38,058 nucleotides of DNA from the NCBI GenBank assembly GCA_003282145.1, contig QBZZ01000021.1, positions 1-38,058 of the forward strand, read 5' to 3'. Both the position numbers and the translations under genes were made by a program. Shown in pieces: positions 1-38,058 of the stretch (position 1 is its first letter; the number at the start of each line of letters is the position of its first letter). The notes beneath the pieces are model-generated. The model was not told the DNA's origin. It did not search any database and worked only from the letters and a program-made list of their open reading frames with translations. Source of the DNA: SAR116 cluster bacterium AG-337-N21. Its GTDB lineage: Bacteria > Pseudomonadota > Alphaproteobacteria > Puniceispirillales > Marisalimonadaceae.

Positions 1-640
1 ATTCAACACTGTTTTGAAGACATTTGTATAAATTAGAAGCCAAAGAAATTTCTTTTTTAGACAAATAATTATTTCTTGAAGATAATGCGATACCATTTTT
101 AGATCTTATAATCGGAGCTTTTAATAAAGATACAGAAGGGTGTAAATTCTCAGCCATTTGTTTTATTAAAATTTGTTGTTGATAATCTTTTGCTCCAAAA
201 ATTGCAATATCAGGTTTTATCATTTCAAAAATTTTATTAACTACTGTTAAAACACCGTTGAAATGACCTGATCTTATTTTACCACAGAGTTCATCTCCGA
301 GTTTCCCAGATTTAATTTTTTTTAAATTTTCATTTTCTGGAAATACTTCATTTTTGTTAGTTGGTATAAATAGAATATCACATTTTTCTTTATTTAATTT
401 TTGAATATCTGTTTCTTCAGTTCTTGGATATTTGTTATAGTCTTCGTTTTTTCCAAACTGAAGTGGGTTGACAAAAATTGTTGTAATTGTTTTCTCAGCA
501 TTTAATTTAGCTAATCTTATTAATGATAAATGCCCATCATGCAAGTTACCCATAGTGGGTATTAAAGCTAGCTTTCCAGGCTTTTGAGAAAATCGTTGTA
601 AAGTTTTATTCAGATCTTTTCTTGTACGGGCAATAATCAT
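1..640 (-). CDS. panC: Pantoate--beta-alanine ligase (PanC), 3' end outside window
   Basis: Pantothenate synthetase condenses pantoate and beta-alanine using ATP in cytosolic pantothenate/CoA synthesis. The frame is open from the ATG at 638-640 to the left window edge, giving 213 of the usual ~280 residues; the C-terminus lies outside. Near residues 28-40 is PTMGNLHDGHLSL, the family's HIGH-type nucleotide-binding motif. FVNPLQF follows, then GAKDYQQ, the conserved KDxQQ segment, and a LSSRNNYLS motif, which is also a PanC hallmark. No frameshift is visible. The gene reads leftwards, away from the tRNA-Leu gene lying just upstream on the same strand. The family assignment is firm from these motifs. 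Confidence 0.96.
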   Translation of the reverse strand, partial: MIIARTRKDLNKTLQRFSQKPGKLALIPTMGNLHDGHLSLIRLAKLNAEKTITTIFVNPLQFGKNEDYNKYPRTEETDIQKLNKEKCDILFIPTNKNEVFPENENLKKIKSGKLGDELCGKIRSGHFNGVLTVVNKIFEMIKPDIAIFGAKDYQQQILIKQMAENLHPSVSLLKAPIIRSKNGIALSSRNNYLSKKEISLASNLYKCLQNSVE

Positions 641-688
641 TTTTATAATGGCCTATGTACTTTATTAAGGTCAATAAAATTAATTATA

Positions 689-775
689 TGGTACGAGCGG
701 GGGGACTTGAACCCCCACGTCCTTATCGGACTCTGGATTTTAAGTCCAGTGCGTCTACCATTCCGCCACGCTCGC
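689..775 (-). tRNA. tRNA-Leu (anticodon UAA)
   Basis: On the minus strand the acceptor arm GCGAGCG (769-775) pairs with CGCTCGT (693-699), with one G-U pair at the end. The anticodon stem encloses CTTAAAA, giving anticodon UAA. A long variable arm, as expected for leucine tRNA, precedes the T arm. The discriminator base is A (692) and CCA is encoded at 689-691. It reads UUA codons, which should be abundant in this AT-rich genome. Confidence 0.96.
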
Positions 776-881
776 AAAACCATATATTTGTTGTGTAACT
801 TAGCTTTTTGGCTAAGGCAAGTTTTTTATGGCTTTTAAGATTAATTTTTATATAGTTCAATTTGAAGACTTGGAGAATAAA

Positions 882-1982
882 ATGACTGAAAAAAAATTGG
901 GTAGTAAAATCGAGGGAGAAGAATATCTAGTACTTCATGAATTTGCTAAAAAGGCTAGAGAAAAACTTCCTAAAGAAACTTGGGATTATCTCATTGGAGC
1001 ATCTGAAACAGAAACAACTTTTAAAAGAAATAGGTTTGCTCTGGATAATATTGCCTTTAGACCTAGAGTATTAAGGGATGTTGAAAACGTAGATTTATCG
1101 GTTGATCTATTTGGGCATAATCTTAAAATGCCTGTTATTCTTGCACCTATTGGTTCAATGCAAGATTTTGTCGATGGAGCTGGTACTGCTCCTACTTTAG
1201 CTGCATCTGAATTTGGAATAATGCATATGATTAGTTCTACATGCATGCCTGGATTGGAAGAGGTTGCTAAAAGTGTTAATTATCCAAAGTTATTCCAACT
1301 ATATGTTAGAGGGAACAAAGATTGGGTAGATGATAATATTAAGAATGCAATGGACCATAATTATGCTGGAATATGTTTAACTGTAGACTTAGATGCATAT
1401 GGAAGAAGAGAAAGAGATTTAGCCAAAAGATATAGAACTACCTCTCGACAGTCAGCAAGTGGTTTCGAACATCAAATGAGATTCTCTTGGAAAGATATTG
1501 ATAGAATTAAATCCTATTGTCATTTACCATTAATAATAAAAGGAATTGCTACTAAAGAGGATGCTTTATTGGCAGTTGAACATGGTGTTGAGGTTGTTTA
1601 TGTTTCTAATCATGGTGGAAGACAGTTAGATTATGGTTTAGGTGGCTTAAATGTACTTCCAGAAATATCTGAAGCAATAGGGGATAATGCCAAAGTTATT
1701 TTTGATGGTGGCATTATGAGAGGTACGGATGTTGTAAAAGCTATTGCTTTAGGAGCTGATTGCGTAGGAATAGGAAGGCTTCAAGGTTTTGCTGCGGCAG
1801 CAGGTGGATCAAAAGCAATAGTAAGAATGTTAGAACTACTAGAATTAGAAATTTCAACGGCTCTAAGGTTGTTAGGTGTTAATTCAATTTTTGATTTAGA
1901 TGATACTTATTTAAGTAAAGATTATTCATTTGGTAAATTAAGTGCTTTAAGTGCATTTCCATTAATCGACGAAGGTTACTAA
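882..1982 (+). CDS. FMN-dependent alpha-hydroxy-acid dehydrogenase/oxidase
   Basis: Member of the L-lactate dehydrogenase/glycolate oxidase/mandelate dehydrogenase family, which oxidises 2-hydroxy acids to 2-oxo acids with FMN on a TIM barrel. The start is ATG 882, with GGAG at 872-875; an upstream in-frame ATG at 828 lacks such a site. The protein has 366 residues, typical for the family. Seen in order: LAPIGSMQ, FQLYV, TVDLDAYGRRERD, IIKGI (FMN-contacting lysine), SNHGGRQLD carrying the catalytic His and the substrate Arg, and FDGGIMRG for phosphate binding. The N-terminal segment where relatives often have YIDGGAGDE reads DYLIGASETE here, so the active-site lid differs. The substrate (lactate, glycolate or another) cannot be told from sequence. 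It stands alone and converges on the HD gene. Confidence 0.9.
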   Translation: MTEKKLGSKIEGEEYLVLHEFAKKAREKLPKETWDYLIGASETETTFKRNRFALDNIAFRPRVLRDVENVDLSVDLFGHNLKMPVILAPIGSMQDFVDGAGTAPTLAASEFGIMHMISSTCMPGLEEVAKSVNYPKLFQLYVRGNKDWVDDNIKNAMDHNYAGICLTVDLDAYGRRERDLAKRYRTTSRQSASGFEHQMRFSWKDIDRIKSYCHLPLIIKGIATKEDALLAVEHGVEVVYVSNHGGRQLDYGLGGLNVLPEISEAIGDNAKVIFDGGIMRGTDVVKAIALGADCVGIGRLQGFAAAAGGSKAIVRMLELLELEISTALRLLGVNSIFDLDDTYLSKDYSFGKLSALSAFPLIDEGY

Positions 1983-1990
1983 TACATTTC

Positions 1991-2542
1991 TTAGTTTAGC
2001 TCTTCAAATCTATTTAGAAATTTATTTGCAATATCATTAGGAGCTAAAGTAACCATTTTTTTGCTTTTACGTTTTATTCTTGGTTTTTTTAAAATTTGTA
2101 ATGCTTCACATTCACTATATCCCGCGATCTCAATAGCTTCAAACCAAGCAACAGCCTTATCAATTCTTTTTATTTTAATTTCAATACTTTTAGGAATAAT
2201 TGCAGGTAATCCAAATCGAATATAGATTGATTTTATTAAATTATCTTCGACAGTTCTATAGCTATTATTGAGTGCATATTTAAAGGGTGTAATTAAATCA
2301 CCGATGACATATTCAGGTGCATCATGTAAGAGGGCGGCTAAATTCCATTTTTTATTTAAATTTGGATATTCTAAATTAAATATTTCTTCAACTAATAAAG
2401 AATGTTGTGCAACTGAATAAGCGTGCTCACCAGTTGTTTGACCGTTCCATCTTGTAACACGAGACAATCCTAAAGCTATGTCTTCTATTTCAATATCAAA
2501 AGGTGAGGGAGATAAAATGTCAAGCTTTCTTCCTGAAAGCAT
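1991..2542 (-). CDS. HD-domain phosphohydrolase, YfbR/5'-deoxynucleotidase-like
   Basis: HD-superfamily metal-dependent phosphohydrolase, closest in pattern to bacterial YfbR-type nucleotidases; substrate not proven. Metal ligands appear as EHAYSVAQHSL (His), LLHDAPE (the HD pair) and a later Asp in KRIDKAVAWFEA. The start is uncertain. The frame stays open upstream to a TTG at 2716, but that stretch overlaps a divergent gene and looks non-coding. ATG 2540-2542 is the first ATG in frame. However, RAWQR just upstream of it resembles sequence conserved in alphaproteobacterial relatives as I recall them, so the true start may lie 20-60 bases further upstream. An ATG at 2598-2600 sits one frame off and stops after six codons, compatible with a nearby single-base indel. 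Confidence 0.8.
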   Translation of the reverse strand: MLSGRKLDILSPSPFDIEIEDIALGLSRVTRWNGQTTGEHAYSVAQHSLLVEEIFNLEYPNLNKKWNLAALLHDAPEYVIGDLITPFKYALNNSYRTVEDNLIKSIYIRFGLPAIIPKSIEIKIKRIDKAVAWFEAIEIAGYSECEALQILKKPRIKRKSKKMVTLAPNDIANKFLNRFEELN

Positions 2543-2674
2543 CCTTTGCCAGGCTCTTTGATTTTTATTTTTTAAATTCTTAATTTTGTGTTGTTTCCAT
2601 ATTGTTAAGAAATATATTGATTTATTACATATTAAATATAAAAAAGAAAAAAATTTTTTATTCAAGGTCTTATT

Positions 2675-3376
2675 TTGGATTACTACCAAGCACAAAATAA
2701 ATATAGACAAAAACAATTAAGATTTGTTTTTAATTTTTGTATAAAACTTTTAATTGTAATATTTACATTTTTTGGTGGATGGTGGTTAGGTAATAGTGAC
2801 AAACTTATACTTATACAAGAAAATGAAAAAATTATTAATGATTTTAATAATAAAAAAATTGATCTTGAAAGAAAATTAACTGATACAAGGCTTAAATTAA
2901 AAGAGGCTAATTTAGCTTTAAATACTCAAAATATTAGTAGTCATAATTCTGATTTTGGTAGGGATGCAAAAAATATCCTTGCTTCCAGTTTAGCAAATGG
3001 AGTTAATGAAAAGGATATAATCAACAACTTAAGATTATTGAGCAAAAATAAAATTTGTAATAGTTATCAATATAAAGAACTAGCTGTTTCCACACAATCT
3101 TTTATACCCCCTGAAAATACTTTAATTCTTTTATCTGGAAGCTTAAAATTAAAAGTAGAAGGTAATATCACAGACACGATAAATGACAATCCATATTTTG
3201 ATCCTTCTAAACCTCTAAGAGTAATTTTTATTTATTTAGGAAACAATGACATTGTCGAAGGTAATTTACCAATAAATAAAAATATTCTTGCAGGAAAGTT
3301 TTCTGTAAATATAAAAATATTAGAATCAAAAGTAAGAGGTGCAGTTATAGTTCGTTATCAGAATTGTAAAATTTAA
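2675..3376 (+). CDS. Membrane-anchored coiled-coil protein of unknown function
   Basis: I do not recognise a characterised family. The protein has 233 residues and begins with a short basic cytosolic head. One transmembrane helix follows (about residues 20-40, ending FFGGWWLG), then a charged heptad-like coiled coil (about 47-85). The rest is a soluble, probably periplasmic beta-rich domain. This single-TM plus coiled-coil plan resembles DUF6776-type proteins, but the match is only architectural. The start is TTG 2675, with AAGG at 2664-2667; no ATG lies nearby. It is first in a + strand run, 33 bases ahead of the SDR gene, so the two may share a transcript. A cell-envelope role is inferred from topology only. 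Confidence 0.65.
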   Translation: MDYYQAQNKYRQKQLRFVFNFCIKLLIVIFTFFGGWWLGNSDKLILIQENEKIINDFNNKKIDLERKLTDTRLKLKEANLALNTQNISSHNSDFGRDAKNILASSLANGVNEKDIINNLRLLSKNKICNSYQYKELAVSTQSFIPPENTLILLSGSLKLKVEGNITDTINDNPYFDPSKPLRVIFIYLGNNDIVEGNLPINKNILAGKFSVNIKILESKVRGAVIVRYQNCKI

Positions 3377-3409
3377 GTTAATTGTTTTAATAAAGTAGAA
3401 GATTTTTGA

Positions 3410-4153
3410 ATGAAAGAAAATATTGCCATAATTACAGGAGCTAGTGAAGGGATAGGTGCTGCATTAACTAAGTTGCTGATAAAGCATAATTGGAAAGTAA
3501 TTGGCTTGAGTCGTAATTTAGAAAAATTAAAATTAATGCAAAACAGTCTTTTACACAAAAAAAATTATTTAAAAATTTATGCTTGTGACGTTCAAAACTT
3601 CTCTAAATTAAAATCAATAGCCAAAAAAAGTAGTCCAGCCGATTTATTGTTTCTAAATGCAGGAATTTATAACCCAATAGACGCAAGTCAAAATAATATT
3701 GAAGATTATAAACAACATCTAAACATTAATTACTTGGGAGTTATAAATAGTTATGAGGCTTTTTTACCTAAAATGATTTCAACAAAAAAAGGCCATATAA
3801 TCATAATGTCCAGTATATCAGGTTGGATCGGTTTGCCAAAAGCAGCTGCCTACGGACCTACCAAAGCAGCGTTAAGATCATTTGCTCAATCAATTAGATA
3901 TGATTTAATCTCAAAGGGTATTAAAGTTCAGGTATGTAGTCCTGGCTTTGTGGAAACACCAGCAACTTCTAAAAATGATTTTTACATGCCAGGATTGATG
4001 AAAGTGGATGTTGCAGCCAAAATTATTTACAACCAGATGAAATCTAATAAATTTGAATTTTCGTTCCCACTAAATTTTTCAATTTTCATGAAAATCTTTA
4101 GCATGTTACCAGATAAGTTAACATCTCTACTTATTAAAAAATTTGTTTGTTAA
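3410..4153 (+). CDS. Short-chain dehydrogenase/reductase (SDR)
   Basis: Classical SDR, an NAD(P)-dependent Rossmann-fold oxidoreductase, 247 residues (normal size). TGASEGIG is at residues 9-16 (cofactor glycine motif), NAG at 83-85, the catalytic Ser near 134-135 and YxxxK as Tyr148/Lys152. PGFVETP follows, as in typical members. The C-terminus ends in a hydrophobic segment, suggesting membrane association. The gene leads into an NTF2-like gene only 10 bases downstream, and both converge on a CFA-type methyltransferase. SDR/NTF2/CFA/DUF1365/FAD-oxidoreductase sets occur in several proteobacteria, so action on a lipid-linked substrate is likely, but that role comes from context rather than from this protein's residues. 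Confidence 0.9.
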   Translation: MKENIAIITGASEGIGAALTKLLIKHNWKVIGLSRNLEKLKLMQNSLLHKKNYLKIYACDVQNFSKLKSIAKKSSPADLLFLNAGIYNPIDASQNNIEDYKQHLNINYLGVINSYEAFLPKMISTKKGHIIIMSSISGWIGLPKAAAYGPTKAALRSFAQSIRYDLISKGIKVQVCSPGFVETPATSKNDFYMPGLMKVDVAAKIIYNQMKSNKFEFSFPLNFSIFMKIFSMLPDKLTSLLIKKFVC

Positions 4154-4163
4154 AAATAAATAT

Positions 4164-4589
4164 ATGAAAAAAAATTATATAAATAATTACCTAAATTTAT
4201 TTTCTAATTTGAATAAAGAAAACATAAAAAAATTCGATGATTTAGTTGTAAAGGATATAATTTTCATTGATCCATTTAATAATATTAAAGGTTTAGATAA
4301 TTTTAAAAATATTTTTTATCACATGTTTGACAGTGTTGAAGAGCCAAAATTCGACATTGTAGATTATGCTCAAAATAAAGATCATATTTTTTTAAAATGG
4401 AAAATGACTTTTTATGCATTTAAAGCTTCGCAAACCATTGAGGGTATGAGCGATATAACACTTAATAAAGAAGGTAAAGTTATATCTCATCTAGATTATT
4501 GGGATTCTTTAAATGGTATATTCATAAAATTACCTTTTCTTGGTTTTTTATACAAAATTAGTTTGCGAATGTTTAAAATTAAAAACTAA
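4164..4589 (+). CDS. NTF2-like (SnoaL-type) protein of the lipid cluster
   Basis: Small alpha+beta barrel protein of the NTF2/SnoaL superfamily, 141 residues from ATG 4164. An in-frame TTG at 4143 would overlap the SDR gene and is less likely. Typical features are FIDPFNNIKGLDNF in the first half, a WKMTF strand, and EGMSDITLNKEGKVISHLDYWD near the end, which forms the far strands of the cone. Such folds hold small hydrophobic ligands or act as isomerases and cyclases; no catalytic residues can be assigned here. Its stop codon overlaps the convergent CFA-type gene by four bases. Partner of the SDR upstream, probably co-transcribed with it. Confidence 0.82.
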   Translation: MKKNYINNYLNLFSNLNKENIKKFDDLVVKDIIFIDPFNNIKGLDNFKNIFYHMFDSVEEPKFDIVDYAQNKDHIFLKWKMTFYAFKASQTIEGMSDITLNKEGKVISHLDYWDSLNGIFIKLPFLGFLYKISLRMFKIKN

Positions 4590-5758
4590 TTAAATTTTAA
4601 ATTAATTTGTTTTAGGTCTATATTTTTTGATAGAAACCCACCTTCACAATATGAAAGATAATAATTCCACATTCGATTGAACGTTTCATCAAAACCAAGT
4701 TTTTCAATATTTTCCCAATTTTTATTAAATTCTTGTTTCCACAAACTTAAAGTTTTTGCATAGTCATTAGCATAACTATTCACGCTCTCTATGTATAATG
4801 AGTTATTACTTAAAATATTTTCAAGTATTTTGAATGAGGGTAACATTCCACCAGGAAAAATATATTTTTGAATAAAATCTGGATTTTTTTCATAAACATT
4901 ATAAATTTTATCGTCGATTGTAATTAGTTGAAGCCCAATATTACCATTAGGTTTTAATATAGTTTTAATTTTATCAAAAAAAACATTCCAGTAATCCTTT
5001 CCTACTGCTTCAAACATTTCTATGGATACAATTTTATCAAACTTACCTTCAATGTTACGATAATCACAGAATAAAACTGTTACTTTTTTTGATAAATTGG
5101 CTTCTTCAATTCTTTTTTTTGCAAAATTAAATTGCTCTTTGGAAATTGTTATAGCAGTTATTTTGCAATTATAATTATTTCCTAAAAATTCAGAAAAACC
5201 TCCCCATCCACATCCAATTTCTAATATTGTATCTCCATTTTTTATATTTGATAACTCAGCTAGTTTTTTATATTTATTTTTTTGAGCAAGTTCGAGTTTA
5301 TCATATTTATTAGAAAATATTGCAGAAGAGTATGTCATAGATTTATCTAACCAATATCTATAAAATTGATTACCTAAATCATAATGATATGAGATATTTT
5401 TCTTTGCTTGGGTTTTAGTGTTTCTATTTTTTAAATGTAAAAATTTATTATGAAGATATTTTAAAAAAGAAATTTTAAATGTTTCCTCGGCTTGATCATT
5501 GTTTAGAGCACAATAATGCATAAGTGAAGTCAAATTTTTAGATGATATTCTTTTGTCCATATATAGTTCAGCAAATTTTACTGACCCACCATGAATAATT
5601 TCTTTTATAACATTATTATCAGCTATTTTTAAATGTGCATGGGGACCATACTTGTCAGCATCTATTTTATTCGTAATTCCATTTGGCCATTCTATAGAAA
5701 TAGATCCATAAGGAAATTTTTTTACTCCATTTAAAAATAATTTATTCCAAAATTTCAT
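4586..5758 (-). CDS. Cyclopropane-fatty-acyl-phospholipid synthase family methyltransferase
   Basis: SAM-dependent enzyme that methylates or cyclopropanates unsaturated acyl chains of membrane phospholipids. It has 390 residues, normal for the CFA family. After an N-terminal lipid-binding region come YHYDLGNQFY (125-134), LEIGCGWGGFSEF (179-191, the SAM loop), EMFEAVG (247-253) and a FIQKYIFPGG motif. Where many CFA synthases have Cys in a TYSCAYF-like motif this one reads TYSSAIF. It is the last gene of a minus-strand run behind DUF1365 and an FAD oxidoreductase. In Rhodobacter, related genes have been linked to the singlet-oxygen response and to methylated or furan fatty acids (from memory). 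The product may therefore be a methylated or furan lipid rather than a cyclopropane. Confidence 0.9.
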   Translation of the reverse strand: MKFWNKLFLNGVKKFPYGSISIEWPNGITNKIDADKYGPHAHLKIADNNVIKEIIHGGSVKFAELYMDKRISSKNLTSLMHYCALNNDQAEETFKISFLKYLHNKFLHLKNRNTKTQAKKNISYHYDLGNQFYRYWLDKSMTYSSAIFSNKYDKLELAQKNKYKKLAELSNIKNGDTILEIGCGWGGFSEFLGNNYNCKITAITISKEQFNFAKKRIEEANLSKKVTVLFCDYRNIEGKFDKIVSIEMFEAVGKDYWNVFFDKIKTILKPNGNIGLQLITIDDKIYNVYEKNPDFIQKYIFPGGMLPSFKILENILSNNSLYIESVNSYANDYAKTLSLWKQEFNKNWENIEKLGFDETFNRMWNYYLSYCEGGFLSKNIDLKQINLKFN

Positions 5759-5796
5759 TTAATATTGATTTCCTTTTATAAATAAAAATAAATTTG

Positions 5797-6606
5797 TTAA
5801 TCTTTTGATATTTTGATGCCGAATGAATGTTTAACTTTTTGACTAGAAGGGATCTTATAAAGCCTGATTTTTTTTAACCAAAGAAAAAAAGCTTGTAAAT
5901 GAATATTTATCCAAATTTTGCCAGGAAACAAATAAAGTTTCATAAAAGCTATTACAATATTAAAATTATTAAATTTTATTTCCTTTAAATCCATGGAAGC
6001 AGAAAAAACTTTTTTTTCATTAATTATGTAATCTACAGATGTTAATATCTTATCATTTATTTGATTTGCATATAGATGATAGTAACCTTTTTGGGGATAA
6101 AAAGGAGATACGAAAAGTTTTTTTACAGTTTTTTGGACCACATTATTTTTATTTAGATTTTTTAATACGTAATGATGTATGTCTCCAAAAGTGTTTCTTA
6201 CTTCAAAAACAGAATGTAATAATGACCCTTTGGTATCATAACAAAAATAAATAGATAAAGGATTAAATCCCCAACCAAGTACTTTAGGAAATGTTAATAA
6301 TTTAATATTACGAACTTTATTTTCATTAGCACCAGATTTTTGAATTAAATATAAGATAAATTGATACAAATCTTGATTTTCTAAGTGATTTAATTGATCT
6401 CCATGATTTGATGAATACCACGCTAATAAATTAAACTTATTTATAGAAAATAAAGTTGGGTATTTATATGTCTCTTTACATTTGTCATTTCTTAATTCTA
6501 TAAAAATTGCATTCATTTTATTTTTAAAAAAATGTTCTTTGCCATCTTTTCTTGAATGATGAATAAATCCATTATAAAATTTAATACTACCTGTATTTAA
6601 TATCAT
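5797..6606 (-). CDS. DUF1365 family protein
   Basis: 269 residues, typical of DUF1365. Diagnostic stretches are the N-terminal GFIHHSRKDGKEHFFKN, then FPKVLGWGFNPLSIYFCYD (the family's most conserved block), VRNTFGDIHHYVLK, and VSPFYPQKGYYHLY. The biochemical activity is not established, but the family is almost always found beside an FAD-dependent oxidoreductase and a CFA-type methyltransferase, as here. Nine bases separate it from the FAD gene and 38 from the CFA gene, so all three are probably one transcript. A role in making an unusual membrane fatty acid is inferred from context. Confidence 0.9.
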   Translation of the reverse strand: MILNTGSIKFYNGFIHHSRKDGKEHFFKNKMNAIFIELRNDKCKETYKYPTLFSINKFNLLAWYSSNHGDQLNHLENQDLYQFILYLIQKSGANENKVRNIKLLTFPKVLGWGFNPLSIYFCYDTKGSLLHSVFEVRNTFGDIHHYVLKNLNKNNVVQKTVKKLFVSPFYPQKGYYHLYANQINDKILTSVDYIINEKKVFSASMDLKEIKFNNFNIVIAFMKLYLFPGKIWINIHLQAFFLWLKKIRLYKIPSSQKVKHSFGIKISKD

Positions 6607-6615
6607 TAAATAAAC

Positions 6616-7881
6616 TCAATTTCTTTGTTTCCAGGGTACTGCAACATTAAGGGCCTTACTTATATTGACTGCAGACACAATACCATCTTCATGAAAACCA
6701 TATTTTAACCAAGCCCCTGCATAAAAAATATTATTTTTTCCCTGTATTTTAATCATTTTTCTTTGAGCTTCATTAGTTTTGGAATTAAAAATAGGATGTT
6801 CATAAATAATTTTTTTGTAAGTCAAAGATTTTGATGGAATTATATATGGGTTTAAACTAACAAATACATTTAGAGAATTATTAATCTTTTGAAGTAAATT
6901 CATCCAATATGTCACTGACGATTTTTCTTCTTTTTTACTAGATATATAATTCCAACTAGACCATGTTTTTTTATTTTTAGGCATCAACTTCTTATCGGAA
7001 TGTAAATAAACTGTATTTTTATGATATTTAAATTTACTTAAAATATCAGTTGATTTTTTATCTAAGTTTTTAATTAATTTTATCGTTTGATCTGGATGTG
7101 TTGCCATAATAACTTTGTCAAATATTTCAGTATTTTTTTCTAAGTTGATTTCAATTTTGTTATTTTTAGAATTAATAGATTTTATTTTTGAATTTAAGAC
7201 AAATTTATTTTTTTTATTCTTTTTAAGTTTTTCTATAACTTTATTCACATATTGTTTAGAACCACCCTTAACTGTCCTCCATTTTGGTCGAAATATAAAA
7301 TTGATTAACTGATGATTTTTAAAAAAAGTCAGTAGAGTTTTCGCAGGGAAATTTAATATTTCCTTTTCTGGGCAAGACCATATAGCAGATGACATTGGGA
7401 TAAGATGGTCATTTACAAACTCTTCACTAAACTTACACCTTTTTACGTATTCACCTAAATTCTCATTTTCCTTAACTTGAAAAGCATATTTGTGTCCAAA
7501 CATAAAAAAAACAATAATATCTTTAAGCATTTTGTAAAATTTAATATTAAATAAATTTCTTTTCTGAGCAAATATTCCTGTCATAGATCCAGAATACTCT
7601 AATTGACCATCTCTTGCTGAAACAGCAAAGGACATATCGGAATTTATTGTTTCTATTTTCAAAAAATCAAAAAAACCTATTAAGTTAGGATAGTTTAACT
7701 TGTTATAAACAATAAAGCCTGTATCAACTGAAATTAAATTTTGTTTATGAGTTATATCAACGGTGTTTGCATGGCCTCCAAATCTTTTGTCAATTTCGAA
7801 TAAAGTAATATTATGTTTTTGTGACAAAAGTAAAGCCGAAGAAAGCCCCGATATACCAGAACCAATTATTGCAATTTTCAT
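6616..7881 (-). CDS. FAD-dependent amine-oxidase-like oxidoreductase
   Basis: 421 residues. The FAD-binding GxGxxG is at the extreme N-terminus (IIGSGISGLSSALLL, residues 5-19), followed by an acidic strand end (FEIDKRFGGHANT) and DTGFIVYN. Near the C-terminus are IFYAGAWLKYGFHEDG and VSAVNISKAL, which complete the FAD site. This is the NAD/FAD-binding protein that accompanies DUF1365 and CFA methyltransferases in many proteobacteria. It presumably desaturates or oxidises the methylated acyl chain made by its partner; that reaction is inferred from context and from what I recall of Rhodobacter furan-lipid genes. The gene directly precedes DUF1365 in the operon. Confidence 0.9.
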   Translation of the reverse strand: MKIAIIGSGISGLSSALLLSQKHNITLFEIDKRFGGHANTVDITHKQNLISVDTGFIVYNKLNYPNLIGFFDFLKIETINSDMSFAVSARDGQLEYSGSMTGIFAQKRNLFNIKFYKMLKDIIVFFMFGHKYAFQVKENENLGEYVKRCKFSEEFVNDHLIPMSSAIWSCPEKEILNFPAKTLLTFFKNHQLINFIFRPKWRTVKGGSKQYVNKVIEKLKKNKKNKFVLNSKIKSINSKNNKIEINLEKNTEIFDKVIMATHPDQTIKLIKNLDKKSTDILSKFKYHKNTVYLHSDKKLMPKNKKTWSSWNYISSKKEEKSSVTYWMNLLQKINNSLNVFVSLNPYIIPSKSLTYKKIIYEHPIFNSKTNEAQRKMIKIQGKNNIFYAGAWLKYGFHEDGIVSAVNISKALNVAVPWKQRN

Positions 7882-7906
7882 TTATTAGGAACTCTATATT
7901 AGATTT

Positions 7907-8083
7907 TTATTGTTTCTTTATTAATCCAGATCTTGGTGTACATTGATCTGAAAACATTTGTTGTAACATTGATTCTTTACAATTTAAATGATCTGGCATT
8001 TTCATACCTGATTGTTCTCGATAAATCGAAGCTATGACCAAAACAGAAATTAGTGCCGCTAAAATCCACATATTCTTTGACAT
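7907..8083 (-). CDS. Small single-span membrane protein
   Basis: 58-residue protein with an N-terminal transmembrane helix (about residues 4-20, ending VLVIASIY) and a short soluble tail holding two cysteines and several methionines. It is not a family I recognise. The chosen ATG has an AGG-type site a few bases upstream; a TTG 24 bases further upstream would overlap the preceding gene. It lies between UPF0260 and the FAD oxidoreductase with gaps of 17 and 25 bases, so it is likely part of that operon. The helix is followed by polar residues, which suggests the tail faces the periplasm or the membrane surface. Confidence 0.6.
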   Translation of the reverse strand: MSKNMWILAALISVLVIASIYREQSGMKMPDHLNCKESMLQQMFSDQCTPRSGLIKKQ

Positions 8084-8100
8084 ATTTGTACCTATAATTT

Positions 8101-8526
8101 TTACCAATCATAAATATAATCAGGTAAGTTTTTAACTTTTATATTTTTTTCATTAGTTACTCTATTTTTTACACTATTTCCACTCTTTACGATTTCATCT
8201 TCATTTCCAGATATAAGAGGATGCCATTTCGGTAATTTTTTTCCTTGATCGATAAGCTTGTATGCGCATGTTTCAGGCATCCATTTCAGGTTTTTTAAAT
8301 TTTCTGAAGATAAAACTATACAATCTGGTATTATTGATTTTCTATTATTATAGTCTTTGCATAATGCAGTTTTTTCACATAACAATTTGCATGATACATT
8401 TGTATAATAAATATCCTGAGTGTCAAAATCTTCCAGTTTTATCACACAACATTTACCACATTTATCACATAATGACTCCCACTCACTTGATGTCATATCT
8501 TTTAATTTTTTTGTTTCCCAAAACAT
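8101..8526 (-). CDS. UPF0260 (YcgN-type) cysteine-cluster protein
   Basis: 141 residues, the usual size of UPF0260/YcgN. The N-terminus carries FWETKKLKDMTSSEWESLCDK-type sequence running into a CDKCGKCC cluster. More paired cysteines (SCKLLC, ALCKDY, IPDCIVL, ETCAYK) and WHPLISG follow, all family hallmarks. The cysteines probably bind metal, possibly zinc or an Fe-S cluster (YkgJ-like domain); the cellular function is unknown. It is the first gene of the five-gene minus-strand run and is divergent from mnmC across a 76-base spacer that must hold both promoters. Confidence 0.9.
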   Translation of the reverse strand: MFWETKKLKDMTSSEWESLCDKCGKCCVIKLEDFDTQDIYYTNVSCKLLCEKTALCKDYNNRKSIIPDCIVLSSENLKNLKWMPETCAYKLIDQGKKLPKWHPLISGNEDEIVKSGNSVKNRVTNEKNIKVKNLPDYIYDW

Positions 8527-8602
8527 ATATTATCAAAAATCTCTAGCTTATATAGTGTATAAACTGTTTTAATAAATTTTTATTCATTTATAAAGATCTA
8601 AA

Positions 8603-10408
8603 ATGAAAAATAACTTAATAAATCCTAAATTTTCAATTTCATCTAAATTAGGAATTTATTCAAAATCGTATAATGATATATATTTTGATAAATTGAATGG
8701 ACCAAAAGAGACTGAGCATGTTTATCTCAACACAAACAATTTATCCAAAAAATTTAAAAATAAACAAAAATTTGTCATTGCTGAGATAGGTTTTGGTACA
8801 GGTTTAAATTTTCTTTTAACTTGGAAATTGTGGAAAGAAAATAGAAAAACTAATGGATCTTTAACATATATAAGTTTTGAAAATGCTCCTCTGTCTAAAA
8901 AAGATATTGAAAGAGTATACAAAAAATTCAAAAAATTGGATGGATATTCAAGTTTGCTTTTAAAAAATATTCCCGAAAGATGTAAATCAACTCATAGAAT
9001 TTTTATAAAAGATGATAATATAAATTTAATTTTAATTTATGACGATATTACTTCTTTAATCAATTTTAATTTTAAGGCAGATACTTGGTTTTTAGACGGT
9101 TTTTCTCCAAAAAAAAATCCATTGGTGTGGACTGATAAACTTTTTAAACAACTTTATAATTTTACTAATTTAGATGGATCTTTAAGTACATTTTCTGTTG
9201 CAGGTAATATCAGAAGAGGTTTATTAAATGCTGGTTTTAAAGTTTCAAAAGTTAGTGGGCACGGTAAGAAAAAAGAAATTTCTTATGCTGTTAAAAAGAT
9301 CCCAATTAGTATTAAACAATATAATTTTAGTTGTGAAAAAAATATAGATCCAGTCGCAATAATTGGGTCAGGTATCTCTGGTGCTTCGATAGCTTATGCT
9401 TTAAGGAAAAGAAACATTGAGTGTTTTATAATTGATAAGTCTTATAAAATTGCTAATGGAGCAAGTGGAAATAAATTAGCTCTACAAATGCCAAAATTAA
9501 CTATGGATGATTCTCCTTATGGTTTGTTATCACTTGAAGCTTTTCTATATTCAAGGAAAATTGCAAAAAATTTAAATGCAATCCCAACATCAGATGGTCT
9601 TGTCCTAATCCCTTCTAGATACAGAGATATAATTAAATTTAAAAAACTATTAGAAAATAATTGGCCCTTAAACTTGCTTAATAATAACTATAACAAACTT
9701 AATTTTTTAAAATTTATTAATCATATCTATATGAAATCTAGTGGTATAGTAGATAATAGTAAATTCATTCAAAATCTTTTAAAAGATGTAGAATTTATAT
9801 CGAAATTTGATGTTAAAAAAATATTTTCAAAGGATGGTTTTAATATTATTGTTGATAAATTTGGTAACAGATTGAAAGCGAAAACAGTAATTTGGGCCAA
9901 TGGATTTGAGATGACTAACCTTAGTCAAAATTTACCAATAAACCCAATTTCAGGCCAGGTTACCTATTTAAAAGCAAATGAGTTAAGTTCAAATTTAAAA
10001 ATCAATTTTAGCTACGGTCATCATTTCTCCCAAGCTTTTAAGGGGTATCACCAAATAGGAGCTTCATTTAATAGAAATGCCAATACATATTTTAGAGAAA
10101 TTGACCAAAATGCTAATATAAACTCCATCCCAAAATTTTTAAAAAAAAATATTTTTTATAATATTACTGAAAGTGGCCACAGAGTAAGTGTAAGAGCGAG
10201 TACTAAAGATAGAATGCCATTTTTTGGTGATTTAAGCTCGTTAACAGGTAAAAAATCAAATAATATATACATTTTAGGTGGGATGGGTGCTTGGGGATTT
10301 GTTTATGCGCCATTTTACGCAGAACTTTTGGTAACCAAAATCATAAATGACCAACAAGTAATTAATAGCAAACTTGAGAAACTATTAACGATTGAAAGAT
10401 TACTGTAA
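8603..10408 (+). CDS. mnmC: Bifunctional tRNA mnm5(s2)U biosynthesis protein MnmC
   Basis: Two-domain enzyme finishing the wobble uridine modification mnm5s2U34. The C-terminal FAD domain removes the carboxymethyl group of cmnm5, and the N-terminal SAM domain methylates the resulting amine. At 601 residues it is slightly shorter than E. coli MnmC (~670). N-terminal domain: AEIGFGTGLNFLLTW (SAM loop, about residues 55-70) and TWFLDGFSPKKNPLVW (DUF752 hallmark). FAD domain: VAIIGSGISGASIAYAL near residue 250, SGQVTY, and GGMGAWGFVYAP at the end. Both activities appear intact. Its stop codon directly abuts the stop of the convergent amidohydrolase gene, with no bases between. Confidence 0.96.
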   Translation: MKNNLINPKFSISSKLGIYSKSYNDIYFDKLNGPKETEHVYLNTNNLSKKFKNKQKFVIAEIGFGTGLNFLLTWKLWKENRKTNGSLTYISFENAPLSKKDIERVYKKFKKLDGYSSLLLKNIPERCKSTHRIFIKDDNINLILIYDDITSLINFNFKADTWFLDGFSPKKNPLVWTDKLFKQLYNFTNLDGSLSTFSVAGNIRRGLLNAGFKVSKVSGHGKKKEISYAVKKIPISIKQYNFSCEKNIDPVAIIGSGISGASIAYALRKRNIECFIIDKSYKIANGASGNKLALQMPKLTMDDSPYGLLSLEAFLYSRKIAKNLNAIPTSDGLVLIPSRYRDIIKFKKLLENNWPLNLLNNNYNKLNFLKFINHIYMKSSGIVDNSKFIQNLLKDVEFISKFDVKKIFSKDGFNIIVDKFGNRLKAKTVIWANGFEMTNLSQNLPINPISGQVTYLKANELSSNLKINFSYGHHFSQAFKGYHQIGASFNRNANTYFREIDQNANINSIPKFLKKNIFYNITESGHRVSVRASTKDRMPFFGDLSSLTGKKSNNIYILGGMGAWGFVYAPFYAELLVTKIINDQQVINSKLEKLLTIERLL

Positions 10409-11236
10409 TTACTCAGCAGCATATTTTGTGTAAAGATTAAAATTTTCAAAAGTTTTTTTAAAGATTTTTTGCAATGGCTTTAAATTACTTATTAAAAGCT
10501 TTTCTTCATTCATATATAACGATCTATTAACTTCTATTTGAATAGTCTCAACGCCTTTTGTTGGATTACCGTAGTTTCTAGTAATAAACCCACCTGCATA
10601 AGGATTATTTAATTGAACGATTAAACCATTATTTTCAAAATTCTTCCGCATATGATCTATTAATTTATTCGAAGAGCTTCTTCCATGATTATTTCCTAAA
10701 ACAATATCTGGTTTTTTCTTAAACCGTTTTAGAGCATTGGATGGCATGGTATGTAAATCAAAATGATAACAAACCCCAAATATACTTAATAATTTATTTA
10801 TTTGATTTGATAAAATTTTATGAAAAGGATCATAAAAATTTTCTAAAATAAAATTAGCATATGAAACTGGTAATTTATTCTTAAATATATTTTCACTTAA
10901 AATAATTTTTGGGAAAACACCTAGGCCAAATGAAATCATTTTTTTTTCATCTATTTGTTGACTGTTTACCCTATTAATAAACATATCGTTATCTATAGCA
11001 TTTCTAGATCTATTTAAGTCTACAACTACCCTAGAGCATTTGGCTATAATAACATCTGCACTTTCAAAATCCATTAAATCTAATATTCTATTAGATTGAA
11101 AATCTTCAATTTTTCTAACTTTATTTAATTTTAATTTTAAGTTTTGTATAAAAATATTAGGATAAAAATCTCCAGCATGTGGAACAGTTAATAATACTGG
11201 GTTTTTGGGATTAGTCCTAATAAATTTATCTAGCAT
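10409..11236 (-). CDS. N-formylglutamate amidohydrolase family protein
   Basis: 275 residues, the typical length for HutG-like N-formylglutamate amidohydrolases, zinc enzymes hydrolysing N-formyl-L-glutamate in histidine breakdown. Seen: VLLTVPHAGDFYP at the N-terminus (HSG/HAG motif), RVVVDLNRSRNAID, HFDLHTMPS (metal and catalytic His/Asp), DIVLGNNHGRS and ETIQIEVNRSLYM. No other hut genes are nearby, so the in vivo substrate could be another N-acyl amino acid. ATG 11234-11236 is the only sensible start. Its upstream spacer is shared with the divergent aminotransferase gene. Confidence 0.88.
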   Translation of the reverse strand: MLDKFIRTNPKNPVLLTVPHAGDFYPNIFIQNLKLKLNKVRKIEDFQSNRILDLMDFESADVIIAKCSRVVVDLNRSRNAIDNDMFINRVNSQQIDEKKMISFGLGVFPKIILSENIFKNKLPVSYANFILENFYDPFHKILSNQINKLLSIFGVCYHFDLHTMPSNALKRFKKKPDIVLGNNHGRSSSNKLIDHMRKNFENNGLIVQLNNPYAGGFITRNYGNPTKGVETIQIEVNRSLYMNEEKLLISNLKPLQKIFKKTFENFNLYTKYAAE

Positions 11237-11340
11237 AGTAATTTCTAAATCAATATAATTTGTTTTTATTTATCAATTAAATATATTTACATTATATTAA
11301 TTTATTTTAAAAACTAATTAATAATTATTGAAAGTTTAAT

Positions 11341-12558
11341 ATGAGACATTTTAACATCCCAGATCCGTTACTTGATTCAACCAGACAAATGTTTAAAGAT
11401 TTAGAAAATGATGCAAGAGACACAAAAATTGACTTGGGTATTGGAATTTATAGGAATGAAAAAGGTGAGGCTCCAGTTTTTAAAGCTGTAAAAAAAGCTG
11501 AAGGTATTTTGTATCAAAATGAAAAGTCAAAATCGTATAAAACTCCTGTAGGAAATAGTGAATATTGTAAAAATATTTTACATCTAGTTCTTGGTAAAGA
11601 TATTCTTTCTGAACGAAAAGACAAAGTTGGCGCTATACAAATACCAGGTGCTGGTTCTGGATTACGTATTGCAGGTGAATTGATAAAAAATAATGTGCGA
11701 AATAAACTTATATCTATTCCTGATCCTACTTGGGGACAACAGCCATTCATGTTTAAAAAAGCTGGATTGAAAATTTCCATACATACTTATTATAATGAAC
11801 AAAATAATTTCTTAGATTTTGACAATATGATTAATGACTTGAATAAACTTAAATCAGGAGATTCATTGTTATTACATGGATGTTGTCATAATCCAACTGG
11901 TGCAGATTTATCTTTAGAACAATGGGAACAAGTTGCCAATATTTGTCTTAAAAAGGGGATATTACCATTTATTGATTTAGTCTATCAAGGATTAGGGAAG
12001 GATATAATAGATGATGTTCTTGGAATTAGAAAATTAGTCCAAATAGTACCAGAAGTAATTATTACAGTTTCTTCAAGTAAAACATTTGGTGTATATAGAG
12101 ATCGATGTGGAATGATTGCGGTTATAACTGATGTTGATAAAGTTAAAAGCAAATCTTTAGAAACTATGTTAAGTGAGATAGCGCGAGAGCTTTATTTTCA
12201 TCCACCTGATCATGCTGCAGAAATAATTAATACCTTATTAAAAGATGAAGTTTTAAAAAAAAATTGGCTTTCAGAAATTAGAGCAATGCAGAACAGAATT
12301 GTGTCTCTGAGACATAAACTTGCAAATTCTTTACAAGAAAAGCAACAAACAGATTATTTTAGTTTTTTAAAAGTACAAAATGGTATGTTTTCTCTTTTAC
12401 CTATATCCCGTGAAGGTATAATGATCTTGAGAAAAGAAAATGGAATATACCTTATGCCTGATGGTCGTGTGAATATTGCTTCTTTGCCTGAAAATAAAAT
12501 AGAATTTATTTCATCTAAAATATGTTCTCTTAAGGAATTTCGGGCCAAAGGAGTTTAA
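11341..12558 (+). CDS. Aspartate/aromatic aminotransferase (class I PLP enzyme)
   Basis: PLP-dependent transaminase of the AspC/TyrB subgroup (type Ia), 405 residues. It starts HFNIPDPLLDSTRQMF; then IDLGIGIYRNE, HNPTG at 183-187, Asp212 and Tyr215 contacting PLP, Lys247 in SSSKTFG (Schiff-base lysine), and VYRDRCG with the phosphate-binding Arg. This matches the SNSKNFGLYNERVG block of AspC with changes. It transfers amino groups between aspartate or aromatic amino acids and 2-oxoglutarate; the exact preference is not predictable. It is tightly linked to the thioesterase gene one base downstream, suggesting one transcript. Confidence 0.92.
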   Translation: MRHFNIPDPLLDSTRQMFKDLENDARDTKIDLGIGIYRNEKGEAPVFKAVKKAEGILYQNEKSKSYKTPVGNSEYCKNILHLVLGKDILSERKDKVGAIQIPGAGSGLRIAGELIKNNVRNKLISIPDPTWGQQPFMFKKAGLKISIHTYYNEQNNFLDFDNMINDLNKLKSGDSLLLHGCCHNPTGADLSLEQWEQVANICLKKGILPFIDLVYQGLGKDIIDDVLGIRKLVQIVPEVIITVSSSKTFGVYRDRCGMIAVITDVDKVKSKSLETMLSEIARELYFHPPDHAAEIINTLLKDEVLKKNWLSEIRAMQNRIVSLRHKLANSLQEKQQTDYFSFLKVQNGMFSLLPISREGIMILRKENGIYLMPDGRVNIASLPENKIEFISSKICSLKEFRAKGV

Positions 12559-12559
12559 A

Positions 12560-12997
12560 TTGAAAAAAAAACCCTCAAATAGAAGTGAATATAATTTTTT
12601 TTGCAAAATAAGCACAAGGTGGAATGATAATGATATTTATGGCCATATGAATAATATTGTTTATTACGCATTATTTGATACTGCAGTTAATAAATGGCTT
12701 ATTCAAAACAATTTGATTGATATAAAAAATGGTAAAAATATCGGTTTAATTGTTCAATCAGGCTGCAATTATTTTTCTTCTTTTCAATATCCTGAAGATA
12801 TTGATGCCGGGATAAGAGTAACCAAAATTGGAACTAGTTCGGTAAGGTATGAAGTAGGTTTATTTCATAAAAAAGATGAAATTTCTTCTGCGGATGGTTT
12901 TTTTGTACATGTATATGTAGATAGAGTAAAAAATACTCCAATACCTCTAAATTATGATTTTAAAAAAACATTAGACACTATATTTGTAGAACTATAA
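12560..12997 (+). CDS. Hotdog-fold acyl-CoA thioesterase (4HBT family)
   Basis: 145 residues, single hotdog domain. The signature TRWNDNDIYGHMNNIVYYALFD contains the catalytic Asp and the helix-capping residues of YbgC/4HBT thioesterases. It hydrolyses an acyl-CoA or acyl-ACP thioester in the cytosol; the chain is unknown. The start is TTG at 12560, one base after the aminotransferase stop. A strong AAAGGAG site at 12547-12553 with six bases of spacing supports this start, and no ATG lies in frame nearby. It converges on the cyclophilin-like gene with only two bases between their stop codons. Confidence 0.88.
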   Translation: MKKKPSNRSEYNFFCKISTRWNDNDIYGHMNNIVYYALFDTAVNKWLIQNNLIDIKNGKNIGLIVQSGCNYFSSFQYPEDIDAGIRVTKIGTSSVRYEVGLFHKKDEISSADGFFVHVYVDRVKNTPIPLNYDFKKTLDTIFVEL

Positions 12998-12999
12998 AT

Positions 13000-13371
13000 T
13001 TAAATTTTTTCTAAAATAACTATCTCATTTTCTTTTATATTTTCGATGTAACTTTTATCAAATTTGCAGTCTGCCCATATATTGCAAGGTGAGATTAGTC
13101 TTATTTCGTTACCTTTGGAAATTGGAGTTTTTCCATATCCTATGGCTATAGAAGATCCACTATTCCAAAAAGCAATTTCACCAATATTTACAACTGATTT
13201 AGCGTTTTTTTCTAATTCAATGCTTAATCCAGTTTCAAAATAAATTTCTTCTCCCCATTTCTGTATTTTTGATTTTAGTGGTAATGAATTATAAATTATG
13301 TCAGCAGTTAAAGTATCTCTTAACTCGAAAACTAATTCTTTTCCCTTACATTTCAAAATAACTTTTCGCAT
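13000..13371 (-). CDS. Cyclophilin-like fold protein (TM1367/DUF369 type)
   Basis: 123 residues with the pattern of the small cyclophilin-like family: an N-terminal beta hairpin MRKVILKCKGKELVFEL, TADIIYNSLPLKSKIQKWGEEIYFETG, then GEIAFWNSGSSIAIGYGKTPIS and a closing strand. These proteins share the cyclophilin barrel but lack the peptidyl-prolyl isomerase active site, and their function is unknown. Here it is a single gene between the thioesterase and tRNA-Val, with its promoter probably in the 71-base spacer before the tRNA. The family is clear from the block order; no role can be given. Confidence 0.82.
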   Translation of the reverse strand: MRKVILKCKGKELVFELRDTLTADIIYNSLPLKSKIQKWGEEIYFETGLSIELEKNAKSVVNIGEIAFWNSGSSIAIGYGKTPISKGNEIRLISPCNIWADCKFDKSYIENIKENEIVILEKI

Positions 13372-13442
13372 TATTATTTAACTTTACATTTTATCTTTTA
13401 ACATTATTTATATTAGTAACATATATTGAATAATTTGATAAT

Positions 13443-13517
13443 GGGACTATAGCTCAGCGGGAGAGCACTTCGTTGACATCGAAGGGGTCACTGGTTCAAT
13501 CCCAGTTAGTCCCACCA
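13443..13517 (+). tRNA. tRNA-Val (anticodon GAC)
   Basis: GGGACTA (13443-13449) pairs perfectly with TAGTCCC (13507-13513). The D arm is GCTC...GAGC. The anticodon stem CTTCG/CGAAG encloses TTGACAT, giving anticodon GAC. The T arm is ACTGG TTCAATC CCAGT, the discriminator is A and CCA is encoded (13515-13517). Degenerate copies of its 3' half occur near 18.65 kb and 21.3 kb, so this gene looks like the left edge of an accessory region. Confidence 0.97.
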
Positions 13518-13578
13518 TTTCCTCTAAAAATTAAATATCTTTAAAATTAACTTGAACTAATTAAAGTATTTAATTGAT

Positions 13579-14373
13579 TTAATATTTTACGACTTTCCCC
13601 CAAAGGAATTGTGAGGGACCATAACCAATTCTTGCATCTTCCATTTTCAAGAGACGTGAATAATCGATCATCATATTAATATTTGGGCCATAAATTTCTA
13701 TATATTTACAAAAAACATCTTGATCATCTGCTTCAACCATAAATTGTGATAATTTTAGAGGGCTAATAATCCTATCAATAATATTCCATCTGTAATTTTC
13801 TCTATTCATGTTTTCGGTCAAGCCTTCAGATTCTAATAAGATTTTCCATGAGCCAGCATCTAGAAACTTTTTTGATTGATTAATTAACTTATGAACAAAT
13901 ATAGATTCTTCATTTACTTCGGAGCGAGCAAATGCTACACCGATTTCATTAAGAACTTTAATACCTTTCTTAGAAACTTTTTCAATTAATGTACAAACAT
14001 CGTCATCATCAATTGATCGCGCAATACTTGATATTTCAATTATATCAATACCTAAATCTTGACATTTATTTATATAATCATCAACTGCTTTTCTACCAGC
14101 CATTAAAGCAACGTCCATGACAGGATTGCCAATAGAAACCATAACATTGAATTTTTTACATGTAGTAATGAAATCAATTAAAGATTTTTCATTAATTTGA
14201 GCCGCTTGTTTTCCTGAAAGCTTTAATATGTCAATCATGTCCCCATATGCTTCAAGATAGTCTTCTATGGTTCTACCTACCAACACAGGTGATCTCACAT
14301 AGTTAATACCTGTTTCTCTTGGTTTTTTATCTCTTTTAATAAATGGAAGATAAGAAAATGGTTTTTTGGACAT
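13579..14373 (-). CDS. ComA-like protein 1 (phosphosulfolactate synthase family)
   Basis: 264-residue TIM-barrel protein that matches the ComA family block by block. PRETGINYV (18-26) fits the family's RGLTVV start. DMIDILKLSGKQA (45-57) fits DYIDFVKFGWGTS; IGNPVMDVALMAG, DIIEISSIARSI (110-121), KVLNEIG (139-145), LLESEG (179-184) and YGPNINM follow in order. ComA condenses sulfite with phosphoenolpyruvate in archaeal coenzyme M synthesis. Where I recall EVGKK with catalytic Lys137 in the archaeal enzyme, this protein reads EIGVA, so the same chemistry is doubtful. AAAGGA upstream supports ATG 14371-14373. It lies 16 bases behind the TTT permease and is surely co-transcribed with it; a role in metabolising the imported compound is inferred. 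Confidence 0.75.
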   Translation of the reverse strand: MSKKPFSYLPFIKRDKKPRETGINYVRSPVLVGRTIEDYLEAYGDMIDILKLSGKQAAQINEKSLIDFITTCKKFNVMVSIGNPVMDVALMAGRKAVDDYINKCQDLGIDIIEISSIARSIDDDDVCTLIEKVSKKGIKVLNEIGVAFARSEVNEESIFVHKLINQSKKFLDAGSWKILLESEGLTENMNRENYRWNIIDRIISPLKLSQFMVEADDQDVFCKYIEIYGPNINMMIDYSRLLKMEDARIGYGPSQFLWGKVVKY

Positions 14374-14389
14374 AATATTCCTTTAAATT

Positions 14390-16375
14390 TTAGTTTAATT
14401 CGCCGCCTAACCACCATGGCATATCTATCAACGAACCAATTAGACCATTAGGAAATTGGAGTGTCAACATATGCGATAGAAACCAAAGTACTACTAATAA
14501 TACAAAAGAAATTATAATTGAGATTTTATAATCTCGTTTATCATGAAAAATAATAAAAGTATTAATAAAAATAACAGACGCTATTGGAAAACCTACAATA
14601 AAATTCATTATTAAGTAACCTATAAAGCTTAGGTAATAGAAAAATTGATTATTAAAGCCACTATTTTGTTCATAAATATTTATATTTACAAATTTAACAA
14701 TCGAATATTTTAATAAACGATGTTTATTATAATCAATAATCTTTACAAAAAATATAACCATCAAAAGTATTATTGAAATAAAACATAGACTAACAGGATA
14801 TAAACTTGCCCTATAATCCAAAGACGATATTACTGAAATCATCAACAACGGTAAAATTAGTAAAATTAATACGTAGTAAATTTGACTTTTTTTATTTTTC
14901 AAGGCACTTGCACTATAATTTTGTTTAAATTTTTGCCTTAAAAGTAATAATATGGTTCCAAAACATAAAACTATAAGAATAATTGATACTGGTCTTGTAA
15001 GAAAAGTTAATCCATATACTGCTTGTGTCTGATAACTAAGTAATTCAACTTTAGTAGAAAGAAAGAAACCTATTAATAAAGCAGGTCTAGACCACCCAAA
15101 TGCCTTAAAAGTTATTCCAATTAGCCCAAAACCAAGCAATCCAATAAAATCATACCAATCTCTATTGATATTAAATGTGGCAAAAAATATTAAAACAATC
15201 ATTACAGGTGCAAGTATGTAATATCTCACCAGTGTTAATTTAGAAATATGTGATGCAAATCCGATGCACAATCCAGCACCTAGTATATTAGCAATTGCCA
15301 AAGACCAAATCATGAGGTAAGTAAGATCTAAGTGAGTGGTTACCATTTCTAAACCTGGTTCAATACCAATCAAAATAAAGCCACCTAGGAGTAAAACCTT
15401 ATTTCCAGAACCGGGTATACCAAATAGCAATGTAGGAATTAAAGCACCTCCTTCTTTAGCATTGTTTGCAGATTCTGGTGCTATTACACCTCTTATATCT
15501 CCTTTTCCTATGTCTGAATTATCCTTTAATGTTTGTTTTAAATGACTGTATGCAATCCAATCAACAACTGTTCCACCTAACCCTGGTAGTGCTCCAACAA
15601 TACAACCAATTGAAGAACAACGAAGTACAAGAAACCAATTTTTAAAAACGTCTTTGATACCTCTAAACCAACCTTTTTCATTTTTTAATGCTTTTGCTAT
15701 TGCTCCTTTAGAATCAAGAAGCCCAACAATTTCTGGCAAGGCAAATAAACCTAAACCAACAATTACAATTGGAACTCCCTCAACTAAATAAAGAGTGCCA
15801 AATGTAAATCTTAGATCACCTGTAATGGGAGCTGAACCAATAGAACCAATAATTAAACCTAAAATACACGCAGTAATACCCTTAATAAAATTTTCGCCAG
15901 TTAAAGCGCCAACCATTAGAAGGGCAAGAATAATAAGTAAAAATTGTTCTCCAAATCCAAAGGCCATTATAATTGGTATGGCATAATAAATAGAAATAGA
16001 TAATATAAATGCTCCAAAAACACCTCCCATCAGAGAGGAACAAAAGGCAGCACTTAAAGCTCTTGCAGCCATTCCTTTTTTGGATAAAGGGAAGCCATCC
16101 ATTACAGTCGCTTGAGAACCAGCAGTACCTGGTATCCCCATTAAAACTGCTGGAAATGTATCTGAAGTAGTAGTAGGTGCTAAAACACCTATCATCATTG
16201 CTAATGCATAAGATGGTTCTAGACTATACACAAAAGGCAATACAAGTGCTAATCCGGAAGTTCCTCCTAAACCTGGTAATATGCCAACTACAAGACCTAG
16301 CAAAGTGCCGCTAAATAAAAATAAAAGGTGTGTTAATTCAAATAATTGAAAAAAAGCAGAGACAAATTGTTCCAT
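14390..16375 (-). CDS. TTT-family permease: TctA fused to a TctB-like domain
   Basis: 661 residues, against ~500 for TctA alone. Residues 1 to about 500 are TctA: the GILPGLGGTSGLA repeat half, TTTSDTFPAVLMGIPGTAGSQA, then the second half GALPGLGGTVVDW and TLLFGIPGSGNKVLLLGG. The ~160 extra C-terminal residues hold about four hydrophobic spans with little motif content, as expected of the small subunit TctB, which has no separate gene here. It sits in the inner membrane and imports a small carboxylate using the ion gradient, with TctC supplying ligand from the periplasm. It follows the TctC gene across a hairpin-bearing spacer and precedes ComA-like 1 by 16 bases. Family members import citrate, tartrate, sulfolactate and other acids, so the substrate is open. 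Confidence 0.9.
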   Translation of the reverse strand: MEQFVSAFFQLFELTHLLFLFSGTLLGLVVGILPGLGGTSGLALVLPFVYSLEPSYALAMMIGVLAPTTTSDTFPAVLMGIPGTAGSQATVMDGFPLSKKGMAARALSAAFCSSLMGGVFGAFILSISIYYAIPIIMAFGFGEQFLLIILALLMVGALTGENFIKGITACILGLIIGSIGSAPITGDLRFTFGTLYLVEGVPIVIVGLGLFALPEIVGLLDSKGAIAKALKNEKGWFRGIKDVFKNWFLVLRCSSIGCIVGALPGLGGTVVDWIAYSHLKQTLKDNSDIGKGDIRGVIAPESANNAKEGGALIPTLLFGIPGSGNKVLLLGGFILIGIEPGLEMVTTHLDLTYLMIWSLAIANILGAGLCIGFASHISKLTLVRYYILAPVMIVLIFFATFNINRDWYDFIGLLGFGLIGITFKAFGWSRPALLIGFFLSTKVELLSYQTQAVYGLTFLTRPVSIILIVLCFGTILLLLRQKFKQNYSASALKNKKSQIYYVLILLILPLLMISVISSLDYRASLYPVSLCFISIILLMVIFFVKIIDYNKHRLLKYSIVKFVNINIYEQNSGFNNQFFYYLSFIGYLIMNFIVGFPIASVIFINTFIIFHDKRDYKISIIISFVLLVVLWFLSHMLTLQFPNGLIGSLIDMPWWLGGELN

Positions 16376-16390
16376 ATAAAAACATTCATT

Positions 16391-16414
16391 AACTGCCGTT
16401 TATAAACGGCAGTT
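16391..16414 (-). promoter_or_regulatory. Stem-loop between TctC and TctA genes
   Basis: A perfect 24-base palindrome lies in the 50-base spacer: a 10-base-pair stem from 16391-16400 and 16405-16414 with a TATA loop. In the direction of the transcript only a short T run follows at a distance. It looks more like an mRNA-stabilising or partial termination element, as often found after a binding-protein gene, than a full terminator. It would let the cell make more TctC than permease. Confidence 0.75.
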
Positions 16415-16425
16415 ATTTTTAAAAC

Positions 16426-17502
16426 TTACTTAACTCTATAAGTAAATTTATGTTTCTTTAAAACCTTGTTAAGCTGTTTTTTTGTATTGTCAGAAAAAAT
16501 AGCTGCCTTTTTTATTATAGCACCAGCTTCTTCGCCAACAGTCAAAGGATATGGTCCTAATACCTTTGTTGCTTTTGCTTTGAAGTCAGGATCATTTACC
16601 ATTTTTTTTGCGGCATCTCTATACACTACAACAATATCGTCTGGTGTGTTTTCAGGTAATAACATTGATTTTGATGCCTGAGACCATGCAGCTGCAATAG
16701 AATAGAAAGCTTCCAAATCATCCCCAGATAGTTTTTTACCATTAACTTTTTCGTACATCTCAGAAAATGTAGGTGCATTTGGAGCCAATGGATTTCTTGA
16801 AATATTGCCATTTGCGTCAACAAGCCCAAGTGTCATAATATCTAAAATTTTGCCTTTTTCAATTTGGGGCTTAACATTTTTTATATATTTTGCTGCACCC
16901 TGCGAATTAAGATGTATTTCTCCTCTTTGGAATGCTTGCCATGCACCTGACGAGGATAATCCTGGTATAGGCTTAGCTCCTTTGATACCAATTTTATCAA
17001 AAACCCAAATATGAAATAGATCAGCAGAAGCAGGAGTTTTTAAACCATATAAAACAAGTTTTCTCTTTTGTAATTTACTAATATCGTGTGCTTCATCTAT
17101 CAAATCGCTTCTTGTAAACCAATGTGTATTTTGAGGTAACAAAAGTACTGGTTTATAAGAACTTAAGTTATATTTAACTAGAGGATTACCTGTTGCCACA
17201 TTAACAATTACGGATGTAGAGCAGCCAAAAATATATGTGCCATCTGGCTTAGCATTTTTTTGAAAATAATTTGATCCTTTGATAGCGCCACCACCTGGAA
17301 TATGCATAATCTTAATTGTAGGATTACCTGGTAGATATTTTGTTAAAAATGGTTCAATAAACCTAGAAAATCTACTGGTACCACCACCTTCCTTAAAAGG
17401 GACAACCCAAGTAATAGTTTTACCTGAAAAATCAACTTTAGCGTGGGCATTTAAAGAAAATGCAAATAATCCAGCTAATAAAAGTATAAAAAATCTGAAC
17501 AT
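16426..17502 (-). CDS. TctC-like periplasmic solute-binding protein
   Basis: 358-residue extracytoplasmic receptor of the TTT system. A clear signal peptide (basic start, hydrophobic LLLAGLFAF core, cleavage after LNAHA, about residue 21) leads into FSGKTITWVVPFKEGGGTSR, the typical first strand and ligand loop. HIPGGGAIKGSNYF and GTYIFGCSTS follow. The second binding loop and the C-terminal helices are normal. AAGGAGG just upstream of ATG 17500-17502 is the strongest ribosome site in the area, fitting a highly made binding protein. It heads the minus-strand operon TctC, TctAB, ComA-like 1, and is divergent from ComA-like 2. Ligand unknown; the family binds small di- and tricarboxylates and some sulfonates. 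Confidence 0.93.
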   Translation of the reverse strand: MFRFFILLLAGLFAFSLNAHAKVDFSGKTITWVVPFKEGGGTSRFSRFIEPFLTKYLPGNPTIKIMHIPGGGAIKGSNYFQKNAKPDGTYIFGCSTSVIVNVATGNPLVKYNLSSYKPVLLLPQNTHWFTRSDLIDEAHDISKLQKRKLVLYGLKTPASADLFHIWVFDKIGIKGAKPIPGLSSSGAWQAFQRGEIHLNSQGAAKYIKNVKPQIEKGKILDIMTLGLVDANGNISRNPLAPNAPTFSEMYEKVNGKKLSGDDLEAFYSIAAAWSQASKSMLLPENTPDDIVVVYRDAAKKMVNDPDFKAKATKVLGPYPLTVGEEAGAIIKKAAIFSDNTKKQLNKVLKKHKFTYRVK

Positions 17503-17637
17503 AACTCCTCCTTAAGTATTCATTAATAAGTTAAATAATTAAATCATGTTTTCAGATATAATAAAATCAAATAATTACATTGATTTAAAATTATATAAGA
17601 TTTGAAAAACTTAGAAAATTAATATATTTAATTTAAT
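17503..17637. promoter_or_regulatory. Divergent promoter region between TctC and ComA-like 2
   Basis: A 135-base, very AT-rich spacer separates two genes that point away from each other, so it must hold promoters for both. The many overlapping TATAAT- and TTAAAT-like words prevent a reliable choice of -10 and -35 boxes. No regulator gene sits beside it and no strong palindrome is evident. Confidence 0.5.
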
Positions 17638-18456
17638 ATGGTCAATAGCATCCCATTAAACACTTTTCCTAGGCTAAAATTACCTAAAAAGCCAAGAAAG
17701 CTTAGACAAACGTGGCTTAAAGACGTTGGATTTCACGAAGCTCCTCATTATTTAGAAAGATTGGGATTAAATGAATTAGAAGATTTTTTAGAAGTCGCAG
17801 CTGATAGAATTGATTATGTTAAATTTACAACCCCACAAGTTTTATACTCTCCTCATGAATGGTTGAATAAAAAAATAAGATTGTACAAAAAATATGATGT
17901 AATACCCTTTTTAGACCATACATACTTCAAGTTTGCTTACAAAAAAAATTGTGTTGAACATGCAATCGAACATGGAAAAGCGCTTGGATTTGATAGTATG
18001 GAATTTATGAATACTGGAGGTGAAGTTTCTGAAAAGCAATGGTCAGATTGGAGAAAATTATCAAAAAAAGTTTCAATAAGATTTATGTATGAACATCATC
18101 CATTAAGAAATTGGAAACATGGAAGTCCAGATATACCTTCTACATCAGAAGAAATATTAAAAACTGCAGATCCTTTTTTAAATGATGGTGCAGATTTTGT
18201 TATATTAGATCACGAGGAGTTTGAATTGCAAAATGATAATGCAAAGAATGTTTTTGATAAAGTTATTAACAACTTGGGATTAGAGAGGCTATGTTTTGAG
18301 GTTACCTCACCTCGTGAAGGATTAAAACAATGGCATAAAGACTTATCTGCCTATATTAAATTATTCGGACAAGACTGTAATGTATGTAATATTATGCCAA
18401 GTCAGACTCTACAAGTAGAACCATTAAGAGATGAAAACTTATTAAGACAATTCTGA
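17638..18456 (+). CDS. ComA-like protein 2 (divergent phosphosulfolactate synthase family)
   Basis: 272 residues, more divergent from ComA than its neighbour but with the same block order: RQTWLKDVGF (23-32), LEDFLEVAADRIDYVKF (47-63), FLDHTYFKFAY (91-101), GFDSMEF (117-123), RFMYEHHP (148-155), FVILDHEEFE (187-196), LCFEV (218-222) and LFGQDCNVCNI (242-252). At the position of the recalled ComA lysine it has Pro-Leu after EHH, and several added histidines (94, 153, 154, 192) could bind metal. It is therefore likely a TIM-barrel enzyme with altered chemistry. ATG 17638 has no clear ribosome site. It is transcribed divergently from the TctC operon, so the pair of ComA-like proteins brackets the transporter. 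Alternative reading: an unrelated sugar-phosphate-isomerase-like TIM barrel. Confidence 0.65.
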   Translation: MVNSIPLNTFPRLKLPKKPRKLRQTWLKDVGFHEAPHYLERLGLNELEDFLEVAADRIDYVKFTTPQVLYSPHEWLNKKIRLYKKYDVIPFLDHTYFKFAYKKNCVEHAIEHGKALGFDSMEFMNTGGEVSEKQWSDWRKLSKKVSIRFMYEHHPLRNWKHGSPDIPSTSEEILKTADPFLNDGADFVILDHEEFELQNDNAKNVFDKVINNLGLERLCFEVTSPREGLKQWHKDLSAYIKLFGQDCNVCNIMPSQTLQVEPLRDENLLRQF

Positions 18457-18878
18457 TATCTTAGATCTTAATTTAATTTTTTCAGAATAAACAAAATGCC
18501 TTAAAGACGTAAGTCATAGGGCTTAACAGGTCTAAAGTGTCTAGTAAGACTAAATAATAATCTTGACAGTAAAAATATACAACAAAATGTCTAATATTGT
18601 TTTGAAGTAAAAATAAACTTAATGATTTCAATGGGTTACAGGCTGTATTGCAGATTCAATCCCAGTTAGTTCCACCATTCTACCAAAATCAAATACTATA
18701 GAAATAACATGAACTAAGTATTAAGCAATTAAAGCTATTGGGATATTTTTTATTTATTTTGAAAACATACTTATCTTATACTTAATATAGAATCAAAATT
18801 CTGCCGAAAGATACTTTTAGAGAATAATCATCCGTAAATTCTTGGAAATAATTGTCAATAAAAATGGATTATTTTGGA
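18457..18878. other. 422-base gene-free stretch with a tRNA-Val remnant
   Basis: No convincing reading frame on either strand. The main content is the tRNA-Val-like fragment annotated separately. The bases after the fragment (18680-18740) also look loosely like the sequence after the intact tRNA-Val gene (13518-13575). The rest is AT-rich sequence with no T-tailed hairpin of note. Confidence 0.6.
18623..18679 (+). repeat. Degenerate tRNA-Val 3'-half copy A (att-like)
   Basis: 18655-18679 matches 13495-13519 (T arm, acceptor and CCA end of tRNA-Val) at 24 of 25 bases. The part from 18628 to 18642 resembles the tRNA's anticodon-stem to T-stem stretch. No 5' half of a tRNA is present, so it is not a functional gene. 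Its left 18 bases recur at 21258-21275 with one indel. Placed downstream of a tRNA gene with accessory genes between, it resembles an attachment-site duplication left by integration. Confidence 0.75.
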
Positions 18879-20567
18879 CTAAAAAAGTTCATTAGGTGCA
18901 GGTTCTGCTGCTTGAATTATTCCATCTGAATTAGGAGCGGCACTTCCAATTGTTATCAAAGAAAGTCTATCTTTATGTTTTGAATATTTTTCTAACCATG
19001 CAACAGGATCACGTTTTTTTAATTTTTTATTAATTTTATATAAAAAATCTGCAATCAGTTTCTCTAATATTTCAGTTTTGATTGTAGAAACTTTGTGTAA
19101 AGCTCTAGCTGTATCAATGTGACGTGCAACCTTCTTTTCTTTATCTCTTCCCTGATAAACTTTCTCATAAAGTTCTGAACCAGGTAATGCCTGAGCAATA
19201 AAAACACCAATACTATTTAGATAAATGTTTTCAACAAACTTAAAACCATCTTTGATGTCTTTTACAGTCTCATTCGGCATGCCAACAACTAATGTTGCAT
19301 GGACTAAAATATTTCTTTTTCCTAGATATTCAGCTAAATCTGGAACTTTTGATAAGTCAACAGGTTTTCTATGTTCTTCTTTAAGGACCTTTTCTGAGCC
19401 ACTATCAATTGAAAGTGTAATTTGATACATACCAGAATCTATCATTAAATCTATCAAGTCCTTATTTAATGTGTTTATCATTATGCCATTTGGAGTACAC
19501 CATTGGAGATTTAATTCTTTTAATTTTGTGAATAATTCAATCGACCGTTTTCTATCAAATGTAAGGTTGTCATCAGCAAACTGAATCTCATCAATGTTAA
19601 AAAGTTTTTTATAAAGCTTTATTTCATCAATAATATTGTCGGGGCTTCTTGAACGAAATTTTTTATTAAAATTTGTACTAGCACAAAATGTACATCCCAC
19701 TGGACATCCCCGAGATGTATATACTTGCATAACCCTTTTGCCTCTTGGAAATGGTGAAAAAGGTACGTTAAAGGAAAAGTATTTTTCCATTGGCAATTGA
19801 GTATAGTCAGGAAAAGGCATTTTATCCAAATTTTCAATAACTTCTATTTGATGATTAATAAACATATGGCTTTCAGTTATGCCACAAAGTCCATCTGAAT
19901 TTGTATCAACGAAACCATCGTTTAAATTGTTTAAAAATTCAACTGCTCGTTTTTCTCCTTCACCACGTATTATATAATCTATAATAATACCATTTTCATT
20001 GGCCTCTTCAAAAACTTCATTAGGATAAATAGAACTATGAATTCCACCTGCAACAACAATAATTTGGTTGTCAATTTCTTTAACTAATTCTGCAACTTTG
20101 TATAACGAAGGAAGATCTGATGAATATACAATAGATAGGAATACAACGTCAGGCATTGTTTTTTCTATTCTGCTCTTTATTTTATCTAGAGGTAATCCGT
20201 ACGACCAATTTTTATTTGGTAATGGTTCTTCATTTTCAGGGCCTTCAACTACACAATCTAATATTTCGTAAGGTATATTTTCTGATTTCAGTTCTCCAGC
20301 TATGTAAGCCAAACCTAGAGGTGGTATAACACGTTTAACAGTACCTTCAGACAAAATTATTGGAGGAAGTATAAGCATTGGAAGTGGAAATTTGCCTTTA
20401 TTAACTTTTCTAATTTCTGGAACTTTATTTTGTTTTTTTTTATAAATATTACTTGCTCTGTCTAGAGACATTGTTTCTTTTTTATTAGCTAAGTAATCAT
20501 ATAAACCACTTTCTTTTGGAATGTTTTCTTCTAACAATTTAAATTTTATTTTTTTTTCAGAAGTCAT
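18879..20567 (-). CDS. Radical SAM protein with N-terminal B12-binding-type domain
   Basis: 562 residues from ATG 20565-20567; a TTG 15 bases upstream is less likely. An N-terminal ~60-residue extension leads into a cobalamin-binding Rossmann domain (LPPIILSEGTVKRVIPPLGL, LDCVVEGP, DVVFLSIVYSSDLP, IIVVAGGIHSSIYP, RGEGE). The radical SAM barrel follows, with CPVGCTFC supplying Cys288, Cys292 and Cys295 for the 4Fe-4S cluster. FADDNLTFD and SIDSGSEKVL come next. This is the BchE/class B methyltransferase-like architecture, which methylates, cyclises or rearranges unactivated carbons. No partner gene shows the substrate. It stands alone between two tRNA-Val remnants, suggesting acquisition as a unit. 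Confidence 0.92.
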   Translation of the reverse strand: MTSEKKIKFKLLEENIPKESGLYDYLANKKETMSLDRASNIYKKKQNKVPEIRKVNKGKFPLPMLILPPIILSEGTVKRVIPPLGLAYIAGELKSENIPYEILDCVVEGPENEEPLPNKNWSYGLPLDKIKSRIEKTMPDVVFLSIVYSSDLPSLYKVAELVKEIDNQIIVVAGGIHSSIYPNEVFEEANENGIIIDYIIRGEGEKRAVEFLNNLNDGFVDTNSDGLCGITESHMFINHQIEVIENLDKMPFPDYTQLPMEKYFSFNVPFSPFPRGKRVMQVYTSRGCPVGCTFCASTNFNKKFRSRSPDNIIDEIKLYKKLFNIDEIQFADDNLTFDRKRSIELFTKLKELNLQWCTPNGIMINTLNKDLIDLMIDSGMYQITLSIDSGSEKVLKEEHRKPVDLSKVPDLAEYLGKRNILVHATLVVGMPNETVKDIKDGFKFVENIYLNSIGVFIAQALPGSELYEKVYQGRDKEKKVARHIDTARALHKVSTIKTEILEKLIADFLYKINKKLKKRDPVAWLEKYSKHKDRLSLITIGSAAPNSDGIIQAAEPAPNELF

Positions 20568-20775
20568 TTTTAAACCGTTCAATCTATTATTTAAATATAC
20601 ATTAGAGGCTTTTTATATAATTAAATTTTAAAATAGTCAATTTATGTTACATTTAAACAGCTTAGTATTATTTTGACATTTAATTTCCTTAATAAATATT
20701 TAATAATTTATAGATGACATAGTATAAATTTTTGAAATTTTGCTTCTTAATTAAAATTAATAAAGCTTATTTACA

Positions 20776-20804
20776 TTTTGAACTAATAAATTAATGTTAA
20801 TATA
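20776..20804 (+). repeat. Imperfect direct repeat, copy 1
   Basis: Reads TTTTGAAC, then TAATAAATTAATG, then TTAATATA, and matches 21039-21065 except for a two-base indel. The copies are 263 bases apart in the gene-free stretch. Low sequence complexity weakens it, but the shared TTTTGAAC left end makes chance less likely. Confidence 0.5.
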
Positions 20805-21038
20805 ATAAATTTCTTAAAAACATAGATAATAGATATTTCCTAGTTAACTATATAAATATTAATAATTTAATTTTAATTTTGTAGCTCTAATTAACTTATT
20901 TGAATAATTTTAAGCGATAATCCAATGGATGAAACCACAATACCATAAATGTTGGTAATGTGAAGATAACATGATCTCAACATGATTATTTAGCGGCTAT
21001 TTTTCTTATAGATTTGCTAATTATAACTGCCTTGAGAG

Positions 21039-21065
21039 TTTTGAACTATAATTAATGTTAATATA
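21039..21065 (+). repeat. Imperfect direct repeat, copy 2
   Basis: Second copy of the element at 20776-20804, two bases shorter. Flanking sequence on both sides differs, so the similarity ends at the repeat edges. Confidence 0.5.
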
Positions 21066-21257
21066 GCTTTTTTAAAATAATTACAGAAATTTCAGAAAAC
21101 AGCAGATAAACTATTGAATTATAGAACATAAGGTGCATTAGTTATATATATCTAGAAAAAATAATTTGATCTGTCTTTTAAAACTAAATTATTATATTAT
21201 CAGAAATACAAAAATAAAAAGGTACGTAGTTCTCCTAATTAAAAAAAATTAAATGGA

Positions 21258-21312
21258 TGATTCAATGGGTTACAGAGCCATACGACCAGTTAGATCAGTT
21301 AGTCCAACCATC
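21258..21312 (+). repeat. Degenerate tRNA-Val-like copy B (att-like)
   Basis: Its left end (21258-21275) equals the left end of copy A except for one indel. Its right end, CAGTTAGTCCAACCAT (21297-21312), resembles the acceptor and CCA end of tRNA-Val with one inserted base. The middle is diverged. It cannot fold as a tRNA. With copy A it frames the radical SAM gene. Confidence 0.6.
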
Positions 21313-21328
21313 AACTTAATTAATTATT

Positions 21329-22372
21329 CTACAACCTCCCTTGTATTACCATATTTGAGGCAGTCTTATACGTTACTTTAGTATCATTAATTCCTGCTTG
21401 ATTTAATATAGAAAATAATTTTTTTGGACCCGCTTGAGCTCCAAGTGCTAAACCAACTTCTTGAGATTTAGAAGCTGGAATACAAGCAATTGTAGAAAAT
21501 GAATAGTACATTTGTCCTATTAAGTTAAAATTATTTTCTGGCAGGTCATCAGCTGTAGGTTCGACAAGCATAATTATTCCATTTGCGTTAAGTTTTGTTT
21601 TTGCATACTGGATTGCTCCTATTGGATCACCCATATCGTGAAGACAATCAAAAAAAGCTATTATGTCGTATTTTCCATCATAATTCTTAGCATTAGCTAC
21701 TCTAAATTCTAAATTTTTAAGATTTGTATTATTTTTTTTCGCTTCTGTAATTGAAGGCTCATGTGGATCAATACCTATTACTGTTGAATTACTATATTTT
21801 TCAGCTATAAGTGATGTTGAATATCCATGGCCACAACCAATATCTGCAAAAGTAGCACCTTTACTAAGCATTTTGTCTGCTCCATCAAGACTAGGAATCC
21901 ATTTTTTAATTAAAAAAATAGAATACGATGGTTTAAAAAATCTTGCGGATCCAGATAAACAACATGGATGTAGACTTCCCCAACCTGTTCCTTTACCATT
22001 TTTAAAATTGTCTTTTATGATGTCTATATTATAAATTGCCCCTACTAAATTTTCAAAACCTCCAATCATTAGAGAAATGCTATTTTCATCTCCTAAAACT
22101 GCAAATTGCTCCTCACTTAGAAAAAATTCTTGACTTTTTTTGTCATAATTAATGTAGCCGGCAGCAGCTAAGGAAAGTAACCATTCTCTTATATATCTCT
22201 GATCCATTTTAACTTGAGCACTAAATTTATCTGAGGTACATGGACCTAACCTAAATAAATTTTTAAATAGATTGAGCTCATCTCCAATTCTCATCATGGG
22301 TATTAGTGCGCCTGCTGCCATATCCTGCATAATTTTGTATTGTAGCTTTCTTGTTTCTTCAATATTTGTCAT
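21329..22372 (-). CDS. Class I SAM-dependent methyltransferase with winged-helix N-terminus (Rv2258c-like)
   Basis: 347 residues from ATG 22370-22372, which has GGAG upstream; the longer open frame to 22426 has none. The N-terminal ~95 residues look like the dimerising winged-helix domain of small-molecule methyltransferases (ELNLFKNLFRLGPCTSDKF, YIREWLLSLAAAGYI). FADIGCGHGYSTSLIAEKY is the SAM loop, followed by VIGIDPHEPSI, the acidic ribose-binding strand, and DIIAFFDCLHDMGDP. The layout matches Rv2258c-type enzymes acting on small aromatic or lipid-like acceptors; the substrate is unknown. It is divergent from the thiolase-like gene and just right of the tRNA-Val remnant. Confidence 0.88.
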   Translation of the reverse strand: MTNIEETRKLQYKIMQDMAAGALIPMMRIGDELNLFKNLFRLGPCTSDKFSAQVKMDQRYIREWLLSLAAAGYINYDKKSQEFFLSEEQFAVLGDENSISLMIGGFENLVGAIYNIDIIKDNFKNGKGTGWGSLHPCCLSGSARFFKPSYSIFLIKKWIPSLDGADKMLSKGATFADIGCGHGYSTSLIAEKYSNSTVIGIDPHEPSITEAKKNNTNLKNLEFRVANAKNYDGKYDIIAFFDCLHDMGDPIGAIQYAKTKLNANGIIMLVEPTADDLPENNFNLIGQMYYSFSTIACIPASKSQEVGLALGAQAGPKKLFSILNQAGINDTKVTYKTASNMVIQGRL

Positions 22373-22535
22373 ACATAAACTCCATAAAACATATAAAAAT
22401 TGTACTATCTGTTTTTTTAAATACAATTAATAATCTAAATTATTAATCTTTAGAACAGAGTTATGTTATTTTTATTGTTAAAAGTGCTCATCAATTATAT
22501 TTGGCTTATGTGTATAATACATATGAGAATCTCAA

Positions 22536-24071
22536 ATGGATGAAAAAAAAATACCAATATTAGTTGGTTGTGGTCAAATTACGCAACGTGAGCAAGATCC
22601 TTCAGTTGCTCTATCTCCGATGGATCTAACTGCTTCAGCTGGATTTAAAGCAGCCGACGATACTCATATTGGTAAATCTATCTTAAAAAAGTTAGATACA
22701 ATTGTTGTTATTCGTTCATTTTCAGACACAAGTTGGCGTTTTAAATGCCCATTTGGTGAATACAGTAATCCACCACTTTCATTATCAAAACGTTTGGGTG
22801 CAGAAAAAGTAAATCGTTTAATTTACACCTATCCAGGAGGAAATATGCCTCAATGGTGTGTTAATAGAATGTTTGAAATGGTTACTCGAGGAGAGCTAGA
22901 AATTGGCATAATTGCAGGTGGTGAGTCATTAGCTACCCAAAAAAGAGCTGAACGTGCTGGTATTTCTCTTGATTGGAATGAAGATCCTAGAGGTGAATAC
23001 GAAGAATGGGGCGTTGAAAAACGTGGATGGTCAGAAATTGAGGATAGACATCACATGGCTGGAGCTATATTTGCTTACCCAATGATCGAAAATTCAATTC
23101 GAGGAAATAAAGGTCGTACAATTAAAGATCATTCCTTAGAAATGGGGAAGCTTTTTTCTGGTTTTGCTTCAGTTGCTACCAATAATTTGTTAGCTGACAG
23201 AAGGCAGGGTTTTACCCCAGAACAAATAGCTAATGTTAATCCTAATAATCCATATATAGGTTTTCCATACACAAAATTGATGAATTCCAATGCATTTATA
23301 GACCAGTCAGCAGCAATAATATTAACTTCAGTTGCCAAAGCAAAAGAGCTAGGTATACCAAAAAATAAATGGGTGTATTTACATGGATGTGCTGATGCTT
23401 ATGATCATTGGTACTTAAGTGATAGAGTAAATTATTATTCTTCTCCTGCTATGAGAATTGTTGCTCGTGAGACTTTCGAAATGGCTGGTTGTACAATCAG
23501 TGACATTGATGCTCTAGATTTATATAGTTGTTTTCCCTCTGCAGTTCAGATTGCCTGTGATGAAATGGGGATTTCCTTAGACGATCCAAGAGGTTTAACT
23601 ATTACTGGAGGACTTCCTTATTTTGGTGGTCCAGGAAATAATTATGTAACACATTCTATATCTGAAATGATGAACAAGGTTAGAGCTCGACCTGGTATAA
23701 AAGGGTTGGTTACAGCTAATGGAAATTATATAACAAAGCAATCAGCAGGCATTTATTCAACAGAGCCTTTAAAAAAACTGTTTTTTCCAAAAGATCCAAG
23801 TGCTTATCAAGTTGAAATTAACACGCAAAAAGGACCTGTTTTTTCAGAGTTTGCTGCAGGAAATGCTATTATTGAAACTTATACAATTATGCATGATCGA
23901 GAGGGTCCTTCATTCGGAATTGTATTCGGACGACTTAATAACGGAAACAGATTTATAGCGAATACACCTGAAGATAAGAGCTTAATGAATGCAATGGTTA
24001 TAGAAGACTACATAGGCAAAAGTGGAAAAGTAAAAAATTCAAAAGGTATTAATATATTTGTTCCAAATTAA
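22536..24071 (+). CDS. Thiolase-like protein type 1 (acetyl-CoA acetyltransferase-like)
   Basis: 511 residues. Thiolase fold with SCP2-like features: VGCGQITQRE, IIAGGESLATQKRAE, DLYSCFPSAVQIACDEMG, GLPYFGGPGNNYVTHSI (HxxxN-type loop with His) and GLVTANGNYITKQSAG. A C-terminal extra domain (about residues 415-500) fits the additional domain of thiolase-like proteins type 1. The nucleophilic Cys normally near residue 90-100 is not obvious in the GGNMPQWCVNRMFEM block, where the Cys lies in a different context, so classic thiolysis is uncertain. It may act on an acyl-CoA whose nature is unknown. ATG 22536 is the start. It is divergent from the methyltransferase. Confidence 0.88.
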   Translation: MDEKKIPILVGCGQITQREQDPSVALSPMDLTASAGFKAADDTHIGKSILKKLDTIVVIRSFSDTSWRFKCPFGEYSNPPLSLSKRLGAEKVNRLIYTYPGGNMPQWCVNRMFEMVTRGELEIGIIAGGESLATQKRAERAGISLDWNEDPRGEYEEWGVEKRGWSEIEDRHHMAGAIFAYPMIENSIRGNKGRTIKDHSLEMGKLFSGFASVATNNLLADRRQGFTPEQIANVNPNNPYIGFPYTKLMNSNAFIDQSAAIILTSVAKAKELGIPKNKWVYLHGCADAYDHWYLSDRVNYYSSPAMRIVARETFEMAGCTISDIDALDLYSCFPSAVQIACDEMGISLDDPRGLTITGGLPYFGGPGNNYVTHSISEMMNKVRARPGIKGLVTANGNYITKQSAGIYSTEPLKKLFFPKDPSAYQVEINTQKGPVFSEFAAGNAIIETYTIMHDREGPSFGIVFGRLNNGNRFIANTPEDKSLMNAMVIEDYIGKSGKVKNSKGINIFVPN

Positions 24072-24292
24072 TTATGTATTTGCTCCAAAAGTTATCATTA
24101 GTGACTAAAATTTATCATTTTAGCGGTAGCTTTTAATTACATTCAATTATTTGCTTAAATAATACCCATTTTTTTTAATTTATTACTTAAATGACTATTT
24201 TTTAATCATGTGTGTTAGTGTAAATGATTTCAGGTTGTTAATGTCTTATTTAATATATCTTGTAAATTTATACGTTATTATGGGGATACATT

Positions 24293-24967
24293 TTGTTTGA
24301 TTTTCGTTTTTTTGAAATATACAGGTCATCAGAATATTTACATTTAATTCTCGATGGTATTTTAATAAGTTCAAGTTTAACGATCGCTTCTGGTTTTTTA
24401 GGTTTTATTATTGCCTTTTTTTTAGCAGCAATGATTTATTGGAAATTTTTTCCTTTAAATTTTTTTTCAATTTGTTGGATTGATTTTGTTAGAAATACTC
24501 CATTAATTGTTCAACTATTTTTTGTCACTTTTGGTTTGCCGCTAATATTCGAGTATGTATGGCCATTTTGGGCACACGCTTTACTGGCATTAACTATAAA
24601 TTTTACTGGTTATTTTGGTGAAATTTTGAGATCAGGTTATAATTCAACTCCAACAAATCAGCTAGAAGCTGCTTACTCTTTAAATTTGAATAAAATAACA
24701 ATTTTTAGGAAAATTGTTCTTCCACATACACTTATTAAAATGTTTCCTTCATTATCAAGTCAATTTATTTTTATATTTTTAACAACAGGAATTATCTCAG
24801 AAATAGGAGTTAATGATCTAACTCACGCAGGTCTGTATATAGATAGTAGAACGTTTAGGACATTTGAAATATTTATTATTTTATCAATTTTATATGTAAC
24901 GCTTTCTTTATTATTTAAGTCTTCATTAGAAATTATTTTCAATAGAACGTTAAAAAAGAGAATGTAA
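24293..24967 (+). CDS. Polar amino acid ABC transporter permease (HisM/GlnP type), first subunit
   Basis: 224 residues with about five transmembrane spans. The family's hallmark DFVRNTPLIVQLFF appears near residue 65. The EAA loop reads EAAYSLNLNKITIFRKIVLPH and would dock with an ATPase. The start is TTG 24293, with GGGGA six bases ahead; no ATG is close. The second permease follows with no gap, so the two form a heterodimer. No ATP-binding subunit is encoded in this cluster. The substrate is probably a polar amino acid or opine-like compound. Confidence 0.88.
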   Translation: MFDFRFFEIYRSSEYLHLILDGILISSSLTIASGFLGFIIAFFLAAMIYWKFFPLNFFSICWIDFVRNTPLIVQLFFVTFGLPLIFEYVWPFWAHALLALTINFTGYFGEILRSGYNSTPTNQLEAAYSLNLNKITIFRKIVLPHTLIKMFPSLSSQFIFIFLTTGIISEIGVNDLTHAGLYIDSRTFRTFEIFIILSILYVTLSLLFKSSLEIIFNRTLKKRM

Positions 24968-25651
24968 TTGCAAGATTTATTAATAAACATATTTGATAAA
25001 CCATTAGGAATAATTTTAACTCAATTGATATTGGCGACTAGATTTACAATTTATTTATCATTAATTGCTTTTCTGGGAGGGGGATTAATTGCTGTATTTA
25101 TAACTTTTTTAAGAATATATCCATCTAAAATTCTTAACTATATAAGTTTTTGTTATACATGGTTGTTTCAATCTCTTCCTCTTTTAATGTTGTTATTTAT
25201 AATTGGGCTTGGTATTCCAAGGTTTATTGGTCAAGACTTCGATCCTTGGTACGCCGCAAGCATATCATTGATAATATTTACTTCAGCTTACTTATCAGAA
25301 GTTTGGAGAGGTGCAATTATGGCAATTCCTTCTGGTCAATGGGAGGGAGGAGTAGCTCTTAATCTAAGCTTTACGCAGACATTAAGGTTTATCATTATAC
25401 CACAAGTTTATAAGTATAGTATTGCTCCTACAGTAAGTTTTCTTATTCAAATTATAAAAGGAACTTCTCTTGCTTATATAATTGGCTTTCAAGATTTAAT
25501 GTTATTAGGGAAAAGGTGGGCTAACGCTCCTGTCATAGGTTCAGAACCATTTATAATTTTTCCTATAATGGCAGTTTTGTATTTCTGCCTATGTTACCCC
25601 CTGGCCATTTACGCCAAATATTTAGAAAAAAAATACATCATTGAAAATTAA
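24968..25651 (+). CDS. Polar amino acid ABC transporter permease, second subunit
   Basis: 227 residues, HisM-type inner membrane permease. Conserved WLFQSLPLLMLLFI replaces the usual RGTPLLVQL motif and so lacks the typical Arg. The EAA-type loop is QWEGGVALNLSFTQTLRFIIIPQ. TTG 24968 directly follows the upstream stop codon, implying translational coupling. The binding-protein gene follows 19 bases downstream from its ATG. It pairs with the first permease. Confidence 0.87.
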   Translation: MQDLLINIFDKPLGIILTQLILATRFTIYLSLIAFLGGGLIAVFITFLRIYPSKILNYISFCYTWLFQSLPLLMLLFIIGLGIPRFIGQDFDPWYAASISLIIFTSAYLSEVWRGAIMAIPSGQWEGGVALNLSFTQTLRFIIIPQVYKYSIAPTVSFLIQIIKGTSLAYIIGFQDLMLLGKRWANAPVIGSEPFIIFPIMAVLYFCLCYPLAIYAKYLEKKYIIEN

Positions 25652-25670
25652 TTAATTGAAAGGAAAAAAA

Positions 25671-26456
25671 ATGTTTTCAAAAAAAATAATTTATAGTTTT
25701 TTATTAAGTCTATTTTTTCTAAGTTTTTCAGCTAATTCTGCTGACCTTAATGGTATATTAAAAAGTGGTGAAGTTAAAATTGCTGTTCCAGAGGCTTTTG
25801 CGCCTTTTGGCTCAGTAGGGAAAACTGGCGAACATGAAGGATATGATGTCGACGTCGCAAAACTTATTGCAAAAGACTTGGGTGTCAAACTGAAAATAGT
25901 GCCTGTCGTTTCAAAACAAAGAATACCTTTTCTTGAAACAGATAAGGTTGATTTAGTCATATCTACAATGGGAGCTAATCCTTCTAGAGCTAAGTCAATT
26001 AATTTTTCTAGTGCCTATGCACCATTCTATTCAGGTGTATTTGCTCCATCTACAATTAAAGTTTCTTCGTACAAAGATTTAGATGGTCTTACAATTGGAG
26101 TTACTGGTGGGACTTTAGAGGATTTGGAACTTACTAAAATGGCTCCTAAAGGTGCTAAAATTACTAGATTTGGTGATAATGCTGCTACATTAAGCGCTAT
26201 TAAATCAAAGCAAGTCCAAGTGCTCGTCGCAGGTAATACTGTTGCAGCTTCTGTAACCGAAGCAAATCCAAACTTTGATTTAGAGAGGAAGTTTATTATT
26301 AAAGATAGTCCTTGTTTTATAGGTGTTAAAAAGGGAAATGAAGATTTATTGAGATGGGTAAACGTTTTTATACTTCATAAAAAGCTAGGAGGGGCTTTAA
26401 ATAAAATCTCTCAAAAATGGCTTGGTCAGGATCTTCCTGCATTACCATCATTATAA
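25671..26456 (+). CDS. Periplasmic amino-acid-binding protein (SBP family 3)
   Basis: 261 residues from ATG 25671, which has an AAAGGA site; a TTG 15 bases upstream is not needed. The signal peptide MFSKKIIYSFLLSLFFLSFSANSA is followed by DLNGILKSGEVKIAVPEAFAPFG and YDVDVAKLIAKDLGV, the standard start of family 3 binding proteins. VDLVISTMGANPSRAKSINFS and IGVTGGTLEDL follow. It delivers ligand to the two permeases encoded upstream. A good terminator hairpin follows, so the three-gene unit ends here. Confidence 0.92.
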   Translation: MFSKKIIYSFLLSLFFLSFSANSADLNGILKSGEVKIAVPEAFAPFGSVGKTGEHEGYDVDVAKLIAKDLGVKLKIVPVVSKQRIPFLETDKVDLVISTMGANPSRAKSINFSSAYAPFYSGVFAPSTIKVSSYKDLDGLTIGVTGGTLEDLELTKMAPKGAKITRFGDNAATLSAIKSKQVQVLVAGNTVAASVTEANPNFDLERKFIIKDSPCFIGVKKGNEDLLRWVNVFILHKKLGGALNKISQKWLGQDLPALPSL

Positions 26457-26465
26457 AATTTATTT

Positions 26466-26507
26466 AAAAGATGTCTGATCAAAATTACATATTCAGGCAT
26501 CTTTTTA
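26466..26507 (+). terminator. Rho-independent terminator after the ABC binding-protein gene
   Basis: A stem of 13 pairs between 26466-26478 and 26493-26505 with one G-U pair encloses a 14-base loop. The 3' arm runs into TTTT. It lies 10 bases after the binding-protein stop codon. Confidence 0.8.
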
Positions 26508-26671
26508 TAAAAAGTAGTTAAATCCTGGGATATAAACCAATTCATCTTTTTTAAGCTAAAAGACATGCTTAGTATTATTTTTTTCACGTGTTAATACTTC
26601 TATGAAATTGACTATTAAATTTCAAATAGATAAAATTAATAGTAGTATAATATCAATGAGACATTTTAGTA

Positions 26672-27118
26672 ATGTATAAACTCGATACTGATAATAAAGA
26701 TCACAATTCTATAATATTTTGGTTTAAAACTTGGGAAAATAAAATCCAAAATCAAGATTATGAAACAGCTAAAAATCTTTTTGGAAATCATGTTGTTAGT
26801 TTTGGTACTTGGATGAATGTAGTTGAAGGTTTAGAAAAACTTTGTGCTAACCAATGGAAATGTGTTTGGCCAACTATTAATAATTTTAAATTCTTGACTG
26901 ATACACTTTATATTCAAATTTCACCTGACAGATTACTTGCAAACTGTATTTTGGTTTGGGACTCTACAGGGTATAAAAAAAATGGCAATTCTTTTAAAAG
27001 AACTGGAAGGGCTACGGTTAGTTTAAAGAGGATTAAAATAAATGATGCTTGGAAGTGCATACATACACATTTTTCATTGAATCGTGGCATTCCTCAAAAA
27101 TCTTATGGTGGTGTTTAA
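26672..27118 (+). CDS. SnoaL-like/DUF4440 NTF2-fold protein
   Basis: 148 residues, NTF2/SnoaL-type. Typical elements: WENKIQNQDYETAKNLFGNHVVSFGTWMNVVEGLE (opening helices and first strand), RLLANCILVWDSTGY and GRATVSLKRI...WKCIHTHFSLN (closing strands, DUF4440-like). It probably binds a small ligand; no catalytic pair can be named. ATG 26672 is the start. It is a single gene upstream of tRNA-Pro, unrelated in position to the NTF2-like gene of the lipid cluster. Confidence 0.82.
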   Translation: MYKLDTDNKDHNSIIFWFKTWENKIQNQDYETAKNLFGNHVVSFGTWMNVVEGLEKLCANQWKCVWPTINNFKFLTDTLYIQISPDRLLANCILVWDSTGYKKNGNSFKRTGRATVSLKRIKINDAWKCIHTHFSLNRGIPQKSYGGV

Positions 27119-27172
27119 ATAAAATTATTAAATTTATAGCTTTTAGTATATTTTGCTAATATTGCTAAAAAT

Positions 27173-27249
27173 CGGGCCATAGCGCAGCTTGGTAGCGCGT
27201 CCGTCTGGGGGGCGGAAGGTCGTGGGTTCAAATCCCGCTGGCCCGACCA
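27173..27249 (+). tRNA. tRNA-Pro (anticodon GGG)
   Basis: CGGGCCA (27173-27179) pairs with TGGCCCG (27239-27245). The anticodon stem TCCGT/GCGGA encloses CTGGGGG, giving anticodon GGG. The T arm is GTGGG TTCAAAT CCCGC; the discriminator is A and CCA is encoded (27247-27249). The C1-G72 pair is the usual bacterial tRNA-Pro feature. Confidence 0.97.
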
Positions 27250-27285
27250 TAAATCATCAAAAAAGATTTCGAATGAAAAATACAT

Positions 27286-28170
27286 ATGTCACTAGCGAAT
27301 AATAATTCAAATATTCCTCTTGGAGTTTCCTTTTCCATAACTGAAGTTATATGCACTATAACTATAGCCAGTTTAGTTAAACTGATAGCAGGTGATGTTT
27401 CAGTTTTCATGGTTTTATTTTTTAGATATTTGTTTTGTATCCCTTTATTGATAATAACTGCATATTTTCAACGTAAATCATATGCGTTTCAAATAAAATC
27501 TAAATCTGGTCTGATGATTAGGACTATAACTGGGTTAGGCTCTTTTGGATGCTTGTTTGCAGCACTTCAATTTATAAATCTAAGTCTAATGACTACTTTA
27601 TTTCAAACAATGCCAATATTTATTACCTTACTTGCACCTATTGTCATAAAAGAAGTTGTTGGAAGGTTTAGACGAATAATAGCTTTAATTGGATTTATAG
27701 GAGTAATCCTAATACTTGATCCTTTTAAAGAAAATTGGTTTAACTTTGGATTAGTATTAGGTATTTTTTCACCTTTTTTTGGAGCACTGATGACGCTATC
27801 TGTTAGAAAACTTGGTCAAACAGATCATCCTACAACTACAGCCTTATGGTATAATATATTCGGAGCAATAGTTTTCTTAGTTATTTGTATGTTAATAAAA
27901 GTTGAATGGCCTGATTATGGTCAGGTTTTAATTGTACTTATTGTTATTGGAGTAGTTTCTAGCTTACAACAAATTTGTTTAGCATATAGCCTAAAGTTAG
28001 CACCAGCAAGCCTATTGGCTCCATTAAGATATATATCAGTTCCAATTGGTATTTTGATAGGTGTTTATTTATTCAATGAATCGTTAACTTCAACTTTTTA
28101 TATTGGAACTCTAATAATTATTTCTTCTTCATTAATTGTTATAAGAAGAGAAACTCAAAAAAAATCATGA
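27286..28170 (+). CDS. DMT-family (EamA) transporter
   Basis: 294 residues with ten predicted membrane spans in two EamA repeats. The first repeat has FRYLFCIPLL and FAALQFINLSLMTTLFQTMPIFITLLAP; the second has QQICLAYSLKLAPASLLAPLRYISVPIGILIGVYLFNES, the repeat's conserved end. Inner membrane exporter or importer of metabolites, often amino acids; substrate not predictable. It begins 36 bases after tRNA-Pro. The histidine phosphatase follows 40 bases later on the same strand. Confidence 0.92.
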   Translation: MSLANNNSNIPLGVSFSITEVICTITIASLVKLIAGDVSVFMVLFFRYLFCIPLLIITAYFQRKSYAFQIKSKSGLMIRTITGLGSFGCLFAALQFINLSLMTTLFQTMPIFITLLAPIVIKEVVGRFRRIIALIGFIGVILILDPFKENWFNFGLVLGIFSPFFGALMTLSVRKLGQTDHPTTTALWYNIFGAIVFLVICMLIKVEWPDYGQVLIVLIVIGVVSSLQQICLAYSLKLAPASLLAPLRYISVPIGILIGVYLFNESLTSTFYIGTLIIISSSLIVIRRETQKKS

Positions 28171-28210
28171 AAAAGTTTGTAGGTTTTAAAATGCCTTGTA
28201 TTTTAAAGTA

Positions 28211-28774
28211 ATGTACAGACTACTTTTAATATCTATTTTTTGCATTTTATTAGGTACTAACACTCATGCAAGTGAGGCTTATATTTTAATGGATAAATTT
28301 AAAAAAGACAGTCACAACAAAATAATTTTTATGAGACATGCTTTAGCACCTGGTAATGGAGATCCTTCAAATTTCAAGATAGATGATTGTTCTACTCAAA
28401 GAAATCTTGATGCGAAGGGGATTTACCAAAGTAAGATGTTAGGAGAAATTTTCAAAAAATCTCATATAACATTTACAAAAATTTTTTCAAGTTTTTGGTG
28501 TAGGTGTAAAGATACTGCATCATTCTTAAATATAGGTAAATTCTATACTCACAAAGGTCTTAATTCTTTTTACCAAGGATATGTGAATAAAGATGAAACG
28601 CTAGCTGAGCTAAATAAATTGATTAGCAAACTTGAAATAACAACAGGTACTTATTTGATGATTACTCATTATGTAGTAATTCAAGCTTTCACCGGCATTT
28701 CGTTACCAAGTGGAGGAATGATAGTTTATGATATGGAAACAAAAAAATCATACTATTTAAAATTAAATGATTAA
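28211..28774 (+). CDS. Exported histidine phosphatase family protein
   Basis: 187 residues from ATG 28211. A signal peptide (LLLISIFCILLGTNTHA, cleavage near residue 20) indicates periplasmic location. Phosphatase motifs: IIFMRHALAPG with Arg42/His43 (the phosphohistidine RH), SSFWCRCKDTA (SxxxRCxxTA) and MITHYVVIQAFTG with the second catalytic His. Substrate unknown. A TTG 15 bases upstream is in frame but has no ribosome site. A six-codon mini-frame ATG at 28191 (MPCILK) ends in TAATG overlapping this start, so translation may be coupled. The stop overlaps the convergent membrane protein gene by four bases. Confidence 0.87.
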   Translation: MYRLLLISIFCILLGTNTHASEAYILMDKFKKDSHNKIIFMRHALAPGNGDPSNFKIDDCSTQRNLDAKGIYQSKMLGEIFKKSHITFTKIFSSFWCRCKDTASFLNIGKFYTHKGLNSFYQGYVNKDETLAELNKLISKLEITTGTYLMITHYVVIQAFTGISLPSGGMIVYDMETKKSYYLKLND

Positions 28775-29247
28775 TTTTTATTTTTATCATTTTCATTAAT
28801 AATCTCATAATCTCCATCAATTACTTCATTATTTTGAGATTTAGTTTTAAATCTTTTCATAGTCTGTTGTCTATTAGTATTAGTATACACATTAAAATCA
28901 TTATCTTTCTTTTCTGTTTTTTTTGTACCCATTTTAAAGTTAAGAATCTGTTTAGGAAAAATAAAAAGAAGACTTGGCAAAGTGAATAAAACAGCAAATA
29001 TTAGATGCCATTCTAGTACATTTTTAATACCAAAAAAAACACCAATAGTTAAAAGTAAAAAAGTAAACCTATAAAAAATACCAAATAAAATAATCACCCA
29101 GGCGAAAAAAGTCCCATATTTATATGGTTCCATAATATATTGTATGCCTAAAAATCCAACAATCACATAAAAACAAAAAAAAGCTATTATTATCCCAATT
29201 GTTATTAATCCAAATTTAAGTAAGTTTGTTTGTCTTAATATATACAT
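28771..29247 (-). CDS. Uncharacterised membrane protein with a polar C-terminal tail
   Basis: 158 residues. About four transmembrane spans occupy the first ~105 residues (IGIIIAFFCFYVIVGFLGI, FFAWVIILFGIFY, FTFLLLTIGVFFGI, LIFAVLFTLPSLLFIFP). A charged cytosolic tail follows, ending EVIDGDYEIINEND, an acidic motif that recurs at the ends of many alphaproteobacterial small membrane proteins. I do not recognise a function. It is preceded by a secreted protein gene 13 bases upstream, so the pair probably forms an operon. Confidence 0.7.
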   Translation of the reverse strand: MYILRQTNLLKFGLITIGIIIAFFCFYVIVGFLGIQYIMEPYKYGTFFAWVIILFGIFYRFTFLLLTIGVFFGIKNVLEWHLIFAVLFTLPSLLFIFPKQILNFKMGTKKTEKKDNDFNVYTNTNRQQTMKRFKTKSQNNEVIDGDYEIINENDKNKN

Positions 29248-29260
29248 AATATTCCATTGA

Positions 29261-29746
29261 TTATTTCTTAAATATTAATTTACCATCGTATTTTTTTAAA
29301 TAGAAAACTTTTTTACCTGCCCAGAAGCACTTTTTTTCATCAGGTTTAGCTTCAACGTAGTCTGTTTTATTTGTTAAGTGAAAGACTTGACCGCAACCTA
29401 AAAAGGTTAATATTAACTTACTATTTTCAAACTTTACTTTATCCTCTCTACCTTGTCTTATTGTAATAAAGCTTAAGTTGCTTTGAAAACATTGGCCAAT
29501 TTTATTTTTTTTACAATTTGTTTCCTGACTATCAATTACTGATATATGTGCCGCAATATTGTTCGAGAAAATGAAACCGTCATTATCTAGCATGTTACAA
29601 TTATCAGTTGGCTCACTTGTTTTACCAGAGAATTCGCATTCAAACCACGCACCATCTAATTTATCAATAGCAAACACGTTAAAGCTTAAATTTAAAAACA
29701 ACAAAGTTATTAATAGTAATAATTTATTAGTTTTCACAAAATGCAT
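29261..29746 (-). CDS. Secreted cysteine-containing protein of unknown function
   Basis: 161 residues. A clear signal peptide (LLLLITLLFLNLSFNVFA, cleavage near residue 26) is followed by LDGAWFECEFSGKTSEPTDNC. The mature part has six cysteines that could pair in the periplasm, and strand-rich segments (LSFITIRQG, KLILTFLGCGQVFHL, KVFYLKKYDGKLIF), which suggest a lipocalin-like or barrel fold. No family is recognised. First gene of a two-gene minus-strand unit with the membrane protein. Confidence 0.7.
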   Translation of the reverse strand: MHFVKTNKLLLLITLLFLNLSFNVFAIDKLDGAWFECEFSGKTSEPTDNCNMLDNDGFIFSNNIAAHISVIDSQETNCKKNKIGQCFQSNLSFITIRQGREDKVKFENSKLILTFLGCGQVFHLTNKTDYVEAKPDEKKCFWAGKKVFYLKKYDGKLIFKK

Positions 29747-29842
29747 AAATTTAACTCTTTTGATTTTACAACTTAAAATTTATAATTAATTATACATATA
29801 TAACCATATATTTATTAAAAAAAAATAAATTTGGAGATTAAT

Positions 29843-30727
29843 ATGATTATAGAAACGAGAACTGAATCCCCAGACTTTGTTGGGTTTGTTTCTGGAGTGG
29901 ATTTAAAAAAAGATTTGGATAACAAAATTGTAAAAGAAATTGATAATGCTATTAATAAATTAACTGTTTTAGTTTTTAGAAATCAAAATATAGACGATAA
30001 TGAACAAGTTAGATTTACTAAATATTTTGGAAAAATTGAGTCTTCCGGAAATAAATCTAACATTACTAAAGCGCAGGATAGAAGATTATCTACAGATTTA
30101 GCAGACGTATCTAACCTTGATAAAAACAATAGACCCTTTACTCAAGATGATCCAAGAAGAATATTTAACTTAGGTAATCGTTTATGGCATACCGATAGCT
30201 CCTTTAAAGAAATTCCTGCAAAATATTCTCTTTTGTCAGCTAGAAATATATCTAAAGTAGGAGGTAATACAGAGTTTGCGGATATGAGAAATGCTTATGA
30301 TAGTTTAGAGAGTAAAACTAAAAACAAAATCGATAAAATGATTTGCGAACATTCTTTAATATATTCCCGACAAAGATTAGGTTTCGATATGGTTAAAGAA
30401 CTATCATCAGAAGAAATTAAAAATTTCACTCCTGTTGAACAACCGCTTGTTAGAAAAAATAGAGTAACTAACAGGAAAACAATTTTCCTTTCAAGCCATA
30501 TTGGCAAAATAAAAAATTGGATAAGACCAGATTCAATGTGTTTTATTGATGATTTAATTGAATATGCTACTCAATTAAAATTTAAGTATGTTCATGAATG
30601 GTCAAAAAATGATCTAATAATATGGGATAATAGACAAACCATGCATAGAGCGAGGGCTTATGATGATTTAAAAGAAACTAGGGATATGAGAAGAACAACT
30701 GTCTTAGGTGAAGAGAAATTGATCTAA
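29843..30727 (+). CDS. TauD/TfdA-family 2-oxoglutarate-dependent dioxygenase
   Basis: 294 residues. Fe(II)/2-oxoglutarate dioxygenase with the facial triad His116-x-Asp118 (LWHTDSSF) and His268 (MHRARAYD); Arg284 in RDMRRTTV binds 2-oxoglutarate. Family members hydroxylate small acids such as taurine or 2,4-D, releasing sulfite or an aldehyde. Without a TauABC transporter beside it the substrate stays open. ATG 29843 is preceded by GGAG; a TTG 12 bases upstream is weaker. It converges on metC. A weak terminator hairpin lies just past the stop. Confidence 0.9.
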   Translation: MIIETRTESPDFVGFVSGVDLKKDLDNKIVKEIDNAINKLTVLVFRNQNIDDNEQVRFTKYFGKIESSGNKSNITKAQDRRLSTDLADVSNLDKNNRPFTQDDPRRIFNLGNRLWHTDSSFKEIPAKYSLLSARNISKVGGNTEFADMRNAYDSLESKTKNKIDKMICEHSLIYSRQRLGFDMVKELSSEEIKNFTPVEQPLVRKNRVTNRKTIFLSSHIGKIKNWIRPDSMCFIDDLIEYATQLKFKYVHEWSKNDLIIWDNRQTMHRARAYDDLKETRDMRRTTVLGEEKLI

Positions 30728-30732
30728 TTTCT

Positions 30733-31920
30733 TTAAAGTTTTAAGAATTTTCTTAAAACTTTTATCCCATTTTTGAAGTCATTTAATAAATCAGTTATAT
30801 TTTCAGAGCCGGTATAAATCCTTAGATAAACACCTTTCGGTACGTAACTTGTTTTAATCTTTCTAGATTCTGAAATATTCATCATTGATACTAAACTTGA
30901 GTATCCTCCCCAAGAAGAGCCAATTCCAAAAATTTCAAGACTATTAGCTAATTTATTGACTGCTTCGTCAGATATATTGTCATTAAACTCGATAGCAAAA
31001 AGACCAGATGCGCCTTTAAAATCCCTTTTCCAAAATTTATGATCAGGATGTTGAGTTAAAGCAGGATGCATTACATATTTAACTTCTTTAAGACTTTCCA
31101 AAAATTTAGCTAATTTCAAACTGTTATAAGATGATTGTTTCAATCTTAAAGGAAGTGTCCTTAAACCTCTAAGAGACATGAAAATATCATCAGGGCTTAC
31201 ATAAACTCCAGCGTTTTTAGTCCACCTTTCGATACCTACGAGATCTTCATTATTCGCAAGAACAACTCCCATCATAATATCAGAATGACCAGAGATATAT
31301 TTTGTTATGGCTTCAATTACAACATTAACACCAAAATCAAATGGATTAAAATAAATAGCAGTAGCCCAAGTATTATCTATTAAAGATTTTAATTCATATT
31401 TTTTACAAATTTCCATAACTTTAATAATGTCAATTACCTCAAAAGTATATGTACCTGGACTTTCTAAATAAATTGCTTTTGTATTTTCTTTGATCAAACT
31501 TTCTAAATTTTTTAAATCTCTTGAGTTGTAAAACTCATAATCAATATTTAATCTAGGAAATTCTTCTTTAGCAAATCGTCTAGTTGATCCATATACAGAA
31601 TCAGGTAACAAAATATGATCGCCAGATTTTATTAATGACATTAATCCAGTTGTTACAGCGTTCATTCCAGAAGAAGCAAGAACACATCCCTCTGCATTAT
31701 ATATTGAAGAAATTGCCTTGATTAATGACTCTGAAGTAGGAGTCCCATTTCTTCCATAAGTATATTTTAAATCTTTATTTCTATAAGACTCCATTGTCTT
31801 GTTTAAAATAGTGCTCGTTCTATATACTGGAGGTGAAGGTATACCGTGGTTTTCGTGAGGATTTTTTCCAACATGTGAAGTAATTGTTTCGACACGTAAT
31901 TTGTTATCTTCTTGCTTCAT
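30733..31920 (-). CDS. metC: Cystathionine beta-lyase
   Basis: 395 residues, Cys/Met-metabolism PLP enzyme. YGRNGTP (55-61) supplies the phosphate-binding Tyr and Arg from the partner subunit; Asp182 in LIDNTWATAIYFNP contacts the PLP ring; Lys207 in ITKYISGHSD is the Schiff-base lysine. SSWGGYSSL and the C-terminal RIYTGSE block fit MetC rather than cystathionine gamma-synthase. It splits cystathionine to homocysteine, pyruvate and ammonia for methionine synthesis, though cysteine desulfhydrase activity is also common. It is divergent from aapJ across a 187-base spacer. Confidence 0.9.
   Translation of the reverse strand: MKQEDNKLRVETITSHVGKNPHENHGIPSPPVYRTSTILNKTMESYRNKDLKYTYGRNGTPTSESLIKAISSIYNAEGCVLASSGMNAVTTGLMSLIKSGDHILLPDSVYGSTRRFAKEEFPRLNIDYEFYNSRDLKNLESLIKENTKAIYLESPGTYTFEVIDIIKVMEICKKYELKSLIDNTWATAIYFNPFDFGVNVVIEAITKYISGHSDIMMGVVLANNEDLVGIERWTKNAGVYVSPDDIFMSLRGLRTLPLRLKQSSYNSLKLAKFLESLKEVKYVMHPALTQHPDHKFWKRDFKGASGLFAIEFNDNISDEAVNKLANSLEIFGIGSSWGGYSSLVSMMNISESRKIKTSYVPKGVYLRIYTGSENITDLLNDFKNGIKVLRKFLKL
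30735..30763 (+). terminator. Weak terminator hairpin after the TauD-family gene
   Basis: Perfect 12-base-pair AT-rich stem (30735-30746 with 30751-30762), four-base loop, then a short T run. It overlaps the last codons of metC, which is read on the other strand. It may serve as a modest terminator for the dioxygenase transcript. Confidence 0.45.
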
Positions 31921-32068
31921 TGATTATTAACTGAACCTAACTTTTGTCTTCTAAATTAATTTTGATATAATTTTATCCCAAATAATGTATAGACTATAAA
32001 CATTTAAAAAAAAAATTTTAATTTTTATCTTGAAACTATACTAAATAAGAACCACAGTACTAACAAAA

Positions 32069-32083
32069 TCATGATTATCATGA
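32069..32083 (+). promoter_or_regulatory. 15-base palindrome ahead of aapJ, possible operator
   Basis: Two seven-base arms, TCATGAT and ATCATGA, flank one central base, in the leader 25 bases before the aapJ start codon. It sits in the divergent metC/aapJ spacer and could be a regulator site. No regulator gene adjoins. Confidence 0.4.
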
Positions 32084-32107
32084 AAATTTTAATAGTGGAG
32101 AAATAAA

Positions 32108-33121
32108 ATGAAAACAAAAATACTTTTAGCAGCAGCGACTGCTGGGGTAATGTTTGCGGGCTCAGTTCTCGCAAGTACATTAGATGATGTCAGAGCAAGA
32201 GGTAAATTAAACTGTATTATTAATACTGGTTTGGTTGGTTTTGCAGCACCAGATGACAAAGGTAAATGGCAAGGATTTGACGTAGACTTCTGTAGGGCTG
32301 TTGCTGCTGCAACATTAGGCGACGCAGATAAAGTTAATTATACAACGGCTACTGGTAAAACACGTTTTACAAAACTAGCTGCTGGTGAAGGTGAGATACT
32401 ATCAAGAAATACAACTTGGACTTTTTCAAGAGATGTAGATTTATCTCAAACTTTTATTGGAGTAAATTACTATGATGGCCAAGGTTTTATGGTGCCAAAA
32501 GCTCTTGGTGTGAAGTCAGCTAAAGAATTAGATGGTGCATCTGTGTGTATTCAAACAGGTACAACAACAGAATTAAACTTAGCTGAGTATTTTGCTGGAA
32601 ATGGTATGAAATATAACCCAGTACCAATTGAAACAAATGCTGAAGCACAAGAATTATATAAAGCTGGAAGATGTGATGTTTACACAACTGATGCATCAGG
32701 TCTTTTTGCAACTTTGTATAGTTTTGATAATAAAGCAGATCATATGGTATTACCTGAGGTTGTATCAAAAGAGCCTTTAGGACCAGTCGTAAGACATGGT
32801 GACGATCAGTGGGCAGATATTGTTTCTTGGGTTTTAAGAGCTATGATGGCAGGAGAAGAAAAAGGAATAACTTCTAAAAATGTTAAAGAATTAGCTGCTA
32901 AGGATAATAAAGACAAAGAAATCAATAGGTTACTTGGTAAAGATCCTTTGCAAGGTTTATCAAAACTTGGATTATCCCCTGATTGGGCTGTAAATGTAAT
33001 TAGCCAAGTAGGTAATTATGCAGAAACTTTTGAAAAGCATTTATATCCTTTAACAATACAAAGAGGAATGAATGCCTTATATAAAGATGGCGGTCTACAC
33101 TACATTCCACCAATAAAATAA
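32108..33121 (+). CDS. aapJ: General L-amino acid-binding protein AapJ
   Basis: 337 residues, near the ~341 of Rhizobium AapJ. Signal peptide MKTKILLAAATAGVMFAGSVLA is followed by STLDDVRARGKLNCIINTGLVGFAAP and GFDVDFCRAVAAATLGD, the standard opening of the family. TWTFSRDVDLSQTFIGVNYYDGQGFMV and the C-terminal RGMNALYKDGGLHYIPPIK are typical. It collects a wide range of L-amino acids in the periplasm for AapQM. A GGAG-type site precedes ATG 32108. First gene of aapJQMP; a hairpin after it likely raises its level over the permease genes. Confidence 0.96.
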   Translation: MKTKILLAAATAGVMFAGSVLASTLDDVRARGKLNCIINTGLVGFAAPDDKGKWQGFDVDFCRAVAAATLGDADKVNYTTATGKTRFTKLAAGEGEILSRNTTWTFSRDVDLSQTFIGVNYYDGQGFMVPKALGVKSAKELDGASVCIQTGTTTELNLAEYFAGNGMKYNPVPIETNAEAQELYKAGRCDVYTTDASGLFATLYSFDNKADHMVLPEVVSKEPLGPVVRHGDDQWADIVSWVLRAMMAGEEKGITSKNVKELAAKDNKDKEINRLLGKDPLQGLSKLGLSPDWAVNVISQVGNYAETFEKHLYPLTIQRGMNALYKDGGLHYIPPIK

Positions 33122-33128
33122 ATATTAA

Positions 33129-33162
33129 AACTGCGTCTATTATGTTTAGGCGCAGTTTTTTT
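33129..33162 (+). terminator. Attenuating stem-loop after aapJ
   Basis: An 11-base-pair stem (33129-33139 with 33147-33157, with G-U pairs) and a seven-base loop are followed by a run of T. It is a good rho-independent hairpin inside the operon, so it probably ends most transcripts after aapJ while some continue into aapQ. Confidence 0.8.
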
Positions 33163-33184
33163 ATCCATCAGTAAAGATTGCTAA

Positions 33185-34348
33185 ATGAATTTTTTTGCAA
33201 ATATTTGGCGTAATGAAAAAAGTAGAGAAATAATAGTTCAAATATTTGTTCTATTATGCGTTGGTTGGTTTTTATCTTGGTTGATCTCAAATGTTGATGC
33301 AAATTTCAAAGCTCTAGGTAAAGATTTAAGCTTTGAATTTTTATTTATTCCAGCAGGTTATGATATCAATCAATACTTAATAGAATATAACAATAGAGAT
33401 AGCCATTTAAGAGCAGGCATTGTTGGTCTTTTAAACACAGGATTGGTAGCATTTTTTGGAATAATTTTAGCAACTTTTTTAGGTATTACTTTAGGGATTA
33501 TAAGATTATCAAAAAATTGGTTGGCTAGTAAAATAGCCTACTGGTATGTAGAATTTACTAGAAATGTTCCCATTTTACTCCATATACTTCTTTGGCATGG
33601 GATTATCATCAATACACTTCCTCATCCAAAAAAAGCTATTAATATAGGAGATGTGACTTTTCTCTCAAATAGAGGTTTTTACATACCAAAACCTTTAACT
33701 GAAATTGGAATAGAATTAGTATATTTATTCTTTGTTATCGCAATCATTTTTTCAATATTGTTTTTTAAATATGCAAAGAAAAAACAAGATTTAACTGGTC
33801 AACAATATCCAGTCATTTGGATTAATTTAATGGTATTAATTACCTTACCTATGATAGGTTTTTTTGTATCTGGAATGCCAATCACTCTAGAAATACCTGC
33901 CTTGAAGGGTTTCAATTTTAGGGGTGGTATGCATATGAGCCCAGAGCTTGCAGCCTTAACCTTTGCATTGGGTATATATACTGCAGCGTTTATTGCCGAA
34001 ATTGTTAGAGCTGGCATTCTTGCTATAGATAAAGGACAAAGGGAGGCGGCTGAATCAATTGGCTTAAAGCCATCTAAGGTAATGAATCTAGTAATTCTAC
34101 CTCAAGCACGTAGAGTAATAATTCCACCTTTAACTAGTCAGTATCTAAATTTAACTAAAAACTCTTCATTAGCTATTGCTATAGGATATATGGATCTTGT
34201 TGCGACTCTTGGTGGAATTTCTCTAAACCAAACAGGTAGAGAAATGGAAACTATGCTCATTGTAATGTTAATTTATTTATCAGTTTCTCTAAGCATTTCA
34301 GCTTTTATGAATTGGTATAATAATAAAGTAAAGCTAGTAGGAAGATAA
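33185..34348 (+). CDS. aapQ: General L-amino acid ABC permease AapQ
   Basis: 387 residues, as in Rhizobium AapQ (~400). One N-terminal span, a long periplasmic loop, then HisM-like spans. VEFTRNVPILLHILLWH carries the Arg-Asn-Pro motif of the family; ALTFALGIYTAAFIAEIVRAGILAIDKGQREAAESIGL and LPQARRVIIPPLTSQYLNL form the ATPase-docking EAA loop region. Inner membrane, heterodimer with AapM. ATG 33185 lies 63 bases after aapJ, downstream of the hairpin. The aapM start follows one base after its stop. Confidence 0.95.
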   Translation: MNFFANIWRNEKSREIIVQIFVLLCVGWFLSWLISNVDANFKALGKDLSFEFLFIPAGYDINQYLIEYNNRDSHLRAGIVGLLNTGLVAFFGIILATFLGITLGIIRLSKNWLASKIAYWYVEFTRNVPILLHILLWHGIIINTLPHPKKAINIGDVTFLSNRGFYIPKPLTEIGIELVYLFFVIAIIFSILFFKYAKKKQDLTGQQYPVIWINLMVLITLPMIGFFVSGMPITLEIPALKGFNFRGGMHMSPELAALTFALGIYTAAFIAEIVRAGILAIDKGQREAAESIGLKPSKVMNLVILPQARRVIIPPLTSQYLNLTKNSSLAIAIGYMDLVATLGGISLNQTGREMETMLIVMLIYLSVSLSISAFMNWYNNKVKLVGR

Positions 34349-34349
34349 A

Positions 34350-35459
34350 ATGAGCTCAAAAACTTATAAACCAGGTTCATATCCAGATCTTCCACCTCCA
34401 GCTGGTACTGTTGGTGTTTATGGTTGGATAAAAATGAACTTATTTTCATCTATAAGTAACTCTCTTTTGACTATATTATCATTTGTTCTTCTATATTACT
34501 TAATAGATGGAATTATTGGTTGGTTTTTTTTAGATGCAGTTTTTGACGCTGACTCAAAAATTGAATGCAGAAAAATCAATGATGGCGCTTGCTGGGCTGT
34601 AATAACCAGAAGAGTGGGGCAGTTCGTATATGGATTTTATCCAGATGCAGAGAGATGGAGAATAGACATTTCATTTTTAACAATGTTTATAGCCTTCGCT
34701 CCGTTGTTGTATCCAGATTTACCAAAAAGAAAATGGCTCTTATGGTTTAGTGGAATTTATCCAATCATGGCCTTTATACTTATTAATGGCGGAATTTTAG
34801 GGCTTTCTAAGATTGAGTACAATCTTTTTGGTGGGTTTATGCTAACTGTGATTTTAGGAGTTTCTGGAATTGTTTGCTCACTACCTATAGGTATACTTTT
34901 GGCACTTGGAAGACAATCTAAATTAACGGTTGTAAGAACCTTAAGTGTATGTTTTATTGAATTTATGAGAGGCGTGCCTCTTATAACTCTTCTTTTTGTA
35001 GCTTCTTCAATGTTAAATTATTTTATGCCTCCAGGCACTAATTTTAGTATTTTAGTCAGAGTTATAATAATGTTCACCTTTTTTTCTGCTGCGTATATTG
35101 CTGAGGTTATAAGAGGAGGAATTCAAGCCATTCCAAAAGGTCAATATGAAGCAGCAGATGCTCTAGGGATGAATTATTGGCAAAAAACTAGATTTATAAC
35201 ACTTCCACAAGCTTTGAAGATATCTATACCTGGTATAGTTAATACTTTTATAGGTCTATATAAAGATACAACACTTGTAGTTGTAATAGGGTTATTAGAT
35301 CCTCTTGGTATTGGTAGAGCAGCATTGGCAGATACAAAATGGAATGGTTTATCTACAGAAACATATTTATTTGTGGCATTATTTTTCTTTGTAAGTTGTT
35401 TTGCTATGTCTAGATATTCTCTCTGGCTTGAAAATAAATTAAACACTGATAATAAGTGA
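34350..35459 (+). CDS. aapM: General L-amino acid ABC permease AapM
   Basis: 369 residues (Rhizobium ~384). FIEFMRGVPLITLLFVASSML has the family motif; FSAAYIAEVIRGGIQAIPKGQYEAADALGM and LPQALKISIPGIVNTFIGLYKDTTLV are the EAA region. Numerous membrane spans plus the AapM-specific long N-terminal part. Works with AapQ and AapP. Its start lies one base after the aapQ stop, which couples their translation. aapP follows six bases downstream. Confidence 0.95.
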   Translation: MSSKTYKPGSYPDLPPPAGTVGVYGWIKMNLFSSISNSLLTILSFVLLYYLIDGIIGWFFLDAVFDADSKIECRKINDGACWAVITRRVGQFVYGFYPDAERWRIDISFLTMFIAFAPLLYPDLPKRKWLLWFSGIYPIMAFILINGGILGLSKIEYNLFGGFMLTVILGVSGIVCSLPIGILLALGRQSKLTVVRTLSVCFIEFMRGVPLITLLFVASSMLNYFMPPGTNFSILVRVIIMFTFFSAAYIAEVIRGGIQAIPKGQYEAADALGMNYWQKTRFITLPQALKISIPGIVNTFIGLYKDTTLVVVIGLLDPLGIGRAALADTKWNGLSTETYLFVALFFFVSCFAMSRYSLWLENKLNTDNK

Positions 35460-35465
35460 GATAAA

Positions 35466-36227
35466 ATGGTTAAAAATAAAAATAAATCATCTAAACCAGT
35501 CATTGAAATTAAAGAAATGCATAAATGGTTTGGAGCTTTTCATGTTCTAAAAAATATATCTCTAGGTGTCAATCAAGGAGAACGTATTGTTATATGTGGT
35601 CCATCAGGATCGGGTAAATCTACTCTTATAAGATGCATTAATCGTTTAGAAGTTCACCAAAGAGGAGATATTATTGTAAACGATGTAGAGCTTACTGGTG
35701 ACTTAAAAAATCTAGAAGCAATTAGAAGTGACGTTGGAATGGTATTTCAATCATTTAACCTTTTCCCTCACTTAACCGTTCTTGAAAATTGTACTTTAGC
35801 ACCAATTTGGGTGAAAGGTCTTCCTAAAAAAGAAGCAAATGAACTTGCAATGGAATTATTAAAACGTGTTAAAATACCGGAACAAGCTTTGAAATTTCCA
35901 GGCCAATTGTCTGGTGGACAACAACAAAGAGTTGCCATAGCAAGATCATTATGCATGCAACCTAAAATTATGCTTTTTGATGAACCAACCTCAGCTTTAG
36001 ATCCTGAAATGATAAAAGAGGTTTTAGATACTATGATAGAGCTTGCTGAAACCGGAATGACAATGTTGGTTGTTACTCATGAAATGGGTTTTGCAAAAAA
36101 AGTTGCTGATAGTGTGATTTTTATGGATGAAGGGGAAATAATTGAACAAAATGATCCTAAAAATTTCTTTAATAATCCTAAAAATGACAGAACTAAGTTA
36201 TTTTTAAGTCAAATACTTAATCACTAA
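35466..36227 (+). CDS. aapP: General L-amino acid ABC ATPase AapP
   Basis: 253 residues (Rhizobium ~257). Walker A GPSGSGKS at 45-52, Q-loop [12 protein letters not shown], signature LSGGQQQR at 148-155, Walker B IMLFDEP at 168-174 and H-loop His205. Cytosolic ATP hydrolysis drives uptake by AapQM. It ends the operon, 18 bases from the convergent sseA stop. Because the upstream 24-26 kb importer lacks its own ATPase, AapP or an unlinked ATPase could serve it; that sharing is speculation. Confidence 0.95.
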
Positions 36228-36245
36228 ATTTTGTAGGCGAGATCA

Positions 36246-37109
36246 TTAAACACTTGTTTTTATTTTTTGTCCAGATGAGGCCCACTCTGTCCAAGAACCA
36301 TCATAAATAGGGACATCCTCTTTACCTAAACAGTACAAAGCTATTGATATAACGCATGCAGAAACTCCTGATCCACATGTAGCTATGATATCATCTTTTT
36401 TATTAATATTTTTTCTTAAAAAATATTCGTTTAATTCTTCTAATGATTTCAAGTAACCATCACTTGAAATTAAATCTGAGGCTGGAATGTTTTTTGAGTT
36501 TGGAATATGGCCTGAAGGTAATCCAGGTCTAGGTTCTTTTTCTTCACCCAAATATCTTTTTTCTGATCTCGCATCTAAAATCAACCTAGAATTATTTTTT
36601 GATTCAAAAATCATTTGATTCAAATTAACTACAAGTTCTTTTCTTTCTATAGTGGCTTCAAAATTACCTTGTTTTGGATATGTTTTTTTACTTGATACAG
36701 CACCATTGCAATTTTTCCAATTCTTAAGTCCACCTTTTAAAATTAAAATATCATTATGGCCAAAGTACCTAAATAAAAACCAACCCCGAGAGGATGATAA
36801 AAAAGGAGAATTATCATAAAATATTATAACATCATCCTTGTTTACACCTAGTTTTTGCATCATTGATGAGAACTCATTTTTCGAAGGGATCATATGTGGT
36901 AAGTTATTATCTGATGCAGCAATTTTATTTATATCAAAAAAAACTGAATTTTTTATGTGATCATCGTTAAACTCTTGTTCTGCGTCAAGCCTAGAATTAG
37001 GTAAATAAAAGGTTGCATCAAGAATTTTATAACGAAAATTTGGATCATTATTGATTTTCTTTATTAATTCTTTTGGTTCTATAAATATATTTGTATTTTT
37101 TGGATTCAT
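36246..37109 (-). CDS. sseA: 3-mercaptopyruvate sulfurtransferase (thiosulfate sulfurtransferase family)
   Basis: 287 residues with two rhodanese domains. The N-terminal one is inactive: HIKNSVFFDINKIA, VIIFYDNSPFLSSSRGWFLFRYFGH and LKGGLKNW. The C-terminal one carries the catalytic Cys245 in ATCGSGVSA, a CGSGVS-type loop typical of mercaptopyruvate sulfurtransferase rather than the CRxG of rhodanese. SGHIPNSKNIPA and IYDGSWTEWAS frame it. It transfers sulfur from 3-mercaptopyruvate to thiols or cyanide. An AGAGG site precedes ATG 37107-37109. It begins 12 bases after the cysK stop and is likely co-transcribed, linking cysteine synthesis to sulfur transfer. Confidence 0.93.
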   Translation of the reverse strand: MNPKNTNIFIEPKELIKKINNDPNFRYKILDATFYLPNSRLDAEQEFNDDHIKNSVFFDINKIAASDNNLPHMIPSKNEFSSMMQKLGVNKDDVIIFYDNSPFLSSSRGWFLFRYFGHNDILILKGGLKNWKNCNGAVSSKKTYPKQGNFEATIERKELVVNLNQMIFESKNNSRLILDARSEKRYLGEEKEPRPGLPSGHIPNSKNIPASDLISSDGYLKSLEELNEYFLRKNINKKDDIIATCGSGVSACVISIALYCLGKEDVPIYDGSWTEWASSGQKIKTSV

Positions 37110-37121
37110 TTTTTGCCTCTT

Positions 37122-38058
37122 TTATTCAAGCCAATATGGGACAACCAAATCTTTTGATTTAAGAAATTCAGGATTCCATATTTTTGATTGATACCTTTGA
37201 CCAGAGTCACATAATATAGTTACTATAGTGTTACCAGGTCCAAGTTCTTTAGCTAATTGTATTGCTCCAGCTACATTGATACCACTTGAACCACCAAGAA
37301 AAATTCCTTCTTCCTTTAGTAAATCAAAAATAATTGTAAGTGCGTCATTATCATTAATTCTAAAAGATAAATCTACAGGACAGTTTTCTAAATTTTTTGT
37401 AATTCTACCTTGTCCAATTCCCTCAGTTATTGAGTTACCTTCTGCCTTCATTTCACCTTTTTGATAATGATTAAATAGTCCTGATCCGAATGGATCTGAT
37501 AAAGCTATTTTAATTTCTTTATTTTTTTCTTTTAAAAATAAAGCAGTCCCTGACAAAGTTCCACCGGTTCCAACAGCACATGTGAAACCGTCAATTTTAC
37601 CATTTGTCTGATCCCAGATCTCAGGACCAGTTGAATTATAATGAGATATTTGATTGGCGATATTGTCAAATTGATTTGCCCATAAAACCCCAGAATCATG
37701 TGTTTTTGCAAGATTTTCTGCAATTTGTTGTGATTGTCTTATATAATTTCCAGGGTTAGAATATGGTAATGCAGGAACCAATTTCAATTCACACCCAATT
37801 AATCTCAATGCATCTTTTTTCTCTTGGCTTTGTGTCTCAGGCATTACAATTAACGTTTTATAACCAAGAGAGTTTCCCACTAAACCTAGACCTATCCCAG
37901 TATTTCCCGCCGTACCTTCAACAATTAAACCTCCAGGGTACAACTCTTTTTTGTTAATAGCGTCTAGTACTATTCCTTTAGCTGCTCTGTCTTTGATCGA
38001 AGAGCCTGGATTAAGAAATTCTGCTTTTCCATAAATATCACAACCAGTAAGTTCACTC
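37122..38058 (-). CDS. cysK: Cysteine synthase A family, 5' end outside window
   Basis: 312 codons are visible; the start lies beyond the right edge, perhaps 20-40 residues further. The PLP lysine lies in FLNPGSSIKDRAAKG at visible residue 22. GTAGNTGIGLG replaces the usual TSGNTG substrate loop, as in a recognised alphaproteobacterial subgroup. ANQFDNIANQISHYNSTGPEIW, GTGGTLSG (phosphate loop) and CDSGQRY complete the set. It forms cysteine from O-acetylserine and sulfide. It is first in a two-gene unit with sseA. Cystathionine beta-synthase has a similar core, so specificity is slightly uncertain. Confidence 0.88.
   Translation of the reverse strand, partial: SELTGCDIYGKAEFLNPGSSIKDRAAKGIVLDAINKKELYPGGLIVEGTAGNTGIGLGLVGNSLGYKTLIVMPETQSQEKKDALRLIGCELKLVPALPYSNPGNYIRQSQQIAENLAKTHDSGVLWANQFDNIANQISHYNSTGPEIWDQTNGKIDGFTCAVGTGGTLSGTALFLKEKNKEIKIALSDPFGSGLFNHYQKGEMKAEGNSITEGIGQGRITKNLENCPVDLSFRINDNDALTIIFDLLKEEGIFLGGSSGINVAGAIQLAKELGPGNTIVTILCDSGQRYQSKIWNPEFLKSKDLVVPYWLE

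Follow-up and report, generated by a model that had tools for sequence, protein, structure and literature searches.

The locus described here raises the question of which compound is taken up and converted when genes for two ComA-like proteins stand on either side of a TTT transporter. All four ORFs lie in the window, the 38,058-nucleotide stretch of DNA that we analyzed, at the positions and on the strands given by the first-pass annotation. ComA1 (13579..14373, minus strand) is the last gene of the TTT operon, separated by 16 bp from the preceding gene for TctA, probably fused to TctB (TctAB; 14390..16375, minus strand), which in turn follows the TctC-like periplasmic binding protein gene (16426..17502, minus strand) after 50 bp. 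ComA2 (17638..18456, plus strand) is transcribed divergently from the operon across an intergenic region of 135 bp (17503..17637, no strand). ComA1 and ComA2 are the only PF02679 matches in the window's genome, the assembly of which is 82% complete. In a literature search, conducted mostly without full texts, we recognized no published description of this ComA-like/TTT layout. With moderate confidence, we favor a function in the import of a hexuronate that is unusual and in some cases sulfated; the ComA-like enzymes would convert it to D-glucuronate or D-galacturonate.

Both flanking proteins are ComA-like, as first proposed from the sequence, and profile searches place them in the ComA family rather than in an unrelated TIM-barrel family, with Pfam PF02679 scores of 172.5 bits for ComA1 and 148.0 bits for ComA2 (cut-off 25.2). 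The AlphaFold2 models (pLDDT 87.3 and 87.0, respectively) match the Methanocaldococcus jannaschii ComA structure 1qwg in Foldseek with TMq values of 0.83 and 0.71. ComA2 is a second, distinct ComA-family TIM barrel, and its clade is separate from ComA1 with 100/100 support in a tree of 37 hand-picked rows. As for the transporter, the TctA assignment in the first-pass annotation was confirmed by a PF01970 match of 389 bits over residues 17-434, whereas the TctB part of the proposed fusion corresponds to nothing more than a hydrophobic C-terminus, recognized solely by hydropathy from segments unmatched by Pfam. The TctC-like protein, in which an N-terminal segment is followed by AHA and KVDF, had no Pfam match at E 1e-3, but showed weak PDB matches to Bug/TctC proteins (2dvz, 1.6e-4; 6hke, 3.4e-4; 2e-4 for each in a search with a 13-row profile), and it is named TctC because of these matches and its position beside TctA. 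Attempts to predict its ligand from motifs were not decisive.

The pairing of ComA-like and TTT genes is conserved among close relatives. In a survey of the best 80 of 440 loci, TctAB was directly upstream of ComA1 in all 14 loci with 45-95% ComA1 identity, a set that includes near relatives and thus does not represent 14 independent events, and it was directly upstream of the ComA1-like gene in none of the 66 more distant loci. The TTT link is thus conserved, and the uptake-and-catabolism role suggested earlier also fits. ComA2 adjoins the module in 11 of the 14 close relatives, and the contigs of the remaining 3 end within 0.75 kb. The module is spread over SAR116, Rhodobiaceae, marine gammaproteobacteria, and one betaproteobacterial record. 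Genome G051, which is 99% complete, encodes a single PF02679 protein, indicating that ComA2 is not always needed. A ComA2 profile search of 385 alphaproteobacterial genomes gave matches in three, one being the window's own genome and two being weak.

Regulatory sites tie the two transcription units together. A LacI-type regulator gene is present in 8 of the 14 TTT-linked loci, and in all eight, LacI-type operators were found ahead of ComA2 and also ahead of TctC. Perfect 14-bp palindromes were found at both positions in six of these loci, and the other two have one perfect palindrome and one with a single mismatch; shuffles yielded about 0.25-0.3 such palindromes per locus (two loci tested). 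Based on these shared operators, we concluded that ComA2 and TctC form one regulon in the LacI-bearing loci. Unlike these relatives, the window has no LacI-type operator in its 135-bp TctC/ComA2 region.

The substrate class is suggested by the genes that travel with the module. Gammaproteobacterial clusters carrying it encode a uronate dehydrogenase (Udh), relatives of the lactone isomerase Gli and the cycloisomerase Gci, and a KDG-type aldolase. The best PDB matches in one such cluster, L035, were uronate dehydrogenase 3rft (8e-73), 4ggb (2e-158), and 4mup (3e-83), of which we take the last two to be Agrobacterium Gci and Gli, and matches to HpcH/HpaI aldolases, 1dxe among them, were also obtained. 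Together, Udh, Gli, and Gci constitute the oxidative uronate route (PMC6353982). Among 57 genomes around G442, ComA2 was found in four, and strong Udh matches in the same four; in genome G469, a Udh-like protein is encoded but ComA2 is not. The four gammaproteobacteria are closely related to one another and may represent one event. In the SAR116 relative L033, the uronate isomerase gene uxaC lies 10 bp behind ComA1; UxaC is also encoded in G051, G443, and G444, all three of which have UxuA, with UxuB beside UxaC in G051. UxaC thus occurs in 4 of the 14 module genomes searched (genome-level counts leave out L034 and L042), and, with the Udh cluster in four others, uronate genes are present in all eight of the module genomes tested that do not belong to the window's genus. 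These genes act on C6 uronic acids, and the C3-C4 acid or sulfonate substrate put forward in the first-pass annotation is not supported. A sulfatase with a CxPxR motif and without an obvious signal peptide is encoded in three clusters (L035, L037, and L022); the sulfur chemistry indicated by this gene is that of sulfate esters and not of sulfonates. Two further candidates were set aside. An alginate-lyase-like protein of L034, 624 bp behind ComA1 and with a lipoprotein-like start, was borderline (22.5 versus 22.2 bits) and was not counted. The galactarate dehydratase relatives of PF04295, found in 10 of the 14 genomes and absent from the four gammaproteobacteria, were too broad a family to serve as pathway evidence; for the four relatives scanned with NCBIfam, galactarate dehydratase was the only match, below its cut-off.

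The window's own genus lends the hexuronate assignment weak support. Neither UxaC nor UxuA was detected in the six module genomes of the genus that were searched (60-90% complete), and a Udh-like protein of 34-37% identity was found in three of the six. The window's genome encodes one with 37% identity together with broad-family relatives, and the window cluster lacks Udh-Gli-Gci-aldolase or UxaC genes. All 14 genomes searched encode relatives resembling Gci and the aldolase, but both of these families are broad. The Gci-like protein of the genus (L150, 40%) scored slightly higher against galactonate dehydratase 5olc than against 4ggb and is encoded among unrelated genes, so a conserved Gci locus in the genus was rejected and L150 was not used as support.

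These absences from six incomplete genomes would be accommodated if the substrate of ComA1 were a hydroxy acid, for instance a citrate-like one, and the uronate genes were a local add-on. Di- and tricarboxylates are frequent substrates of TTT carriers, and among the best 80 of 440 loci, an MmgE/PrpD gene was directly upstream of the ComA1-like gene in 48 of the 66 distant loci, which hints that those proteins act on other acids. On Bradyrhizobium plasmid p53363, a ComA-like gene is grouped with genes for MmgE/PrpD, PrpF, and a TTT binding protein, and TctC-like genes are found in the vicinity of the sister pair L082 and L090. However, PrpD is directly upstream of ComA1 in none of the 14 TTT-linked loci, where TctAB takes this place, and the LacI-type regulators in eight of them, as well as the occurrence of uronate genes in two alternative forms in every tested genome outside the genus, make a small hydroxy- or tricarboxylic acid a rather unlikely substrate.

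Import of a C3 sulfonate such as sulfolactate, with the ComA-like proteins running the ComA reaction backwards and releasing sulfite, is an improbable alternative. It would agree with the membership of both proteins in the ComA family and with a Paracoccus sulfosugar route whose enzymes belong to families also represented in the gammaproteobacterial cluster, namely a PF13378/PF02746 dehydratase and a PF03328 aldolase (PMC12421959). However, the L035 dehydrogenase is nearest to uronate dehydrogenase, the uronate isomerase UxaC is encoded in 4 of the 14 genomes, and the proteins themselves depart from ComA. Both fall far below the cut-off of 280 bits for the NCBIfam ComA equivalog TIGR03849 (76.4 bits for ComA1 and 63 bits for ComA2), although this model, named arch_ComA, is possibly strict for bacteria. 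Lys137 and Lys209 (M. jannaschii numbering) and the RESG(K/T)G loop are common to M. jannaschii 1qwg and B. subtilis 1u83, and we take them to be catalytic in phosphosulfolactate synthase. Across the 40 rows of the ComA1 alignment (A5), neither position holds a lysine (one row has an arginine at the second) and the loop is missing; the ComA2 alignment is gapped in this region, and its residues could not be assigned. Other coenzyme M genes are missing, as had been noted for the neighborhood, in that ComB (PF04029) was detected in none of the 14 module genomes searched, and the same profile gave matches in 7 of 14 known genomes, including those of B. subtilis and M. jannaschii. Synthesis of coenzyme M or a sulfonate was rejected because of the low TIGR03849 scores, the altered ComA1 residues, and the lack of ComB, and by the tests run neither protein is a phosphosulfolactate synthase.

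The acidic residues of the ComA barrel are retained in ComA1, and both proteins have an invariant acidic ladder: E113, E143, E181, E214, and D237 are unchanged in all 40 ComA1-type rows, as are E122, E152, D191, E193, and E221 together with H94, H153, H154, and H192 in all 12 ComA2 rows (alignment A7, from which two ComA2 rows with unknown residues had been removed). A non-catalytic, protective, or regulatory role beside the transporter, as might be imagined from the altered synthase residues of ComA1 and a ComA-like branch without known activity, is very improbable in view of this invariant ladder. Judged from the alignments, the ladder would fit an active metal site, and ComA1 is likely a metal-dependent sugar-acid enzyme.

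For hexuronate utilization, we infer the substrate and the direction and reaction of both ComA-like proteins as follows. TctC and TctAB would import the acid, as their families suggest, and in some relatives the sulfatase would remove a sulfate ester after import, which would allow sulfated uronates as substrates. ComA1, in most relatives with the help of ComA2, would then turn the unusual hexuronate into D-glucuronate or D-galacturonate, which would pass to uronate dehydrogenase, lactone isomerase, cycloisomerase, and aldolase in the gammaproteobacteria and to UxaC and UxuA in several alphaproteobacteria. As the most likely chemistry, given that ComA makes or stabilizes an enolate next to a carboxylate, a ComA relative could remove a proton at the carbon beside the uronate carboxylate and return it on the opposite face, i.e., catalyze 5-epimerization by the chemistry that ComA applies to phosphoenolpyruvate, or it could isomerize the sugar in the manner of the ketose epimerases, which follow ComA as fold neighbors. 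A specific and speculative version, which we regard as unlikely, is that ComA1 is a free-hexuronate 5-epimerase converting L-iduronate, a constituent of sulfated polysaccharides from algae or animals, to D-glucuronate after sulfate removal, with ComA2 acting on another epimer or form. If true, the 5-epimerase assignment would add a new reaction to the ComA fold and fill a gap in L-iduronate catabolism, which a 2019 review calls not clear (PMC6353982). PF02679 proteins are widely annotated as phosphosulfolactate synthase, including all 29 annotated plasmid matches (one further record has no annotation), and one branch would now receive a different role, namely in the breakdown of sugar acids by abundant ocean bacteria. 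For this role, a substrate class can be proposed, a regulator and its operators are at hand, and relatives supply a complete downstream pathway.

Compared with known systems, the proteins share with ComA (1qwg and 1u83) the Pfam family, the fold, and, in ComA1, the barrel acidic residues; the missing lysines and RESG loop of ComA1, the equivalog scores, and the lack of ComB in module genomes set them apart. The next Foldseek neighbors of both models are D-psicose/D-tagatose 3-epimerases (TMq about 0.4-0.5), with weak sequence matches (NCBIfam, 9e-4; PDB 8xix, 2.4e-5 with the A5 profile), but these TM-scores are no better than for any TIM barrel, and the D-psicose 3-epimerase equivalog NF051856 scored 19.1 bits (cut-off 300). 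In keeping with a uronate substrate, TTT-dependent uptake of alginate oligosaccharides through a dedicated binding protein has been published for Vibrio sp. C42 (PMC13390454). It provides a likeness as a marine TTT carrier for uronate-containing molecules, and a ComA-like gene is not mentioned in the available sections. In the binding loop of the Vibrio protein, Gly replaces the usual Pro; the loop of the window's TctC, aligned by eye, reads GGGTS, with Ser in place of Asp after Thr. A metabolic parallel is the Agrobacterium Udh-Gli-Gci pathway (PMC6353982): each of the three enzymes has a close relative in L035, where an HpaI-type aldolase is present and the TTT carrier, the two ComA-like proteins, and the sulfatase are additions, but in the window's genus these pathway enzymes are missing from the cluster.

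The ComA1, TctAB, TctC, and ComA2 genes form a four-gene module at positions 13579-18456 of the window, the first three ORFs lying on the minus strand and ComA2 divergently on the plus strand, with intergenic gaps of 16, 50, and 135 bp. The 16-bp gap and the strands agree with the layout described in the first-pass annotation, in which ComA1 follows TctAB by 16 bases and ComA2 diverges from TctC. ComA1 and ComA2 scored 172.5 and 148.0 bits against Pfam PF02679 and are the only PF02679 proteins in the genome (assembly of 2.04 Mb, 82% complete). The ComA fold proposed for both was corroborated by AlphaFold2 models (pLDDT of 87.3 for ComA1 and 87.0 for ComA2), for each of which Methanocaldococcus jannaschii ComA (1qwg) was among the top two Foldseek matches (TMq of 0.83 and 0.71, respectively). 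TctAB had been read as a TctA-TctB fusion; the TctA part is upheld by a Pfam PF01970 match covering the first two thirds of the protein, whereas the putative TctB part is indicated by hydropathy only. TctC had no Pfam match at 1e-3 and gave weak PDB matches to Bug/TctC proteins. Adjoining ComA2, at 18879-20582, a B12-binding radical SAM protein exceeds the NCBIfam NF038361 cut-off (720.7 versus 575 bits; Sden_1168 family, named P-methyltransferase); it is absent from that place in L016, L017, and L023.

Within the window's genus, PF02679 matches were found in 7 of 37 genomes, with both proteins in five; G020 and G025 encode a single protein each, their contigs measuring 3.6 and 3.2 kb, respectively. 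The rest of the order contributed a single match in 3 of 24 further genomes, of the type linked to the tripartite tricarboxylate transporter (TTT) in G051 and of a different, solitary type in G048 and G055. When 84,980 species genomes were scanned with a ComA1-type alignment, 440 relatives were found, and among the best 80 of these TctAB lies directly upstream of ComA1 in all 14 loci with 45-95% ComA1 identity and in none of the 66 more distant loci, so the suspected ComA-like/TTT link holds among close relatives. Of the 14 TTT-linked loci, 11 show ComA2, and the contigs of the other three (L034, L040, and L042) stop ~0.75 kb or less from the module; ComA2 is missing from G051 (99% complete). 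TTT-linked ComA1 (support 100/99) and ComA2 (100/100) form separate groups in a 37-row tree.

In 48 of the 66 distant loci among the best 80, an MmgE/PrpD gene directly precedes the ComA1-like gene, a two-gene arrangement widespread across many phyla (L044-L109) and also present on annotated plasmids of Salinibacter, Methylosinus, and Haladaptatus (L025-L027). A Bradyrhizobium guangxiense plasmid (L029, 1-8678) brings together a ComA-like gene, PrpF, MmgE/PrpD, and a TTT binding protein. ComA2 pairs with another carrier too, since its relative on Allorhizobium ampelinum plasmid pAtS4c (L024, 11923-12795; 48.5% identity) is preceded by a GntR regulator and a sugar-type ABC transporter. One module (L034, ComA1 identity 69%) comes from a record titled Pacearchaeota archaeon, a label that is probably a binning error. 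The TctAB of G035 (L018, 5583-8009) has 808 rather than 661 residues, with a ~147-residue extra stretch inside the TctA part that may stem from a join in the assembly or from an insertion.

ComA1 and ComA2 belong to the ComA family and share its fold but, by the tests made, are not ComA enzymes, because they score below the archaeal ComA equivalog cut-off, ComA1 residues are altered, and ComB is absent. The equivalog (NCBIfam) scores were 76 bits for ComA1 and 63 bits for ComA2 against a cut-off of 280. ComA of M. jannaschii and B. subtilis has in common two Lys residues, one following the Glu of the fifth strand and the other that of the seventh, and a RESG loop following the sixth-strand Glu. 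In contrast, 40 ComA1-type rows carry Q, A, or E at the first Lys position and P, Q, or once R at the last, and lack the RESG loop in the alignment, a comparison limited to ComA1, as the ComA2 alignment is gapped at those positions. ComB was found in none of 14 genomes, in line with the earlier remark that other coenzyme M genes are lacking nearby. Acidic residues that could serve as metal ligands are invariant in both types.

In the gammaproteobacterial locus L035, MR_MLE and Amidohydro_2 proteins are encoded behind ComA2 on the same strand, and a sulfatase, an SDR, and an HpaI-type aldolase behind ComA1. Best PDB matches at this locus were 4ggb (2e-158) and 4mup (3e-83), which we take to be the Agrobacterium lactone cycloisomerase Gci and lactone isomerase Gli, and uronate dehydrogenase (Udh) 3rft (8e-73); the aldolase best matched HpcH/HpaI aldolases, GarL (1dxe) among them. 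In a published account, the oxidative pathway for hexuronates runs through Udh, Gli, and Gci (PMC6353982). Loci L038 and L041 repeat the L035 gene order minus the sulfatase, and the L037 contig stops within the SDR gene, the remainder of which is on another contig. By eye, a short remnant resembling the sulfatase gene start lies between ComA1 and the SDR gene in L038 (10795-11021) and L041 (8628-8853), the position of the sulfatase in L035. Among 57 relatives of the gammaproteobacterial group, ComA2 occurs in four and strong Udh matches in the same four; one further genome, G469, has a Udh-like protein (43%) without ComA2. For the alternative uronate route, UxaC starts 10 bp behind ComA1 in L033 (titled SAR116), UxaC and UxuA are both present in G051, G443, and G444, and a fructuronate reductase-like gene follows UxaC in G051. 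Sulfatases with a CxPxR motif lie behind ComA1 in L035, L037, and L022 (from G051), with no obvious signal peptide in these three.

We lean slightly towards a hexuronate module, in which ComA1 and ComA2 would convert an unusual hexuronate, once imported and, where a sulfatase is present, desulfated, into D-glucuronate or D-galacturonate, which would enter a known route. ComA adds sulfite to phosphoenolpyruvate, that is, acts at the carbon beside the carboxylate, and on a uronate the equivalent step would take place at C5. After ComA, the next Foldseek neighbours were ketose 3-epimerases, alike at the TIM-barrel level only, together with a weak profile match; any single reaction for ComA1 and ComA2 is far less probable than the hexuronate module itself. 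TTT carriers can serve uronates, as shown by a Vibrio carrier of alginate oligosaccharides (PMC13390454).

Weak evidence against the hexuronate module comes from the window's own genus, in whose six module genomes neither UxaC nor UxuA was found; it is weak because these genomes are 60-90% complete. A Udh-like protein (34-37% identity) occurs in only three of the six (G000, G020, and G034), and in G020 and G000 its gene is in another operon. Gci-like and aldolase-like genes, members of broad families, are located away from the module in this genus, and galactarate-dehydratase-like genes are present.

A LacI gene lies between ComA2 and TctC in eight loci (L032, L035-L039, L041, and L043). The palindrome TGATAACGTTATCA precedes both ComA2 and TctC in L032 and L043; in L036 and L039 the copy upstream of ComA2 is perfect and the one upstream of TctC has one mismatch. 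A different palindrome, TGAGACCGGTCTCA, precedes both genes in L035, L037, L038, and L041. Shuffled-sequence controls gave means of 0.25 (L035) and 0.3 (L043) such palindromes per locus. Because operators precede both ComA2 and TctC in the LacI-bearing loci, the gene anatomy suggests that in these relatives a single LacI-type regulator controls ComA2 and the transporter-ComA1 operon. Neither the LacI gene nor an operator was found at the locus in the window, L030, L031, and L033. The LacI and ComA2 part has two forms in the window's genus (L032, L043, L036, and L039 versus the window, L030, L031, and L033), and it looks like a cassette exchange, since ComA2 is ~46-50% identical between the forms while TctC, TctAB, and ComA1 are >90% identical.

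We recognised no published account linking ComA-like proteins to TTT or uronate genes in a search largely outside subscription journals. The component parts are of known kinds, and their combination, with a sugar-acid role for ComA-like proteins, appears to be new.
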